From Siansivirga zeaxanthinifaciens CC-SAMT-1 (GTDB taxonomy: Bacteria > Bacteroidota > Bacteroidia > Flavobacteriales > Flavobacteriaceae), in NCBI RefSeq assembly GCF_000941055.1, contig NZ_CP007202.1, positions 2,774,437-2,838,436 on the forward strand: a stretch of 64,000 nucleotides of DNA, read 5' to 3'. The translations under genes were made by a program, and so were the position numbers. Under the pieces are notes generated by a model. That model was not told where the DNA came from. It saw only the letters and a program-made list of their open reading frames with translations, and ran no database searches. The stretch's first letter is position 1, and each line of letters begins with the position of its first letter. Below are positions 1 to 64,000 of this stretch, piece by piece.

Positions 1-210
<210 letters not shown>

Positions 211-227
211 TTATAATGTTGAATGTT

Positions 228-256
228 CAATTTTAAATTCATGTTGTAAGAGTCAA
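228..256 (-). promoter_or_regulatory. Candidate dnaK promoter
   Basis: On the reverse strand a TTG (complement of 254-256) is followed after 18 nt by TAAAATTG (complement of 228-235). This is one mismatch from the Bacteroidota core TAnnTTTG with a correctly spaced TTG. It would start transcription about 25 nt before the dnaK ATG. No CIRCE-type inverted repeat is visible. Confidence 0.4.
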
Positions 257-377
257 TGATTATGCCAACTAAAAAAAACTGACAGGATGTCATTATCATT
301 ATGTTAAACTTTTACTATTTTAAGAAACATTATGAAGTAAAATTCTAATTTTACCTTAAATTCTTTAAACAACATTA

Positions 378-1799
378 ATGGAGTGTATTTCTGTATTTGA
401 TATGTTAAAAATTGGCGTTGGACCATCTAGTTCTCATACTTTGGGCCCATGGCGTGCAGCACAACGCTGGATTAAAGAATTAAAAGACGCTCATAAATTT
501 GATGCTGTTAAAAAAATTCAAATCGATTTGTATGGCTCATTGTCATTAACAGGCAAAGGCCATGCGACAGACTTAGCCATTTTATTAGGTTTAAGCGGTG
601 CAGACCCCGAAACGATTCCTGTAAACAGTATAAATGACATTATAAAAGGCATTAAAACAAGTCATAAATTAAACTTAAATGGTGAAAAAGAGATTGATTT
701 CAGTCCTGAAACCGCCATTGTTTTTAACAAAAAGTTTTTACCATTTCATGCTAACGGCCTTACGTTTAAAGCCGAGACCAACGAAGCAACCGTAAAATCT
801 ACTTTTTACTCCATTGGTGGTGGTTTTGTGGTTAAAGAAGAACGAAAAAATGCCAAAAAAAACAATGCCATTTTTAATACCTTCCCCTATCCTATTCAAT
901 TAGGAACCGAACTTTTAATGTATTGTAAAAATGAAAACAAATCTATTTCTGAAATTGTTTTTGAAAACGAAAAATCTTTAAGAGACGAAAACGCCATCGA
1001 TTATGAATTAAAACGTATTTGGGATACCATGCTGGAATGCATGTATATTGGTTGTCATACCGAAGGTAACTTACCTGGCGGATTAAATGTAAGACGCCGT
1101 GCCAATGATATTCATAAAAATTTAATAAGCGATTTACCATATAATAACCCACAGGAATGGCTAGAAACCATTCGTAAAACTGAGGTTAAGTTTAGACAAA
1201 TATTAAAATGGGTAAGTTGTTTTGCCTTAAGTGTCAATGAAGTAAATGCCTCATTAGGACGTGTTGTAACTGCGCCAACCAATGGCAGTGCCGGAGTAAT
1301 TCCTGCCGTACTTATGTATTATATGGTCATTGAAAATCACCATGCTAATTTTGAACACATTAAAAAATTCTTACTTGTTGCTGGAGAAATAGGCAGTATA
1401 TTTAAAAAAGGGGCAACTATTTCGGCAGCCATGGGTGGCTGTCAAGCCGAAATAGGCGTATCTTCGGCAATGGCTGCTGCTGCTTTAACAGAACTTCTTG
1501 GTGGCTCACCCGAACAAGTTTTGGTAGCCGCCGAAATAGCCATGGAACATCATTTAGGGTTAACTTGCGACCCCATTGGTGGATTGGTACAAATTCCATG
1601 TATAGAACGTAATTCTATGGGCGCCATAAAAGCCATTAATGCTGCCGAACTTGCTTTAGAAACCAATCCCGAAAATGTAAAAGTTCCCTTAGATAAGGTT
1701 GTAAATACCATGTGGGAAACGGCAAAAGATATGAATTCGAAATACAAAGAAACATCGGAAGGCGGTTTAGCCCTAGGTGTAAATTTTGCCGATTGTTAA
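378..1799 (+). CDS. sdaA: L-serine ammonia-lyase (serine dehydratase), iron-sulfur type, single chain
   Basis: Deaminates L-serine to pyruvate and ammonia in the cytosol using an oxygen-sensitive [4Fe-4S] cluster. The 473-residue protein has the family N-terminus with GPSSSHT around residues 15-21, and cysteines at about 355 (GGCQAEIG), 397 (LTCDP) and 408 (IPCIERN). The 42 and 11 residue spacings match characterised bacterial enzymes. It ends in a C-terminal Cys (NFADC), the tail residue known in this family to ligate the cluster until substrate displaces it. This is the one-chain form with beta and alpha domains fused. It stands alone and is divergent from dnaK. Confidence 0.96.
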   Translation: MECISVFDMLKIGVGPSSSHTLGPWRAAQRWIKELKDAHKFDAVKKIQIDLYGSLSLTGKGHATDLAILLGLSGADPETIPVNSINDIIKGIKTSHKLNLNGEKEIDFSPETAIVFNKKFLPFHANGLTFKAETNEATVKSTFYSIGGGFVVKEERKNAKKNNAIFNTFPYPIQLGTELLMYCKNENKSISEIVFENEKSLRDENAIDYELKRIWDTMLECMYIGCHTEGNLPGGLNVRRRANDIHKNLISDLPYNNPQEWLETIRKTEVKFRQILKWVSCFALSVNEVNASLGRVVTAPTNGSAGVIPAVLMYYMVIENHHANFEHIKKFLLVAGEIGSIFKKGATISAAMGGCQAEIGVSSAMAAAALTELLGGSPEQVLVAAEIAMEHHLGLTCDPIGGLVQIPCIERNSMGAIKAINAAELALETNPENVKVPLDKVVNTMWETAKDMNSKYKETSEGGLALGVNFADC

Positions 1800-1943
1800 A
1801 AAATCATCTTTACTAAAATTAAAAAAACTTGTTGTTAAAAGGTTGTAGAAAAACCATTATAACTTGTGTAACTAGGTAAAAAATAATGGCGAATTAATTA
1901 AGTAATTTCGGTATTCTAAACACAATCAATACAATATACATTC

Positions 1944-1985
1944 GAAAACTTATTCGCTTTAAAACGAATAAGTTTTCTTATTTTT
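1944..1985 (+). terminator. Strong hairpin with T-rich tail between sdaA and panB
   Basis: GAAAACTTATTCG (1944-1956) and CGAATAAGTTTTC (1965-1977) form a perfect 13-bp stem with an 8-nt loop, followed by TTATTTTT. It looks like an intrinsic terminator, 145 nt after sdaA. The tail also contains TATTTTTG (1979-1986), a perfect promoter core for panB, so terminator and promoter overlap. The rest of the 1800-2009 gap shows nothing I recognise. Confidence 0.6.
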
Positions 1986-2009
1986 GGACTCTATTAAATA
2001 AACATTAAC

Positions 2010-2828
2010 ATGTCTGTAGCAAAAAAAGAATATAAGCGCATTACCGTTAAAACATTGGTTGATATGAAAGCCAATGGTGAAAAAATATCGATGTTAACCG
2101 CATACGATTATACCATGGCTAAAATAGTAGATGGCGCAGGTACAGATGTGATTTTAGTAGGCGATTCTGCCAGTAATGTCATGGCCGGGCACGAAACTAC
2201 ATTGCCCATTACTTTAGACCAAATGATTTATCATGCTTCCTCTGTAGTTCGCGCTGTTAGTCGCGCATTGGTGGTTGTAGATTTACCTTTTGGAAGCTAC
2301 CAAAGCGACCCTAAAGAAGCCTTGCGTTCTGCCATAAGAATTATGAAAGAAAGCGGTGGTCATGCTTTAAAACTTGAAGGTGGTAAAGAAATAAAAGAAT
2401 CTATTAAACGCATTTTAAATGCCGGAATTCCTGTTATGGGGCATTTAGGTTTAACACCGCAATCTATATATAAATTTGGCACATACACCGTTCGAGCCAA
2501 AGAAGAACAGGAAGCGATGCAACTTTTAGAAGATGCTAAACTTCTTGAAAGATTAGGTTGTTTTGCCATTGTTTTAGAAAAAATACCTGCAGAATTAGCA
2601 AAGCAAGTTGCTGCAAGTGTTAGCATTCCTATTATAGGTATTGGCGCCGGTAACGGTGTCGATGGACAAGTTTTAGTGCTGCATGATATGTTAGGAATGA
2701 CTCACGAATTTCATCCCAGGTTTTTAAGACGTTATCTTAATTTATATGAAGATATGACTCAGGCTATTTCTCAATATGTAGACGATGTAAAATCTATTGA
2801 TTTCCCAAATGATAATGAACAGTATTAA
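2010..2828 (+). CDS. panB: 3-methyl-2-oxobutanoate hydroxymethyltransferase (ketopantoate hydroxymethyltransferase)
   Basis: First committed step of pantothenate/CoA synthesis: transfers a one-carbon unit from methylene-tetrahydrofolate to 2-oxoisovalerate to give ketopantoate. The 272-residue length is normal. Family motifs are plain: [14 protein letters not shown], the Mg-binding [24 protein letters not shown], and GHLGLTPQS. The C-terminal acidic tail is short and not diagnostic. The pseudouridine synthase gene follows after 30 nt, so the two are probably co-transcribed, a common arrangement in flavobacteria without a known functional link. Confidence 0.97.
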
Positions 2829-2858
2829 CTGTTATTAGATTAAAACACTCGTGAATTC

Positions 2859-3557
2859 GTGGCAGAAAAAACGCTTTCTAATAAAAATAACCTTCAAGTA
2901 CTTTTTGAAGATAATCACATCATTGTAGTTAATAAGCGTGCTGGCGATATTGTTCAAGGTGATAAAACAGGCGACCAACCACTAAGCGACGTTGTTAAAG
3001 AATATATTAAATACAAATATAACAAGCCTGGCAATGTTTATCTGGGCGTTGTGCATAGATTAGACAGACCTACAACCGGACTGGTAATTTTTGCCAAAAC
3101 AAGTAAAGTTTTACCCCGGTTAAATGCACTTTTTGTTTCAAAAGACATAAAAAAAACATATTGGGCGCTGGTAAAAAACCAACCAGAAAAAACGCAAGAC
3201 ACCTTAATTAACTGGCTTAAAAAAAATCCGAAAAACAACAAAGCTTCGGTATATAATAAAGAAGTTAGCGACTCTAAAAAAGCCATCTTACATTACGAAA
3301 TAATACAAAAACTAGACAACTATTTTTTATTAGAAGTTAATTTAGAAACAGGAAGACACCATCAAATTAGAGCCCAGCTAGCAAATATAGGCTGTCCTAT
3401 AAAAGGCGATTTAAAATATGGTTTCGACCGAAGCAATAAAGATGGCAGCATCCATTTACACGCCAGACATATTGAGTTTATACACCCTGTAAAAAAAGAA
3501 GTTGTAAAAATTACGGCGCCGCTGCCCTCCGATCCTATTTGGGATGCTTGTTTGTAG
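2859..3557 (+). CDS. RluA-family RNA pseudouridine synthase
   Basis: Isomerises uridine to pseudouridine in rRNA or tRNA. The catalytic motif HRLDRPTTGLVIFAKT carries the essential Asp at about residue 69; RHHQIRAQL and the GDLKYG region are also typical. At 232 residues it is a short RluA member without an N-terminal S4 domain. The target (RluA-, RluC- or RluD-like) cannot be told from sequence. The only plausible start is GTG at 2859, since no in-frame ATG precedes the conserved fold. Its 3' end is 6 nt from the convergent histidine kinase gene, with no terminator visible between them. Confidence 0.9.
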   Translation: MAEKTLSNKNNLQVLFEDNHIIVVNKRAGDIVQGDKTGDQPLSDVVKEYIKYKYNKPGNVYLGVVHRLDRPTTGLVIFAKTSKVLPRLNALFVSKDIKKTYWALVKNQPEKTQDTLINWLKKNPKNNKASVYNKEVSDSKKAILHYEIIQKLDNYFLLEVNLETGRHHQIRAQLANIGCPIKGDLKYGFDRSNKDGSIHLHARHIEFIHPVKKEVVKITAPLPSDPIWDACL

Positions 3558-3563
3558 TGAATA

Positions 3564-4382
3564 TTAAATTAAAGGATAATTTATAAAAAGTGCGACACCA
3601 TGATTTGGTTTCGATAAAATTTCTAATTGAGCATGAATTAAATTTGCTCTACTTTTCATATTAATTAAACCCGAGCCTTTTTCGGCTTCTTCAACATTAA
3701 AACCAATACCATCATCTTTTGCTGTAATGATTAAATTTTCAGGTTGATAATTTAAATGAATGTTGATGTTATTAGCTCTCGAATATTTCACTGAATTAGA
3801 CAAAAACTCTTGAATGATTCTAAAAAGAATAATTTCGTGTTTGGTGTTTTTAAATTCAACTTTATCACCTGTAATAGTTAATTCAGCCGAATTAAATTTC
3901 ATTTTCTTCAATCGGTTTAACTCATTACTAACCGATTTTTCGAAACCTACGTTTAAAACCACCTCGTTATTTAATGTTTTTGAAAGTGCTCTTACCTCGG
4001 CCAGACTATCTTTTAAAGCTTCGGTTGTATCTTTAAATTTGGGTTTTACGTCTTCTGAAACCTGCATTTTTAAAATACTAAGTTGCATATTCGCAAACGA
4101 TAACAATTGTCCAATGTTATCGTGTAATTCCCAACCAATATTTTTTAAGGTCTGCTCTTGAGTTTCCGTTTGGGCCTGAGCTATTTCTGCTTCAAAGGCT
4201 TGTTTTTGCATGATTTGTTCTTGTAAAATCCTGTTTTTACGCTTTAAAAAAACCACAAAAAATAAAATAACCAAAGAGGTTACAATAACCAAAACGGCAA
4301 TCATATAAATAAGCAAATATCGTTCGGATGCTGAACTGGCTATGGTTTCTGTTTGGATATTGATTAAAGGTATTAAATACAA
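3564..4382 (-). CDS. Membrane-anchored sensor histidine kinase (NarL/HisKA_3-type, LytS/DesK-like)
   Basis: 272 residues: one transmembrane segment at about 22-46, a coiled-coil linker at 50-80, then a dimerisation/phosphoacceptor helix with ELHDNIGQLL (His about 87) and a GHKL ATPase domain with an N box near residue 190 (EFLSNSVKYS) and G boxes (DDGIGF, GSGLINMKSR). The E-L-H-D-N motif is that of NarX/DesK-type kinases whose partners are NarL/LuxR-type response regulators. No periplasmic sensor domain is present, so signal reception may depend on the multi-span protein encoded just upstream. No response regulator gene lies beside it. Confidence 0.88.
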   Translation of the reverse strand: MYLIPLINIQTETIASSASERYLLIYMIAVLVIVTSLVILFFVVFLKRKNRILQEQIMQKQAFEAEIAQAQTETQEQTLKNIGWELHDNIGQLLSFANMQLSILKMQVSEDVKPKFKDTTEALKDSLAEVRALSKTLNNEVVLNVGFEKSVSNELNRLKKMKFNSAELTITGDKVEFKNTKHEIILFRIIQEFLSNSVKYSRANNINIHLNYQPENLIITAKDDGIGFNVEEAEKGSGLINMKSRANLIHAQLEILSKPNHGVALFINYPLI

Positions 4383-4405
4383 AACGCTATTAATTTTTAA
4401 TTAAA

Positions 4406-5110
4406 TTATTTGACATCTGGCTTACAAAATATTAAAGCAAAAGTAAAAGTTGAATACATCAAAGCATTTACAAATAAATAAATTTGCCATCTTAAAAAAA
4501 TAAAATTCCAATCTTGTTTGGCATTATAAATATCATAAAAAACCAAAGGTGTTGTAATAAGCCACCAAATAAAAATGGCTGCACTTATATAGAAATTAAG
4601 CGATTTATAAAAGGTTAATATTTTATCACTAAGTAATACTTCTATAAAATAAAACACACTACATAAAAGAACTATAATGGCACCTAGTATCCTGATAATG
4701 GGAAAATCTTTTATAAAATAGTATTCCCAATTTAATATAATATAAGTAATGTAGAACACAAAAAAAGCATAACCAGCGTATCGTATTACTTTTTTAAACT
4801 TAATGTTTTCAAGTATTTTGCTATAGTAAAATGAAAAAAACAAAATAGCCCCTATTTTCCAAAACAATGTGGACCACCAGGTATTGTTAACAAAAACAGT
4901 TCCTTTTAAAAAACTAAAAATGCCATCGTTTTTTATGTAATAAACATAGGTGTTAATAAAATCTCCAATAGATAAATACACTAAAAACCAAATAAAATAC
5001 TTTGCAGAGGTTTTGCTGTATTTCTTGTATAAAATTAAACCAACTAAAGCGGCAGAGATTTCAAGAATCCGGGTTATAACACTTTTATATTCTACTAAAA
5101 ACGCTTCCAA
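4406..5110 (-). CDS. Multi-span membrane protein of unknown function, operon with a histidine kinase
   Basis: 234 residues, strongly hydrophobic, with about seven predicted membrane helices (near 12-30, 36-56, 78-96, 108-126, 136-158, 168-188 and 206-226). There is no signal peptide or recognisable enzymatic motif; aromatic residues are frequent. It lies 10 nt downstream of the gene for the 168-residue protein and 23 nt upstream of the kinase gene, so the three are almost surely one operon. By position it may be the sensory membrane component for the kinase, but that is inference only. Confidence 0.75.
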   Translation of the reverse strand: MEAFLVEYKSVITRILEISAALVGLILYKKYSKTSAKYFIWFLVYLSIGDFINTYVYYIKNDGIFSFLKGTVFVNNTWWSTLFWKIGAILFFSFYYSKILENIKFKKVIRYAGYAFFVFYITYIILNWEYYFIKDFPIIRILGAIIVLLCSVFYFIEVLLSDKILTFYKSLNFYISAAIFIWWLITTPLVFYDIYNAKQDWNFIFLRWQIYLFVNALMYSTFTFALIFCKPDVK

Positions 5111-5119
5111 TTAAAAAAT

Positions 5120-5626
5120 TTATTGTGGGTAACCGCCATTATTTCCATCGCCATCATTAAGAGGATCGATTGGCAAATCGCCTTTACCAGACTGAATAGG
5201 TATAAAACTAGCTTGCGACATTTTTTTGTTACCCGTTGGCACTATAAACATGGTTGTTAAATCTTTTTTTGTTTGTCCAGCGTTTTTTCCATAAACTCCC
5301 AAATACACTCTTAAACCTGTCATTTTATAACCCAGACTGTCTGCAGCATTTTGTGCGTAGGCTAAATAATTTTCTACATCTTCAAGTGACCAATATGTAG
5401 AACGATCGTCTTGATTTCTACCTTGTTTCTTTGCTGCCGAATCTACGGCGGGTTTTCTGTGAATAGTCCAATTAGCATTTAGCTCTTTGGCTTTTTCAAT
5501 AGAGATAACGCCTTTAGGTTTTACTATTTTAGTCATACTTTCTTGTTCTATTTCTCTAGGACAAAAATAATAGGTTAAAACAGCACCAACAACAAATCCG
5601 AGAACGATATAAGCTAGATTTTTCAT
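5120..5626 (-). CDS. Hypothetical membrane-anchored protein, first gene of the kinase operon
   Basis: 168 residues with an N-terminal hydrophobic segment (about residues 4-22, with YYFCPRE after it) that acts as an anchor or signal. A soluble, presumably periplasmic part follows, ending in a Gly/Asn/Asp-rich tail (DPLNDGDGNNGG). The central region SLEDVENYLAYAQNAADSLG, followed by GLRVYLGVYG and TMFIVPTG, resembles conserved flavobacterial hypothetical proteins, but I know no function. As promoter-proximal gene of a three-gene operon with a membrane protein and a histidine kinase, it could be an extracytoplasmic partner of the sensor. Confidence 0.7.
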   Translation of the reverse strand: MKNLAYIVLGFVVGAVLTYYFCPREIEQESMTKIVKPKGVISIEKAKELNANWTIHRKPAVDSAAKKQGRNQDDRSTYWSLEDVENYLAYAQNAADSLGYKMTGLRVYLGVYGKNAGQTKKDLTTMFIVPTGNKKMSQASFIPIQSGKGDLPIDPLNDGDGNNGGYPQ

Positions 5627-5696
5627 ACAAATTAATTGATTTTAAATTGATAATAACTTGTTAAATGTAATAAATATTAATCCAAATTTTTACTAA

Positions 5697-6155
5697 TCAA
5701 AAATTAATTGCCGTGGTATGTTTAACTTCATTAATAACAAACATACTATGTGTGCTGCCTATGTGATTTATAGAGGTGAGTTTGTTTACCATAAATTCTC
5801 TAAAAGCCGGCATATCTTTTACTAAAACTTTTAATAAGTAATCGTAATCGCCACTTATGTGGTAGCACTCTAAAACTTCATTTAATTTTGCCACTTCTTT
5901 TTCAAATTTCACAACAAAATCCTGCGTGTGTTGCACCAGTTTAATATGACAAAAGGTTACAAACGCTTTATCGACTTGTTCTTTGTTTAATAAAGCAACA
6001 TAACTTTTTATGTAGCCTTCGCGTTCAAGTTTTCGTATTCTTTCGTAAACTGCAGTAACAGATAAGTTTAATTTATTTGCGAGCTCTTTATTGGTTTGTT
6101 TACTGTCTGTTTGCAAGTATTCCAGAAGTTTTTTATCGGTAGCATCAAATATCAT
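5697..6155 (-). CDS. Lrp/AsnC-family transcriptional regulator
   Basis: 152 residues: an N-terminal winged helix-turn-helix (TDKKLLEYLQ through LSVTAVYERIRKLEREGYI, about 5-55) and a C-terminal RAM/AsnC ligand domain (CYHISGDYDYLLKVLVKD, about 100-117). Such proteins form octamers and bind amino acids. It is divergent from the methionine gamma-lyase-like gene with a ~155-nt shared intergenic region, the usual layout for an Lrp protein controlling its neighbour. The expected ligand is therefore a sulfur amino acid or related keto acid; this is inferred from position. Confidence 0.93.
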   Translation of the reverse strand: MIFDATDKKLLEYLQTDSKQTNKELANKLNLSVTAVYERIRKLEREGYIKSYVALLNKEQVDKAFVTFCHIKLVQHTQDFVVKFEKEVAKLNEVLECYHISGDYDYLLKVLVKDMPAFREFMVNKLTSINHIGSTHSMFVINEVKHTTAINF

Positions 6156-6311
6156 AATGGATTATTTTTCATTAAAAGATGAATAAAATAAATTTTAATA
6201 AAATTATATTCTAATATAAGCATAAATAATGGTTTTATTATCTAATAAAATACACTTCTATTGCTTATAAATCTAATTTAATTGAAATTTATACAAATTA
6301 AATCATTTTAT

Positions 6312-7514
6312 ATGAAACCATTTAAACCAGCAAATAAGATTCAAGATTTACAATATTTCGGTGAATTTGGCGGTGTTAATCCGTCTATTTCAGACTCATC
6401 AACATACACGTTTTTATCGGCCAAAACCATGTTCGATACCTTTGAAGGTAATGCCGATGGCTGCTATTTATACTCCAGACACTCGTCGCCATCCAATCTC
6501 TATTTAGGAGAAGCACTGGCGGCTATGGAAGGAACCGAAACTGCCAATGTTTCGGCTTCTGGAATGGGCGCCATCACAGCCGTTTTAATGCAAATTTGCG
6601 GAAGTGGCGACCATATAATTTCTAGTAGAACCATCTATGGTGGCACTTATGCTTTCCTTAAAAATTTCCTGACTAAGTTTGAAATAAAAACTTCGTTTAT
6701 TGATTTTACAGATTTAGAAGCTGTTGAAGCCGCTATTACCAATAAAACAAAGGTTTTGTATTGTGAATCTGTTAGCAATCCGCTGTTAGAAGTTTCAGAT
6801 ATAAGAGAACTTTCAAAAATCGCAAAAAAACACGGTTTAAAACTCGTAGTAGACAATACCTTTTCCCCTTTGTCCGTTTCGCCAGCTCAATTAGGTGCCG
6901 ATGTGGTTATTCACAGTTTAACAAAATTTATAAATGGCTCAAGCGATACGGTTGGCGGTGTTGTTTGCGGCAGTCAAGAATTTATAAACAACCTTCGAAA
7001 CGTTAACAATGGTGCCTCCATGCTACTTGGTTCTACTATGGATAGTTTACGCGCAGCATCGGTTTTAAAAAATTTACGAACACTTCACATTAGAATACAA
7101 CAACACAGTAAAAACGCCCTTTATTTAGCCGAAAAATTTGAAGCTTTAGGTTTAAAAACGGTTTATCCGGGATTAAAGTCGCATGTATCGCATGAACTTT
7201 TTAAAAGTATGATGCATCCCGAATACGGATTTGGAGGCATGTTAACCATTGATGTTAAATCGTTAGATAAAGCAAACGAACTTATGGAATTAATGCAAAA
7301 CGAAAATCTAGGCTATCTGGCTGTAAGTCTTGGTTTTTACAAAACATTATTTAGTGCCCCTGGAACTTCTACTTCTTCTGAAATACCCTTAGAAGAACAA
7401 AAAAAGATGGGTTTAAGTGATGGATTAATTCGTTTTTCTATTGGTCTCGACGCCGATATTGAACGTACCTTCCAAATGATGTTATCTTGCATGAAGCGTA
7501 TTAAAATTTTATAA
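6312..7514 (+). CDS. PLP-dependent Cys/Met metabolism enzyme, probably methionine gamma-lyase
   Basis: Fold-type I PLP enzyme of the trans-sulfuration family. Family motifs include YSRHSSPSN in the N-terminal third, SASGMGAI, the PLP-aspartate segment VVDNTFSP, and the Schiff-base lysine in HSLTKFINGSSD (about Lys205); the C-terminus has RFSIGLD. I prefer the ATG at 6312 (MKPFKPANKI) over the in-frame ATG at 6282, because the latter adds ten non-conserved residues. Methionine gamma-lyase would give methanethiol, ammonia and 2-oxobutyrate; cystathionine gamma-synthase/lyase or O-acetylhomoserine sulfhydrylase are alternatives. A catabolic role is favoured by the divergent Lrp gene and the downstream transporter. 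Confidence 0.85.
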   Translation: MKPFKPANKIQDLQYFGEFGGVNPSISDSSTYTFLSAKTMFDTFEGNADGCYLYSRHSSPSNLYLGEALAAMEGTETANVSASGMGAITAVLMQICGSGDHIISSRTIYGGTYAFLKNFLTKFEIKTSFIDFTDLEAVEAAITNKTKVLYCESVSNPLLEVSDIRELSKIAKKHGLKLVVDNTFSPLSVSPAQLGADVVIHSLTKFINGSSDTVGGVVCGSQEFINNLRNVNNGASMLLGSTMDSLRAASVLKNLRTLHIRIQQHSKNALYLAEKFEALGLKTVYPGLKSHVSHELFKSMMHPEYGFGGMLTIDVKSLDKANELMELMQNENLGYLAVSLGFYKTLFSAPGTSTSSEIPLEEQKKMGLSDGLIRFSIGLDADIERTFQMMLSCMKRIKIL

Positions 7515-7567
7515 GATTTTGAAAAGGATTGAATTTATCATTACTTTACAGAACAAAAAAATAATCT

Positions 7568-9037
7568 ATGCAAGAAGACCAAAACCTTTCTGAATTTAAA
7601 GCCGACAAAGAAACTGTTATTGAAAACAAAGAATTAAATTTCTTTGAAGCTATTATTCCCGTAATAATACTCATGAGTATGTTAGCTTACAACATCTTTT
7701 TTGTAGATGGACAAGAATGGTTTGGTACGTATACAAATCAAATTATTTTATTACTAGGTGGTGTAGTGGCCGCTGTAGTAGGTCTTTTTAATAGGGTTTC
7801 TATAAAACGCATGGTTACCGAAATTTGGGAAAACTTAAAAAGTGTTTTTATACCAATAATGATTTTATTGCTTGTTGGAGCACTTGCAGGAACCTGGCTA
7901 ATAAGTGGTGTTATTCCTGCCATGGTTTATTATGGTCTACAGGTTTTAAGTCCAGAAATTTTTCTTCCCGCTTCGGTTATAATTTGCGCCATCATATCGA
8001 TTGCTACTGGTAGTTCTTGGACTACTTCGGCAACCGTTGGTATTGCTTTAATTGGTATTGGAACTGCCTTAGGCATAAATCCGGGAATGATTGCTGGCGC
8101 AGTAATTTCGGGTGCTTATTTTGGAGATAAAATGTCGCCACTAAGTGACACAACCAACTTAGCTCCTGCCATGGCAGGAACCGATTTATTTACTCATATT
8201 AGATATATGACCATCACCACAGTACCAACGCTCATTGTCACGTTAATATTTTTCACCATTTTAAGTCTTAATACCGATACTACCGGAAGTGCAGATTTAA
8301 GCGATTTGCTTAACACCATTAGCCAAACTTTTTACATATCGCCGCTATTATTTATTGTACCTGTTGTAGTTATTGCACTCATCTTATTAAAAACAAAACC
8401 GCTAATAGCATTAAGTACAGGTGTTATTTTAGCAGCTATATTTGCTTTTATATTTCAAACAGATGTTTTAAATGGTTTGGCAGATTCTCAAATGCATGCC
8501 ATTTTCACATCCATCATCACCGACACTCAAATTACTACCGAAAATGAAAAACTAAACGATTTATTTTCTGCTGGTGGTATGAATGGCATGTTATGGACTA
8601 TTTTCTTAATTATTTGCGCCATGGTTTTTGGTGGCATCATGGATGGTATTGGCGCTTTATCAAGGATTACCAAAGAATTATTAAAACTTGCCAAAACCGT
8701 ATTCGGTCTCTTCGCCAGCACCGTTATTAGTTGTTTAGGCTTAAATGCTATTGCATCCGACCAATATTTGGCCATAGTAATACCAGGAAAAATGTTTAAA
8801 AAAGCATACCAAGACCGAAATCTAGCGCCAGAAAACCTTTCTAGAACACTGGAAGACAGCGGTACGGTAACTTCTGTTTTAATACCATGGAATACCTGCG
8901 GTGCTTACCAAAGTGGTGTTTTAGGTGTTAACGTAAGCGACTATTTTGTTTATGCCATCTTCAATTGGTTAAGTCCGATAACTACTTTAACTTTTGCTGC
9001 TTTATCCATAAAAATAAGACAACTAACTAGTAAATAG
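7568..9037 (+). CDS. nhaC: NhaC-family Na+/H+ antiporter-like transporter (possible amino-acid carrier)
   Basis: 489 residues with about 11-12 membrane helices in the inner membrane. Family signatures include TGSSWTTSATVGIAL, GAYFGDKMSPLSDTTNLAP (the conserved acidic/Ser motif of NhaC proteins) and LNAIASDQYLAIVIPG. NhaC proteins exchange sodium and protons, but relatives in this superfamily carry malate/lactate or are predicted methionine or histidine transporters. It lies 53 nt after the methionine gamma-lyase-like gene and likely shares its transcript, so substrate import or product export for that enzyme is plausible. No terminator is visible after it. Confidence 0.85.
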   Translation: MQEDQNLSEFKADKETVIENKELNFFEAIIPVIILMSMLAYNIFFVDGQEWFGTYTNQIILLLGGVVAAVVGLFNRVSIKRMVTEIWENLKSVFIPIMILLLVGALAGTWLISGVIPAMVYYGLQVLSPEIFLPASVIICAIISIATGSSWTTSATVGIALIGIGTALGINPGMIAGAVISGAYFGDKMSPLSDTTNLAPAMAGTDLFTHIRYMTITTVPTLIVTLIFFTILSLNTDTTGSADLSDLLNTISQTFYISPLLFIVPVVVIALILLKTKPLIALSTGVILAAIFAFIFQTDVLNGLADSQMHAIFTSIITDTQITTENEKLNDLFSAGGMNGMLWTIFLIICAMVFGGIMDGIGALSRITKELLKLAKTVFGLFASTVISCLGLNAIASDQYLAIVIPGKMFKKAYQDRNLAPENLSRTLEDSGTVTSVLIPWNTCGAYQSGVLGVNVSDYFVYAIFNWLSPITTLTFAALSIKIRQLTSK

Positions 9038-9132
9038 AGTTGTACTATTATTTTTAATTTTCACTATAATAAAAACCTATATCAGGATAAATAATTAAAA
9101 TTTATTTCGTTTATAAATCTAGGTTGCTGTTT

Positions 9133-9140
9133 TATATTTG
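9133..9140 (+). promoter_or_regulatory. Promoter core of the peroxiredoxin gene
   Basis: TATATTTG matches the Bacteroidota core TAnnTTTG exactly, 36 nt before the peroxiredoxin start. No TTG is found 17-23 nt upstream, so only the core supports it. Confidence 0.5.
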
Positions 9141-9176
9141 CAGTGTTAAAAATTAATAACACAAAAAAATTATAAC

Positions 9177-9815
9177 ATGGCATTAGTAGGAAAAAAATTC
9201 CCAAATTTAAACGTAGACGCAATGAATGAAATGGGCGACACTTTTAAAGTAAACGTCCTTGAAGAAGCAGTTAACAACAAGAAAAAAGTGCTTTTATTCT
9301 GGTATCCAAAAGACTTTACTTTTGTTTGTCCAACAGAATTACATGCATTTCAAGCAGCTTTAGGTGAGTTCGAAAAACGTAACACTATTTTAATTGGTGC
9401 TTCGTGTGATACTCCTGAAGTTCATTTTGCCTGGTTAAATACTTCAAAAGATAACGGTGGAATTGAAGGTGTAACTTACCCAATCCTTGCAGATAGCAAC
9501 AGAAATTTATCTAGTATATTAGGTATTTTAGACATCACTAAAGAAACTTACGATGAAGAAACTGGTACAGTTCAAGTTGAAGGTGATAATGTTACTTACA
9601 GAGCAACTTATTTAATTGACGAAGATGGTGTTGTACAGCACGAAAGCATCAACAATATGCCGCTTGGTAGAAATGTAAATGAATATTTAAGACTTATCGA
9701 TGCCTTAACACACAACCAAAAACATGGTGAAGTTTGTCCAGCAAACTGGGAAGAAGGTAAAGATGCAATGAGTGCCGATAGAAAAGGTGTTGCTAGTTAT
9801 TTAGCATCACATTAA
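9177..9815 (+). CDS. Typical 2-Cys peroxiredoxin (AhpC/TSA family)
   Basis: Reduces hydrogen peroxide and organic peroxides in the cytosol. The peroxidatic cysteine is in FTFVCPTELHAF (about Cys51) and the resolving cysteine near the C-terminus in GEVCPANW (about Cys187), the pattern of typical 2-Cys enzymes that are recycled by thioredoxin or AhpF. The 212-residue length is normal. A clear terminator follows, then a thioredoxin-like gene that may supply the electrons. The gene has a consensus-core promoter 36 nt upstream and is probably well expressed. Confidence 0.95.
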   Translation: MALVGKKFPNLNVDAMNEMGDTFKVNVLEEAVNNKKKVLLFWYPKDFTFVCPTELHAFQAALGEFEKRNTILIGASCDTPEVHFAWLNTSKDNGGIEGVTYPILADSNRNLSSILGILDITKETYDEETGTVQVEGDNVTYRATYLIDEDGVVQHESINNMPLGRNVNEYLRLIDALTHNQKHGEVCPANWEEGKDAMSADRKGVASYLASH

Positions 9816-9830
9816 TCGCACTATTTAAAT

Positions 9831-9870
9831 AGCTAAGTAGTGTTCTCTCTCACGCACTACTTAGCTTTTT
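9831..9870 (+). terminator. Intrinsic terminator after the peroxiredoxin gene
   Basis: AGCTAAGTAGTG (9831-9842) pairs perfectly with CACTACTTAGCT (9855-9866), followed by a T run to 9870. Its position also rules out a start for the thioredoxin gene inside this stem. Confidence 0.85.
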
Positions 9871-9887
9871 CTCAAATAAACTTACTT

Positions 9888-10196
9888 ATGATACAAGAAT
9901 TAGAACAAGATAACTTAGGAGCTATAGTTTCAAGTGAAAATACCGTTGTGGTGCAATACTCGGCAACATGGTGTGGCAACTGTAGAATTATGAAACCTAA
10001 ATTTAAAAAATTAGCTTCAGAAAACGAAAATGTAACTTTCGTAATCGCCGATGCAGAAAAATTTCCTGAAAGCCGTAAACTTGCTACAGTTGATAATTTA
10101 CCAACGTTTGCCATTTTTAAAGATGGAGCGTTTGTAAATCAAGTTCAAACTAACAAATTTGAGGTTTTAAAGGAATTAGTAGACGAATCTATTTAA
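9888..10196 (+). CDS. Thioredoxin-family protein with CGNC active site
   Basis: 102 residues, a single thioredoxin domain. The redox motif is WCGNCR instead of the standard WCGPC; cis-proline is in NLPTFAIF. Start chosen at 9888 (MIQELEQDN), because the longer reading frame from 9840 would begin inside the upstream terminator stem. Such proteins reduce peroxiredoxins or act as general disulfide reductases. The Pro-to-Asn change in the active site should alter redox potential. It is followed after 9 nt by a conserved 85-residue protein gene. Confidence 0.9.
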   Translation: MIQELEQDNLGAIVSSENTVVVQYSATWCGNCRIMKPKFKKLASENENVTFVIADAEKFPESRKLATVDNLPTFAIFKDGAFVNQVQTNKFEVLKELVDESI

Positions 10197-10205
10197 TTAC
10201 GATTT

Positions 10206-10463
10206 ATGAAATTACCTGTAATTAAACACCTCACACAGTTTATTGAAGACAATGATGAAGATTTTATAATTGAAACCATTGAAACTCTTGAAGCCCTTAC
10301 CGAAGTTCCTTCTTTAAAAGATGAAGAATTAGATGTTATTGGAGAACTTATTTCTAATATGTATGGTGCTGTAGAAGTGAATAAAATGATAAAATCTGGT
10401 ACTCCAAAAAAGGAAGCGTTAAACAATTTTATGTCGCGTGTACTTGGGTCTATAGATAAATAA
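10206..10463 (+). CDS. Small conserved flavobacterial protein (DUF6952-like), unknown function
   Basis: 85 residues, acidic, soluble, mostly helical, beginning MKLPVIKHLTQFIEDNDED. No cysteines, membrane segment or motif. It follows the thioredoxin-like gene by 9 nt, so the two share a transcript that ends at the strong hairpin at 10481. I recall this combination (peroxiredoxin, thioredoxin, this small protein) from other flavobacteria, which suggests a link with peroxide defence. The DUF assignment is from memory and unverified. Confidence 0.75.
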   Translation: MKLPVIKHLTQFIEDNDEDFIIETIETLEALTEVPSLKDEELDVIGELISNMYGAVEVNKMIKSGTPKKEALNNFMSRVLGSIDK

Positions 10464-10480
10464 ATTCTGGATAAATTAAA

Positions 10481-10517
10481 ACAAAAGAGCTGGCTTAAAG
10501 CCAGCTCTTTTGTTTTT
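10481..10517. terminator. Bidirectional intrinsic terminator
   Basis: A perfect 16-bp inverted repeat (ACAAAAGAGCTGGCTT at 10481-10496, centred on 10497) with A- and T-runs on both sides. It sits between the convergent small-protein operon and the NADH dehydrogenase gene and can serve both. Confidence 0.9.
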
Positions 10518-10522
10518 ATAAA

Positions 10523-11809
10523 CTATTGTATACGATGCTTCTTTTTATAAGGCCTAATTATTAAGCGCGCTTCTCTATCAAAACGAATGTAATTATACAC
10601 CCAATTAATAAAAACAACCATTCGGTTTCTAAAACCAATTAAGAAAAACAAGTGAACAAACATCCAAACGTACCAAGCAAAAACGCCCTGAAATCTTATT
10701 TTTGGTAAATCTACAACCGCTTTATTTCTGCCAATAGTTGCCATAGCGCCTTTATCGTTATACACAAAAGGCACCATCGGTTTGTTTTCTATCAATTTTA
10801 ATAAATTTTCGCCTAATTGTTTTCCTTGTTGAATGGCTGGTTGCGCCATCATAGGCAAACCATCGGGAAATTCGGGAGAAACCATAGAAGCCACATCGCC
10901 TACTGCAAAAATATCGTCATAACCTTTTACCTGACTAAATTCATTCACCAACAATCGGTTGGAGCGGGTTACAAAGTCTCCCGCATCTAAACCTTTTATA
11001 GTAGCGCCCTTTACCCCTGCTGCCCAAATTAAAGTAGCCGTTTCAAAAGTTAAATCGGTATTGGTTGTTACCGTTTTCCCATCATAATTAGTCACCCTAA
11101 TATTTTTCCATATATTAACTCCCAGTTTTTCTAAAAAATCTTCTGCTTTAGCCGATGCTTGTGCGCTCATGCCCTTTAAAATGCAATCGCTAGACTGTAT
11201 AACATTAATTTGAACCAAACGCGTATCTAAATCGGGGTAATCTTTGGGTAAAATACCTTTTTTAATTTCAGCTAAAGCGCCTGCTAATTCAACACCTGTT
11301 GGACCTCCACCAACAATAACAAAATTCATTAAAGCATTACGTTCTATTAAATCGGTTGTTAAAAGTGCCTCTTCAAAGTTTTCAAGAATTAAACTTCGTA
11401 GGTTTAACGATTGTGGTATGGTTTTCATGGCCATACTATGGGCTTCAATCTCTTTGTTGCCAAAATAATTTGTTTCCGATCCCGAAGCAATTACCAAATA
11501 ATCATATTTAAGGGTTCCTATATCGGTAATAATCTTCTTTTTTTCGGCATCAATTTGTTCAACATTAGCTAATCGAAAAATAAAATTTGGAAAATCTTTT
11601 AGAATTTTTCTAATAGGATATGCAATAGAATCGGGCTCTAATCCGCCTGTAGAAACTTGATATAATAAGGGTTGAAACGTGTGATAATTATTTTTATCCA
11701 GTAAAACAACCTGTACCTCTTTTTTAGATAATTTTTTTGCTAGAGAAATTCCAGCAAAACCACCTCCTATAATTACGACACGAGGAAAACTTGTTCTTGG
11801 TATATTCAT
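10523..11809 (-). CDS. ndh: Type II NADH:quinone oxidoreductase (NDH-2)
   Basis: Non-proton-pumping respiratory NADH dehydrogenase, a peripheral inner-membrane flavoprotein. Two dinucleotide-binding folds: FAD site VVIIGGGFAGISLAKKL near the N-terminus and NADH site FVIVGGGPTGVELAGAL at about residues 163-179. The second FAD motif is near IFAVGDVA. The C-terminal region is hydrophobic and basic (WYVWMFVHLFFLIGFRNR), the usual membrane anchor of NDH-2. The 428-residue length is normal. It passes electrons to menaquinone and then to terminal oxidases such as the bd oxidase encoded near 52 kb. A consensus core lies just upstream. Confidence 0.92.
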   Translation of the reverse strand: MNIPRTSFPRVVIIGGGFAGISLAKKLSKKEVQVVLLDKNNYHTFQPLLYQVSTGGLEPDSIAYPIRKILKDFPNFIFRLANVEQIDAEKKKIITDIGTLKYDYLVIASGSETNYFGNKEIEAHSMAMKTIPQSLNLRSLILENFEEALLTTDLIERNALMNFVIVGGGPTGVELAGALAEIKKGILPKDYPDLDTRLVQINVIQSSDCILKGMSAQASAKAEDFLEKLGVNIWKNIRVTNYDGKTVTTNTDLTFETATLIWAAGVKGATIKGLDAGDFVTRSNRLLVNEFSQVKGYDDIFAVGDVASMVSPEFPDGLPMMAQPAIQQGKQLGENLLKLIENKPMVPFVYNDKGAMATIGRNKAVVDLPKIRFQGVFAWYVWMFVHLFFLIGFRNRMVVFINWVYNYIRFDREARLIIRPYKKKHRIQ

Positions 11810-11826
11810 AAACTAAATGTTACTAA

Positions 11827-11834
11827 CAAAGGTA
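11827..11834 (-). promoter_or_regulatory. Promoter core of ndh
   Basis: The reverse strand reads TACCTTTG, an exact TAnnTTTG core, 17 nt before the ndh ATG, implying a short leader of roughly a dozen nucleotides. No TTG at the expected distance. Confidence 0.5.
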
Positions 11835-11923
11835 AGAAAAGATATAAATTTATATGCTTCTAAATTCGTTATTCGGATTAGGTTTCGTAAATTCGTGGAC
11901 TGAAATAACGATTAAATTAAATC

Positions 11924-13300
11924 ATGAGTAAATACGATATTATTGTTCTTGGAAGTGGTCCTGGTGGTTATGTTACAGCTATTAGAGCATCACAGTTAGG
12001 TTTTAAAACTGCAATTGTAGAAAAAGAAAATCTTGGTGGCGTATGTTTAAATTGGGGTTGTATTCCAACGAAAGCCTTATTAAAATCGGCGCAGGTATTT
12101 GAATACCTTAAACATGCTGGTGATTACGGTTTATCTGTAAAAGAATACGATAAAGATTTTAATGCGGTTGTACAACGCAGCAGAAGCGTTGCCGATGGCA
12201 TGAGCAAAGGCGTTCAATTCTTAATGAAAAAGAACAAAATAGATGTTATTGAAGGTTATGGTAAATTAAAACCAGGTAAAAAAGTTGATGTAGACGGTAC
12301 AGAATATAGCGCCGATAACATTATTATTGCTACTGGAGCGCGTTCTCGCGAGTTACCAAACTTACCTCAAGATGGTAAAAAAGTAATTGGTTACAGACAG
12401 GCAATGACATTAACCGAGCAACCTAAAAAAATGATTGTTGTAGGTTCTGGAGCTATTGGTATTGAGTTCGCTTATTTCTATAATTCTATGGGTACAAAAG
12501 TAACTATAGTAGAATATTTACCAAATATTGTTCCTGTTGAGGACGAAGATGTATCTAAACAACTAGAACGTTCATTCAAGAAAAGTGGTGTTAACATTAT
12601 GACTTCTGCCGAAGTTACTACAGTTGATACTTCTGGTGAAGGTGTAAAAGCCACAGTTAAAACAAGTAAAGGTGAAGAAGTTTTAGAAGCCGATATTATT
12701 TTAAGTGCTGTTGGAATTAAAACAAACATTGAAAACATTGGTTTAGAAGATGTTGGTATTGTTGTAGATAGAGATAAGATTTTAGTAAACGATTATTACC
12801 AAACAAACATACCAGGATATTATGCTATTGGAGATGTAACTCCTGGGCCAGCATTAGCGCACGTTGCTTCTGCCGAAGGTATTCTTTGTGTTGAAAAACT
12901 AGCCAATATGCATGTTGAACCATTAGATTACGGTAATATTCCTGGATGTACGTATTGTACTCCTGAAATTGCAAGTGTTGGTTTAACCGAAAAACAAGCT
13001 AGAGAAAAAGGTATCGATATTAAAGTTGGTAAGTTTCCGTTCTCTGCATCTGGTAAAGCAAGTGCAGGTGGAAATAAAGATGGCTTTGTAAAAGTTATTT
13101 TTGATGCTAAATATGGCGAATGGTTAGGTTGCCATATGATTGGTGCTGGTGTTACCGATATGATTGCAGAAGCCGTTTTAGGTAGAAAACTTGAAACAAC
13201 AGGTCATGATGTATTAAAAGCTATTCACCCTCACCCAACTATGAGTGAAGCCGTTATGGAAGCTGTAGCTGCTGCTTACGATGAAGTAATACACATCTAA
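11924..13300 (+). CDS. lpdA: Dihydrolipoyl dehydrogenase (E3)
   Basis: FAD-dependent disulfide oxidoreductase that reoxidises lipoamide in pyruvate and 2-oxoglutarate dehydrogenase complexes. FAD motif VLGSGPGGY (about 7-15), redox disulfide in GGVCLNWGCIPTK (about 38-50), NAD motif VVGSGAIGIEF, and the C-terminal catalytic HPHPTMSEA (His-Glu pair). 458 residues is normal. It stands alone, away from E1/E2 genes, as is frequent in Bacteroidota. It ends in a strong bidirectional terminator. Confidence 0.96.
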   Translation: MSKYDIIVLGSGPGGYVTAIRASQLGFKTAIVEKENLGGVCLNWGCIPTKALLKSAQVFEYLKHAGDYGLSVKEYDKDFNAVVQRSRSVADGMSKGVQFLMKKNKIDVIEGYGKLKPGKKVDVDGTEYSADNIIIATGARSRELPNLPQDGKKVIGYRQAMTLTEQPKKMIVVGSGAIGIEFAYFYNSMGTKVTIVEYLPNIVPVEDEDVSKQLERSFKKSGVNIMTSAEVTTVDTSGEGVKATVKTSKGEEVLEADIILSAVGIKTNIENIGLEDVGIVVDRDKILVNDYYQTNIPGYYAIGDVTPGPALAHVASAEGILCVEKLANMHVEPLDYGNIPGCTYCTPEIASVGLTEKQAREKGIDIKVGKFPFSASGKASAGGNKDGFVKVIFDAKYGEWLGCHMIGAGVTDMIAEAVLGRKLETTGHDVLKAIHPHPTMSEAVMEAVAAAYDEVIHI

Positions 13301-13321
13301 TACATTTTAGATACTATAAAT

Positions 13322-13364
13322 AAAAAAGGTGCGATTCATAAAGTTTTGAATCGCACCTTTTTTT
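13322..13364. terminator. Bidirectional terminator between lpdA and aroQ
   Basis: AAAAAAGGTGCGATTCA (13322-13338) pairs with TGAATCGCACCTTTTTT, loop of 8 nt, flanked by A and T runs. It suits the convergent ends of lpdA and aroQ. Confidence 0.9.
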
Positions 13365-13394
13365 AAAATTATTTAAGCTAAACTTAAACATATA

Positions 13395-13811
13395 CTATAT
13401 AAAACTATGAATAGCAAGCTCATAGCTTTGCATACCAAAACCAAGAATAACCCCTTTAGCGTTAGGTGATATGTAAGATTGATGTCTAAATTCTTCTCTG
13501 CCAAATGTATTTGAAATATGTACTTCTACAACAGGTGTTTCTATACCTTTTATAGCATCTCCAATAGCAATAGAAGTATGCGTGTAAGCACCGGCGTTAA
13601 TTATAATACCATCATAACTAAAACCAACTTCGTGCATTTTATTAATTATTTCGCCTTCAACATTCGATTGGTAATATTCTAAATCGACGTTAGCATATTT
13701 TTTTTTAACGGTATCAAAAAACTCGGTAAAAGTTAAACTTCCGTAAATTGCCGGTTCTCTTTTACCTAGTAAATTAAGATTGGGTCCGTTAATAATTATT
13801 AGTTTTTTCAT
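13395..13811 (-). CDS. aroQ: 3-dehydroquinate dehydratase, type II
   Basis: Third step of the shikimate pathway, 3-dehydroquinate to 3-dehydroshikimate. 138 residues, the usual size of the dodecameric type II enzyme. Motifs: IINGPNLNLLGKREPAIYG with the catalytic Tyr, the active-site segment INAGAYTHTS, and VEVHISN. The gene is 24 nt downstream of a secreted-protein gene on the same strand. Confidence 0.97.
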   Translation of the reverse strand: MKKLIIINGPNLNLLGKREPAIYGSLTFTEFFDTVKKKYANVDLEYYQSNVEGEIINKMHEVGFSYDGIIINAGAYTHTSIAIGDAIKGIETPVVEVHISNTFGREEFRHQSYISPNAKGVILGFGMQSYELAIHSFI

Positions 13812-13835
13812 TAAGTAAAAATATTAAAAATAATG

Positions 13836-14717
13836 TTATTTATTTTTTAAAAAATCTATCTGAGTAGTTTCATTAAGCTTCAAATTAGAAGTGGCCTTAA
13901 TTGTGTTTACGCCATCTTCAATTTGAACAATAACAGTGTTTGGAGCAATTTGCCCTTCATTATTTGCCTTGATTTTAACCGACGTTTTCTGTGCTTTTAA
14001 TTCTATTTTAATTTTTCGCTTTTCGTTTTTTGCTTCATAGTTATTAAGCACAACTTCACCATTAACAAAAACAGAAATTTTATCTCCATCTTCTTTGCCA
14101 CCATCAAAAACAGTTAATGTAATTGTATTAGCCTTAGAAAACACACTTAAAACTTCGTTTTTACGTAAAACATTTAACTTACCAGCATCCATTAATTTTA
14201 AAGAACTCATTTTTGCTTTTATACTATCTGGTACCATCTTAGAATTTGATATTTTTTTAGATACCTTTTGAATACGTTTTTCTACAGACTCTTGTGTATT
14301 TAAAAATATTTTCCCATCTATACATTGCGTATTATCTGAAAAAAGCCCGACAAAATTTGTTTTAATATTTTTAGATTTATCTAGATTAAAATTTTTCACA
14401 GTAGCATGCACAAAGCAAAAATCCTGTTGAGAGACAGGAGATTTTGTGTAAACAATACCTGTTTCACGAAAATTTAGTTCATTTTTATCTTTTAAATATT
14501 CACCAAATATATTAGACTGTGTTTCGTGGTCTCCACCTAAATCGGTAACAGAATAACCTTTAATTTTCCCATTATTCTCGGTGAAACTTAATTTATAAGT
14601 AATAGACAAAGAATCGCTTAAAACCACCGCTCCAAAATAATTAAATTCATTCTGCGCCGCTGATTTTAAAATAATGCTAAAAAAAAGTAAACAAACTAAA
14701 CATATTCTTAAATTCAT
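13836..14717 (-). CDS. Secreted protein of unknown function
   Basis: 293 residues with a clear Sec signal peptide (MNLRICLVCLLFFSIILKSAA followed by Q), so periplasmic or outer-membrane facing. The mature part is mostly beta-type with no catalytic motif I recognise. Its first half (FNYFGAVVLSDSLSITYKLSF, split by GYSVTDLGGDHE) resembles a lipocalin- or avidin-like small barrel found in flavobacterial hypotheticals, but this is only an impression. The second half contains an Ig-like segment (ITLTVFDGGKEDGDKISVFVN) with VNGEV and an amphipathic ending. Confidence 0.75.
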   Translation of the reverse strand: MNLRICLVCLLFFSIILKSAAQNEFNYFGAVVLSDSLSITYKLSFTENNGKIKGYSVTDLGGDHETQSNIFGEYLKDKNELNFRETGIVYTKSPVSQQDFCFVHATVKNFNLDKSKNIKTNFVGLFSDNTQCIDGKIFLNTQESVEKRIQKVSKKISNSKMVPDSIKAKMSSLKLMDAGKLNVLRKNEVLSVFSKANTITLTVFDGGKEDGDKISVFVNGEVVLNNYEAKNEKRKIKIELKAQKTSVKIKANNEGQIAPNTVIVQIEDGVNTIKATSNLKLNETTQIDFLKNK

Positions 14718-14744
14718 AGTCTTTTTTTTCCTAAATTAGACTTA

Positions 14745-14752
14745 CAAACATA
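14745..14752 (-). promoter_or_regulatory. Promoter core of the secreted-protein/aroQ unit
   Basis: Reverse-strand TATGTTTG, an exact TAnnTTTG core, 27 nt before the ATG at 14717. Only the core supports it. The divergent TM2 gene starts 12 nt further on, so the two promoters must overlap. Confidence 0.45.
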
Positions 14753-14764
14753 AATCAATTAATT

Positions 14765-15103
14765 ATGAAAATTAAATTATTACTTTCCTTTTTAATGGTA
14801 GTCTTAATGTACTCTACCAGTTATGCATCTTTTCCGGTTAAAAGATCACACACTACAACAAACAACACAGAAGTTACTACCACAAGTAGTACTGTTGATG
14901 TTTTAACTCCTATTGCTACGGTAGCAGCTAAAGACAAATGGGTTGGTGTGGCGTTATGGTTCTTTTTAGGTTGGCCATTTGCAGCACATAGATGGTATTA
15001 TAAAAAACCTGTACTGTATAATATTTTATTTATTGTAACTCTTGGAGGACTAGGTATCTGGGCTATTATTGATTTAATTAACATCCTTACCGATAATTTC
15101 TAA
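14765..15103 (+). CDS. TM2-domain membrane protein
   Basis: 112 residues. An N-terminal signal peptide (about 1-21) precedes a Thr/Ser-rich linker, then a TM2 domain: two helices joined by a tight turn with the signature WFFLGWPFAAHRWYYKK and GGLGIWAIIDLINIL. TM2 proteins are small inner-membrane proteins of unknown biochemical role. Divergent from the secreted-protein gene and terminated by its own hairpin. Confidence 0.88.
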   Translation: MKIKLLLSFLMVVLMYSTSYASFPVKRSHTTTNNTEVTTTSSTVDVLTPIATVAAKDKWVGVALWFFLGWPFAAHRWYYKKPVLYNILFIVTLGGLGIWAIIDLINILTDNF

Positions 15104-15117
15104 TTAAAAATTTAAAT

Positions 15118-15151
15118 AAAAGACCAATCAAATATATTTGATTGGTCTTTT
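15118..15151. terminator. Terminator after the TM2 gene
   Basis: Near-continuous palindrome AAAGACCAATCAAATA / TATTTGATTGGTCTTT with T tail, directly after the TM2 stop codon. Confidence 0.85.
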
Positions 15152-15164
15152 AAATGTTACAAAC

Positions 15165-15197
15165 AAAAAAAGGAAGCAAATGCTTCCTTTTTTTTAT
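15165..15197. terminator. Terminator of the 57-residue protein gene (reverse strand)
   Basis: AAAAAAAGGAAGCA / TGCTTCCTTTTTTT with a 2-nt centre. The run of T on the reverse strand fits termination of the small gene at 15210-15383; it can also act as a back-up for the forward TM2 transcript. Confidence 0.8.
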
Positions 15198-15209
15198 GAT
15201 ACTATTTAA

Positions 15210-15383
15210 TTAAGCATTTCGTTTAGCTTTTTTTTCTTCTCTTATTTCTTTTATTCTTTCAATTAAAGATCCTCCAATCCAATAAGGAATTACAAAGGTT
15301 AGTAAAAATATCATTAACCAAAATCCAATAGTAAGTATGGTTAAAAAAGCTAGAAATCCTAAATATTGGTCAAATTCGAACAT
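15210..15383 (-). CDS. Small single-span membrane protein, 57 residues
   Basis: Reads MFEFDQYLGFLAFLTILTIG..., with one long or two tightly packed hydrophobic segments (about 8-38) and a basic/acidic C-terminal tail (LIERIKEIREEKKAKRNA) that would lie in the cytoplasm. It has a clean ATG, a stop 12 nt before a strong terminator, and no competing reading frame, which together make it a real gene. I do not recognise the family. It lies between the TM2 gene and a peroxiredoxin gene. Confidence 0.7.
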   Translation of the reverse strand: MFEFDQYLGFLAFLTILTIGFWLMIFLLTFVIPYWIGGSLIERIKEIREEKKAKRNA

Positions 15384-15473
15384 AATTGTAAGTGTCTTTA
15401 ATATATCTTAAGCAAAGATAATGTAACATATTTTGTTAAACAATAGTTAACCTAAAATTTATTAACAGCTATA

Positions 15474-16115
15474 TTAACTTAAATCTGGTTGAGGCGTCAT
15501 GCGTAAATAGGGTTTAATTTCTGTATGCCCTTTTGGAAACAACGCTGGTATCTCCTCATTTTTAACCGCTGGAGAGATAACACAATCGTCGCCACTTTGC
15601 CAGTTGGCAGGCGTCGCTAGTTTATGGTATGCCGTTAATTGTAATGAATCTATCACACGAAGTAATTCATCAAAATTTCTACCTGTTGATGCTGGATAAG
15701 TAATAATTAATTTCACTTTTTTATCGTTTCCTATAACAAAAACAGAACGTACAGTAAATTTATCACTAGCATTTGGATGAATCATATCGTATAATTCTGA
15801 AACCTTTCTATCTTCATCGGCAATTATTGGAAAGTTAACCGTTGTATTTTGAGTTTCATTTATATCTTTTATCCACCCCATGTGCGATTCTAAACCATCT
15901 ACACTTAATGCAACTACCTTAACGTTGCGTTTATCAAATTCTGGTTTATACTTTGCAACAGTACCTAATTCGGTAGTACATACAGGAGTATAGTCTGCTG
16001 GATGAGAAAACAAAATTCCCCAACTATCTCCTAACCATTCGTGGAAATTAATTTCACCTTCAGAAGATTTTGCTGTAAAATTTGGAGCTGTATCTCCTAA
16101 TCTAATTGTTGCCAT
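15474..16115 (-). CDS. 1-Cys peroxiredoxin (Prx6-type)
   Basis: 213 residues. The peroxidatic cysteine lies in the Prx6 motif HPADYTPVCTTELG (about residues 38-51). The C-terminal domain is the Prx6 form (LRVIDSLQLTAYHKLATPANW, split by its usual residues, then GDDCVI). It reduces peroxides in the cytosol, with a resolving thiol from another molecule. It is a different subfamily from the 2-Cys enzyme at 9.2 kb, so the window holds two unlinked peroxide reductases. No promoter core is evident upstream. Confidence 0.92.
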   Translation of the reverse strand: MATIRLGDTAPNFTAKSSEGEINFHEWLGDSWGILFSHPADYTPVCTTELGTVAKYKPEFDKRNVKVVALSVDGLESHMGWIKDINETQNTTVNFPIIADEDRKVSELYDMIHPNASDKFTVRSVFVIGNDKKVKLIITYPASTGRNFDELLRVIDSLQLTAYHKLATPANWQSGDDCVISPAVKNEEIPALFPKGHTEIKPYLRMTPQPDLS

Positions 16116-16255
16116 AATTGTTATTTTTTCTTAAACTTTAATTCCTACTAAATTAATCAATTTAATATAATTAACAAAACAAGTTCGTTATAAGTTTGTT
16201 AAAAAATACTTATAAAAACTAACATATATCATGCGTGTTAACCTAGTAAAATAGT

Positions 16256-16263
16256 TAACTTTG
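16256..16263 (+). promoter_or_regulatory. Promoter core of fumC
   Basis: TAACTTTG is an exact TAnnTTTG core 24 nt before the fumC ATG. The upstream TTG is not at the expected spacing. Confidence 0.5.
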
Positions 16264-16287
16264 TGTAGTTAATTAAATCATTTTAAG

Positions 16288-17685
16288 ATGAGTTTTAGAA
16301 TAGAAAAAGATACAATGGGCGAGGTTAAAGTGCCTGCCAATAAACTTTGGGGAGCTCAAACCGAGCGCTCTAGAAATAATTTTAAAATAGGCCCTTCTGC
16401 GTCTATGCCACTAGAAATAATCTATGGTTTTGCATATTTAAAAAAGGCTGCTGCTTACACCAATTGTGAACTAGGCGTTTTACCAATTGAGAAACGCGAC
16501 TTAATTGCAGCTGTTTGTAATGAAATATTAGAAGGTAAGCACGACGACCAATTTCCGCTGGTAATCTGGCAAACAGGTTCGGGTACACAAAGTAACATGA
16601 ATGTAAACGAAGTAATTGCAAACAGAGCACAACAATTAGCAGGAAAAATTATTGGTGAAGGCGAAAAGGCCATTCAACCGAATGATGATGTTAATAAATC
16701 GCAATCTTCTAACGATACGTTTCCAACGGGTATGCATATTGCAGCTTACAAAAAAATTGTTGAAGTAACCATTCCGGGAGTAAAGCAATTACGAGATACC
16801 TTAAAGAAAAAATCTGAAGAGTTTAAATCTGTTGTAAAAATTGGTCGTACCCATTTAATGGATGCTACTCCTTTAACCTTAGGTCAAGAATTATCGGGTT
16901 ATGTAGCTCAATTAGATCATGGATTAAAAGCCCTAGAAAATACCTTACCACATTTAAGTGAACTCGCATTAGGTGGAACAGCCGTAGGAACTGGTTTAAA
17001 CACACCAAAAGGTTATAGTAAACGCGTTGCCGAATATATTGCCGAGTTTACAGGCTTACCTTTTGTTACTGCACCCAACAAATTTGAAGCCTTAGCTGCT
17101 CACGATGCCCTAGTTGAAACTCACGGAGCACTAAAACAACTAGCCGTATCTTTAAATAAAATAGCTAACGATATTAGAATGATGGCTTCTGGCCCCAGAA
17201 GTGGTATTGGAGAAATTATAATCCCTGCAAATGAACCAGGAAGTTCAATTATGCCAGGAAAAGTTAATCCAACTCAATGTGAAGCATTAACTATGGTTTG
17301 TGCTCAAGTTTTAGGAAATGATGTTGCTATTTCTGTTGGCGGACTTCAAGGTCATTACGAATTAAACGTTTTCAAACCAGTTATGGCAGCCAATGTTTTA
17401 CAATCTGCTCAATTAATAGGTGATGCTTGTGTGAGTTTTGATGAAAATTGTGCTATTGGCATAGAGCCTAATTATGAAGTAATAAAAACGTTATTAAACA
17501 ATTCTTTAATGCTTGTTACTGCTTTAAATACTAAAATAGGATATTATAAAGCTGCTGAAATTGCTAATACTGCACATAAAAACGGTACTACTTTAAAACA
17601 AGAAGCTGTTAATTTAGGGTATGTTACTGCTGAAGATTATGATGAATGGGTAAAACCAGAAGACATGGTTGGTAGTTTAAAATAA
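16288..17685 (+). CDS. fumC: Class II fumarate hydratase
   Basis: TCA-cycle hydration of fumarate to malate; oxygen-stable, cluster-free homotetramer. 465 residues, normal. Signatures: [12 protein letters not shown] at the N-terminus, [15 protein letters not shown], the catalytic His region [13 protein letters not shown], and the superfamily signature [16 protein letters not shown]. Monocistronic between its own promoter core and the terminator at 17704. Confidence 0.97.
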
Positions 17686-17703
17686 GCTACTATCTTAAAA
17701 AAT

Positions 17704-17741
17704 AAAAAAACAGGTAAATTTACATTTACCTGTTTTTTTTT
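17704..17741. terminator. Terminator after fumC
   Basis: AAAAAACAGGTAAAT / ATTTACCTGTTTTTT with a TTAC loop and a long T run. It lies between convergent fumC and the Crp-like gene. Confidence 0.88.
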
Positions 17742-17826
17742 GGTTGGTTAGTTTTAAATCCGAATAATTTCTTATTGGAAATCATTCAAATATATAAAAT
17801 AACAACCTCTAAATTGTTAACATTTG

Positions 17827-18411
17827 TTAAACCAAATCTAATTTTTTTCTTATTCTACTTAATTGTACCGGAGTTATCCCTAAATAGGATGCAATATGAT
17901 ACTGTGGTATAATCTTATCAACTTCGGGTATTTGTTTTCTCAACTCCAAATACCTATCTGTTGCATTCAACGAAATAAGTTCAATCAATCTGTTTTCATA
18001 AAAACCATAAAATTTCTCTATAACCTTAATATATAGATTTTTAAGAGCAATATCGTTTTTACTTTTTTCAATAAACTTACAATAATTCATTTCAAATACT
18101 TCACAATCTGAAAGTGTTTCAAAAACAAAAGATGAAGGTTTTTTATCTATCAAAGCCGTTAAATGCCCTATTACAGAAATAGGCAAGTAAAAACTTTTAT
18201 TGTATTCTTTTCCAGATTCTGTAATCATATAACAACGAATTTGACCAGAAAATATCATATATACTTTAGTTGGTACTTCATTCATTTTAATTAATTGAGT
18301 ACCAGCTTTCACAGTTTTGAATTCAGAAATTTCTAAAAGCAACTGTACATGTTCTTCTGTTAACTCTGTATAAGAATTTAAAAACTCAACACCTTTAGTA
18401 ATATCTATCAT
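17827..18411 (-). CDS. Crp/Fnr-family transcriptional regulator (first of two in the window)
   Basis: 194 residues: N-terminal cyclic-nucleotide-binding-type beta-roll (about 25-115) and a C-terminal helix-turn-helix (IASYLGITPVQLSRIRKKL, about 173-191). It has no Fe-S cysteine cluster like E. coli FNR, and the effector is unknown. This short type is abundant in Bacteroidota. Not adjacent to an obvious target. An FNR-like box (TTGAT-N4-ATCAC) lies about 85-100 nt upstream of its start. Confidence 0.88.
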   Translation of the reverse strand: MIDITKGVEFLNSYTELTEEHVQLLLEISEFKTVKAGTQLIKMNEVPTKVYMIFSGQIRCYMITESGKEYNKSFYLPISVIGHLTALIDKKPSSFVFETLSDCEVFEMNYCKFIEKSKNDIALKNLYIKVIEKFYGFYENRLIELISLNATDRYLELRKQIPEVDKIIPQYHIASYLGITPVQLSRIRKKLDLV

Positions 18412-18423
18412 TGTATTAATTTA

Positions 18424-18455
18424 TAAAAAAAGATAACATAAAATGTTATCTTTTT
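18424..18455 (-). terminator. Terminator between the coiled-coil protein gene and the Crp-like gene
   Basis: AAAAAAGATAACAT / ATGTTATCTTTTTT with a 2-4 nt loop, about 150 nt downstream of the 18601-19485 gene on the reverse strand. It lies just before the Crp-like start codon, so it could also attenuate that gene. Confidence 0.65.
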
Positions 18456-18495
18456 TATTATATCCATTTCAGAATTTAAAAATATATAAAGTAAA

Positions 18496-18509
18496 TTGAT
18501 TTAAATCAC
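18496..18509. promoter_or_regulatory. FNR-like palindrome upstream of the Crp-like gene
   Basis: TTGATTTAAATCAC has FNR-type half-sites TTGAT and ATCAC with 4-nt spacing. It lies 85-98 nt upstream of the reverse-strand regulator start at 18411. No TAnnTTTG core is placed 22 nt from it on either strand, unlike the sites near 47-60 kb, so function is uncertain. Confidence 0.25.
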
Positions 18510-18600
18510 TTTTTTATACTTTTTTTATTCAAATAAAACATTTTTTTTTGTAAGGTTATGCTTATTTGTATTTATTGAAAGATAAACCTACCACGAACAA

Positions 18601-19485
18601 TTACTTTAAGGTAAATTCTGAAGTCGACACTAAATCTTTCTCATTAAACACATTTACGATATAACGTCCTTTTTGAAATTCTTTATCGCCTTTAGATTCT
18701 ACGAATTCACAGATATTTAAATTGGCATTTTCGTAATTAAATTTACTAATTGTGCTATAATTTAGACTAACAGCACCAAATTGTACTTGCTCATTTAAAC
18801 CAAGGATGTTGTTTTTAGGATCTATAACTTGTATGTATAATTCTTGATCGCCTGCTTGTACTAATTTATTTTTAGCAACAATAAAACAAACTCTAATTTT
18901 ATCACTTCTTCCTGCGCGCTCTGTTGGAATTACTTTTCCTGAAGTTCGAACAATAACACCACTGGCCTTTAAATCGACAGCTGTTAAAACTGCTGCATTA
19001 GAAACCACATCTGCTAAGGCATTGTTTTGAAGCAATAACGAATCGGTGAACATAGTGCGCTCTTCTAGCTGCACACGAGTACTATCTAAAGAACTGGCTA
19101 AATAAGAATTCTCTACTTTAAGTTTTTCATTTTGCTCTAATAAAACATCCATCTCTTTTTGAAGCGAGATATATTTTTGTTTATACTTCCATAAACTCTT
19201 AATGTTAGTTTCTGAAATTTTTAATGAATCTATTAAGCCTTGAATTCGATTACGTGCTTCTACTAAATTTTTGTTAGCTATTTCATTTTCGCCAATTGCC
19301 TCATCGTATTGTTTGGCCATGGCACTTAAATCATTCATAACTAACTGTTTTTGTTCTGTTAAGTCTTTTTCTACTTGAGCGCTTTTAGAATATAAATTCA
19401 TTGTGTAAAAAGCGGTTCCTAAAAACAAAACCAATGCAATACCTAATGCTACTTTTAAACCTGTACTACTTTTACTATTTTCCAT
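18601..19485 (-). CDS. Membrane-anchored coiled-coil protein of unknown function
   Basis: 294 residues: one N-terminal transmembrane helix (about 11-31), a long coiled coil (about 33-160, many E/K/L/N with TEQKQLVMNDLSAMAKQYDEA-type heptads), and a C-terminal beta-rich domain (about 175-294, RSDKIRVCFIVAKNKLV to FEFTLK-like end). The topology places the coiled coil and domain outside the cytoplasm. Relatives in flavobacteria are sometimes labelled chromosome partitioning protein, for which I see no support. It stands alone, with ~287 nt upstream that I cannot interpret. Confidence 0.75.
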   Translation of the reverse strand: MENSKSSTGLKVALGIALVLFLGTAFYTMNLYSKSAQVEKDLTEQKQLVMNDLSAMAKQYDEAIGENEIANKNLVEARNRIQGLIDSLKISETNIKSLWKYKQKYISLQKEMDVLLEQNEKLKVENSYLASSLDSTRVQLEERTMFTDSLLLQNNALADVVSNAAVLTAVDLKASGVIVRTSGKVIPTERAGRSDKIRVCFIVAKNKLVQAGDQELYIQVIDPKNNILGLNEQVQFGAVSLNYSTISKFNYENANLNICEFVESKGDKEFQKGRYIVNVFNEKDLVSTSEFTLK

Positions 19486-19772
19486 AATTTGTTTGTTTAA
19501 ATTTTAAATTAATTTTTAGATGCCTTTTAATTTATAGAGGTTTTATTTTAGTTTTTCAAAATTTACAATTCTAAATAAATTTAAGAAATAGCTCATTTTA
19601 ATGATAACAACATCCTATTTTAAAAGTGCATTTGATTTATATACGTGACAGTTAAAAGTTTGGATCTTGAAGCTTATTTTTTTTCGATAAACTAACAATA
19701 TATGTGTTTTTTGTAAAACCTCTCTATTTAAAGATTTATAAATATTTCCTTTAACTCACTATAATTATTGAT

Positions 19773-20363
19773 TTATGATGCATCAAAAATATTATAAATT
19801 TGAGCATATTGTAGCAAAACAATCGTTCTAGTATCATGTATTAAGCCGTTTTCTAACATTTTAATGGCTTCAGTAAAAGGAATTTCCAAAACCTCGATAT
19901 CTTCATGTTCTGTATCTATACCTCCGCCCTCACTAACTTTCATATTATCTGTATATTCACCAATAAAAAAATGCATTTTTTCGGTCATAACTCCTGGAGA
20001 TGAGTAAGCTTCATAAACTTTTTTCACCTCTTTAATTCTATAACCAACTTCTTCTTCAGTTTCACGAATAATACAAGCTTCAGGATGATCTTTATCTAAC
20101 ATGCCTGCACAAATTTCAACCAAAAAACCATCGTTATTATCGTTTAAAAATGTTGGCATCCTAAATTGTTTAACTAAAATAACGGTTTTCTTTAGTTTGT
20201 TATATAATAATATACCCGCACCATCGCCTCTATTATAAACCTCTCGCATTTGAGTCACCCAATTTCCGGATTTCATCTTATAATCAAAAACATATTTCTT
20301 TAAAATGTAATAATTATCGGAAAGTAATTCGTTTTTTATGTTCTTTAAATGTTCTGTATTCAT
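19773..20363 (-). CDS. NUDIX hydrolase, NudK-like (nucleoside-diphosphate sugar pyrophosphatase)
   Basis: 196 residues with a Nudix box at about 87-109: glycine start, ETEEEVGYRI end, giving the G-x5-E-x7-R-E-x2-E-E pattern that binds Mg and positions the pyrophosphate. Sequence before the box (VILVKQFRMPTFLNDN) is typical of the GDP-mannose/ADP-ribose pyrophosphatase branch (NudK/NudF). The substrate is therefore probably a nucleotide sugar. Single gene; nothing in the flanks shows a pathway. Confidence 0.88.
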   Translation of the reverse strand: MNTEHLKNIKNELLSDNYYILKKYVFDYKMKSGNWVTQMREVYNRGDGAGILLYNKLKKTVILVKQFRMPTFLNDNNDGFLVEICAGMLDKDHPEACIIRETEEEVGYRIKEVKKVYEAYSSPGVMTEKMHFFIGEYTDNMKVSEGGGIDTEHEDIEVLEIPFTEAIKMLENGLIHDTRTIVLLQYAQIYNIFDAS

Positions 20364-20498
20364 TAGAAATATTGTTTTTTATAACATGATTTTACTATAG
20401 TAAATCTGTATTTAAGACTAATAATCAAGTGCTTTTAACCCGAAATATTCTTAATTTGGACTTAGAAATTACACACAATCAAATTATTACCTCTTAAA

Positions 20499-20528
20499 TT
20501 GAAAAATAAATAAAATACATTATATTTG
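20499..20528 (+). promoter_or_regulatory. Full-consensus promoter of the small membrane protein pair
   Basis: TTG (20499-20501), a 19-nt spacer, then TATATTTG (20521-20528): both elements of the Bacteroidota housekeeping promoter with ideal spacing. Transcription would start about 22-25 nt before the ATG at 20557. Confidence 0.7.
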
Positions 20529-20556
20529 ATACATAAACTAATCATTAGGATTTATT

Positions 20557-20787
20557 ATGATTCAAAATTACTACAATTCTTTTCTAAAATTACCATTGAT
20601 TAGTCAATCGAGCATTTTAACCATTTTAATTATTGCGTTTACCTTTTTTAGTATTCTTCTGTTATTGGGATTACGAAAATCTTATAAATTAAAAAAAGAA
20701 AACGAACGCTTAGAAAAATTAAGTGAAGAAATGTCTAAAAAAGAAGAAGAATACACCGACTTCACCGAAGGGCATATGTACCAATAA
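20557..20787 (+). CDS. Small membrane protein with charged coiled coil and GHMYQ C-terminus
   Basis: 76 residues: one transmembrane helix (about 19-42), then a strongly charged coiled coil (LKKENERLEKLSEEMSKKEEE) and a C-terminal tail TDFTEGHMYQ. It has a full-consensus promoter and is followed after 8 nt by a second small gene whose product ends in the near-identical GHLYQ. No known function. The shared tail suggests a common partner or a C-terminal recognition signal. Confidence 0.75.
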   Translation: MIQNYYNSFLKLPLISQSSILTILIIAFTFFSILLLLGLRKSYKLKKENERLEKLSEEMSKKEEEYTDFTEGHMYQ

Positions 20788-20795
20788 ATATATTT

Positions 20796-20996
20796 ATGAT
20801 AGAGGGAATTTTTTGTTTAATTTTTATTTTGATAATGGCTTTAATTGCAGTTTGTATTAAAAGTGATTTATATGTTGACGAGCATAATTTAGCGATTCAA
20901 AATGAATTAGATACTTTCGATAAAAATTTTAAACATATCGAATCTATTGAGATAGATTCAAACTTTAAAACGGGCTCGGGACACTTATATCAATAA
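20796..20996 (+). CDS. Small membrane protein with GHLYQ C-terminus
   Basis: 66 residues: an N-terminal transmembrane helix (about 4-24), a short mixed-charge segment (DEHNLAIQNELDTFDKNF) and the tail KTGSGHLYQ. Eight nucleotides after the preceding small gene, and followed by a terminator. Outside the last five residues it is not clearly homologous to its neighbour. Function unknown. Confidence 0.7.
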   Translation: MIEGIFCLIFILIMALIAVCIKSDLYVDEHNLAIQNELDTFDKNFKHIESIEIDSNFKTGSGHLYQ

Positions 20997-21027
20997 AAAA
21001 ACGCCCACTTTACAGTGAGCGCTTTTC
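20996..21027. terminator. Imperfect bidirectional terminator
   Basis: AAAACGCCCACT / AGTGAGCGCTTTT around a TTAC loop, with one internal mismatch, plus A and T runs. It lies between the convergent small-protein pair and ettA. Confidence 0.65.
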
Positions 21028-21032
21028 AAATA

Positions 21033-22724
21033 TTATCTTACAAGTTTTTTATACTTAATACGTTTTGGAGTTAAATCACCACCCAAACGTTTCTTTTTGT
21101 TTTCTTCATATTCACTAAAACTTCCCTCAAAGAAATAAACTTGAGAATCGCCTTCAAAAGCTAAAATATGAGTACAAATTCTATCTAAAAACCATCTATC
21201 ATGCGAAATAACTACGGCACAACCAGCAAAGTTTTCTAAACCTTCCTCTAATGCTCGTAAGGTATTTACATCAAGGTCGTTTGTAGGCTCATCTAAAAGC
21301 AATACGTTTCCTTCTTCTTTAAGCGTCATGGCTAAATGCAAGCGGTTACGCTCACCACCAGATAGTAATTTTACTTTTTTATTTTGCTCGCCACCAGAGA
21401 AATTAAAACGACTTAAATACGCTCTGGAATTTACCTCTCGGCCGCCCATTAAAATAAGCTCTTGCTCGTCGCTAAAATTTTGCCAAATTGTTTTTTCAGG
21501 ATCGATGTTAGAGTGACTTTGGTCTACGTAGGCTATTTTTGCTGTTTCACCCACAACAAACTCGCCCTTATCTGGAGTTTGTTCGCCCATAATCATTCTA
21601 AAAATAGTGGTTTTACCAGCACCATTCGGGCCAATAACTCCTACAATACCGGCTTGTGGTAATTTAAAATTTAAATCTTCATAAAGTAATTTGTCATCAA
21701 ATCCTTTACTAACTCCAACAGCTTCAATAACATTGGTACCTAAACGTGGACCGTTTGGAATGTATATTTCAAGTTTTTCATCAAGTTGTTTTTGGTCTTG
21801 ACTCATTAACTTGTCGTAATTATTTAAACGTGCTTTTTGCTTGGTTTGACGTCCTTTAGCTCCTTGACGTACCCACTCCAACTCACGCTCTAATGTTTTT
21901 TGGCGCTTAGATGCTGTTTTACTTTCTTGTGCCAAACGTTTCGATTTCTGGTCTAACCAAGATGAGTAATTTCCTTTCCAAGGAATACCTTCTCCTCTAT
22001 CTAATTCTAAAATCCAACCAGCTACGTTATCTAAAAAGTATCTATCGTGCGTTACAGCAATTACTGTTCCTTTATATTGTGCTAAATGCTGCTCTAACCA
22101 ATGTACCGATTCGGCATCTAAGTGGTTGGTAGGCTCATCTAAAAGTAATACATCGGGTTCTTGCAATAATAATCGGCATAAAGCAACACGACGTTTTTCA
22201 CCACCAGATAAAACACTTATTTTTTTATCGCCATCGGGTGTACGAAGCGCATCCATAGCAATTTCTAATTTTGTATCCAGTTCCCAAGCATTTGAAGCAT
22301 CAATTTTATCCTGTAGTTCGGCTTGACGGTTCATGAGTTTGTCCATTTTATCGGGGTCGCTATAAACCTCTTCTAAACCAAACATATCATTTATTTTATT
22401 GTATTCTTCAAGAATCGCAACCGTTTCGGCAGCACCTTCTCTAACAATTTCAATAACTGTTTTTGTTTCGTCTAATTTTGGTTCTTGCTCTAAATAACCA
22501 ACCGAATAATCTTGTAAAAAGGTAACATCGCCTTGATAATTTTTATCTACACCTGCAATAATTTTAAGCAAAGTAGACTTACCCGAACCATTTAAACCTA
22601 AAATTCCAATTTTAGCTCCGTAGAAAAAACTTAGGTAAATATTTTTTAAAACTGGTGTATTAGCACCTTGAAATGTCTTAGTTAAACCAGACATTGAGAA
22701 AATAACTTTCTTATCGTCACTCAT
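21033..22724 (-). CDS. ettA: ABC-F protein EttA (energy-dependent translational throttle)
   Basis: 563 residues with two ABC ATPase domains and no membrane segments. Domain 1: Walker A GLNGSGKST, signature LSGGEKRRVALCRLLL, Walker B LLLDEPTNHLD. Domain 2: Walker A GPNGAGKTT, signature LSGGERNRLHLAM, Walker B LLLDEPTNDLD. Between them lies the charged P-site tRNA-interacting linker (about 245-310). EttA binds the ribosomal E site and gates early elongation according to the ATP/ADP ratio. It is preceded on the same strand by a small membrane protein gene. Confidence 0.95.
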   Translation of the reverse strand: MSDDKKVIFSMSGLTKTFQGANTPVLKNIYLSFFYGAKIGILGLNGSGKSTLLKIIAGVDKNYQGDVTFLQDYSVGYLEQEPKLDETKTVIEIVREGAAETVAILEEYNKINDMFGLEEVYSDPDKMDKLMNRQAELQDKIDASNAWELDTKLEIAMDALRTPDGDKKISVLSGGEKRRVALCRLLLQEPDVLLLDEPTNHLDAESVHWLEQHLAQYKGTVIAVTHDRYFLDNVAGWILELDRGEGIPWKGNYSSWLDQKSKRLAQESKTASKRQKTLERELEWVRQGAKGRQTKQKARLNNYDKLMSQDQKQLDEKLEIYIPNGPRLGTNVIEAVGVSKGFDDKLLYEDLNFKLPQAGIVGVIGPNGAGKTTIFRMIMGEQTPDKGEFVVGETAKIAYVDQSHSNIDPEKTIWQNFSDEQELILMGGREVNSRAYLSRFNFSGGEQNKKVKLLSGGERNRLHLAMTLKEEGNVLLLDEPTNDLDVNTLRALEEGLENFAGCAVVISHDRWFLDRICTHILAFEGDSQVYFFEGSFSEYEENKKKRLGGDLTPKRIKYKKLVR

Positions 22725-22755
22725 TTTGTAACTACTATTTTTTTGTTAGAAGAAA

Positions 22756-22938
22756 TTAAACGCGGCCTTTTAATGCATTAAAAACCCAGGCAATGGCAAA
22801 GAAACCAAAACCCACAGCAGCAAAACCCCAACCTGCAACATCATCGTATCTAAAAGCGCCAAGCGCTATTAAACTTAATCCTACTATTATCATTATTGTT
22901 GTGGCCCAAGCCAATACTGTATTTTTATTCATTGCCAT
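22756..22938 (-). CDS. Small CAL67264-like membrane protein
   Basis: 60 residues, two hydrophobic helices (about 8-28 and 36-53) separated by RYDDVAGWG, ending in a basic NALKGRV. It lies 31 nt upstream of ettA on the same strand, a pairing I associate with the flavobacterial family named after Gramella CAL67264; that name is from memory. The start may be the first ATG or the one two codons later. No function is known. Confidence 0.75.
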   Translation of the reverse strand: MAMNKNTVLAWATTIMIIVGLSLIALGAFRYDDVAGWGFAAVGFGFFAIAWVFNALKGRV

Positions 22939-23246
22939 AGTTAGTTGTATAAATTTAATAAAGGCAAATATCGTGTTTTTACTACTAAATTTAAAACTTA
23001 AAAAAAATATATTCTTATAAAGTTAAAATTGATAAAATTTGAAATAGGAATCTTTAACATATTTAAGGCAGGTCTTTTTAAAAACTCATTTTTATTCGCA
23101 AATTATTTCTAAATAACAACTTTCAGAAGAATATTCTAAAGACTCTTTAATTAACTTTTTTTTATTGTTTAAAAAAAGTTTAAATCATGAACAAGCAACT
23201 ATTTTTGCGCTTGATTTTTACATAAAAAAGCCCAATTAAATTTATT
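22939..23246. other. 308-nt gene-free stretch between ettA unit and MFS gene
   Basis: AT-rich, with no open frame of coding character and no strong hairpin. One exact TATTTTTG core lies at 23200-23207, 40 nt before the MFS start, but no TTG sits 17-23 nt upstream of it. I see nothing else to support. Confidence 0.4.
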
Positions 23247-24434
23247 ATGAATAAAGCCTTATTATCTCTAGCCATTGGAGGTTTTGGAATTGGACTCACT
23301 GAATTTGTTATCATGGGAATTTTACCAGATGTTGCAAACGCTTTTAGTATTTCCATTCCAAAAGCTGGTCATTTTATTTCTGCCTATGCACTCGGTGTTG
23401 TTGTTGGCGCCCCATTATTAACGGGCATAGGCAGTAAATGGGCCGCTAACAAGGTATTATTGGGATTAATGATTTGGTTTACAGTATTTAATACCCTTTC
23501 TGCATTTGCCTCTGGTTATAATTCGTTCATGGTTTTAAGATTTATGTCCGGGTTGCCCCATGGGGCATTTTTTGGTATAGGCGCGGTCGTTGCTGGCAAA
23601 CTATCAAAAAAAGGTAAAGAGGCACAAGGAATAGCCATTATGTTTAGCGGCTTAACAATAGCCAATTTAATGGGGGTTCCTTTAGGAACTTATTTAGGGA
23701 AGCATTTTAACTGGAGTATCTCATTTTTAATGGTTGGTATTGTGGGTGTTTTAGCTGTTTTAAGTGTTAAATTCTGGATGCCATTATTAAAACAATCTTC
23801 TGAAGTTAATTTCTTTAAAGAATTCAAAATTTTTAAACGCTTGGAACTGTGGTTAATTATTTTACTAACAACCATTGGTACTGGTGGATTTTTTGCTTGG
23901 TATAGTTACATTTCACCCTTAATAACAGATGTAGCAGGACATTCTAAAGAAATGGTTTCGTATGCCATGATTTTAGCAGGATTAGGTATGGTTATAGGAA
24001 ACTTTCTAGGAGCAAAATTGGCAGAACGATTTATACCAATACATGCCATTATTATCATCCTTATTTTTATGGTGTTTTGCTTATCACTTAATACATTTTT
24101 AGCTTCAAGCAAAATACTCGTTTTAGTAATGACTTTCGTAATAGGTATTATTTGTTTTTGCATTTCTACACCTATTCAACTTGCTATAATAAATGCTTCT
24201 AAAGGGTCTGAAACGTTGGGGTCTTCGCTAAATCAAAGTGCATTTAACATAGGTAATGCTTCTGGAGCCTATTTAGCAGGAATACCAATTGCCATGGGAT
24301 ACGGTTATACCTCGGCCGACTGGGTTGGTGCTGCAATGGCTGCAACAGGTGTCATTATTGCATTTGTTATTATGCTCTTGAGAAAATCAAAATTCAAAGA
24401 AAAAAGCAAAACCCAGTTATCGTATTCTAATTAA
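23247..24434 (+). CDS. MFS transporter of the DHA1/AraJ type
   Basis: 395 residues with 12 predicted membrane helices, in the inner membrane. The N-terminal half has the drug/H+ antiporter pattern: LTEFVIMGILPDVA in helix 1, and FMSGLPHGAFFGIGAVVAGKL near helices 4-5. This resembles AraJ/YdhP-type sugar or drug efflux carriers; the substrate cannot be read from sequence. Single gene. The following ~224-nt gap has no terminator that I can see. Confidence 0.9.
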   Translation: MNKALLSLAIGGFGIGLTEFVIMGILPDVANAFSISIPKAGHFISAYALGVVVGAPLLTGIGSKWAANKVLLGLMIWFTVFNTLSAFASGYNSFMVLRFMSGLPHGAFFGIGAVVAGKLSKKGKEAQGIAIMFSGLTIANLMGVPLGTYLGKHFNWSISFLMVGIVGVLAVLSVKFWMPLLKQSSEVNFFKEFKIFKRLELWLIILLTTIGTGGFFAWYSYISPLITDVAGHSKEMVSYAMILAGLGMVIGNFLGAKLAERFIPIHAIIIILIFMVFCLSLNTFLASSKILVLVMTFVIGIICFCISTPIQLAIINASKGSETLGSSLNQSAFNIGNASGAYLAGIPIAMGYGYTSADWVGAAMAATGVIIAFVIMLLRKSKFKEKSKTQLSYSN

Positions 24435-24658
24435 TTTTTTTTGTTGAAATCAACGTTTAATCAAAAATAAAGGTGGTTACCAGTAATTTCTGTTTGTTTT
24501 TCCATTCTTATTTTAATTAAAAAAAGATATCAAAATTACGGACCTACTAAAAAACAATGTTAAAATTAAATTTTTATCATTCTTTTTAATTTTTATAGTT
24601 TCTTACTTTATTTCAAAAGAAAAAACACTTAAATTGTCATGTAATTAAATATATCTAC

Positions 24659-27600
24659 ATGGCTTTAAAAGTTGTAATTTCACACAAAACAAAATACAAA
24701 TACGATCGACCTGTTTCATTATCACCTCACGTTTTCAGATTACGTCCTGCACCACACAGCAGAACGCCTATCGAATCGTATTCTATAAAAATTAAACCCG
24801 AAAATCAATTTTTCAATTGGCAACAAGATCCTTTTGGAAATTATATTGCGCGTTTGGTTTTTCCTGAAAAAACAACAGAGTTGTCTATCGATGTTGAAAT
24901 TATAGCCGATTTAAAAACCATCAACCCGTTTGATTTCTTTGTTGAAAAATATGCCGAAGAATATCCGTTTGAATACGATGAAACCTTAAAAAAGGAGTTA
25001 CTTCCTTATTTAGAAATTACAGACAGAGGTGAGCTTTTACAAGACTTTTTAAAAAAAATAGATTTTTCACCAAGAAAAACCATCTATTTTTTAATTGATA
25101 TCAATAGAAAAATATACGAATATCTTAATTACAATATTCGTATGGATCCTGGGGTTCAAACCTGTGAGGAAACTTTATCTCAGAAAAATGGATCTTGTCG
25201 TGATTACGCCTGGTTATTTGTACAAACATTAAGACATTTAGGCTTTGGAGCCCGTTTTGTTTCGGGGTATTTAGTTCAGTTAAAATCTGATGAAAAATCA
25301 TTAGACGGTCCTTCAGGTCCTGAAGAAGATTTTACCGATTTACATGCCTGGGCCGAAGTTTATATTCCTGGTGCTGGTTGGATAGGATTTGATGCAACCT
25401 CTGGTTTATTAGCTGGCGAAGGCCATATACCACTGGCTTGTACACCTTCATTTGAAAGTGCCGCACCCGTTTCTGGTATGACCGATGTTTGTGAAACCGA
25501 ATTTTTCTTTGAAAACTCGGTAACTCGAATTTTCGAATCGCCACGTGTAACAAAACCTTACACCGAAGAACAATGGAACGCTATTTATAAATTAGGTCGT
25601 AAAGTTGAAAAACAATTAGTTAAAGGCGATGTAAGACTAACTATGGGTGGTGAACCAACCTTTGTTTCCATAGACGATATGGAAGCACCAGAATGGAACA
25701 CCGATGCCGATGGACCACATAAAAGACAACTTGCCAAAGACCTATCGGCAAGATTATATGATGTTTTTGGAAAAGGTGCCATTTTACATCAAGCACAAGG
25801 AAAATGGTATCCAGGAGAACCTTTACCAAGATGGCAAATAGAAATTTGCTGGAGAAAAGATGGTAAAAAGATTTGGCACGACCGAAGCTTATTTTCACTT
25901 TTTGCTGAAAATCCTGTTATTCCTGCAGATGCCGACAAACTATTTTTACAAACACTTACCAAATATTTAGGGGTAACAGATGCTACCATAAAACCTACAT
26001 ACGAAGATTCTTTTTATTTTCTGTGGCAAGAAGGTCAAATGCCTATAGACATCGACCCTACACAAGAAAATGGTAATCTTTTAGTAAAAGATAAACTAAA
26101 AGAAATTCTGGCGAATGGTACTTCAAAACCAACGGGATACGTATTACCAATTAACAATACCAGAGGCGATTGGTATACTTGTTTTTGGGAATTTAGAAGA
26201 CAACACCTTTTCTTAATTCCTGGTAACTCCCCTATTGGATTGCGTTTACCTCTAGATTCTCTATTACTTAAACCTTTCGATGAAGAATTCCCGGTTTATA
26301 TACCAGATAATTTCTCTAAAAAGAAAGTTTTACCAAGTTACAAACGCGTCGTTTCTAAAAGAGTGGAAGACATTTTAAATAATGGCCTACCACATAACAA
26401 AACAAATTATTTTATTAGAACCGCTTTATGTGCCGAAATACGCGATGGTAAGTTACATTTGTTCTTACCACCTGTTGATAGCATTGAGATATTTTTAGAT
26501 TTAATGGCTTCTATTGAAGCTACCGCCAAAGAATTATCGATACCTGTTGTTTTAGAAGGTTATGATGCTCCAAAAGATCACAGGTTAGAATCTATGAAAG
26601 TAACCCCTGATCCTGGTGTTATTGAAGTAAATGTTCAACCAGCTAATAACTGGGAAGAGCTTTGTAATAACACAACTACATTATATTCTGAAGCTAAAAA
26701 ATCACGTTTAGGCACCGAAAAATTCATGTTAGATGGTAAACACACCGGAACTGGTGGTGGAAACCACGTAACCTTGGGCGGTACATCGCCTGCCGATAGT
26801 CCGTTGTTAAGAAAACCGAGTCTATTAAGAAGTTTATTAACATTCTGGCAACATCATCCAGGACTTTCTTATTTGTTTTCTGGAGCATTCGTTGGGGCTA
26901 CCAGTCAGGCGCCAAGAATTGATGAGGCTCGCATGGAAAATTTATACGAATTAGAAATTGCTTTCGACCAAATTCCAAAAGATGGCGAAGTGCCTTTCTG
27001 GTTAACCGATAGACTTTTTCGTCACCTACTAACAGATTTAACAGGAAATACGCATCGTGCAGAATTCTGTATCGATAAATTATATTCTCCAGACTCATCG
27101 TCTGGTCGCTTAGGTATCTTGGAGCTTCGTGCTTTCGATATGCCTCCGCATCCTCAAATGAGCTTAATGCAAAATTTATTGGTAAGAACCTTAGTGGCTT
27201 GGTTCTGGAAAAAACCTTACGAACATAAATTAGTTCGTTGGGGCACAGAATTACACGATAAATTTTTAATCGAACATTTTGTTAGAGAAGACATTAAAGA
27301 TATTGTTGGGCAATTAAATAAAGCTGGATACGATTTTAAAGAAGATTGGTTCGATCCGTTCTTTGAATTTAGATTTCCACTTCACGGTATGGTCGAAATA
27401 AACAACATCCATTTAGAATTAAGAGCTGGTATTGAACCATGGAATGTTTTAGGTGAAGAAGCCACCGGAAACGGTACAGCCCGTTATGTTGACTCTTCGG
27501 TAGAACGTTTACAGGTAAAAGTTAAAAACTTCAATAACGATAGGTATGTGTTAACATGTAATGGCATAAAAGTGGAATTGCGCAGTACGCCTGTAAAAGA

Positions 27601-27985
27601 ACAATTTGTTGCAGGTGTGCGTTATAAAGCCTGGAATCCGTATTCTGCTTTACATCCAACCATTGATGTTGATACACCATTAGTTTTTGATATTGTAGAC
27701 ACATGGAATAGACGCTCTATTGGTGGTTGTACTTATTTTGTTTCACATCCTGGAGGACGCTCTTACGATTCGCATCCAATTAATAGTTTTGAAGCCGAAT
27801 CGAGACGTATTAATCGTTTCTGGGAATTTGGTCATACCCAAGGTGAAATTGAAAATATTTCACAGGAATCATCAGATTCTTCAAGAAAAAGTGTTGAAGA
27901 GAAAGAAAGTGGAAAAAAATTCTCATATAAAGTGCTTCCAACTAATTTTGAATTCCCAAATACGTTAGATTTGCGAAAAAAATAA
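24659..27985 (+). CDS. Transglutaminase-like protease fused to DUF2126 (predicted amide ligase)
   Basis: 1108 residues, two parts. Residues 1-~270 are a bacterial transglutaminase-like unit: N-terminal beta domain, then the papain-type triad with Cys180 (NGSCRDYAW), His229 (DLHAWAEVY) and Asp245 (GWIGFDATSG). Residues ~300-1108 are DUF2126 (LTMGGEPTFVSIDDMEAPEW, EGYDAPKDHRLES, TGGGNHVTLGG). Aravind and colleagues predicted such families to act with permuted ATP-grasp and alpha-E proteins in forming and cleaving amide bonds; the product is unknown. First gene of a tight three-gene operon (gaps of 14 and 2 nt). The soluble protein has no signal peptide. Confidence 0.9.
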   Translation: MALKVVISHKTKYKYDRPVSLSPHVFRLRPAPHSRTPIESYSIKIKPENQFFNWQQDPFGNYIARLVFPEKTTELSIDVEIIADLKTINPFDFFVEKYAEEYPFEYDETLKKELLPYLEITDRGELLQDFLKKIDFSPRKTIYFLIDINRKIYEYLNYNIRMDPGVQTCEETLSQKNGSCRDYAWLFVQTLRHLGFGARFVSGYLVQLKSDEKSLDGPSGPEEDFTDLHAWAEVYIPGAGWIGFDATSGLLAGEGHIPLACTPSFESAAPVSGMTDVCETEFFFENSVTRIFESPRVTKPYTEEQWNAIYKLGRKVEKQLVKGDVRLTMGGEPTFVSIDDMEAPEWNTDADGPHKRQLAKDLSARLYDVFGKGAILHQAQGKWYPGEPLPRWQIEICWRKDGKKIWHDRSLFSLFAENPVIPADADKLFLQTLTKYLGVTDATIKPTYEDSFYFLWQEGQMPIDIDPTQENGNLLVKDKLKEILANGTSKPTGYVLPINNTRGDWYTCFWEFRRQHLFLIPGNSPIGLRLPLDSLLLKPFDEEFPVYIPDNFSKKKVLPSYKRVVSKRVEDILNNGLPHNKTNYFIRTALCAEIRDGKLHLFLPPVDSIEIFLDLMASIEATAKELSIPVVLEGYDAPKDHRLESMKVTPDPGVIEVNVQPANNWEELCNNTTTLYSEAKKSRLGTEKFMLDGKHTGTGGGNHVTLGGTSPADSPLLRKPSLLRSLLTFWQHHPGLSYLFSGAFVGATSQAPRIDEARMENLYELEIAFDQIPKDGEVPFWLTDRLFRHLLTDLTGNTHRAEFCIDKLYSPDSSSGRLGILELRAFDMPPHPQMSLMQNLLVRTLVAWFWKKPYEHKLVRWGTELHDKFLIEHFVREDIKDIVGQLNKAGYDFKEDWFDPFFEFRFPLHGMVEINNIHLELRAGIEPWNVLGEEATGNGTARYVDSSVERLQVKVKNFNNDRYVLTCNGIKVELRSTPVKEQFVAGVRYKAWNPYSALHPTIDVDTPLVFDIVDTWNRRSIGGCTYFVSHPGGRSYDSHPINSFEAESRRINRFWEFGHTQGEIENISQESSDSSRKSVEEKESGKKFSYKVLPTNFEFPNTLDLRKK

Positions 27986-27999
27986 ATTTAGTGTAATTA

Positions 28000-30555
28000 A
28001 TGATCACTGACTCGAACATATTATTTCAAAATTATTTTTCGAAAAGCAATAATTACGACGAAGTATTAAAATCTAATATGGATATAAACCCCAATTGGGA
28101 ACAGTTATTAGACAATATAACTTCTATGGACGTCGATACCCTAATCTCTAAGCAAAATGAGATTAATTGGTTAATGGACGAAAATGGTGTTACCTATAAT
28201 GTTTACAACGACCCAAAAGGTATGCACCGGTCTTGGGACTTAAATATTGTTCCTTTTTTAATTGATAAAAAAGAGTGGAATACGATTGAAAAAGGAATAA
28301 AACAACGTTCTGAAGTTTTAAACCTTATTTTAAAAGATATTTATGGCAAGCGAGAGCTTATTAAAAATGGTATAATTCCACCTGAAGTAATATTTGCGCA
28401 TCGCGGTTTTTTAAGACAATGCGATAAAATTGACTATACAACAACTAAAAATTTATTAATTCATTCGGCCGAAATTTCTCGTGGACCCGATGGACGCATG
28501 TGGGTTGTTAACGATCGAACCCAAGCACCCTCAGGGATGGGCTACGCTTTGGAAAACCGATATTCTATAAACAGAATATTACCCAGCATGTTTAAAGATA
28601 TTAATGTTAAGCAGCATTATTCATTTTTTCAGGAATTCAATCAAATGCTTATTGAGTCGGCGCCTCAAAATAAACCGAATCCAAATATTGTTATTTTAAC
28701 TCCTGGACCGCTTAACGAAACCTATTTTGAACACGCTTATTTGTCGTCATTTCTAGGATATCCACTTGTAAATGGTAACGATTTAGTAGTTAGAAACGGT
28801 AAAGTTTGGTTAAAATCGTTAAAAGAACTAAAGCAAGTCGATGTGATTTTACGCCGTGTCGACGATACTTTTATGGATCCTTTAGAATTAAGGGAAGATT
28901 CATATTTAGGTGTTACAGGAATTTTAGATGTTGTAAGAAATAAAAATGTAACCATTGTAAACCCTATTGGTAGTGGTATTTTAGAAAATTCCGGACTCAT
29001 TCCGTTTATGAATGCTATTTGTAATTATTTCTTAAAAGAAGATTTAATTCTACCCCAAATTGCTTCTTGGTGGTGCGGACAAGAAAAGGAACGAAATTTA
29101 GTTTTAAATAATCTTAAAAACTATGTTGTTAAGCGCATCGACAGATCGAACAGAGAAAGCATCTATTTCTGTGAATTCTTAAATAAGAAAGAATTAGAGG
29201 ATTTAAAAAATGAAATTTTAGCGAATCCATATAGATTTGTAGGACAAGAAAAAATATCCTTTTCCACAGCACCCGATTTTGTTAATGGCAAGTTAGAACC
29301 ACGAAAAGTTATGTGCCGTACGTTTTCTATTGCTAAAGACGACGGTTATATAGTAATGCCTGGTGGACTCGTTAGAGTAGCTCCAGAACGAGAAAATTTA
29401 TTTGTTTCTAACCAAAGGGGCGGCGTTAGTAAAGATTTTTGGGTTTTAACCGACGAGCAAGAAAGTAATATACAAAACTACGCATGGGACAACTCTTGTA
29501 GTATTTCCATCTCAGATATTAATGATTTGCCTAGTAACACTGCCGAAAACTTATTTTGGTCTGGTCGCTATCTGGGAAGAGCTTTAATGACGGCTCGATA
29601 TATTAGAATGGTGTTAAATACGCTTAGTAAATCGCAATATAACAGCAATACTTCCGAAGCCGAAAGTCTAAAATACCTTTTACAGTCTTTAACAAACATT
29701 ACCTCTACGTTTCCAGGTTTTGTTGGTAAAGGCAGTGAAGAACTTCTAAAAACGCCGTTAAAAGAAATTATTTCTTTAATGGTAGACCAAAATCGTATGG
29801 GAGGTTTTGCCCAAACCTTAACAAGTTTTAATAACTCGTATTATTCATTACGAAATTTATGGTCTAAAGACATGTGGCGTGTATTTGATAGTATTCAAAA
29901 ACTCTGGACCAAGTTTATTGAAGACGATATCTACTCGATAGGTTCTCTAACAAAACTTTTAGACCGCATTATTACCAGGCTAATTGCTTTTATGGGCTTA
30001 ATTGAAGAAAGCATCATGGTACAACAAGGCTTATTGCTCTATTTTATTGGTTTACAAACAGAACAAGCCATGATGCAAGTAGCCAAATGCCGTTCGTTAC
30101 TTGTTTTTAATTATGAAGAACGTTTGCAATACGAAATTCTTGAGTCGCTTTTAACCAGTGACGAAAGTTTAAATATTTACAGATATAGTTACAGATCGTA
30201 TTTAAGTCTTGAAAATGTGATTAACCTGAGCATTCTGGATAAGGAATATCCGAAATCTTTAAATTACCGACTTAAACGTATCCAAAAAGATATTGACAGA
30301 TTGCCGCATTCGAAATCGAAAGAAATGATAAGTGATTGTCAAATATTAATCGCTAAGGCAAACGAAAAAATTTCGGAATTAACGATTTTAAGCCTCACCG
30401 AACTCAATGAAGACAAAACGTTAAGACAAAAACTTGATGATGCACTTTCTGAACTTAGCGATTTGCTTCATGAAACATCGTTGTCTGTATCAAACACCTA
30501 TTTTAATCATTCGTATCAACAAACCCAATTGGTTAATCAAAATTTTCCATCATAA
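28000..30555 (+). CDS. Circularly permuted type 2 ATP-grasp protein fused to an alpha-E domain
   Basis: 851 residues. The N-terminal ~490 residues are the permuted ATP-grasp family (RSWDLNIVPFLID, LKDIYGKRELIKNGIIPPEV, RGPDGRMWVVNDRTQAPSG, and the nucleotide-binding end VMPGGLVRVAP with RGGVSKDFWVL). Residues ~510-830 are an alpha-helical alpha-E domain starting ENLFWSGRYLGRALMTARYI. These two are often separate genes in other bacteria; here they are one chain. Predicted to ligate amino acids or peptides using ATP, with the flanking transglutaminases as the hydrolytic or transfer component. Co-transcribed with both neighbours. Confidence 0.92.
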   Translation: MITDSNILFQNYFSKSNNYDEVLKSNMDINPNWEQLLDNITSMDVDTLISKQNEINWLMDENGVTYNVYNDPKGMHRSWDLNIVPFLIDKKEWNTIEKGIKQRSEVLNLILKDIYGKRELIKNGIIPPEVIFAHRGFLRQCDKIDYTTTKNLLIHSAEISRGPDGRMWVVNDRTQAPSGMGYALENRYSINRILPSMFKDINVKQHYSFFQEFNQMLIESAPQNKPNPNIVILTPGPLNETYFEHAYLSSFLGYPLVNGNDLVVRNGKVWLKSLKELKQVDVILRRVDDTFMDPLELREDSYLGVTGILDVVRNKNVTIVNPIGSGILENSGLIPFMNAICNYFLKEDLILPQIASWWCGQEKERNLVLNNLKNYVVKRIDRSNRESIYFCEFLNKKELEDLKNEILANPYRFVGQEKISFSTAPDFVNGKLEPRKVMCRTFSIAKDDGYIVMPGGLVRVAPERENLFVSNQRGGVSKDFWVLTDEQESNIQNYAWDNSCSISISDINDLPSNTAENLFWSGRYLGRALMTARYIRMVLNTLSKSQYNSNTSEAESLKYLLQSLTNITSTFPGFVGKGSEELLKTPLKEIISLMVDQNRMGGFAQTLTSFNNSYYSLRNLWSKDMWRVFDSIQKLWTKFIEDDIYSIGSLTKLLDRIITRLIAFMGLIEESIMVQQGLLLYFIGLQTEQAMMQVAKCRSLLVFNYEERLQYEILESLLTSDESLNIYRYSYRSYLSLENVINLSILDKEYPKSLNYRLKRIQKDIDRLPHSKSKEMISDCQILIAKANEKISELTILSLTELNEDKTLRQKLDDALSELSDLLHETSLSVSNTYFNHSYQQTQLVNQNFPS

Positions 30556-30557
30556 TT

Positions 30558-31460
30558 ATGATATTTCAAGTTTCACATACCACAAGTTACAATTATGAAA
30601 ATGATGTTACTTTTTGTCATAACATAACGACTTTAAAACCAAAAACACTTCCGGGTCAAAAACTACTTGAATACAAACTTGAAATCACTCCAAATCCAAC
30701 AGAAATATCAGAAAGACTCGATTTTTTTGGAAATTGGATTACGCGATTTTCCATTCAAAAACAACACACAAAATTATCGGTAACCGCCATTAGTAAAGTA
30801 TTACGCGATTACGATTTACAACCTAAAATTGAAGATTCTGAAAAAGGAAAAAATATAACTTTAGAAGAAGCTTTAGTTGCATTAAAAAAGAATGAAGAAG
30901 ACATTATTGATGCCAGACAATATATATTAGAATCTGTTTTAATAGCTAGAATTTCTTCAGATATTAAAGACTATGCCAGAGTATCGTTTAAGCCAAACCG
31001 ACCTGTTTACGAAGCCGCATACGAGCTTATGCAACGTATTTATACCGATTTCGATTTCGATCCAGAATTCACCAACGTGGCAACCCCTATTCATGAAGTA
31101 ATGAAAGAGAAAAAAGGAGTATGTCAAGATTTCGCCCAAATAGCCATTGCCTGTGTACGTTCTATGGGATTACCAGCGCGTTATATTAGTGGATACATTG
31201 AAACTTTACCTCCTCCTGGAAAAGAGAAACTAGTTGGCACCGATGCCTCTCATGCTTGGTTTTCGGTTTATATCCCAGGTTTTGGATGGGTAGATTTTGA
31301 TCCTACAAATAATCAAGTACCAAAAAACCAACATATTATAGTTTCCTGGGGAAGAGATTATTACGATGTGCCACCTCTTAAAGGGGTTATTTATAGCACT
31401 GGAAAAAATACGATGGCAGTTGCAGTAGATATTAGACCTGCCGTAGATGTTATAGAATAA
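30558..31460 (+). CDS. Transglutaminase-like protein, third gene of the ATP-grasp operon
   Basis: 300 residues: N-terminal beta domain (about 1-90) and transglutaminase core with an intact triad Cys189 (KGVCQDFAQ), His232 (SHAWFSVY) and Asp248 (GWVDFDPTNN). Paralogous in layout to the N-terminal part of the 1108-residue protein. Starts 2 nt after the preceding stop. Cytosolic, no signal peptide. Probably a peptidase or amide-transfer enzyme acting on the same unknown substrate. Its 3' end faces the ABC ATPase gene with only 6 nt between. Confidence 0.92.
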   Translation: MIFQVSHTTSYNYENDVTFCHNITTLKPKTLPGQKLLEYKLEITPNPTEISERLDFFGNWITRFSIQKQHTKLSVTAISKVLRDYDLQPKIEDSEKGKNITLEEALVALKKNEEDIIDARQYILESVLIARISSDIKDYARVSFKPNRPVYEAAYELMQRIYTDFDFDPEFTNVATPIHEVMKEKKGVCQDFAQIAIACVRSMGLPARYISGYIETLPPPGKEKLVGTDASHAWFSVYIPGFGWVDFDPTNNQVPKNQHIIVSWGRDYYDVPPLKGVIYSTGKNTMAVAVDIRPAVDVIE

Positions 31461-31466
31461 TTTTAA

Positions 31467-32690
31467 TTAATGCTCTAATACTTTTCCTGTCGAACCCGCT
31501 TCGTTCGTTGTTAATTTGTAAATAAAATCAGGTTTTAACAAACCTTCTTCAAGCCTATGAGACACATACAAAATAGTTGTATTGGTTTCTTTAGCAATTT
31601 TATTTATTAACTGTGAAAATAATTTAACATCATGGTCGTCTAAACCATTGGTAGGTTCATCTAATATTAATAATGGTGGGTGTTTCACCATAGCTCTGGC
31701 GATTAAAACAAGACTCTGATGCCCTTTAGAGAGTGATAAAAAACTTTCTTTACGTTTTTCAAAAAGCCCTAAAACATGCAGCCATTGTTGGGCACTTTTT
31801 ATTTGCTGATTGGTAGGTTGTTTATACAAACCAATAGTGTCGAAAAAACCAGAAACAATCATGTTACCTATGGAGTCCAGGCGTTTAAAACCTCTTAGCA
31901 TTTCAGAAGAGAAATAACCAATCTTTCTTTTTATTTCCCAAACACTTTCTCCAGAACCTTTTTTTACTCCAAATAAGGTAATATTCTGGCCAAATGCCTT
32001 TGGGTTATCACCAAAAATCATACTTAAAATGGTGCTTTTACCAGAACCGTTTGGTCCTATTAATTGCCAGAATTCACCTGGTTTAATTTCCCAGTTGATA
32101 CGACTTAATATCGTTCGGTCACCATATGAAACAGAAACGTTATTAAATTTAATTACAGGATGATACACCTGGTAATCTAAATGACCACTAGAAGGTAAAC
32201 TTTCTAAAAATGGCTTAGAAAATTTATTATCTGTATGGTTAACAAGTAAAACTAAGGAGTCATTTTTAATTTGATAGATTTGCTCAATAAACGGAAGAAA
32301 GTCTCCTACTCTATTTTCAATTTGAATGATTAGAGTTGTTTGACTTAGTTTTGAAAAAACACTTTGTATTTCTTGTTGAAAACTAACATCTAAACTACCC
32401 AGTAAATTATCTACAATAATATAATCGGGCGATTTAGATATTATATATTGTAAAAGTGCTTTTTTGCGTTCGCCCTGTGAAGCGAACTGCAAACTCTTTA
32501 TTTTATCTGTTTTAACTTGATAAATACCATGCGTTCTTTCTTCTTCTATAAACTTATTAATTGTTATTTCAGAGAAAAGCGCGCCTTTTAAATGGGATAA
32601 ATCACCAAATAAGCCTTTATTAATAATTGCGTCTATAAGTGCTTTCTTATTGTCTAGGTTAGAAATATAAAGCGCCTTATGAGTAATCAA
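31467..32690 (-). CDS. Tandem ABC ATPase (ModF/PhrA-like) with a degenerate first domain
   Basis: 407 residues, two ABC modules and no membrane segments. Domain 2 is complete: Walker A IGPNGSGKST (about 208-217), Walker B LLILDEPTNGLD, switch His in YVSHRLEE, though the signature is LSKGHQ instead of LSGGQ. Domain 1 lacks a recognisable Walker A: the N-terminus reads NLDNKKALIDAIINKG where the P-loop should be, but it keeps a signature-like SQGERKKALLQYI and a Walker-B-like YIIVDNLLGSLD. It therefore probably binds one functional composite ATP site. Role unknown; the family includes ModF. Starts 6 nt after the kinase-like gene. Confidence 0.85.
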   Translation of the reverse strand: MITHKALYISNLDNKKALIDAIINKGLFGDLSHLKGALFSEITINKFIEEERTHGIYQVKTDKIKSLQFASQGERKKALLQYIISKSPDYIIVDNLLGSLDVSFQQEIQSVFSKLSQTTLIIQIENRVGDFLPFIEQIYQIKNDSLVLLVNHTDNKFSKPFLESLPSSGHLDYQVYHPVIKFNNVSVSYGDRTILSRINWEIKPGEFWQLIGPNGSGKSTILSMIFGDNPKAFGQNITLFGVKKGSGESVWEIKRKIGYFSSEMLRGFKRLDSIGNMIVSGFFDTIGLYKQPTNQQIKSAQQWLHVLGLFEKRKESFLSLSKGHQSLVLIARAMVKHPPLLILDEPTNGLDDHDVKLFSQLINKIAKETNTTILYVSHRLEEGLLKPDFIYKLTTNEAGSTGKVLEH

Positions 32691-32696
32691 AAAAAA

Positions 32697-33557
32697 TTAT
32701 AATTTACTTGTATGAAAAGCTACTAAGCCTTCAATAGGTCTGCGTTCAATGTTACCTAAAGTAAAGCCCATCTCATTGGCAACCTCTTGTATTTGATCTT
32801 TAGCAAAAAATGCGATAGATCCCGCGAAGTGAACCGGACAGGTTTTTATTTCTTCTTTATACTGCATAATCATGGTTTTTGTAAACAAACGAATACCATC
32901 TTTAATAACATTTAAGATATATTCTGAATCTTTGTTTAAAAACATGAATTCTGCAAAATTTGCAAGATAGGCATTAGGATTAGGCTGCTTGTAGATGTTG
33001 TATTTAATATAATCGGCATCTAAATTATATTTGGTTTCAAAAGCGATTTTAATATCTTCAGGCATCAAATTAAAATAGTAATCTCTAATTAATTGACGAC
33101 CATAATAATTACCAGAAGCATCGTCCATGATTGAATATCCTAAAGAATCAACCCTTTGTACTAAATTTTCGCCATCGTAATAACTACAATTAGAACCTGT
33201 ACCTAAAATACAAACTACGGCAGCTTCGGTAGTAGAATTTATAGTTGCAAAAATGGCAGCCATTGTGTCTTCATGTACATAAACTTCGGCATTTTTAAAA
33301 ATGCTTTCCAGTACAGCTGTTACCGAATTTTTCGGCTTTTCTGTACCACAACCAGCACCATAGAAAAATACATGAGTTACACTGTTTTTATGAGCTTTTA
33401 AATCCTCATTTTCTTTAATTATTTTCTTCAGTTTCTTATCAGAAATAATTTCTGGATTAAGACCCTTCGTTCTTATTTTTTCTAATAATTTATTTCCATT
33501 ATTATCTACAGCAATCCAATCGGATTTTGTAGAACCACTATCAACAATTAAAATCAT
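32697..33557 (-). CDS. N-acetylglucosamine kinase-like protein (BadF/BadG family)
   Basis: 286 residues of the ASKHA fold. The phosphate-1 motif is LIVDSGSTKSDWIAV at the N-terminus; phosphate-2 is VCILGTGSNCSYYDG, and the adenosine region is HFAGSIAFFAK. Relatives phosphorylate N-acetylglucosamine or muropeptide-derived sugars, so a role in cell-wall recycling is likely. The gene is separated from gapA by a terminator and overlaps in transcription with the downstream ABC ATPase gene. Confidence 0.85.
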   Translation of the reverse strand: MILIVDSGSTKSDWIAVDNNGNKLLEKIRTKGLNPEIISDKKLKKIIKENEDLKAHKNSVTHVFFYGAGCGTEKPKNSVTAVLESIFKNAEVYVHEDTMAAIFATINSTTEAAVVCILGTGSNCSYYDGENLVQRVDSLGYSIMDDASGNYYGRQLIRDYYFNLMPEDIKIAFETKYNLDADYIKYNIYKQPNPNAYLANFAEFMFLNKDSEYILNVIKDGIRLFTKTMIMQYKEEIKTCPVHFAGSIAFFAKDQIQEVANEMGFTLGNIERRPIEGLVAFHTSKL

Positions 33558-33570
33558 GAGTTATTAAAAT

Positions 33571-33615
33571 AAAAACTCCACAGACTCTTGTGATATACAA
33601 TAATTCTGTGGAGTC
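33571..33615 (-). terminator. Terminator of the pfkA-gapA operon
   Basis: ACTCCACAG (33575-33583) and CTGTGGAGT (33606-33614) form a 9-bp stem with a 22-nt loop. On the reverse strand a TTTTTATTTT tail follows, just after gapA. Confidence 0.75.
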
Positions 33616-33638
33616 GTTAATACTTAAATTATATAAAA

Positions 33639-35644
<2,006 letters not shown>

Positions 35645-35807
35645 AAATTTCTAATTTATAGAGGTAAAATTACTAAAGAAAAATCATTTATCTATACCAT
35701 TTATCCTATTTTCTTACCGATATTAAACTATAACGTTTTAGTTTATTGAAATATAAATATTAGCTAACTAATAATAAATAATCCTGATTTTTAGCGCTAT
35801 TAAATTA

Positions 35808-38800
35808 TCAATTAGGCGTTTTGTGTTTTATATAATCTGGAAGGGAAGATTCGTTATTCTCTGGCTTAACTTCTTCTATTACTGATGTTTCATCTTCTGG
35901 TTTTTTAAACAAACGCTGAATTAATTCCTTAAAGGTATCAAACTCTACGCTATAAGCCAAACCAATGCCCTGGGTATAACCCACAGCTTCACCAAAGTTT
36001 CTTATACTATTTTCTCTGTTAAACACCTTGGCAGTTAGTGTTCCGTCTTTATTTAAAAGAAAATCAATTTCTACATCTCCAGCTACAACGGTTTGGGTTG
36101 CCGATTGCCCACCTATTGGAACGGCTACTTTTCCATTTATTAAAACCCGATCGCTTATACGTGTTTGAAGAGTAACCCCAAAACGATCCTGTGTTTGATA
36201 ATCTGGTCGGTTTTGACCTGCTTCGTAATTTAATCCAATATTTAATTTGCCGTCGCCATTGGTAAAAATACCATTTAAAATACCATTAAGTCTTTCGGCA
36301 ATAGTACCCGAAAAATTAAGTTCATTTAATCCTCGTGAAAATGATCCTGTTGAAATTAAATACAGGGCTTGATTTTGCCTATCGTCTGCAGATTCTAAAC
36401 GGTATTGAAGCTCTGAACGAATGGAGGAATTTACGTTTGGAAACTTAAAATCGTATAAAGGTATGGGGCGTTCTAAATCGCCAGTTAAATTAATATTTAA
36501 CTCTACAGGTATGCTTCTGTTAATGGGATTATCTAATAATGGCGATGGGTTTGCCTGTGTTTTATAAACAGCAAACATATTTATTTGTGCTTTAAGCGGG
36601 TTCCCCTCCCAAGCAATGGTTCCTCCGGGTTTCACAGTAAATTCCTTTTGAATTAATCCGGCATAAGCAAAATTATAAACCCCTTCGAAAACCGAGAAAT
36701 CTCCCCACATGTTAAATTTTCCATTGGTGTTTATTTCTACCAGCAAACCACCACTACCACGACCTTTTAAAGCGTGTCCAGATTCTTTATCGATAATAAT
36801 TTCAACTTCTGCATCTTGAGTAACATCTAAATCGAAGTCCAACTCCAACCCTTTTACATCTCGTAAAACCACTTCTTTTCCCAGCTGCCTGGCGCGTTTT
36901 TCTTGTTTTGTAATAAAGTGTATATAGGTATTATCTCCAAACGATTCGGTATCACTTAACGGTATTTTAAATACTGTACCTGCTTTTGTTTCGCCCACTA
37001 CTTTAATTACTAACTCATCGGTTGGCCCTTTTATACTAGCTCTTCCTCCTATAAATCCTGTTCCGTAATACAGAGCATCTTCATCTTCTTTGGTATCTAA
37101 AACCAATAATTTTGGTGTTCTTAAATTTAAATCGAGTGCCCAAGTTGAAAAATTATCATGACTTATCGAACCATCTAACTCACCAACCGTATTGTATTTT
37201 ACATCTTTTAATTGAATTTTATTAAAAATAAAACTTTGGTTGGCTAGAGTAACTTTGGCTTCGTTTATAAAATCGTAGTTTACATTTAAATAAGGAATCC
37301 CCATACCACCCTTTTGAATATCTAATTCGCCCTCTATATCGGGTTTATTTAAATTACCAAGCACGGCAACCTTGCCCGAAGCCACACCCCGAATATCACT
37401 TAAAATATCTTTTAAAAATGGATTTAGAGGTTGAAGGCTAAAATCGTCTAATATTAAATCGACATTGATGGTCGATTGCTTGCCACTTACATATATATTA
37501 CCAAGGGCATTAAATGTTTTCTTTATATCGTCTTTAATGGTTAAATCTATGGCATAATTTGTTAGGTCTTCATTACCCGTAATGTTGGCGTTAAACGAAC
37601 CCAAATTAAAATCGTTAACACTCAAATCGTCTATAACCATTGATGAACTTGGTAAATAATTACCATTTTTCTGAAGAATATTTAATTTTCCGTTAACCAA
37701 TCCAGTTAGCGATAAACTATCAATATCTGGGGTGATTTTTTCTAAATGAACGTTTTTAAAATTCAAGTTCAAATCTTTTTGAGTTGAATCTTTAATAAAA
37801 CCAGAAAGCTTTATTTCCTCGTCATTATGATTGATAATAAATTGGTCTATATTAAATTTTGTGAAACTTTTATTGAAGGTTACTTTATTGAATTTGTCTT
37901 TCTTATCGTTTATAAACCACTTATTATCTTTAATGGTTACATCCGATTTTTTAAACCCAACAACCGATTCATTCTCTTCATTAATGGTATGGTATAAACT
38001 TAAATTGTAAATATCGTTACTTTTCTTTCCGCCTTTAAATTCTGTTCTTACAAACAAGGTATCGTTAACCGTCACATTAATTAAATTAAAGTTTGCAACA
38101 TCATAATATTTAGTTTTTAGGCTATCGGCTTCAATGTAGGTATTAAATACCGGATTACTATTATCTACTTGTAACTCCACATTATCAACTAAGTATTCGT
38201 TAAGTTTAATTAAAGGCGATTTAAACGTTAGTTTAAATTGATTTTGGTCGCTCTCTACCTGACCACGAATAAACGTATTTTTACCCAATTCGATGTCTGG
38301 ATAAAACACTTCAATAATTTTATTATAAATTTTAAAATTGAAATGTATGGATTGGTTAGGCTGAACCTTATAAGGTTTATAGTTTGTGTAAATATGGCCA
38401 ATGGAGTTTTGGAATAACTTTTTCAAGTCTTTAAAAACAAATTTTCCTTTTAGTTCGCCTTCAATAATATCGGGAGATTGAATTTCAATAAAACGTATAT
38501 CATCTTCAAAACGCGACGATAAGTAAAGTTGATTAAAATTATAAGTGTCGTTTTGATTTTTGTAGGATGTATTTTCGAAAGTAATTTTACCAACAGCATC
38601 ATCAATTGTGCTGCTGTTCATATTCATTTTTATATCACTTCTAAAAATTGAAATACTATCGCTTTTAATAAAATTTAAAACATTTAAATTGGCGTAATCA
38701 ATTTTAGCTTCGAAATCGTATTTTTTAACATGTTCTGAAAAATCTACAAGTCCTAAAAAGTTTAATTTTAAGTTTTCATCGGTAGAAACTAAATTACCAT

Positions 38801-40199
38801 CGAAAATTTTATTTCTAATATTTCCAACTACGGTTAAACCTTTGTAGTTATAATTATTAAACATAATTTCAGAGACATTACCTTTTACTTGCGTATTTAA
38901 CTTGGCAGCTGTAAATCCGCGACCTTTCACATTAAAATTTAATGATGCCAAACCAACCTCCGGATTTTCCAGATAAGCACCAAAATCGAACTTATCAAAA
39001 AGCACTTCTCCTTGGTAGGATGCATTATCGATATCGTTTATTTTGGTTATTTGTAAATTCGAATCGATAAAACCTAATTCGGTATTAATTTCTATATCGG
39101 CATCGACTGCTGTGGTTGAGACTTGCGTGTTTCCTGTAATGGTAAATCTACCTATATTTTGAAACGATGACGGAATGGTGGAACCCAAAATATTTGGCAG
39201 TAAGGCTTTTAAATCGAGGTAGGTAGACGATAAATTTGTAAAATTACCGTTCATAAAAAAGGCTCCGGTATCGGTACTTATTAGGTTTTCAAAAAGAATA
39301 TCGCCATATATTCTGGTGTTTGTATTGGCTTTTAGCCTTAAATCCTGAACAAATAAATTGTTTAAAGTACCAGACAGGTTAACATCAAAATTAGCCATCT
39401 GGCCTCGACCAAAAGCATCATAAAAAATATTCAACTCATCTAATAGCAAGTTAGAGTTTTTAAAGGCAGCTTCAAGTTTTACTTTATTAATAAAATCGGC
39501 AAAATCTTCTCGGTTATACAAAAACTTTAAATCGCCTTTTAAATCTGAATTTGGTGTTTCAATCTCTAAATTAGAAAAAGTCATATCGGTAAGTGTATAT
39601 GAAAAATTTGTCATTAAATTTTTCATCACTAACCCACGACTGTCTTTAAAAGCCAGTGTATTTATTCGAGTACTTACATCGCTTCCGTTTATTAGAAAAT
39701 TAGTAGCATTAATATTTAAATTCTCGAATTCCAGAATTTTTGGTGTTTCCTTGTTTTCATCAATAAATCTAAAAATACCATTATAAATAGAAACATCGCT
39801 CGACGACAATAAAAAGGTGCTTTCGCTGTCTTTGGGATTATCATCTTCAAACTTGCTTACAAAAACATCTAAATTCGTATCTGTTTCACCTTTGTAAGTC
39901 TTAATATTAAAAACCAAGTTTTCAACGTCAATATCACCAAAAGTTAGTTCGCCATTTATTAAGTTTTTCAAGTTTATTATTGATGTGTTTAATTCTGAAA
40001 CACTTATTAAAGTATCTAATTTATAATCTTCAATAAAAATATTTTTAAGCTCTACATCGCCATTAAACTGCAAGCTTACCCTTTCGATGTTTATGTGGGT
40101 TTTAAACTCGTCGTTTAACGTTTTTGTAGCATATTTACCCAAACGGGTTTGAACATAAGGAATAGATAAAACAAGTACCAAAATGATAAAAAGCAGCAA
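35808..40199 (-). CDS. Giant TamB-domain envelope protein
   Basis: At least 1463 residues. One N-terminal transmembrane helix is followed by a very long beta-rich region typical of bridge-like AsmA/TamB proteins, which carry lipids or outer-membrane proteins across the periplasm. The conserved TamB domain is in the last ~450 residues (GTVFKIPLSD, GGLLVEINTNGKFNMWGDFSV split, GEAVGYTQGIGLAYSVEFD). No in-frame ATG precedes the membrane helix: TTG at 40199 would cut off the basic stretch KRIKKFLKILSKIAAII encoded just upstream. The true start is therefore probably a non-ATG codon near 40251-40256. Divergent from tsaD. Confidence 0.88.
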   Translation of the reverse strand: MLLFIILVLVLSIPYVQTRLGKYATKTLNDEFKTHINIERVSLQFNGDVELKNIFIEDYKLDTLISVSELNTSIINLKNLINGELTFGDIDVENLVFNIKTYKGETDTNLDVFVSKFEDDNPKDSESTFLLSSSDVSIYNGIFRFIDENKETPKILEFENLNINATNFLINGSDVSTRINTLAFKDSRGLVMKNLMTNFSYTLTDMTFSNLEIETPNSDLKGDLKFLYNREDFADFINKVKLEAAFKNSNLLLDELNIFYDAFGRGQMANFDVNLSGTLNNLFVQDLRLKANTNTRIYGDILFENLISTDTGAFFMNGNFTNLSSTYLDLKALLPNILGSTIPSSFQNIGRFTITGNTQVSTTAVDADIEINTELGFIDSNLQITKINDIDNASYQGEVLFDKFDFGAYLENPEVGLASLNFNVKGRGFTAAKLNTQVKGNVSEIMFNNYNYKGLTVVGNIRNKIFDGNLVSTDENLKLNFLGLVDFSEHVKKYDFEAKIDYANLNVLNFIKSDSISIFRSDIKMNMNSSTIDDAVGKITFENTSYKNQNDTYNFNQLYLSSRFEDDIRFIEIQSPDIIEGELKGKFVFKDLKKLFQNSIGHIYTNYKPYKVQPNQSIHFNFKIYNKIIEVFYPDIELGKNTFIRGQVESDQNQFKLTFKSPLIKLNEYLVDNVELQVDNSNPVFNTYIEADSLKTKYYDVANFNLINVTVNDTLFVRTEFKGGKKSNDIYNLSLYHTINEENESVVGFKKSDVTIKDNKWFINDKKDKFNKVTFNKSFTKFNIDQFIINHNDEEIKLSGFIKDSTQKDLNLNFKNVHLEKITPDIDSLSLTGLVNGKLNILQKNGNYLPSSSMVIDDLSVNDFNLGSFNANITGNEDLTNYAIDLTIKDDIKKTFNALGNIYVSGKQSTINVDLILDDFSLQPLNPFLKDILSDIRGVASGKVAVLGNLNKPDIEGELDIQKGGMGIPYLNVNYDFINEAKVTLANQSFIFNKIQLKDVKYNTVGELDGSISHDNFSTWALDLNLRTPKLLVLDTKEDEDALYYGTGFIGGRASIKGPTDELVIKVVGETKAGTVFKIPLSDTESFGDNTYIHFITKQEKRARQLGKEVVLRDVKGLELDFDLDVTQDAEVEIIIDKESGHALKGRGSGGLLVEINTNGKFNMWGDFSVFEGVYNFAYAGLIQKEFTVKPGGTIAWEGNPLKAQINMFAVYKTQANPSPLLDNPINRSIPVELNINLTGDLERPIPLYDFKFPNVNSSIRSELQYRLESADDRQNQALYLISTGSFSRGLNELNFSGTIAERLNGILNGIFTNGDGKLNIGLNYEAGQNRPDYQTQDRFGVTLQTRISDRVLINGKVAVPIGGQSATQTVVAGDVEIDFLLNKDGTLTAKVFNRENSIRNFGEAVGYTQGIGLAYSVEFDTFKELIQRLFKKPEDETSVIEEVKPENNESSLPDYIKHKTPN

Positions 40200-40361
40200 A
40201 ATAATCGCTGCAATTTTAGATAGTATTTTTAGAAATTTTTTGATACGTTTTATTATTAATTATTATTAAAATTTTGGCTAAAAACCGAAACCTTACAGAA
40301 AGCTTCGACTAAGATATAACACATTAAACTTATTTCCATTTCTATTAAAAAAATAAATGAG

Positions 40362-40369
40362 TAGTTTTG
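40362..40369 (+). promoter_or_regulatory. Candidate promoter core for the tsaD operon
   Basis: TAGTTTTG matches TAnnTTTG, 78 nt before the tsaD start. There is no TTG at the ideal distance. It is the only forward core in the tamB-tsaD intergenic region. Confidence 0.35.
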
Positions 40370-40446
40370 TATTTACTATGGCGTCTGAATCTAAAGATGT
40401 TATTTAGTTATTCAAAATTAACAATTATTATGCCTAAAATTTATTA

Positions 40447-41469
40447 ATGGCCACAGAAAATATTTATATTCTTGGAATAGAATCTTCCTGCGATGATACG
40501 GCGGCTTCTGTTATACATAACGGATCTATTTTAAGTAACATTGTTGCCAATCAAAAAATACATGAAGCCTATGGCGGTGTGGTGCCAGAATTAGCTTCGC
40601 GCGCGCACCAACAAAACATTGTTCCTGTTGTAGATCAGGCTTTAAAAAAGGCAAATATTACCAAAGATCAATTACATGCCATAGCCTTTACCAGAGGTCC
40701 TGGTTTAATGGGCTCGTTACTTGTTGGTACCTCGTTTGCTAAATCGTTAGCCTATGGCTTAGATATTCCCTTAATTGATGTTAACCACATGCAAGGCCAT
40801 ATTTTGGCTCATTTTATTAATGAAGAAGGTTTTAACAAACCGCCATTTCCTTTTTTAGCCATGACCATTTCGGGTGGACATACCCAAATTGTGAAGGTTG
40901 ATAGTCATTTCAACATGACGGTTATTGGTGAAACTATTGACGATGCCGTTGGAGAAGCGTTCGACAAAAGTGGCAAAATTCTGGGTCTAGGCTATCCCGC
41001 AGGACCAGAAATAGACAAACGTGCAAAATTAGGAAACCCTAAAGCGTTTAAATTTACTAAGCCAAAAGTTGATGGTTTAAACTTTAGTTTTTCGGGATTA
41101 AAAACGGCTATTCTGTATTTTATTCAAAACGAAACTAAAGCAAATCCTCATTTTATTGATGAAAACATCAATGATATTTGCGCCTCTATACAATACACCA
41201 TTATTGGTATTTTAATAGACAAACTAAAAATGGCTTCTAAGCAAACAGGAATAAAACACATAGCTATTGGTGGTGGTGTGTCTGCTAATTCTGGAATACG
41301 ACAAGCCCTTAAAGATGGTGAAAAAAAATTTGGTTGGACAACCTACATTCCTAAATTTGAATTTACCACAGATAATGCTGCCATGATTGCCATTGTAGGC
41401 TATTTAAAATATTTAGAAGGCGATTTTGCCCAACAAAATGTAGCGGCTTCTGCTCGATTAAAAATTTAA
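40447..41469 (+). CDS. tsaD: tRNA N6-adenosine threonylcarbamoyltransferase TsaD
   Basis: Transfers the threonylcarbamoyl group to A37 of ANN-decoding tRNAs, working with TsaB/TsaE. 340 residues. Motifs: LGIESSCDDTAAS at the N-terminus, metal-binding HMQGHILAH, ISGGHTQIV, GLGYPAGPEID, and IGGGVSANSGIR. First gene of a run of seven same-strand genes with small gaps. Confidence 0.97.
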   Translation: MATENIYILGIESSCDDTAASVIHNGSILSNIVANQKIHEAYGGVVPELASRAHQQNIVPVVDQALKKANITKDQLHAIAFTRGPGLMGSLLVGTSFAKSLAYGLDIPLIDVNHMQGHILAHFINEEGFNKPPFPFLAMTISGGHTQIVKVDSHFNMTVIGETIDDAVGEAFDKSGKILGLGYPAGPEIDKRAKLGNPKAFKFTKPKVDGLNFSFSGLKTAILYFIQNETKANPHFIDENINDICASIQYTIIGILIDKLKMASKQTGIKHIAIGGGVSANSGIRQALKDGEKKFGWTTYIPKFEFTTDNAAMIAIVGYLKYLEGDFAQQNVAASARLKI

Positions 41470-41502
41470 TACCAAATCTTTAAAAACCCCAAACCCAATC
41501 TC

Positions 41503-42138
41503 ATGATAAAAAATTTACTTTTTATGTCGTTTTTATTAATGTCTGTTTACGGAACAACCCAAAATAACGCTGAAACAGATTTAGTTGCCATTGAAACCGA
41601 AGAACAAGCAGAAACCTTTTTAGCTTCAAAAAAAGACAAAAAGAATAAAATAATTGTCTTTAACGAAGAAAAGCACAAATCGATTTTAGCTAAAGAATTA
41701 TTCAAATTATCTAAAGGCGGAGTAAAAACAAATCGAAATGATTATGAAAAAACACATTATAAAGTCATCGATAAAAAAGAAACACCTTACTACCGTGTAA
41801 GTTATATTTATTTAGATGGTAATAAACTAAATTTACAAGAAATTAATAGTTTAAGAAAAACCATTTTGATGAAATATCAAGATGGCGCACCTTTCGATTT
41901 CTTGGCTAAACAATATGCCATGTACGAGAGTGGTAAAAAAGGTGGCGATTCGGGATGGTTTAAGGCAGGAGACCACAGTTTCGATTTTGAAAACGACATA
42001 ACTAACGGAGCTTATAATAACGAGGAAATTTTTTCATTAGATATTCCCGAAACCAATAGTTATTATGTAATTTTAAACTCTTACAAACCGAAAAACATTT
42101 CGGAAATTAAAGTTTTAAAAATTGTAGAAACGCTTTAA
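41503..42138 (+). CDS. Secreted parvulin-like peptidyl-prolyl isomerase
   Basis: 211 residues with an N-terminal signal peptide (about 1-19) and a C-terminal parvulin fold (about 95-205): RVSYIYLDGNKLNLQEINSL, LMKYQDGAPFDFLAKQYAM and the family element GGDSGWFKAGDH. Probably a periplasmic PPIase of the SurA/PpiC kind, helping outer-membrane protein folding. It is shorter than PpiC or SurA and lacks a recognisable chaperone domain. Followed directly by rsmE (1-nt gap). Confidence 0.82.
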   Translation: MIKNLLFMSFLLMSVYGTTQNNAETDLVAIETEEQAETFLASKKDKKNKIIVFNEEKHKSILAKELFKLSKGGVKTNRNDYEKTHYKVIDKKETPYYRVSYIYLDGNKLNLQEINSLRKTILMKYQDGAPFDFLAKQYAMYESGKKGGDSGWFKAGDHSFDFENDITNGAYNNEEIFSLDIPETNSYYVILNSYKPKNISEIKVLKIVETL

Positions 42139-42139
42139 A

Positions 42140-42844
42140 ATGCAACTTTTTTATAATCCAGACATTACCGAAAAAACCATGCGCTTTTCTTTCGACAAAG
42201 AAGAAAGCAGGCACATTGTAAAAGTATTACGAAAAAATATTGGCGACACATTACATATAACCAATGGTAAAGGCTGGCTATTTACTGCCGAAGTTACGGT
42301 AGCCGATATAAAAAACTGTATTGTAAATATTATTGAAGCGACTTTACAACCAAATATAAATTACAAACTCCATTTAGCGGTTGCACCAACAAAAATGAAC
42401 GATCGCTACGAATGGTTTTTAGAAAAAGCCACCGAAATTGGCATATCGAGCATAACGCCTATTATTTGCGATCGGAGCGAACGTAAAATAATTAAAGCAG
42501 AACGTTTTGATAAAATTTTACAATCGGCCATGAAACAGTCGTTGAATTGTTACTTACCTGTTTTAAACGAAGCCATGTCTTTTAAAGATTTTGTAAACAA
42601 GGCGTTAACAGGCGATTTATTTATTGCCCATTGTGAAGAAACCGATAGAAAATCGCTAAAACAAATGCTAAAAGCAAATCAGGAAATTACAATTTTAATT
42701 GGCCCTGAAGGCGATTTTAGCACCAAAGAAATTGCCTTAGCTATAAAAAACAATTTTATTCCTGTAACTTTGGGACAAACCAGACTACGAACCGAAACGG
42801 CTGCCATTGTTGCATGCCATTCTGTAGCCTTTATAAATGAATAA
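42140..42844 (+). CDS. rsmE: 16S rRNA (uracil1498-N3)-methyltransferase
   Basis: 234 residues: N-terminal PUA-like RNA-binding part (SRHIVKVLRKNIGDTLHITNG) and SPOUT methyltransferase domain with knot motifs IGPEGDFSTKEI and LRTETAAIVA. Uses S-adenosylmethionine to methylate U1498 of 16S rRNA. Tight operon position between the parvulin and DUF4159 genes. Confidence 0.95.
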   Translation: MQLFYNPDITEKTMRFSFDKEESRHIVKVLRKNIGDTLHITNGKGWLFTAEVTVADIKNCIVNIIEATLQPNINYKLHLAVAPTKMNDRYEWFLEKATEIGISSITPIICDRSERKIIKAERFDKILQSAMKQSLNCYLPVLNEAMSFKDFVNKALTGDLFIAHCEETDRKSLKQMLKANQEITILIGPEGDFSTKEIALAIKNNFIPVTLGQTRLRTETAAIVACHSVAFINE

Positions 42845-42847
42845 GAT

Positions 42848-43489
42848 ATGAAACTAATTGCCTCATTTATTTTTTGTTTAAGTTCCCTCGTTTTGTTTTC
42901 GCAAGACCTGGCGCTTTTAAAATATAATGGCGGTGGCGATTGGTATGCAAATCCTACGGCATTAAAAAACCTAATCGCATATTGCAATAAAAACATAAAT
43001 ACCAAAATAAACGACAAGCCACAGGAAGTTGAAGTTGGAAGCATCGATATATTTCAATATCCTTTTTTGCATATGACGGGTCATGGCAATGTGTTTTTTA
43101 GTGAAACTGATGCCGAAAATTTAAGAAACTACCTCCTTTCGGGTGGTTTTCTGCACATAGATGATAACTACGGTATGGAACCTTACATAACCAAAGAATT
43201 AAAAAAAGTATTTCCGGATAAAGATTTAGTTGAATTACCTGCTTCACATCCTATTTTTAATACTGCTTTTAAATTTCAAAATGGTTTACCAAAAATTCAT
43301 GAACACGATGGCAAAAGACCGCAAGCTTTTGCTTTGTTTAATGAAGATCGATTGATGTTGCTTTTTACTTTTGAAAGCGATTTAGGTGATGGTTGGGAAG
43401 ACCCCGAAGTACACAACGATCCTGCCGATGTTAGAGAAAAAGCCTTAAAAATGGGCGCTAACATAGTAAAATATGCTTTTGAGAATTAG
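42848..43489 (+). CDS. Secreted DUF4159 protein
   Basis: 213 residues with a signal peptide (about 1-18). The rest is one DUF4159 domain: LLKYNGGGDWYANPTALKNL, the loop FLHMTGHGNVFFS, and LLSGGFLHIDDNYG. The domain has a Rossmann-like/glutamine-amidotransferase-like fold but no proven enzymatic function. It sits in a translation/envelope operon. In other bacteria DUF4159 accompanies MoxR-type operons, which is not the case here. Confidence 0.85.
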   Translation: MKLIASFIFCLSSLVLFSQDLALLKYNGGGDWYANPTALKNLIAYCNKNINTKINDKPQEVEVGSIDIFQYPFLHMTGHGNVFFSETDAENLRNYLLSGGFLHIDDNYGMEPYITKELKKVFPDKDLVELPASHPIFNTAFKFQNGLPKIHEHDGKRPQAFALFNEDRLMLLFTFESDLGDGWEDPEVHNDPADVREKALKMGANIVKYAFEN

Positions 43490-43564
43490 TGAATAAGCAA
43501 AATTATTACGGCACAGATCAATCTAACAAAAAACTATTTTAAATAGATTTTAAAAAAATTAAAA

Positions 43565-44065
43565 TTGCAACTAACCCATTACAATACAAATTTCAAAAAA
43601 CAAACATTTCCCATCGTTTTAGTGTGTGATGGTGTTACAAACGCACCAAACATTGGAAGTTTGTTTAGAATTGCCGATGCCTTTGGTTTAGAAAAAATAT
43701 GGTTATGTGGCGAGCATATTACCGTTGGACGAAAAGTAACTAAAACATCGAGAGCGACAGAAAAGGTGGTGAATTATGAAATTGCTACTTCGGCTTCAGA
43801 AGTTGTTGCCCACTTAAAAAACAAGGACTATCAAATAATCGCGTTAGAAATAACAAACACCAGTCAACCAATTCATACCTTTCAGTTTAAAATAAATCAA
43901 CCGATAGCACTTGTAATTGGCGATGAAAATTTTGGTGTTTCCGAAGCTATTTTAAAAACATCACATGCCATAATTCATATCGATATGTTTGGTTACAATA
44001 GCAGCATGAATGTGGTACAAGCTACAAATATTGCTTTATATGAAATGACTAAGCAATTATCGTAA
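43565..44065 (+). CDS. TrmH/SpoU-family RNA 2'-O-methyltransferase
   Basis: 166 residues, a single SPOUT domain with motif 1 NAPNIGSLFRIADAFG, motif 2 LVIGDENFGVSE and motif 3 NSSMNVVQATNIALYE. Methylates a ribose 2'-hydroxyl in tRNA or rRNA; the target is not deducible. Translation must begin at TTG (43565): the in-frame stop six codons earlier excludes an upstream ATG, and the next Met would delete motif 1. Confidence 0.9.
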   Translation: MQLTHYNTNFKKQTFPIVLVCDGVTNAPNIGSLFRIADAFGLEKIWLCGEHITVGRKVTKTSRATEKVVNYEIATSASEVVAHLKNKDYQIIALEITNTSQPIHTFQFKINQPIALVIGDENFGVSEAILKTSHAIIHIDMFGYNSSMNVVQATNIALYEMTKQLS

Positions 44066-44102
44066 AGCTTTTTTTATATTTACTAAAATCAATTGTATTT
44101 AA

Positions 44103-45191
44103 ATGAATTCAAAAACCATAGCAAACGGTATTTTAAAAGCTATAGCCGTATTAGTAAGTATTAGCTTGTTGCTGTTTTTTTTATATAAAGTTCAAGCCGT
44201 TATAAGTTATATTGTTATTGCCTTAGTTATTTCTTTAATTGGTAGACCTATTGTTTTATTTTTAAAAAATCGTTTAAAATTTAAAAATACCATAGCAGTA
44301 GTTGTAACCATTGTAATTTTACTGGCGTTTATTTCTGGCCTTATAGGATTGTTCATTCCTTTAATAATAAAGCAAGGCGAAAATTTATCTTTACTAAACA
44401 TTGAAGAATTAGAAGGAAATATTGCGAATTTATACACCGAAATTATTAATTATTTCAACTTAAATAAATACGAATTAGAGGCATCTATTAAAAACTCCAA
44501 CATAATTTCTAAAATAGATTATTCCCTAATTCCTAATTTTCTTAATGCCATTATTAGTGGCTTCGGAAATTTTAGTATGGGGTTGTTTTCGGTGCTGTTC
44601 ATCTCTTTTTTCTTTTTAAAAGACAGCCATTTATTTGAAAATGCCATTTTAACACTCATCCCAGAAAACAAAGAATCTAAATGGAAAAATTCTTCTTTAA
44701 AAATTAAAGACTTATTATCGAGATACTTTACAGGATTAATTTTTCAAATTTTTATATTGTTCATTATTTACACCATTGGGTTGCTTTCCATTGGTATTGA
44801 AAATGCTATTGTAATTGCCTTTTTATGTGGCTTAATAAATCTTGTTCCGTATTTAGGCCCCTTAATTGCTCTTATTTTAATGCTAACATTAACCTTAACC
44901 AGTAATTTAAACGAAAGTTTTAGCACCGTTATTTTAAATAAATCGTTCTGGGTTTTTATTGTTTTTATCATTGGCCAGTTAATTGATAACTTTTTTAGTC
45001 AGCCCTTCATTTTCTCTAAAAGTGTTAAGTCGCATCCTTTAGAAATTTTTCTGGTAATATTAATAACCGGAATTCTTTTTGGTATTATTGGTTTAATACT
45101 TGCCATTCCAACATACACGGCCTTAAAAGTTATTTTAAAAGAGTTTTTATCTGAAAACAGAATTGTAAAAAAACTCACTAAAGGATTATAA
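44103..45191 (+). CDS. AI-2E family membrane protein (PerM/TqsA-like)
   Basis: 362 residues, about eight membrane helices in the family pattern: three near the N-terminus, a long soluble loop (about 85-145), then a cluster with the signature GLINLVPYLGPLIALI and IGQLIDNFFSQPFIFSKSV. Family members export AI-2 or small solutes, or act as sodium/proton antiporters; the actual substrate is unknown. Same operon as the RNA methyltransferase genes. Confidence 0.9.
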   Translation: MNSKTIANGILKAIAVLVSISLLLFFLYKVQAVISYIVIALVISLIGRPIVLFLKNRLKFKNTIAVVVTIVILLAFISGLIGLFIPLIIKQGENLSLLNIEELEGNIANLYTEIINYFNLNKYELEASIKNSNIISKIDYSLIPNFLNAIISGFGNFSMGLFSVLFISFFFLKDSHLFENAILTLIPENKESKWKNSSLKIKDLLSRYFTGLIFQIFILFIIYTIGLLSIGIENAIVIAFLCGLINLVPYLGPLIALILMLTLTLTSNLNESFSTVILNKSFWVFIVFIIGQLIDNFFSQPFIFSKSVKSHPLEIFLVILITGILFGIIGLILAIPTYTALKVILKEFLSENRIVKKLTKGL

Positions 45192-45195
45192 TCTT

Positions 45196-46377
45196 TTGAA
45201 TACTGAAATTTTAAATAATGAGGTTCAAGAATTTATTTCACAGCATTTAAATTCTGATATCAACGCGCTTTTATTAAAAGGAACCAACTTTTCACAAGTT
45301 GATACCAAAGAAATTATTGAGCAAATTGAAGCAAAGAAACGTTGTGAAAAAAAACTTTTTTCATGGTTTAAATCGGATAACATTTATTATCCGAACAAAT
45401 TAAACATTGAGCAAACATCCTCTGAAATTACAGCTAAATATAAATCGGGTTTAGTCTCAGGAGACGCAATTATTGATATTACGGGTGGTTTTGGAGTCGA
45501 TTGTTTTTACTTTTCAAAAGTATTTAAAACAGTAACGCATTGTGAAATAAACAACCATTTATCTGAAATTGTAAAACACAATTACCAACAGCTCAAGGTT
45601 AATAATATTGAAACTATTTATGGCGATGGTATTGAATATTTAAAAACCACCAAAAAAACATTCGACTGGATATACATAGATCCCTCTAGAAGGCACGATA
45701 GCAAAGGGAAAGTTTTCTTTTTAAACGATTGTTTACCAAATGTTCCAGAACATTTAAATTTATTATTTAATCATTCCAAAAACATACTTATAAAAACATC
45801 GCCCCTACTCGATTTTTCTGTGGGGATTAACGAGTTAAAACATATAAAAGCCATTCATGTAGTTGCGATAAATAACGACGTTAAAGAACTGCTTTGGGTA
45901 CTAGAAAAAGACTTCAACACATCTATTTCAATTTATACAGTAAACTTTAAATTAGATACCACCGAAACGTTTAATTTTAATTTAGATGATGAAAAATCAA
46001 GCAATTCTAAATACCATTTACCTCTAAATTATTTATACGAACCCAACAGCGCTGTTTTAAAAGCTGGTGGTTTTCATATTATTTCCAATCAATTAGATGT
46101 TTTCAAACTTCATCTGCATTCACACCTATATACCAGTGCGCATATTTTAGAATTTCCAGGGCGTATTTTTAAAATAGAAAGCATCATACCTTTTAATAAA
46201 AAAGCATTAAAAACACTTGCCATTAAAAAGGCCAATATAACCACTAGAAACTTCCCTGAAAGTGTAGAAAATCTTAGAAAAAAACTAAAAATAGCAGATG
46301 GCGGTACTATTTATATGTTTTTTACAACGAATTTAAACGATGAAAAAATTGTAATTATAACTTCTAAAGTTAATTAA
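45196..46377 (+). CDS. SAM-dependent methyltransferase with THUMP-like C-terminal domain
   Basis: 393 residues. A class I methyltransferase core with SAM motif IIDITGGFGVDCFYFSKVF (about 93-111) and a catalytic-type DPSRR motif (WIYIDPSRRHD) instead of the usual NPPY. A THUMP-like C-terminal domain (LEFPGRIFKIESIIPFN) suggests an RNA substrate. Start at TTG 45196, 4 nt after the preceding stop; there is no early ATG. Last gene of the seven-gene tsaD operon, closed by the terminator at 46383. Confidence 0.85.
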   Translation: MNTEILNNEVQEFISQHLNSDINALLLKGTNFSQVDTKEIIEQIEAKKRCEKKLFSWFKSDNIYYPNKLNIEQTSSEITAKYKSGLVSGDAIIDITGGFGVDCFYFSKVFKTVTHCEINNHLSEIVKHNYQQLKVNNIETIYGDGIEYLKTTKKTFDWIYIDPSRRHDSKGKVFFLNDCLPNVPEHLNLLFNHSKNILIKTSPLLDFSVGINELKHIKAIHVVAINNDVKELLWVLEKDFNTSISIYTVNFKLDTTETFNFNLDDEKSSNSKYHLPLNYLYEPNSAVLKAGGFHIISNQLDVFKLHLHSHLYTSAHILEFPGRIFKIESIIPFNKKALKTLAIKKANITTRNFPESVENLRKKLKIADGGTIYMFFTTNLNDEKIVIITSKVN

Positions 46378-46382
46378 AAACA

Positions 46383-46416
46383 AAAAAGCCTCACTAAATA
46401 CATAGTGAAGCTTTTT
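46383..46416 (+). terminator. Terminator of the tsaD operon
   Basis: AAAAAGCCTCACTA / TAGTGAAGCTTTTT with one mismatch and a 6-nt loop, directly after the methyltransferase stop codon. Confidence 0.8.
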
Positions 46417-46489
46417 GTGAGCCAGATTGACCTGACTTCAAATCAAATATTGGAATTTTTCGAAAAAGTAAACTTGAAAATTTTTAACT

Positions 46490-46525
46490 AAAAAATAAAA
46501 CCCCCAACTTTTTTGGTTGAGGGTT
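46490..46525 (-). terminator. Distal copy of the tRNA-Arg terminator
   Basis: Same hairpin as at 46602-46637, in the left copy of the 112-bp repeat. It would back up the proximal one on the reverse strand. Confidence 0.75.
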
Positions 46526-46601
46526 CGAGTGAGCCAGATTGACCTGACTTCAAATCAAATATTGGAATTTTTCGAAAAAGTAAACTTGAAAATTTTTAAC
46601 T

Positions 46602-46637
46602 AAAAAATAAAACCCCCAACTTTTTTGGTTGAGGGTT
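46602..46637 (-). terminator. Proximal terminator of tRNA-Arg
   Basis: AACCCCCAAC and GTTGAGGGTT form a 10-bp stem with one mismatch around an 8-nt, mostly T loop. On the reverse strand it is followed by a T-rich tail, a few nucleotides after the tRNA 3' end. Confidence 0.8.
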
Positions 46638-46641
46638 CGAG

Positions 46642-46715
46642 TGAGCCCTGAAGGATTCGAACCTTCGACCGCCTCCTTAGAAGGGAGGTGCTCTATCCAG
46701 CTGAGCTAAGAGCCC
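46642..46715 (-). tRNA. tRNA-Arg (anticodon UCU)
   Basis: The reverse strand folds as a full cloverleaf: acceptor GGGCTCT with AGGGCTC (two G-U pairs), D arm GCTC/GAGC, anticodon stem CCTCC/GGAGG with loop CTTCTAA (anticodon TCT, reading AGA), variable CGGTC, and T arm GAAGG-TTCGAAT-CCTTC. Discriminator base A. The next bases are CTC, so CCA is not encoded and must be added by nucleotidyltransferase. AGA is expected to be a major Arg codon in this AT-rich genome. Confidence 0.97.
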
Positions 46716-46918
46716 TCATGAAAAACATTTTTGTTTTCCGGTGTGCAAATATAAAACATAGTATAAATCTACCAAAGATAATTCTTTATATTTTTAAATA
46801 AAAAATATTACGTTTTGTAATTCAATAAGTTAACCTAAAATAGTTGTAAATCTCTGCAATAAATTACCATTTTTAAATTATAAGTGAATATCTTTATAGT
46901 ACAAAACAGGTCATTAAA

Positions 46919-47551
46919 ATGCTTAACGAGTTAAAAGAAAATTACGGCTATCTATTTGAGGATGAACTATTAATAGAAATTAACAACGTAGGAACCTTTA
47001 AAGAAGTTTCTGAAGGTTTTCAATTAATAGATATTGGAGATTACATAAAATCTATGCCGCTTTTAATTAGTGGTGCTATAAAAATTCTTCGTGAGGATAC
47101 TAAAGGAGACGAACTATTACTTTACTTTATAGAGCGAGGCGACACCTGCGCTATGACCCTTTCTTGCTGCATGGGTCAAAAAAAGAGTGAAATTAGAGCC
47201 ATTGCAGAAACGCACACAAAACTCATAATGATTCCTGTTGAAAAAATGAGCGAATGGATGGGCAAATATAAAAGCTGGCTTAATTTTATTCTGCAAAGTT
47301 ATCATGATAGAATGTCTGAACTCTTGGAAGCCATCGATTCTATCGCCTTTTTAAAAATGGACGAACGGCTATTTAAATACCTAAAAGACAAAGCCATGGT
47401 AAATCACAACGACGTGATACAAGTTACGCACCAAGACATTGCTTTCGATTTACATACCTCGCGAGTTGTTATTTCTAGGTTACTTAAAACGTTAGAAATT
47501 GATGGTAAAATAGAACTCCATAGAAATAGCATAAAAATTATAGAACTCTAG
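46919..47551 (+). CDS. Crp/Fnr-family transcriptional activator, probable master of the GTAAC-N4-GTTAC regulon
   Basis: 210 residues: beta-roll effector domain (about 20-125) and C-terminal winged helix with recognition segment VTHQDIAFDLHTSRVVISRLLKTL (written here in two halves: VTHQDIAFDLHTS, RVVISRLLKTL). Cysteines cluster in CAMTLSCCMGQ (about 77-87), so a redox- or thiol-sensing role is possible. The gene directly precedes a set of operons that share a palindromic site in the class II activator position. This makes it the best candidate for their regulator. Its own upstream region (46716-46918) shows no copy of the site. Confidence 0.9.
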   Translation: MLNELKENYGYLFEDELLIEINNVGTFKEVSEGFQLIDIGDYIKSMPLLISGAIKILREDTKGDELLLYFIERGDTCAMTLSCCMGQKKSEIRAIAETHTKLIMIPVEKMSEWMGKYKSWLNFILQSYHDRMSELLEAIDSIAFLKMDERLFKYLKDKAMVNHNDVIQVTHQDIAFDLHTSRVVISRLLKTLEIDGKIELHRNSIKIIEL

Positions 47552-47552
47552 T

Positions 47553-47600
47553 GTTTGTAACAATTGTTACAAACAAGCCCTTACGACTACCGTAATTTTG
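47553..47600 (+). promoter_or_regulatory. Regulon site A: perfect palindrome plus promoter core (TauE/persulfide dioxygenase operon)
   Basis: A perfect 22-bp palindrome at 47553-47574 with core TGTAACAATTGTTACA. 22 nt after its GTTAC half-site comes TAATTTTG (47593-47600), an exact TAnnTTTG core. The palindrome centre is then about 43 nt before the expected start of transcription, the class II activator position of Crp/Fnr proteins. Confidence 0.85.
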
Positions 47601-47618
47601 CAACTTAATATATTCGGT

Positions 47619-48413
47619 ATGCCTCTTACAGAGATTTTAGGTTTTATTGCAGCATTACTAATTGGCGTCGTTTTGGGGCTTGTTGGTGGTGGTGGCTCTA
47701 TACTAACGGTACCGCTACTTGTTTACCTATTAGGTTTCAATCCCGTAGTTGCTACAGCCTATTCTTTATTTGTCGTGGGTTCGTCGTCATTTGTTGGGGT
47801 TATTCAAAAACATCAAAAAAGACTGGTAGACTTTAAAACGGGTTTATCATTTTCTTTTCCATCGTTTATGGCGGTTTATATATCGCGTCGGTATTTAGTA
47901 CCAAACATACCAGATACTATTTTTACAATTAATCAATTTAGTGTAACTAAAGACATGACTATCATGGTGTTTTTTGCAATTGTAATGTTAATTGCAGCAA
48001 CTTCCATGATTAAAAACAAAAAAGAAATTGACGAAAATTTTATAAAACAAGCCTATTACAAAACATTTTTTCAAGGCATCGTTATAGGAATTATTACGGG
48101 TTTAATAGGTGCTGGTGGCGGATTTTTATATGTACCTGCACTGGTGCTTTGGGCTGGTTTACCAATGAAAAAAGCCGTAGGAACCTCTCTAGTTATTGTT
48201 GCTATAAATTCTATAATTGGATTTACAGGAGATTTACATACCCTTAAAATAGATTGGGTTTTCTTATTATCGTTTTCACTTTTAACGATTTTAGGCATCT
48301 TAATTGGGGGGTATTTATCTAAATATATTTCAAATAAAAAACTGAAAAAAAGTTTTGGTTGGTTTATTTTAGTGATGGCTATTTACATCATTTTCAAGGA
48401 ATTCACCAACTAA
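47619..48413 (+). CDS. TauE/SafE-family anion exporter
   Basis: 264 residues from the ATG at 47619 (MPLTEILGFIAALLIG); a TTG seven codons earlier overlaps the promoter core and is rejected. About eight membrane helices; glycine-rich family motifs LVGGGGSILTVPLLVYLLG (about 23-41) and its repeat TGLIGAGGGFLYVPALVLW show the two-fold internal repeat. Family members export sulfite, sulfoacetate or other organosulfur anions. Next to a persulfide-dioxygenase-like gene, sulfite or thiosulfate export is likely. Confidence 0.88.
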   Translation: MPLTEILGFIAALLIGVVLGLVGGGGSILTVPLLVYLLGFNPVVATAYSLFVVGSSSFVGVIQKHQKRLVDFKTGLSFSFPSFMAVYISRRYLVPNIPDTIFTINQFSVTKDMTIMVFFAIVMLIAATSMIKNKKEIDENFIKQAYYKTFFQGIVIGIITGLIGAGGGFLYVPALVLWAGLPMKKAVGTSLVIVAINSIIGFTGDLHTLKIDWVFLLSFSLLTILGILIGGYLSKYISNKKLKKSFGWFILVMAIYIIFKEFTN

Positions 48414-48474
48414 TAGATGGTTAGATAGGTTACTAAATTTAAGATGATTACATTGACATAAAATAATTGATATT

Positions 48475-49887
48475 ATGAAAATTGAACAAATATATACCGG
48501 ATGCCTGGCTCAAGGAGCTTATTACATAGAAAGTAAAGGCGAAGTTGCAATTATTGATCCCTTAAGAGAGGTAACGCCTTACATAAAAAAAGCCGACCAG
48601 GATAAAGCTAAAATTAAATATATTTTTGAAACCCATTTTCATGCCGATTTTGTTAGCGGTCATGTAACACTTTCCAAATTAACTGGAGCTCCAATAATTT
48701 ACGGACCAACAGCAACACCAACTTTTGATGCTGTGGTTGCAGAAGACAATCAAGTATTTCAATTAGGAGAAATAACAATTACAGCTTTACACACGCCCGG
48801 GCATACCATGGAAAGCACGACCTATTTATTAAAAGACAAAACAGGTAAAGATTATGCTATCTTTAGTGGAGACACGCTTTTTCTAGGAGATGTAGGCCGA
48901 CCAGATTTAGCTCAAAAAGCAACCAACATGACCCAAGAAGATCTTGCAGGATTACTTTTTGATAGTTTAAGAAATAAAATAATGCCGCTTGCAGACGATG
49001 TTATTGTGTATCCCGCGCACGGTGCTGGTTCGGCTTGTGGAAAAAATTTAAGCAAGCAAACGGTTGGTGTTTTAGGTGAGCAGAAAAAAACCAATTATGC
49101 GTTAAGGGCTAATATGACTAAAGATGAATTCATTAAAGAAGTAACCGATGGGCTACTTCCTCCACCTCAATATTTTCCTTTAAATGTTAAAATGAATAAA
49201 GAAGGTTATGATGATATTGAAGATGTTATTGAGCGTGGCACCAAACCTTTAACTCCAAAAGAATTTGAAACAATTGCAACCAATACCGGTGCTGTAGTTT
49301 TAGATGTTCGTCATCAAGATGAATTTATTAAAGGGCACATACCACGGTCTATTTTTATTGGTATCGATGGTGGCTTTGCACCTTGGGTTGGCGCGCTAAT
49401 TGCCGATGTCAATCAGCCTATTTTATTAGTAGCCGATACAGGCCGTGAAGAAGAAACCATTATTAGATTATCGCGTGTTGGTTTCGATAATACTTTGGGG
49501 TATTTAGAAGGCGGTTTTGAAGCTTGGAAAAACGAAGGATTCGAATATGATACCATTTCAAGCATTTCTGCAAAAAATTTAAAAGAGGAATTACAAAAAG
49601 AAAATTTACCTATTTTCGATGTTAGAAAAGAAGGTGAATTCGCTTCAGAACACGTTGAAAATGCACATCATACGCCTTTAGATTACTTAAACGATTACTT
49701 AACTGAATTTCCAGAAAACAAACCTTTTTATGTACATTGCGCTGGTGGCTACAGATCGGTAATTGCGGCTTCTATTTTAAAAAGTCGTGGTATTCATAAC
49801 TTAGTTGATATTAGCGGCGGATTTGCAGCCATTAAAGACGCTGGAATTCCAGTTACAAATTATGTTTGTCCGAGTACATTAAAATAA
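48475..49887 (+). CDS. Persulfide dioxygenase-like metallo-beta-lactamase domain fused to two rhodanese domains
   Basis: 470 residues. Residues 1-~245: ETHE1-like metallo-beta-lactamase fold with ETHFHADFVSGH (His54, His56, Asp58, His63), TPGHTMEST and SGDTLFLGDVGRPDL. Then two rhodanese domains. The first (about 260-360) keeps VVLDVRHQDEFIKGHIP but its active loop reads VADTGREEE and has no Cys. The second (about 375-465) has the catalytic Cys422 in VHCAGGYRS. Proposed role: oxidise glutathione-type or bacillithiol-type persulfide to sulfite and transfer sulfane sulfur. Likely co-transcribed with the TauE gene (62-nt gap, no site of its own). Confidence 0.88.
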   Translation: MKIEQIYTGCLAQGAYYIESKGEVAIIDPLREVTPYIKKADQDKAKIKYIFETHFHADFVSGHVTLSKLTGAPIIYGPTATPTFDAVVAEDNQVFQLGEITITALHTPGHTMESTTYLLKDKTGKDYAIFSGDTLFLGDVGRPDLAQKATNMTQEDLAGLLFDSLRNKIMPLADDVIVYPAHGAGSACGKNLSKQTVGVLGEQKKTNYALRANMTKDEFIKEVTDGLLPPPQYFPLNVKMNKEGYDDIEDVIERGTKPLTPKEFETIATNTGAVVLDVRHQDEFIKGHIPRSIFIGIDGGFAPWVGALIADVNQPILLVADTGREEETIIRLSRVGFDNTLGYLEGGFEAWKNEGFEYDTISSISAKNLKEELQKENLPIFDVRKEGEFASEHVENAHHTPLDYLNDYLTEFPENKPFYVHCAGGYRSVIAASILKSRGIHNLVDISGGFAAIKDAGIPVTNYVCPSTLK

Positions 49888-49903
49888 ATTCTAATTATCA
49901 TAT

Positions 49904-49940
49904 TTAAAAAAGGAATGGCCAAAAGCTATTCCTTTTTTTT
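49904..49940 (+). terminator. Terminator after the persulfide dioxygenase-like gene
   Basis: AAAAAAGGAATGGC / GCTATTCCTTTTTT with one G-U pair, a CAAAA loop and a T9 tail; directly followed by regulon site B. Confidence 0.85.
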
Positions 49941-49941
49941 T

Positions 49942-49985
49942 GTAACAAAGGTTACCTATAACCATAAAAGCGTATTGTATTTTTA
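49942..49985 (+). promoter_or_regulatory. Regulon site B (HMA/cytochrome c/thioredoxin/methyltransferase operon)
   Basis: GTAAC-AAAG-GTTAC (49942-49955), then exactly 22 nt, then TATTTTTA (49978-49985), one base off the core TAnnTTTG. It begins 2 nt after the previous terminator. Confidence 0.78.
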
Positions 49986-50080
49986 TAGAATAATCCTTCA
50001 GGATTTCTAAAAGTTGAAAATTCTAATTATCCAATACTTTTAGATATATGAAGTCAAAATCATTTAAAACATCAAAAAAT

Positions 50081-50350
50081 ATGAAAACATCAATTTTAGT
50101 ACAAAACATAAAATGTGGTGGTTGTGCCAAAACAATCTTAAATAAACTTTCTGAAATGGATTCAATTTCAGAAATTACAATAAATATTGAAGAAAATAAA
50201 GTATCATTTAATCCCAATACAGAATTGGATATTCTTTTAGTTAAAGAAACACTAAAATCATTGGGTTACCCTTCTTTTACTGATACAAACAATATCACAT
50301 CCAAAGCTAAATCTTTAGTGAGTTGTGCCTTAGGAAAATTTACAAACTAA
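50081..50350 (+). CDS. HMA-domain protein (metallochaperone-like)
   Basis: 89 residues from ATG 50081 (MKTSILVQNI); an in-frame ATG at 50048 would add 11 Lys/Ser-rich residues and cannot be excluded. A ferredoxin-like HMA domain with KCGGCAKTI, Cys12 and Cys15, the CxxC pair that binds Cu(I) or similar soft metals. The C-terminal tail (KAKSLVSCALGKFTN) contains a third Cys. Possible roles: copper delivery, or binding of persulfide or metal in a sulfide-responsive operon. First gene of a four-gene unit behind site B. Confidence 0.85.
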   Translation: MKTSILVQNIKCGGCAKTILNKLSEMDSISEITINIEENKVSFNPNTELDILLVKETLKSLGYPSFTDTNNITSKAKSLVSCALGKFTN

Positions 50351-50356
50351 TTTATA

Positions 50357-50818
50357 ATGAAAAATTTATTAATTCTAATTACAGTTACAACATTAACATT
50401 TAGCTGTAATAACTCAAAACATGAGCATTATTCTGCTTTCGAAAAAAACTTAAAAGCAAACAACCATCCTGGAAAAAAACTTATGGAAACTAATTGTTAT
50501 GCATGCCATAGTGCAACTGCCAATGAAGAAAACAGATTAGCACCACCCATGATTGCTGTTAAAATGCGCTATTTAAAAGATAATACAACCAAAGAAGCTT
50601 TTATAAACGATTTAAAAGATTGGATGAAAAACCCTAATGCTGAAAATGCAAAAATGTATGGTGCTGTAAAACGTTTTGGTGTAATGCCAAAACAAATATT
50701 ACCTGATGAAACCATAGAAAAAATTGGAAATTACATATACGATTATGATATTGAAAAACCAGATTGGTTTGACAATCATTATAAGAAAATGCATCAAATA
50801 AATAAAAATAATGAGTAG
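50357..50818 (+). CDS. Lipoprotein cytochrome c, monoheme
   Basis: 153 residues. Lipoprotein signal peptide ending TLTFSC (Cys about 17), then one heme c site CYACH (Cys47, Cys50, His51) and a likely axial Met110 in GVMPKQ. A small periplasmic or membrane-tethered electron carrier. It overlaps the following thioredoxin gene by 8 nt, showing translational coupling. In this context it may pass electrons from sulfur or metal chemistry to the respiratory chain. Confidence 0.88.
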   Translation: MKNLLILITVTTLTFSCNNSKHEHYSAFEKNLKANNHPGKKLMETNCYACHSATANEENRLAPPMIAVKMRYLKDNTTKEAFINDLKDWMKNPNAENAKMYGAVKRFGVMPKQILPDETIEKIGNYIYDYDIEKPDWFDNHYKKMHQINKNNE

Positions 50819-51107
50819 CTTTATAGAAATAATAAATCAAGACAAACTGGTGTTAGTCGATTTTTTTGCAGAATGGTGCGGCCCATGTAAAATGATGAGC
50901 CCTATTTTAAAAGAAGTAAAAGATGCCTTAGGGACTTCGGTGTCAATTATAAAAATTGATGTCGATAAAAATCAAACTCTGGCAAGCAAATATCAGGTTC
51001 GAGGGGTTCCTACTCTAATGCTTTTTAAAAATGGTCAACCATTATGGAGGCAATCTGGGGTATTACAAAAAAATGAATTAATAGCGTTATTAAAATCGCA
51101 TCAATAA
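50811..51107 (+). CDS. Thioredoxin, canonical WCGPC
   Basis: 98 residues, a single thioredoxin domain with FAEWCGPCKMM (about 19-29) and cis-Pro in GVPTLMLF. No signal peptide, so cytosolic. Start at 50811 overlaps the cytochrome gene. A role reducing persulfides or polysulfides made by the sulfide pathway is plausible, since thioredoxins do this efficiently. It differs from the CGNC protein at 9.9 kb. Confidence 0.93.
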   Translation: MSSFIEIINQDKLVLVDFFAEWCGPCKMMSPILKEVKDALGTSVSIIKIDVDKNQTLASKYQVRGVPTLMLFKNGQPLWRQSGVLQKNELIALLKSHQ

Positions 51108-51109
51108 AT

Positions 51110-51691
51110 ATGCATTTAAATGAATCGTACTGGGAAAACAGATACCTAGCAAACGACATTGGTTGGGATATTGGCGAGGTATCACGGCCTTTAAAAACTT
51201 ATTTCGACCAGTTAAATAATAAAGATTTAAAAATTTTAATTCCTGGAGGCGGAAATGCTTATGAAGCAGAGTATCTTCTAAAACAAGGATTTAAAAATAC
51301 CGTTGTGGTCGATGTGTCTAAAACAGCATTAAGCAATCTTAAAAAACGAGTTCCAGAATTTGCTGAAAATCAATTAATACATAAAAATTTTTTCGATTTA
51401 GAAGATTCTTTCGACTTAATAATCGAGCAAACTTTTTTTTGTGCTTTAAACCCCAATTTAAGAGAAAGTTACGCTGTTAAAATGCACGAACTTTTAAAAG
51501 AAAATGGCAAGCTTGCTGGTTTATTATTTAATATTCCGTTAAACAAAACGCATCCCCCTTTTGGAGGTTCGAAAACAGAATATTTAGATATTTTTAAAAA
51601 ACTGTTCAAAATACAAATTTTAGAAACCTGTTATAACTCAATTAATAAGCGTGCTGGCAACGAATTATTCATAAAATTTGTTAAAAAATAG
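51110..51691 (+). CDS. TPMT-like thiol/halide S-methyltransferase
   Basis: 193 residues of the class I fold. The N-terminal signature WENRYLANDIGWDIGEVSRPL (here noted as WENRYL, GWDIGEVSRP) and SAM motif ILIPGGGNAYEAEYL are those of thiopurine S-methyltransferase and halide/thiol methyltransferases; FGGSKTEYLDIFKKLF ends the family core. Such enzymes can methylate hydrogen sulfide or small thiols. Given its place in this operon, methylation of sulfide to methanethiol as detoxification is my inference. Last gene of the site-B unit. Confidence 0.8.
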   Translation: MHLNESYWENRYLANDIGWDIGEVSRPLKTYFDQLNNKDLKILIPGGGNAYEAEYLLKQGFKNTVVVDVSKTALSNLKKRVPEFAENQLIHKNFFDLEDSFDLIIEQTFFCALNPNLRESYAVKMHELLKENGKLAGLLFNIPLNKTHPPFGGSKTEYLDIFKKLFKIQILETCYNSINKRAGNELFIKFVKK

Positions 51692-51707
51692 TCAAAAACA
51701 ATCGTAA

Positions 51708-51752
51708 TGTAACAAATGTTACAATTCGGTTCTTAAGTTTAGCATACTTTTA
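51708..51752 (+). promoter_or_regulatory. Regulon site C (drives a putative small RNA)
   Basis: TGTAACAAATGTTACA (51708-51723) with half-sites GTAAC/GTTAC and 4-nt spacing, then exactly 22 nt, then TACTTTTA (51745-51752), one base off the core consensus. No coding sequence starts before the terminator at 51814. Confidence 0.8.
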
Positions 51753-51756
51753 CAAC

Positions 51757-51848
51757 TCGATATCCAAGGTAAACTATTCTTAAATATACCAAGGAGATTA
51801 ATAGCAAAAATATAAAATCGTCTAATTTATAATAGACGATTTTTTTTT
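51757..51848 (+). ncRNA. Putative Crp/Fnr-activated small RNA, about 92 nt
   Basis: The segment from the start predicted by site C (about 51757) to the terminator T run (51848) has no ATG, GTG or TTG in any frame, yet it has a strong activator site, a promoter core and a strong intrinsic terminator. The body contains two CCAAGG motifs (51768-51773 and 51789-51794 approximately), the second within CCAAGGAGATT, which could pair with pyrimidine-rich target sites. cydA has a separate promoter after the terminator, so this is not simply its leader. The analogy is E. coli FnrS, an FNR-activated small RNA; no sequence similarity is claimed. Confidence 0.55.
51814..51848 (+). terminator. Terminator of the putative small RNA
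   Basis: AAAATCGTCTA (51814-51824) pairs with TAGACGATTTT (51833-51843), 8-nt loop, T run to 51848. Confidence 0.88.
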
Positions 51849-51855
51849 GTTTTTA

Positions 51856-51898
51856 GTAATAATTGTTACATAAAATCGGGTATTGTGATTTATTTTTG
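51856..51898 (+). promoter_or_regulatory. Regulon site D (cydAB)
   Basis: GTAAT-AATT-GTTAC (51856-51869), one mismatch in the left half, then 21 nt (one shorter than the other sites), then the exact core TATTTTTG (51891-51898). The expected transcript start is only ~10 nt before the cydA ATG. Confidence 0.75.
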
Positions 51899-51914
51899 TA
51901 AAAAAAACAATACT

Positions 51915-53261
51915 ATGGATGTCGAAATTTTAGCCCGAATTCAATTTGCCTTCACCATTGCTTTTCATTATATCTACCCGCCTTTAAGTATTGGGATTGG
52001 ACTTATTATGGTTATTATGGAAGGTTTATATCTTAAAACTGGAAATAAACACTACGAGGTTTTAACACGGTTTTGGTTAAAAATATTCGCCATTACTTTT
52101 GGTATTGGTGTCGCAACAGGCATTATTATGGAATTTGAATTTGGAACCAATTGGGCCGTTTATTCTAAATATGTTGGTGATATTTTTGGTAGCGCCCTTG
52201 CTGCCGAAGGATTGTTTGCCTTTGGTTTAGAAAGTACATTTTTAGGTATTTTAATTTTCGGGTGGAATCGGGTATCTCCAAGAGTTCATTTTATATCGAC
52301 CATTGGCGTTTTTTTAGGCTCCATGTTTTCGGCAGTTTGGATTGTGGTGGCTAATAGCTGGCAACAAACACCTGCAGGCTACCATATTGTTGGTGAAGGC
52401 CTCCAAGCTAGAGCCGAAGTTACAGACTTTTGGGCAATGGTTTTCAATCCGTCGAGTGTCGATAGAATTATTCACACCTGGCAAGGTGCATTTCTTGCAG
52501 GAACCTTTTTGGTTTTGAGTGTACACGCCTATTATCTTCTCAAAGGTAGATATGTTGAAATCTCAAAAAAAGCATTTAAAATAGCGCTGTCTGTTGCTAC
52601 AGTTATTTCGTTAACACAGTTAGTTTCCGGGCATAGTTCTGCCGATGGTGTTGCTGTAAATCAACCTGCAAAACTAGCCGCTATGGAAGGGCATTACGAA
52701 ACTTCAGCTCCGGCAGATTTATATTTATTTGGTTGGGTAGATGATGAAAACCAACAAGTAACAGGTTTGGGAATTCCTGGCGGATTATCATTTTTAGTGC
52801 ATCAAGATTTTGAAGCACCTATTAAAGGTTTAAATGCGTTCCCTGAAGAAGACAGACCCAGTCAAGTGAATGCGGTTTTTCAGTTTTATCATATTATGAT
52901 TTCTATAGGGATGTTTTTAATAGGCCTAACTTTATACGCCAGTTATTTATGGTGGCGCGGTACATTATTCGATAAAACCTGGCTTTTAAAGATTTTTGCT
53001 TTTTCTGTTATTTTACCGCAAATTGCCAATCAGGTTGGTTGGTTCGCTGCCGAAATGGGCAGACAGCCCTGGATTGTTTACGGACATTTAAGAACCAGCG
53101 AAGGGTTTTCACAAGAAGTTTCGGCAAATCAAATTGTATTTTCATTGGTGTTATTTTTATTAGTATATTCTGTACTACTGCTTTTATTTTTATATTCTCT
53201 GAATAAAAAGATTAAACATGGCCCTTACGATGAAGCTAAAAATGCCTTAGAAATTATTTAA
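51915..53261 (+). CDS. cydA: Cytochrome bd ubiquinol/menaquinol oxidase subunit I
   Basis: 448 residues with about nine membrane helices. Heme-ligand and quinol-site features: early FAFTIAFHYIYPPLSIG, GVATGIIMEFEFGTNW, and GRQPW at about 382-386. The periplasmic Q loop is of the short type. Start is ATG 51915 (MDVEILARIQFAF): an upstream in-frame GTG at 51885 would precede the transcription start set by the core at 51891. Quinol oxidases of this kind have high oxygen affinity and are known to resist sulfide, nitric oxide and cyanide. Operon with cydB (9-nt gap). Confidence 0.96.
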   Translation: MDVEILARIQFAFTIAFHYIYPPLSIGIGLIMVIMEGLYLKTGNKHYEVLTRFWLKIFAITFGIGVATGIIMEFEFGTNWAVYSKYVGDIFGSALAAEGLFAFGLESTFLGILIFGWNRVSPRVHFISTIGVFLGSMFSAVWIVVANSWQQTPAGYHIVGEGLQARAEVTDFWAMVFNPSSVDRIIHTWQGAFLAGTFLVLSVHAYYLLKGRYVEISKKAFKIALSVATVISLTQLVSGHSSADGVAVNQPAKLAAMEGHYETSAPADLYLFGWVDDENQQVTGLGIPGGLSFLVHQDFEAPIKGLNAFPEEDRPSQVNAVFQFYHIMISIGMFLIGLTLYASYLWWRGTLFDKTWLLKIFAFSVILPQIANQVGWFAAEMGRQPWIVYGHLRTSEGFSQEVSANQIVFSLVLFLLVYSVLLLLFLYSLNKKIKHGPYDEAKNALEII

Positions 53262-53270
53262 ACAAAACAT

Positions 53271-54308
53271 ATGGAAACATTTTTAGGAATAGATTATCCA
53301 ACCCTTTGGTATTTAGTAGTAGGTTTATTGTTTTCGGGTTATGCCATTTTAGAAGGTTTTGATTATGGTGCAGGTGCCTGGCATTTATTTTTAAAAAAAG
53401 ACCTAAGTCGTCGAATTGCTATAAATGCCATTGGTCCATTATGGGATGCCAACCAGGTTTGGCTTATTATTGGAGGTGGTGCCTTATTTGCTGGTTTTCC
53501 AGTAATGTATGCGACCATGCTATCGGCGATGTATATTCCGTTTATGTTATTTTTGGTGTTGTTGGTATTACGATCGTCTGCTATAAAATTTAGAAGTGCC
53601 GAACCTATGCCTTGGTGGCGTAAAACTTGGGATATTACCTATTTTGTTTCAAACACACTTATTTCATTTTTATTAGGTGTCGTTTTAGGAAATGTGCTTC
53701 AGGGGTTCGAAATTGGTGAAAATTTCACTTACAAAGGAGGCATTTTCTTTGCGTTTTTAAGTCCGTATGCCATTTTGGTTGGTTTAACAACCCTATCAAT
53801 TTTCATGACGCAAGGTGCTATTTTCTTATTATTAAAAACCGAAGGTCGTTTGCACGCTAGATTAACGTTTTTATTAAAAAAAGGGATGATTTTTTTCATT
53901 ATAAGTTTTGCAATAACTTCCCTTTACACCTTAATATTTGTTCCCGGTGTTACCGATAAATTTAAAGAGAATCCCATTTTCTTTATTTTACCACTTTTAG
54001 CATTTTTAGCGGTAGCAAACGTTCCTAGGTTAGTATCTAAGAAAAAATATGCGTATGCACTTGTGTTTTCATCATTAACCATGGCCTTTTTATTAATGTT
54101 AGTTGCTTTTCAGTTATATCCAGTTTTATTACCATCAAATATTCATCCAGAACATAGTGTCACTATTTATAATGCAGCATCTTCCCAAAAATCATTAGGA
54201 ATTATGTTGACTATTGTTGTTATTGGCGCACCACTTTTAGCCGGTTATTTTATTTTTTTATATAAAACATTTTATGGTAAAGTGAAATTAGATGACTCAA
54301 GCTATTAA
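53271..54308 (+). CDS. cydB: Cytochrome bd oxidase subunit II
   Basis: 345 residues, about eight to nine membrane helices. Family motifs: LLFSGYAILEGFDYGAG (about 19-35), IGPLWDANQVWLIIGGGALFAGFP, RSSAIKFR and the C-terminal ending region YNAASSQKSLGIML. Forms the heterodimeric oxidase with CydA. No cydX-like gene is fused or directly adjacent; the short membrane peptide genes at 55.85 and 56.13 kb are possible but unproven accessories. Confidence 0.96.
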   Translation: METFLGIDYPTLWYLVVGLLFSGYAILEGFDYGAGAWHLFLKKDLSRRIAINAIGPLWDANQVWLIIGGGALFAGFPVMYATMLSAMYIPFMLFLVLLVLRSSAIKFRSAEPMPWWRKTWDITYFVSNTLISFLLGVVLGNVLQGFEIGENFTYKGGIFFAFLSPYAILVGLTTLSIFMTQGAIFLLLKTEGRLHARLTFLLKKGMIFFIISFAITSLYTLIFVPGVTDKFKENPIFFILPLLAFLAVANVPRLVSKKKYAYALVFSSLTMAFLLMLVAFQLYPVLLPSNIHPEHSVTIYNAASSQKSLGIMLTIVVIGAPLLAGYFIFLYKTFYGKVKLDDSSY

Positions 54309-54320
54309 TTAAGTACCTGT

Positions 54321-54364
54321 GTAACATTTGTTGCTGTAGTTGGTTTTAATTAAATCTACCTTTG
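54321..54364 (+). promoter_or_regulatory. Regulon site E (sulfide:quinone reductase-like gene)
   Basis: GTAAC-ATTT-GTTGC (54321-54334), one mismatch in the right half, then exactly 22 nt, then the exact core TACCTTTG (54357-54364), 16 nt before the start codon. Confidence 0.75.
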
Positions 54365-54380
54365 ATTAAAAATCAAAAAC

Positions 54381-55838
54381 ATGTCTAAAATAGTCATTTT
54401 AGGAGCCGGAATTTCAGGGCACGTAGCAGCTTCACATTTAAGGAGAAAATTAGCTAAAAACCATGAAGTTGTTGTTATATCTCCTAACAGCAATTACCAA
54501 TGGATTCCTTCCAATATTTGGGTTGGAATTGGTAGAATGAAATCTAAAAACATACTTTTTCCACTAGCACCTTTATACAAAAGAAAAGGCATTGAATTTA
54601 AACAAGCCAAAGCTTTATCTTTTTATCCTGAAGGTGATAAAAACGAATCTAAACCTTATGTTTTAACTGAATTTGTTTCAGATAAAAACAAAGGCATACA
54701 AGAAAAAGTAACCTATGATTATCTTATTAATGCTACGGGTCCGAAACTAAATTTTGAAGGCACTGAAGGTTTAGTTCCTGGTAAGAATAAAACCTATTCT
54801 GTTTGTACTTATACCCATGCAGATCATGCTTGGGAAGGATTGAAGGAGCAAATTAATTTGATGAAACAAGGTGAAAAAGTAAAAATATTAATTGGTACAG
54901 GTCATGCAAAATCAACGTGTCAAGGTGCTGCTTTCGAGTATATTCTAAATGTAGAACAAGAACTTCGCCGCCATAATGTTCGAGATATGGCTGAAGTTAC
55001 ATGGATTTCAAACGAATACCAATTGGGTGATTTTGGAATGGATGGTATGCTACTTACTTATAAAAGCATGACTATGAAATCTCACGAAATGGTGGAGATG
55101 ATTTTTGAAGACCGAGACATAAAATGGATATTAGGTGCAGGTGTTAATAAAATTGAAGATGGCATTGCGCATTACGAAAATTTAGAAGGAGAATACAAAA
55201 CAGAATCTTTTGATTTTGCCATGCTAATACCGGCATTTTCTGGACATGGATTTAAAGCTTTCGACAAAAACGAAAACGACATAACAGAAAAATTATTTAA
55301 AGGTTTTATGATTGTTGATGCAGATTACACAGCAAAACCTTACGAAGATTGGTCGGTACAAGATTGGCCAGAAACCTATCAAAATCCAAGTTATAAAAAC
55401 ATTTTTGCTCCAGGTATTGCATTTGCACCACCACATGCCATTTCTAAACCACGAAAAAGTAAAAATGGCACCGATATTTCGCCTTCACCACCACGTACTG
55501 GTATGCCTTCGGGTATTACTGCAAAACTAGTAGCCGATAATATTATAGAATCTATAAATAATGGTAAAGAAACACTAAACCATAAAGGAAGTTTAGGAAA
55601 TATGGGAGCAGCTTGTATTGCATCAGCTGGTTATGGTATGACACAAGGAAGTGGCGTTAGCATTACAACATACCCTATTGTACCAGACTATAATAAATAT
55701 CCAAAAACTCAAGGAAGACAATTAGGGAAAACTTTTGGGGAAATTGGTTTAGCAGGACATTGGCTTAAACTAGCTTTACATTACGCCTTTATTTACAAAG
55801 CTAAAATGCGTCCGTTTTGGTGGTTAATTCCTGAATAA
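54381..55838 (+). CDS. Sulfide:quinone oxidoreductase-like flavoprotein
   Basis: 485 residues. N-terminal FAD motif VILGAGISGHVAASHLRRKL (about 4-23). Three cysteines at the places expected for sulfide:quinone reductases: Cys142 (YSVCTYTHAD), Cys180 (AKSTCQGAAFEY) and Cys412 (GAACIASAGYG). The C-terminus is amphipathic and aromatic (YKAKMRPFWWLIPE), typical of monotopic membrane attachment. The reaction would oxidise sulfide to sulfane sulfur and reduce menaquinone. It lies behind cydAB and has its own regulon site, which connects it to bd-type respiration. It is a divergent member; a related ferredoxin/NDH-2-like function is the alternative. Confidence 0.82.
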   Translation: MSKIVILGAGISGHVAASHLRRKLAKNHEVVVISPNSNYQWIPSNIWVGIGRMKSKNILFPLAPLYKRKGIEFKQAKALSFYPEGDKNESKPYVLTEFVSDKNKGIQEKVTYDYLINATGPKLNFEGTEGLVPGKNKTYSVCTYTHADHAWEGLKEQINLMKQGEKVKILIGTGHAKSTCQGAAFEYILNVEQELRRHNVRDMAEVTWISNEYQLGDFGMDGMLLTYKSMTMKSHEMVEMIFEDRDIKWILGAGVNKIEDGIAHYENLEGEYKTESFDFAMLIPAFSGHGFKAFDKNENDITEKLFKGFMIVDADYTAKPYEDWSVQDWPETYQNPSYKNIFAPGIAFAPPHAISKPRKSKNGTDISPSPPRTGMPSGITAKLVADNIIESINNGKETLNHKGSLGNMGAACIASAGYGMTQGSGVSITTYPIVPDYNKYPKTQGRQLGKTFGEIGLAGHWLKLALHYAFIYKAKMRPFWWLIPE

Positions 55839-55851
55839 AAAATATAAAATT

Positions 55852-55989
55852 ATGACACATAGAATATCAAAGTATCAACGATTTAAAATGATGAATCCCA
55901 TTATCCAATTCTTTAGGTTTATTTACTTAAGTATAAAAATAATGGTTGTTGTTGCCGGAGGACATGGTGGCACTAGAAAAGTTCACTAA
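55852..55989 (+). CDS. 45-residue membrane peptide with GGHGGTR tail
   Basis: Begins 13 nt after the flavoprotein stop: MTHRISKYQRFKMMNPIIQF, then FRFIYLSIKIMVVVAGGHGG and TRKVH. A basic N-terminus, one hydrophobic helix (about 17-36) and a Gly/His/Arg tail. The stop codon lies inside a perfect hairpin (55983-56003). Its close spacing suggests co-transcription with the flavoprotein gene. Function unknown; a small accessory subunit of the flavoprotein or of the bd oxidase is possible. Confidence 0.6.
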   Translation: MTHRISKYQRFKMMNPIIQFFRFIYLSIKIMVVVAGGHGGTRKVH

Positions 55990-56003
55990 TACTTTATTAG
56001 TGA
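55983..56003 (+). other. Perfect hairpin across the stop codon of the 45-residue gene
   Basis: TCACTAATA (55983-55991) and TATTAGTGA (55995-56003) pair completely around a 3-nt loop; the TAA stop is inside the left arm. No T run follows, so it is not a normal terminator. Confidence 0.6.
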
Positions 56004-56022
56004 TTTTGGTTGGTTAGTTGTT

Positions 56023-56055
56023 AAAAGCACATGGGGAAACTGTGTGCTTTTTTTT
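56023..56055 (+). terminator. Terminator of the flavoprotein unit
   Basis: AAAAGCACA (56023-56031) and TGTGCTTTT (56043-56051) with an 11-nt loop and a T8 tail. Confidence 0.78.
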
Positions 56056-56062
56056 AGTTTAA

Positions 56063-56106
56063 GTGATAATTATCATGTTTTAAAAAAACCTTAGGGATTA
56101 CCTTTA
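56063..56106 (+). promoter_or_regulatory. FNR-like site with regulon geometry (49-residue protein gene)
   Basis: GTGAT-AATT-ATCAT (56063-56076) contains the perfect palindrome TGATAATTATCA. Exactly 22 nt later comes TACCTTTA (56099-56106), the same geometry as sites A-C, E and G, but with E. coli FNR-like half-sites instead of GTAAC/GTTAC. Confidence 0.6.
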
Positions 56107-56132
56107 TACCAGAAACATTAAAACAAGCACCC

Positions 56133-56282
56133 ATGTTGAATAAAAATATGTTGTTATCAAATTGGAGTAACGGTGTTGTAATGATTATAATTTTCGCTGT
56201 GGTCTGCCTTTTCTTAATTGGCTTTTTAGTAAAGTTTATTTTAGGTAGTAAAAAGAATACGTTTAATAAGAATGATAATTAA
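56133..56282 (+). CDS. 49-residue single-span membrane protein
   Basis: MLNKNMLLSNWSNGVVMIII followed by FAVVCLFLIGFLVKFILGS and a Lys/Asn-rich tail KKNTFNKNDN. One membrane helix (about 15-38). It forms a complete transcription unit of its own: FNR-like palindrome, core, short leader, gene and strong terminator, which argues strongly that it is real. I do not recognise the family; its size and context recall small subunits of terminal oxidases, but there is no sequence proof. Confidence 0.65.
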   Translation: MLNKNMLLSNWSNGVVMIIIFAVVCLFLIGFLVKFILGSKKNTFNKNDN

Positions 56283-56313
56283 TAGACATTAATTTTCCCT
56301 GACTAATTCAAGT

Positions 56314-56347
56314 AAAAGAGGACATTTATTAAAATGTCCTCTTTTTT
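56314..56347 (+). terminator. Terminator of the 49-residue protein gene
   Basis: AAAAGAGGACATTT / AAATGTCCTCTTTT around ATTA, then further T; perfect 14-bp stem. Confidence 0.9.
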
Positions 56348-56368
56348 ATTTAAACAATAAATTCTTGT

Positions 56369-56382
56369 GTAACATAAGTGAC
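56369..56382 (+). promoter_or_regulatory. Partial regulon site F upstream of the DUF2202 gene
   Basis: GTAAC-ATAA-GTGAC, one mismatch in the right half. No core lies 22 nt downstream; the nearest candidate, TAACTTTA (56417-56424), is 34 nt away, one helical turn further. Confidence 0.35.
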
Positions 56383-56435
56383 TAATAAACTTTAATTTAT
56401 TTATGAAATTAGCATATAACTTTAAAAACAAAATC

Positions 56436-57074
56436 ATGAAAAATTCAAGATTAAATCAATTAATAACAATGATTGCTCTTAGCATATCATTGTCTTTTAT
56501 GTATGCATGTGATAGTAAAAATGATGATGAAATAAACACAGAAATAGCTGATATTTCTTTAAAACAAACAGATAAAGATGCTTTACTATTTATGATGGAA
56601 GAGGAAAAATTAGCTAGAGACACTTATAGGTATTTGGATAACCTATGGTCTATTACTCAATTTGCAAACATAAAGGGAAGCGAACAAACTCATATGAATG
56701 CTATTGAAACACTTCTTAAACAATATAACGTGACTTATGAAATACTTCCCGAAGGTAAATTTGCAAATGAAGAGCTTCAAAATTTCTATAATAATTTTAT
56801 AAGTTCTGGGGCAATTAGTATTGCAAATGCACTTCAGATTGGAGCAACTATTGAAGACTTAGATATTGTAGATTTACAAAGAAATATAGAAGCCACTAAC
56901 AATAAAGCTATAATATCGGTTTTTGAAAAATTACAATGCGGGTCTAGAAATCACTTAAGAAGCTTTCTTAATGGAATAGAATCTAATGGAGACACATATA
57001 CCCCACAATTTTTAAGTTTAGAAACCTATAACTCAATAATTAATAGTCCAAATGAGAAATGTGGTAAAAATTAA
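56436..57074 (+). CDS. DUF2202 lipoprotein (ferritin-like fold)
   Basis: 212 residues from ATG 56436 (MKNSRLNQLITMIALSISLS); an earlier in-frame ATG at 56403 would bury the lipoprotein signal. The signal ends FMYAC-DSKND, so it is an outer- or inner-membrane lipoprotein. The mature part is DUF2202, a four-helix ferritin-like domain with LLFMMEEEKLARDTY (about 45-60), GSEQTHMNAIETLL and RNHLRSFL, which supply the Glu and His residues for a possible di-metal site. Function is unproven. Isolated gene, ending at a bidirectional terminator. Confidence 0.85.
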   Translation: MKNSRLNQLITMIALSISLSFMYACDSKNDDEINTEIADISLKQTDKDALLFMMEEEKLARDTYRYLDNLWSITQFANIKGSEQTHMNAIETLLKQYNVTYEILPEGKFANEELQNFYNNFISSGAISIANALQIGATIEDLDIVDLQRNIEATNNKAIISVFEKLQCGSRNHLRSFLNGIESNGDTYTPQFLSLETYNSIINSPNEKCGKN

Positions 57075-57094
57075 ATTATACCGATTTTACTATT

Positions 57095-57128
57095 AAAAAG
57101 GGAACTCTTAATAAGAATTCCCTTTTTT
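57095..57128. terminator. Bidirectional terminator between the DUF2202 gene and kbl
   Basis: AAAAAGGGAA and TTCCCTTTTT close a longer stem that includes TCTTAATAAGA; A and T runs on both sides. Confidence 0.88.
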
Positions 57129-57133
57129 GTATT

Positions 57134-58321
57134 TTATATAACTTTTAAAGCTTTGCCTACTTTTATAAAAGCATCGGTTGCTTTATCGATATGATGTGGC
57201 TCATGAGAAGCCGAAAGTTGCACACGAATTCTAGCTTTTCCTTTTGGCACTACTGGGTAGAAAAAGGCAATAACATAAATGCCTTCATCTAATAATTTAG
57301 CGGCAAATTCCTGGGCCAATTTAGCATCGTATAACATCACAGGAACAATAGGATGTTCTCCTGGCATAATATCGAAACCAGCTTCTGTCATTTTAGTTCT
57401 AAAATGCTTGGTATTGTTTTGCACTTTTTCAATTAAATCGGTTGATGTTTTTAACTTATTTAAAACAGCAATAGAAGCTCCAGCAATCGCTGGTGCCAAA
57501 GTATTTGAAAACAAATAAGGTCGCGATTTTTGTCTCAACATCTCAACTATTTCTTTTTTTGCAGCTGTAAATCCGCCTGAAGCGCCACCTAGTGCTTTAC
57601 CATAAGTACCAGTAATAATATCGATGCGCCCCATAACATTTCTAAATTCGTGGGTACCTCTCCCCGTTTTCCCTACAAATCCCGTGGCATGACATTCATC
57701 AACCATAACCATAGCATCGTATTTATCGGCCAAATCGCAAATTTTATCTAATTGGGCAATGGTGCCGTCCATAGAAAAAACACCATCGGTAACAATTAAT
57801 TTTCTTCGGGCTCCAGAAGCTGCTTGTAATTGCGCTTCTAAATCTTCCATATTATTATGTGAATAACGAAAACGACCCGCTTTACACAAACGAATACCAT
57901 CAATAATAGACGCATGATTTAATTCATCTGAAATAATAGCGTCTTCCTGTGATAAAATAGGTTCAAACACGCCGCCATTGGCATCAAAAGCTGCGGCATA
58001 TAAGATACAATCTTCCATACCTAAAAACTCGGCTGTTTTTTGTTCTAATGTTTTATGAATATCTTGAGTACCGCATATAAAACGCACAGAAGATAATCCG
58101 AAACCATGCGTTCTCATGGCTTCAATTCCTGCTTCAATAACATCGGGATGCGACGATAAACCTAAATAATTATTGGCACAAAAATTAAGCACTTCGTTTC
58201 CTGCCGTGGTATTAATTTGAGCACCTTGTGGGGTGGTTATAATGCGCTCTTTTTTAAAAAGTCCAGACTCTTGAATATCTTTTAATTCGTCTTGTAATTG
58301 TTGTTTAACAGCTCCGTACAT
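57134..58321 (-). CDS. kbl: Glycine C-acetyltransferase (2-amino-3-ketobutyrate CoA ligase)
   Basis: PLP enzyme of the alpha-oxoamine synthase family; cleaves 2-amino-3-oxobutyrate with CoA to glycine and acetyl-CoA, the second step of threonine degradation. 395 residues. Motifs: [38 protein letters not shown] and the Schiff-base lysine in [15 protein letters not shown]. Directly follows the threonine dehydrogenase gene (10-nt gap), which fixes its role. Confidence 0.95.
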
Positions 58322-58331
58322 AGGTGTAAAT

Positions 58332-59288
58332 TTACTGAGTTAATACGTTATATTTTTTTTCTAATTGCTCTAACATATCTTTTGTTATGGCATGTAAATC
58401 GTAATTTGGTTTCCAGCCCCAATCGGTTCGTGCGTGGGTATCGTCGATAGAAGACGGCCAATTATTGGCTATATCCTGTCTAAAATCGGGCTTGTAAGTT
58501 ACTTTAAAGTTAGGGTAAAAGGTTTTTATAGCGTTTACAATATCTTTTGGAGTAAAACTAATCCCTTGTAAATTATAAGAGGTTCGTATTTTAATAGATG
58601 CTTTCGGTGCGTCCATTAATTCCAGTGTTGCGCGAATAACATCGTCCATGTAAATCATTGGTAACGAGGTATCGTCTTTTAAATAACACTCAAAAGCTTC
58701 GTTTTTTATGGCTTTATGATAAATTTCTACAGCATAATCGGTTGTGCCGCCTCCAGGCATCGATTGGTAACCAATAACGCCGGGATATCGCAATGAACGT
58801 ACATCTAAACCATATTTCAAGAAATAATATTGTCCCCAATTTTCGCCAGCAGTTTTGCTCATACCATAAACCGTAGACGGATTTAAAAAACTGTCTTGAG
58901 CAGTATGTACTTTTGAAGCCATATCGCCAAAAACAGCAATAGAACTTGGGAAAAACACCTTATTAATATTATGTTTTACTGAAATTTCTAAAACATTAAA
59001 CCAGGTATTTAAATTAACATTCCAGGTATGAATTGGATTTTGTTCACCTTTTGCAGATAAAATAGCGGCCAAATGATAAATTTGAGTCACTTTATATTTT
59101 GTAACCAAAGTTTCTAAATGCGATATATCTGAAGCATCCAACTGCTCGAAAATCCCATCAAAATCTTTCAACATATATAAATCGGAAGCAATAATATTAT
59201 CGATTCCAAACTTGTTTTGTAAGGCCTTCACAAGCACAGAACCTAACTGTCCGCCAGCACCAGTAATTAAAATTTTTTCGCTTTTCAT
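58332..59288 (-). CDS. L-threonine 3-dehydrogenase, SDR (epimerase-like) type
   Basis: 318 residues of the extended short-chain dehydrogenase family: NAD motif [18 protein letters not shown] at the N-terminus, catalytic [12 protein letters not shown] (Tyr and Lys spaced YxxxK), and [20 protein letters not shown] (noted in two parts: [19 protein letters not shown]), the signature of the GDP-mannose-epimerase-like threonine dehydrogenases of bacteria and animals. Converts threonine to 2-amino-3-oxobutyrate. Operon with kbl and divergent from an Lrp regulator gene that probably senses an amino acid. Confidence 0.92.
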
Positions 59289-59459
59289 ACCACATTAATT
59301 GATAAGTATAAATTTACAGCTAAAGACAATACAAAGAATAAATAAACTGTTAAAACAATTAAATTAAGAAATAAAATCTTTTTATTAAATAATTTAAAGA
59401 AATATTAACTTTAAAATTGTATTTTTAATTTTAATAAAAGAAAAAATATCTCCAGTACC

Positions 59460-59924
59460 ATGACCGAAAAACTAGATAGTATCGATTTAACAATATTAAG
59501 AATCTTACAAAACGATTCAAAAAAAACAAATAAAGAGATAGCCACTGCTTTAAATCTTACCATTTCCCCTGTTTACGAACGTATAAAACGTTTAGAAAAT
59601 GATGGCTACATAAAAAAATATGTTGCCGTGCTAGATAAAAAGCTTTTAAATTACCCTGTAACCGCTATTTGCATGGTGTCTTTACGATACCACAACGAAG
59701 GTTTTATAGATAAATTTGAACAACAAATAAAAGAATTACCCGAAGTACAAGAATGCTACCATATGGCAGGGAAAGTCGATTTTTTTCTAAAAATAAACAT
59801 GAAAAGTTTAGACCATTATCATGATTTTGTTCGTTTAAAATTATCTAATATTTCTAATATTGGTGTATTAGAGAGTTATTTTGTTTTAAAGGAAATTAAA
59901 CAATCTACAGAATACGTTATTTAA
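59460..59924 (+). CDS. Lrp/AsnC-family regulator (second)
   Basis: 154 residues: N-terminal winged helix (LDSIDLTILRILQND to ISPVYERIKRLENDGYI, about 4-54) and AsnC-type ligand domain (CYHMAGKVDFFLKINMKS). It is the same architecture as the regulator at 5.7 kb and divergent from tdh-kbl with ~170 nt between. It likely controls threonine catabolism in response to threonine, glycine or leucine; the ligand is not readable from sequence. Closed by a short terminator. Confidence 0.93.
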   Translation: MTEKLDSIDLTILRILQNDSKKTNKEIATALNLTISPVYERIKRLENDGYIKKYVAVLDKKLLNYPVTAICMVSLRYHNEGFIDKFEQQIKELPEVQECYHMAGKVDFFLKINMKSLDHYHDFVRLKLSNISNIGVLESYFVLKEIKQSTEYVI

Positions 59925-59950
59925 TTGATTATTAGATAAATAAATTATTA

Positions 59951-59977
59951 AAATACCTTATTGAGGTGTTTTTTTTT
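59951..59977 (+). terminator. Short terminator after the second Lrp gene
   Basis: AATACCT / AGGTGTT with a 5-nt loop and a T8 tail. The stem is short, but the T run is strong. Confidence 0.65.
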
Positions 59978-59982
59978 CATCT

Positions 59983-60026
59983 GTAACATAGGTTACTTAC
60001 TGCCACCCATTCGCAACTTACTTTTG
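59983..60026 (+). promoter_or_regulatory. Regulon site G (TolC/HlyD/RND efflux operon)
   Basis: GTAAC-ATAG-GTTAC (59983-59996), then exactly 22 nt, then the exact core TACTTTTG (60019-60026), 21 nt before the tolC-like ATG. Confidence 0.85.
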
Positions 60027-60047
60027 TGACAGTAAATAATTTATTAA

Positions 60048-61358
60048 ATGAAGCAATTAATTTATATATCAGTAATAGGATGCCTGTTGGGGACTTTCGC
60101 CGTTAGTGCTCAAGAAACAAAACCCATATCAAAAACCGAGGTTCTTGAAATCGTTACAGAGAAAAACACCAGTTTAAAAATTTCTGAACAAGAATTTAAA
60201 GAAGCCCGAGCAGATTACAGACAAACCAATGCCATTTATTTACCAAATATCACGGCCAGTCATACAGGTATGGCAACCACCAATCCGTTAATGGCGTTTG
60301 GCTCGAAATTAAATCAGGAAATTTTAACACAGAGCGATTTTAATCCTGCCCTATTAAACGATCCGTCGCAAATTGAAAACTATGCAACTAAGTTTGAAAT
60401 TAAACAACCTTTAGTAAACTTAGATGGCTTTTTTCAGCGCAAGGCAGCTAAATCTAAAATGGATGCCATGGCTTTAAAAACAGAACGCACAACCGATTAT
60501 TTAAAACTAGAAGTTAATAAAGCTTACATGCAACTACAACTAGCATACAAAGGTTTGTATGTTTTAGAAAAAGCTTTAGAGGCGGCCAATGCAAATAAAC
60601 AATTGGCACAAAACAGTTACAAACAAGGCTATTTACAACGTGCCGATGTTTTAAATGTAGAAGTGCATGTTACCGAAGTTGAAAACCAATTACAAATGGC
60701 AAAAAGTAATGTGCAAAATGCCTCTAATTATTTGTCGTTTTTAATGAATGATGACACCTATGTGGTTTACAAACCTACCGACAGTCTTAGCATACAACCA
60801 ATAAAAATGGCCGATAGATCTATTTCTGAAAACCGTTCGGATATACGTGCTATGGAATTGGCCAGTAAAGCTTACGAAGCCATGAACAAAGCCGATAAAA
60901 TGGCCTTTTTACCACGCTTGAATGCTTTTGGTAGCTACGAATTATACGACGATAAAATATTTCAGGGCGATGCCAACGGGTATTTATTTGGTGCCCAATT
61001 AAGCTGGGATATTTTTCAAGGTTCGAAACGTTTTGCTAAAGCCCAAAAAAGCAAAGCCGAATTTGAAAAATCGAAATTAGAATATAACCAATATGTATCG
61101 CAAAGTAATCTAGAACTTAATAAAGCAAAACGTCAATTAACAGATGCCGAAAACAAGCTAAAACTTACAGCTTTGGCATTAGAGCAATCTGAAGAATCGT
61201 TAAGAATTAGAACCAATCGTTTTAAAGAAGGTTTAGAAAAAACTTCCGATTTATTAATTTCTGAAACGCAATATGCCCAGAAACAATTAGAATACTATCA
61301 AACCATTTTTGAATACAATTACACCCTAGAATACATTAATTTTTTAACTAAAGAATAA
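60048..61358 (+). CDS. TolC-family outer membrane efflux protein
   Basis: 436 residues with a signal peptide (about 1-21, ending VSAQ). Two helical-repeat halves of the TolC fold: the first includes KISEQEFKEARADYRQTNAIY, noted here as EARADYRQTNA, and the second DKMAFLPRLNAFGSY, with long periplasmic helices. It forms the outer-membrane channel for the HlyD and RND genes that follow. Strong regulon-type promoter immediately upstream. Confidence 0.92.
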   Translation: MKQLIYISVIGCLLGTFAVSAQETKPISKTEVLEIVTEKNTSLKISEQEFKEARADYRQTNAIYLPNITASHTGMATTNPLMAFGSKLNQEILTQSDFNPALLNDPSQIENYATKFEIKQPLVNLDGFFQRKAAKSKMDAMALKTERTTDYLKLEVNKAYMQLQLAYKGLYVLEKALEAANANKQLAQNSYKQGYLQRADVLNVEVHVTEVENQLQMAKSNVQNASNYLSFLMNDDTYVVYKPTDSLSIQPIKMADRSISENRSDIRAMELASKAYEAMNKADKMAFLPRLNAFGSYELYDDKIFQGDANGYLFGAQLSWDIFQGSKRFAKAQKSKAEFEKSKLEYNQYVSQSNLELNKAKRQLTDAENKLKLTALALEQSEESLRIRTNRFKEGLEKTSDLLISETQYAQKQLEYYQTIFEYNYTLEYINFLTKE

Positions 61359-61430
61359 CTTTCTAACACTCTTAAAGTGAAGCAAAAATATGGCTTATAG
61401 TGCTGTTGAAACTAAAATAAAATATTACTC

Positions 61431-62510
61431 ATGAAAAAACTACATACCACATTAACACTCTTAGTTACTTTAATACTAGTGAGTTGCGGCAAGGAAGACA
61501 AAAACGCGACCACCAATACATCGCCTGCAATAAACGTAACGGTAAACAAGATTGAAGACTCTAGTAATCATCCGTTTTTATCGGTTAGTGGAAAAGTTCA
61601 GGCAGTAAATAGTGCCGATTTAAGTACCCGCATGATGGGCTATGTCGATAACGTGTTGGTGAATGTGGGCGATAAAGTACAAAAAGGACAGTTATTAGTG
61701 TCTATTAATAACTCCGATTTACAAGCCAAACGTGCTCAGGTAACCGCTGGAATTACCGAGGCTACAGCTGCATTTAACAATGCCCAAAAAGATTATAACC
61801 GTTTTAAAAATTTATTTGCAGACCACAGTGCTTCGCAAAAAGAGTTAGACGACATCACAGCCAATTACGAGATGGCTAAAGCACGTTTAGAGGCTGCAAA
61901 CCAAATGAAAAACGAAATAAACGCCCAGTTTACTTACTCTAATATTACTGCGCCTTTTAGTGGTGTTATAACTAACAAAACGGTTAAAAAAGGCGATATG
62001 GCGAACCCAGGTGTGCCTTTAATTTCTATGGAATCGCCTGGCGATTTTGAAGTTGTTGCCATGGTGCCAGAAACCGAAATTTCGCAAATAGAAAAAGGAA
62101 CCGAAGTTATGGTATCTATTAAAGCCATTAACGAAACGGTTAAAGGAACCGTTAGCGAAGTTAGTACTTCGGCGAAATTAACTGGGGGACAATATTTTGT
62201 GAAAATAAGTTTAGAGAAAACGAAAGCAAACATATTGTCGGGCATGTTTACAACGGTTCAATTTCCTGTTGAAAAGAAAAGCAATACTATGAATATGGTT
62301 TTAATTCCTAAAGATGCTTTAGTTACTAACGGTCAGCTGTCGGGAATTTATACTGTTAGCGAAAGTCATACGGCGATACTACGCTGGTTGCGTTTAGGCA
62401 GAACTTTTGGAAACGAGGTAGAAGTGTTATCGGGTTTAAATACGAATGAAACTTATATTGTTTCGGCTGATGGGAAATTGTTTAATGGTGCCAAAGTTAG
62501 TATCAAGTAA
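61431..62510 (+). CDS. RND efflux periplasmic adaptor subunit (HlyD/MFP family), lipoprotein
   Basis: 359 residues. Lipoprotein signal ending LILVSC (Cys about 19). Domains in order: lipoyl half (VDNVLVNVGDKVQKGQLL, about 71-88), helical hairpin (about 95-160), second lipoyl half with FSGVITNKTVKKGDMANPGV, a beta-barrel and a membrane-proximal domain. Links the outer-membrane channel to the inner-membrane pump. 72 nt after the tolC-like gene. Confidence 0.93.
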   Translation: MKKLHTTLTLLVTLILVSCGKEDKNATTNTSPAINVTVNKIEDSSNHPFLSVSGKVQAVNSADLSTRMMGYVDNVLVNVGDKVQKGQLLVSINNSDLQAKRAQVTAGITEATAAFNNAQKDYNRFKNLFADHSASQKELDDITANYEMAKARLEAANQMKNEINAQFTYSNITAPFSGVITNKTVKKGDMANPGVPLISMESPGDFEVVAMVPETEISQIEKGTEVMVSIKAINETVKGTVSEVSTSAKLTGGQYFVKISLEKTKANILSGMFTTVQFPVEKKSNTMNMVLIPKDALVTNGQLSGIYTVSESHTAILRWLRLGRTFGNEVEVLSGLNTNETYIVSADGKLFNGAKVSIK

Positions 62511-62529
62511 AAAACGTACTTAGTAAACT

Positions 62530-62611
62530 GCGTTAAGGATAGTAGTGAAAATCCTTTTTTTGCTGCCATATATGGCAAAAAAAGATTGCAACGAATAGCC
62601 TGTTAAAACGC
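62530..62611. repeat. Imperfect long hairpin between adaptor and pump genes, REP-like
   Basis: An 82-nt element bounded by GCGTT (62530) and AACGC (62607-62611). Inside, CTTTTTTTGC pairs with GCAAAAAAAG around the palindrome GCCATATATGGC, and AATC pairs with GATT. It also contains a forward GGAT/ATCC stem with a T7 tail that could act as a weak attenuator. From memory, its flanks (GATTGCAACGAATAGCC) resemble a dispersed intergenic repeat of flavobacteria; I cannot check copy number. Confidence 0.5.
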
Positions 62612-62663
62612 CATAAAAAAATAAAAATTAACCTGTAAAAAGGTAATAAAAAATACAATTAAA

Positions 62664-64000
62664 ATGAAAGAAGGTTTAGCTGGTAAAATTGCAAAAGTCT
62701 TTATAGGCTCTAAGCTTACAGTGCTTTTAATGATCGTTTTTATGGTTATTGGGGTGTATAGTTCGTTTTTGATTCCGCGTGAGGAAGAGCCGCAAATTGA
62801 TGTGCCTATGGCCGATATTTTTGTGGGCTACCCTGGGGCGAGTCCGACCGAAGTAGAATCGCGTGTGGTGAAGCCTTTAGAGCAATTAATTTCGAATATT
62901 AAGGGCGTGGAATATGTGTATTCTACATCGGCGAAAGAGGGTGCTATGGTGATTGTGCAGTTTTATGTGGGTGAAGATATTGAGCGTTCGTTTGTGAAGC
63001 TTTACAATGAAATTAATAAGCACATGGACCAAATGCCGCAGGGTGTAACGTTTCCGTTGATAAAAACCCGTGCGATTGATGATGTGCCTATGCTGGGGTT
63101 AACGCTTTGGAGCGCAAATTACGACGACTACCAACTGGGACTTATGGCGCAAGAGCTGGAGAGTGAAATTAAAAAGGTAAACGATGTGGCTATTACCCAC
63201 AAAATTGGTGGAAGAAATCGCCAGTTACGTGTGGTTTTAGATAAAGATAAACTGGCAGCAAGTGGTCTGGACTTTTTAGAAGTTTCTGAAATGATTAAGG
63301 CGAACAACTCGCAAATGGTTTCGGGGAATTTTGATAAAAACGATACCGAATTTATCGTAAAAACGGGTAAGTTTTTAGAGTCTGTTACCGATATTGAAAA
63401 TTTGGTGGTGGGCGTGCAACAACATCAGCCTATTTATTTAAAGCAAATTGCAAACATAGTAGACGGACCAGAAATTCCTTTAAATTATGTGAGTTTAGGG
63501 TTTGGTAAAGGAAGCGAAAAGGCAGACACATACCAATCGGAATATCCTGCAGTTACCATTTCGGTAGCCAAACGCAAAGGTGCCGATGCCATGAAAATTG
63601 CCGATGTTATTATTGACAAGGTTGAACATTTACGCGGGCATTTATTACCCGATGATGTGCATGTAGAAATTACTAGAAATTATGGCGAAACGGCATCTCA
63701 TAAAGTATCGGAATTACTGTTACACCTTATTGGTTCTATAATTGCCGTTACCTTTGTGGTTATGTTGGCTATGGGCTGGCGTGGTGGTTTGGTAGTGTTT
63801 TTATCGGTGCCTATTACCTTTGCTTTAACCTTGTTAAGCTACTATATGTTGGATTATACGCTCAACCGAATTACCCTGTTTGCTTTGGTTTTTGTAACGG
63901 GTATTGTGGTAGACGACTCCATTATTATTGCCGAAAATATGCACAGGCATTTTAAAATGAAACGTTTGCCTTTTAAACAGGCAGCACTTTATGCCATTAA
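62664..64000 (+). CDS. RND-family efflux permease, N-terminal part only
   Basis: Open to the right edge; 445 residues present of an expected ~1000-1150. Starts MKEGLAGKIAKVFIGSKLTV, with first helix about 18-36, porter domain including YPGASPTEVESRVVKPLEQ, and the start of the membrane core with the helix 4 motif GIVVDDSIIIAENMHRH (about 422-438) containing the proton-relay aspartates DD. This is the AcrB/HAE group pattern rather than a metal-type CusA, but the substrate is open. Third gene of the efflux operon behind site G. Confidence 0.93.
   Translation, partial: MKEGLAGKIAKVFIGSKLTVLLMIVFMVIGVYSSFLIPREEEPQIDVPMADIFVGYPGASPTEVESRVVKPLEQLISNIKGVEYVYSTSAKEGAMVIVQFYVGEDIERSFVKLYNEINKHMDQMPQGVTFPLIKTRAIDDVPMLGLTLWSANYDDYQLGLMAQELESEIKKVNDVAITHKIGGRNRQLRVVLDKDKLAASGLDFLEVSEMIKANNSQMVSGNFDKNDTEFIVKTGKFLESVTDIENLVVGVQQHQPIYLKQIANIVDGPEIPLNYVSLGFGKGSEKADTYQSEYPAVTISVAKRKGADAMKIADVIIDKVEHLRGHLLPDDVHVEITRNYGETASHKVSELLLHLIGSIIAVTFVVMLAMGWRGGLVVFLSVPITFALTLLSYYMLDYTLNRITLFALVFVTGIVVDDSIIIAENMHRHFKMKRLPFKQAALYAI

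Follow-up and report, generated by a model that had tools for sequence, protein, structure and literature searches.

A predicted small RNA between a methyltransferase gene and cydA in a sulfide-type and respiration cluster

Introduction

Between a TPMT-type methyltransferase gene and cydA, in the window analysed here (the whole 64-kb stretch of DNA, taken from a single-contig genome of 3.30 Mb), a Crp/Fnr-type site and an intrinsic terminator enclose a short intergenic segment. Does this segment give rise to a small RNA of its own, does it serve as a leader of cydA, or is it just the tail of the operon that precedes it? The small RNAs of Flavobacteriaceae have been little studied. In excerpts of PMC9723704, 45 non-antisense sRNA candidates are reported from the transcriptome of one species of this family. 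An RNA next to cytochrome bd that is driven by a redox signal or by sulfide would, if true, offer a clear entry point to flavobacterial small RNAs.

Results

Promoter, transcript and terminator

The features of the locus, in window coordinates, are:

46919-47551, + strand: Crp/Fnr-family regulator (cNMP_binding, HTH_Crp_2), likely activator; that it serves these sites, we infer
50811-51107, + strand: thioredoxin gene, found also upstream of the unit in G345, G427, G190 and G367
51110-51691, + strand: TPMT-type methyltransferase gene (gene annotation), the upstream gene
51708-51723, + strand: Crp/Fnr-type palindrome (site C), 0 mismatches to TGTAACNNNNGTTACA, centred near -41.5
51745-51752, + strand: -7 core TACTTTTA of the Bacteroidota TAnnTTTG type, 21 nt downstream of the palindrome
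51757-51848, + strand: predicted small RNA of about 92 nt, without start codon and ending in a terminator; putative start 12 nt after the core start
51759-51799, + strand: weak predicted 5' hairpin whose arms contain the two CCAAGG copies (51764-51769, 51789-51794); its fold alone is not significant (z -0.85)
51796-51805, + strand: GATTAATAGC, motif of the common 3' module, recognized by its recurrence before terminators
51814-51848, + strand: intrinsic terminator with an 11-bp stem (51814-51843) and T9 (51840-51848)
51855-51870, + strand: cydA's own Crp/Fnr-type site, 2 mismatches, with core TATTTTTG at 51891-51898, 20 nt after it
51915-53261, + strand: cydA (gene annotation)

The first-pass annotation had proposed that site C and its core are followed, without any start codon, by a strong terminator, and that cydA has a second palindrome and core of its own; these elements are indeed all present. 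The palindrome TGTAACAAATGTTACA is one of two perfect matches in the window, where palindromes with up to three mismatches are not clearly enriched (54 vs 43.2 expected), and TACTTTTA stands 21 nt behind it. The same spacing recurs at four window sites (47556, 49941, 54320 and 59982). Among 80 cydA upstream regions of relatives that we examined, 43 contain a palindrome with at most three mismatches, and 36 of these show the 21-nt spacing as well. According to excerpts of PMC9723704, TAnnTTTG lies at -12 to -5 in Flavobacterium psychrophilum; with the core set accordingly, site C falls at the class II activator position. Since its spacing is common to the four other window sites and to these cydA upstream regions, site C with its core looks, from sequence, like a Bacteroidota-type class II Crp/Fnr promoter.

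No ATG, GTG, TTG or CTG occurs in 51724-51846, the first being a TTG at 51847, and the proposed length of about 92 nt holds for a start 12 nt downstream of the first core base. The terminator ends at 51848 as described. By itself it is not decisive, because its stem contains only three G-C pairs and because a scan of the 14-kb stretch around the element returned 16 terminator-like sites where 7.4 are expected. The 48 nt behind ATTAATAGC fold with a z of -4.4 against shuffles. Probably this terminator is common to the small RNA and the upstream operon mRNA.

CCAAGG was correctly reported to occur twice in the RNA, at 51764 and 51789; the suggestion that these copies are target seeds did not hold up. 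The pattern GTTAC-CCAAGG-CCAAGG is found in 53 of 299 genomes and its reversed control in about 70, and the pair was rejected as a conserved feature. The repeat is also absent from the displayed sequences of the six other members of the group described below, and in the predicted fold the copies look like the facing arms of a single weak stem rather than a pair of seeds. A pairing scan of the RNA against 51 window genes gave nothing above shuffles, the best energy being attained by 48 of 200 shuffled RNAs.

Genomic neighbourhood and candidate activator

The cluster around the element encodes a Crp/Fnr-family regulator, a TauE exporter, a metallo-beta-lactamase/rhodanese protein, a cytochrome c, thioredoxin, the TPMT-type methyltransferase, CydAB and an oxidoreductase. 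Its predicted gene content marks this region as a sulfide-type and respiration cluster; the best NCBIfam match of the pyridine-nucleotide-disulphide oxidoreductase is sulfide quinone reductase, at a score far below the model cut-off. The nearest relatives of cydA come mostly from Flavobacteriaceae. The class II sites at 47556, 49941, 54320 and 59982 outline the regulon of the cluster. Elsewhere in this part of the window, a 45-aa reading frame ending in GGHGGTRKVH lies behind the oxidoreductase gene (55853-55990, +), and the Rfam Flavo-1 RNA is found at 62518-62609 (+, 61.9 bits).

Judged by position, the regulator at 46919-47551 likely activates site C, while a different activator elsewhere in the genome is possible. 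Its three cysteines are clustered in the cNMP sensor domain (DTCAMTLSCC) and none is N-terminal; hence, an FNR-like response to oxygen should not be taken for granted, a sulfide or other redox signal being as likely.

Recurrence of the unit in related genomes

Conservation upstream of cydA, by which the annotation had proposed to judge the RNA, was not found: none of the 80 cydA loci of named relatives carries site, core and TTRATAGC on either strand. Where a palindrome lies within 400 nt upstream of cydA in these relatives, it is typically part of the gene's own promoter and stands 57-69 nt ahead of the start codon. Among the places listed by a terminator scan of the 80 loci, five lie on the minus strand, and all were rejected as cydA-side units: L076 and L081 combine site and core with a frame of 99-100 aa, core and hairpin in L039 would enclose about 30 nt of RNA, and L011 and L020 are without a core. 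By direct DNA similarity, 2 of the 60 nearest genomes compared, which include no second genome of the window's genus, gave a match, namely the source genome and one with a 31-base stretch that we take for chance.

A pattern that joined site and core to a run of T7 62-92 nt further on matched 52 of 397 family genomes, its reversed version 10. We examined 48 loci from this pattern, leaving out some matches (e.g. G084, G006, G262 and G414); 17 have a GTAAC-GTTAC site and 31 a different operator, mostly TTAACAnnTGTTAA. Seven of the 17 (L133, L134, L137, L140, L165, L170 and L178), with a terminator fold of -6.2 kcal/mol or weaker, were set aside. The ten others (-11.4 or stronger), some of which contain short frames of up to 57 aa, make up with the window unit a set of 11 that was chosen without the motif and provides its unselected test: ATTAATAGC is present in four of them (window, G345, G190 and G314), against a shuffle mean of 0.0145 and a maximum of 2. 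When TTRATAGC was demanded, the pattern matched 8 of 397 genomes, comprising six units (window, G345, G248, G190, G367 and G314) and two CDS starts, and a version with scrambled motif matched none of the 397. A seventh member, G427, comes from the genus of G345. As the search patterns demand TTRATAGC or TTAATAGC, the agreement of the seven members on the motif is partly due to selection.

The unit of promoter, ATTAATAGC and terminator is hence found in six further genomes, in five genera counting that of the window, and is patchy by exact pattern (2 of the 7 genomes of G190's genus, 2 of the 6 of G345's). The flanks of the six units are:

G345, G427: thioredoxin gene directly upstream; a cydA-like gene follows
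G367: thioredoxin then methyltransferase gene directly upstream; downstream gene convergent
G190: thioredoxin then methyltransferase gene upstream, 384 nt away; downstream gene convergent
G314: rhodanese-type cluster upstream
G248: upstream gene without identification

Four of the six thus lie downstream of thioredoxin or methyltransferase genes. The downstream neighbours differ among the members; their convergent orientation in two of the seven speaks against a leader of cydA. The terminator parts of the seven members fold with z-scores of -3.7 to -7.3, and their 5' parts with a mean of -1.06, little better than shuffles; reading frames in the other six reach 40 aa.

An Rfam scan of the window at gathering score returned only tRNA and Flavo-1 and no family for the element. 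Scanned by E-value, 51600-52000 gave eight weak matches (E from 0.93 up), none of them FnrS, and among 14 loci with related units the only match was RNase P in L164, outside the unit. In this locus (from G153), a Crp/Fnr-type promoter and a short terminated unit lie near 558-677, a short way ahead of the gene for RNase P RNA (700-1008).

A 3' module shared with other loci

In 50 genomes, GATTAATAGC followed by T6 gave 86 raw matches, compared with 10 for the reversed pattern. These fall into 64 distinct places; in 34 a hairpin of seven or more pairs abuts the T run (shuffles 0.3), and 30 are without one. The hairpin-bearing module occurs in 13 of the 50 genomes, 12 of them of the window's family, with up to six copies in one genome. 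Since GATTAATAGC and terminator recur beyond this promoter, the window RNA carries a 3' module common to unrelated loci. That it shares this module with many predicted RNA ends in related bacteria is the most unexpected result of our analysis. ATTRATAGC was also considered as a generic 3'-end word and rejected as such, because none of its 27 copies in the 80 cydA loci precedes a terminator. Besides the window element, the source genome (G000) carries two modules:

C1:1521571-1521616, minus strand: intergenic unit (L195/L218) with a possible 5' hairpin, GTTGATTAATAGC and a terminator; similar units occur in G017, G019 and G005
C1:1949673-1949712, + strand: GATTAATAGC and terminator (L201), directly behind a Dps-like ferritin gene

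The latter possibly marks a 3'UTR-derived RNA. A literature search with the module sequences returned no title on bacterial small RNAs among the matches listed.

A second predicted RNA in the window

The units with a different operator form another RNA, termed type A, of which the window has one copy:

17704-17785, promoter to 17829, minus strand: predicted type A sRNA (58.4 bits with model R1; promoter by pattern match)

This copy has the same palindrome-core spacing, with the class II palindrome TTAACAAATGTTAA, and lies between a Crp-like gene and fumC, as do 18 of the 21 type A copies read. Type A is a structured RNA: in 23 aligned rows, 13 of 18 pairs changed on both sides and none of 500 shuffles scored as high, in an alignment fitted to the model, which leans towards structure. 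It has no Rfam match. Type A and the cydA-side RNA are alike in palindrome-core spacing, 5' hairpin, terminator and, in most type A units, TTRATAGC, which occurs in 27 of the 31 units with an operator other than GTAAC-GTTAC; in the window's type A copy the motif is decayed and missing. ATTRATAGC behind the 5' hairpin and before the terminator, a type A trait, is found in the cydA-side RNA at 51797-51805. Type A differs, however, in its operator TTAACAnnTGTTAA, its linker CTAACCAACC and its place between the Crp-like gene and fumC. Assignment of the cydA-side RNA to type A was rejected, as model R1 gives it 26.3 bits (E 0.011) and other terminator-like places score alike.

A further stretch of the window, GGTTGGTTAG at 56008-56017 (+), just before a terminator at 56023-56051, is the exact complement of the type A linker CTAACCAACC. 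Among the 11 units with GTAAC-GTTAC sites, those of G365, G065 and G272 hold GGTTGGTT or TTGGTTGG, the complement of the CCAACC stretch of type A (3 of 11, shuffle mean 0.05), and G392 holds the shorter GTTGGTT. A search for type A at E 0.01 came up empty in G365, G065 and G392, and the match of G272 to the type A model does not resemble a type A unit. A role of stretches of the GGTTGGTTAG type, including those in the Crp/Fnr-type units of G365, G065 and G272, as a sponge for type A is no more than a possibility.

Discussion

Altogether, promoter geometry, lack of an ORF, terminator, recurrence and the shared module, all evident from sequence, point to a stand-alone small RNA that is driven by a Crp/Fnr-family activator at site C, ends at 51848 and likely acts in trans, a reading that we consider fairly probable. 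The free RNA of the first-pass annotation is thereby upheld as a Crp/Fnr-activated, terminated, non-coding RNA, carried by the promoter geometry, the occurrence in five genera and the 3' motif; the FnrS-like logic that it had been given is plausible as an analogy only. In the mechanism that we propose, a Crp/Fnr-family activator, most likely the product of 46919-47551, would bind site C and switch on RNA polymerase from the class II position; transcription would start near 51757 and stop at the terminator at 51848. The resulting RNA would have a 5' part that varies, followed by the constant GATTAATAGC and the terminator hairpin, and would be co-expressed with the sulfide-type and cytochrome bd genes that belong to the same regulon. 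Most likely the variable 5' part would base-pair in trans, and the GATTAATAGC-terminator module may form a common handle, perhaps for an RNA-binding protein.

Could the segment instead be merely where the thioredoxin-methyltransferase operon ends, its 3' UTR and terminator, the activator site being superfluous and any short RNA a functionless by-product? From the operon's stop codon (51691) to 51814, the scan lists no further terminator-like site on the + strand, and the same genome has GATTAATAGC and terminator right behind its Dps-like gene as well. Yet site C and its core have the exact geometry of a promoter, and this is kept in six other genomes with different flanks, so that we hold this explanation to be unlikely. 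Another reading takes the segment as a leader with an attenuator, in which transcripts from site C mostly stop at 51848 and sometimes read through into cydA as a second layer of control. It would fit the position of the unit on the cydA strand, 66 nt upstream of the start codon, and also G345 and G427, where a cydA-like gene comes next and the displayed sequence has no palindrome of its own between terminator and gene. However, the terminator is immediately followed by cydA's own site and core, present also in relatives that are devoid of the unit; in G190 and G367 the downstream gene is convergent, and the single fold made contains no competing antiterminator. A leader is, in our view, likewise unlikely. 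In an AT-rich genome with common terminator-like sites and no clear excess of palindromes at up to three mismatches, a regulator site and a terminator may also meet by chance, but the site without mismatch, the fixed spacing, the recurrence and the scrambled control make such a coincidence highly improbable.

The GATTAATAGC-terminator module may be a protein docking site. As a tentative idea, which we would not rank as more than conceivable, it could dock a new RNA chaperone of Flavobacteriaceae that serves a set of small RNAs and 3' ends as the Hfq module does elsewhere, the cydA-side RNA being the member wired to a sulfide/low-oxygen regulator. With up to six copies per genome, the module offers a sequence with which a possible RNA-binding protein could be pulled down and further members of the set be located by search alone.

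FnrS of enterobacteria is a short intergenic RNA with a Crp/Fnr-family promoter and an intrinsic terminator; its activator FNR carries a [4Fe-4S] cluster and N-terminal cysteines, it represses mRNAs with Hfq, and Rfam holds it as a family. The predicted window RNA is likewise short, intergenic, preceded by a Crp/Fnr-family promoter and closed by an intrinsic terminator. Unlike FnrS, it has another operator and promoter type, has no Rfam match at gathering score and stands in a sulfide-type and cytochrome bd setting, and the N-terminal cysteines of the FnrS activator are absent from the nearby regulator. By analogy, the RNA is most likely FnrS-like in logic and not a member of the FnrS family.

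Among the literature matches listed, there was no published flavobacterial or FnrS-like RNA for this element. Closer in phylogeny, FopS and GibS are multi-copy small RNAs of Bacteroides thetaiotaomicron with a shared segment; for FopS, a terminator hairpin and association with RbpB are reported (excerpts of PMC11697453 and PMC7366714). They resemble the window RNA as multi-copy Bacteroidota small RNAs with a common segment; as far as these excerpts go, the shared sequence is different and in FopS at the 5' end, and the promoters are canonical sigma-ABfr (FopS) or of motif PM2 (GibS), unlike that of the window RNA. The R1' seed consensus of FopS, as given in the excerpts of PMC11697453, is absent from the 92-nt RNA by reading of its sequence. 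The SnoA locus of B. thetaiotaomicron also has a regulatory RNA beside a Crp/Fnr-family regulator (HcpR) and a redox gene, but SnoA is antisense to the hcp promoter and its level is independent of HcpR (excerpts of PMC13370916). Rfp18 of F. psychrophilum shares with the window RNA that it is a conserved flavobacterial sRNA with strong predicted structure, and differs in having at least three stem-loops and metalloprotease targets (excerpts of PMC9723704, whose main text does not contain the words Crp and Fnr). Set beside these systems, the cydA-side RNA is a good candidate for a genuine sRNA; its general kind is known, and the 3' module that it shares with other loci is unusual.
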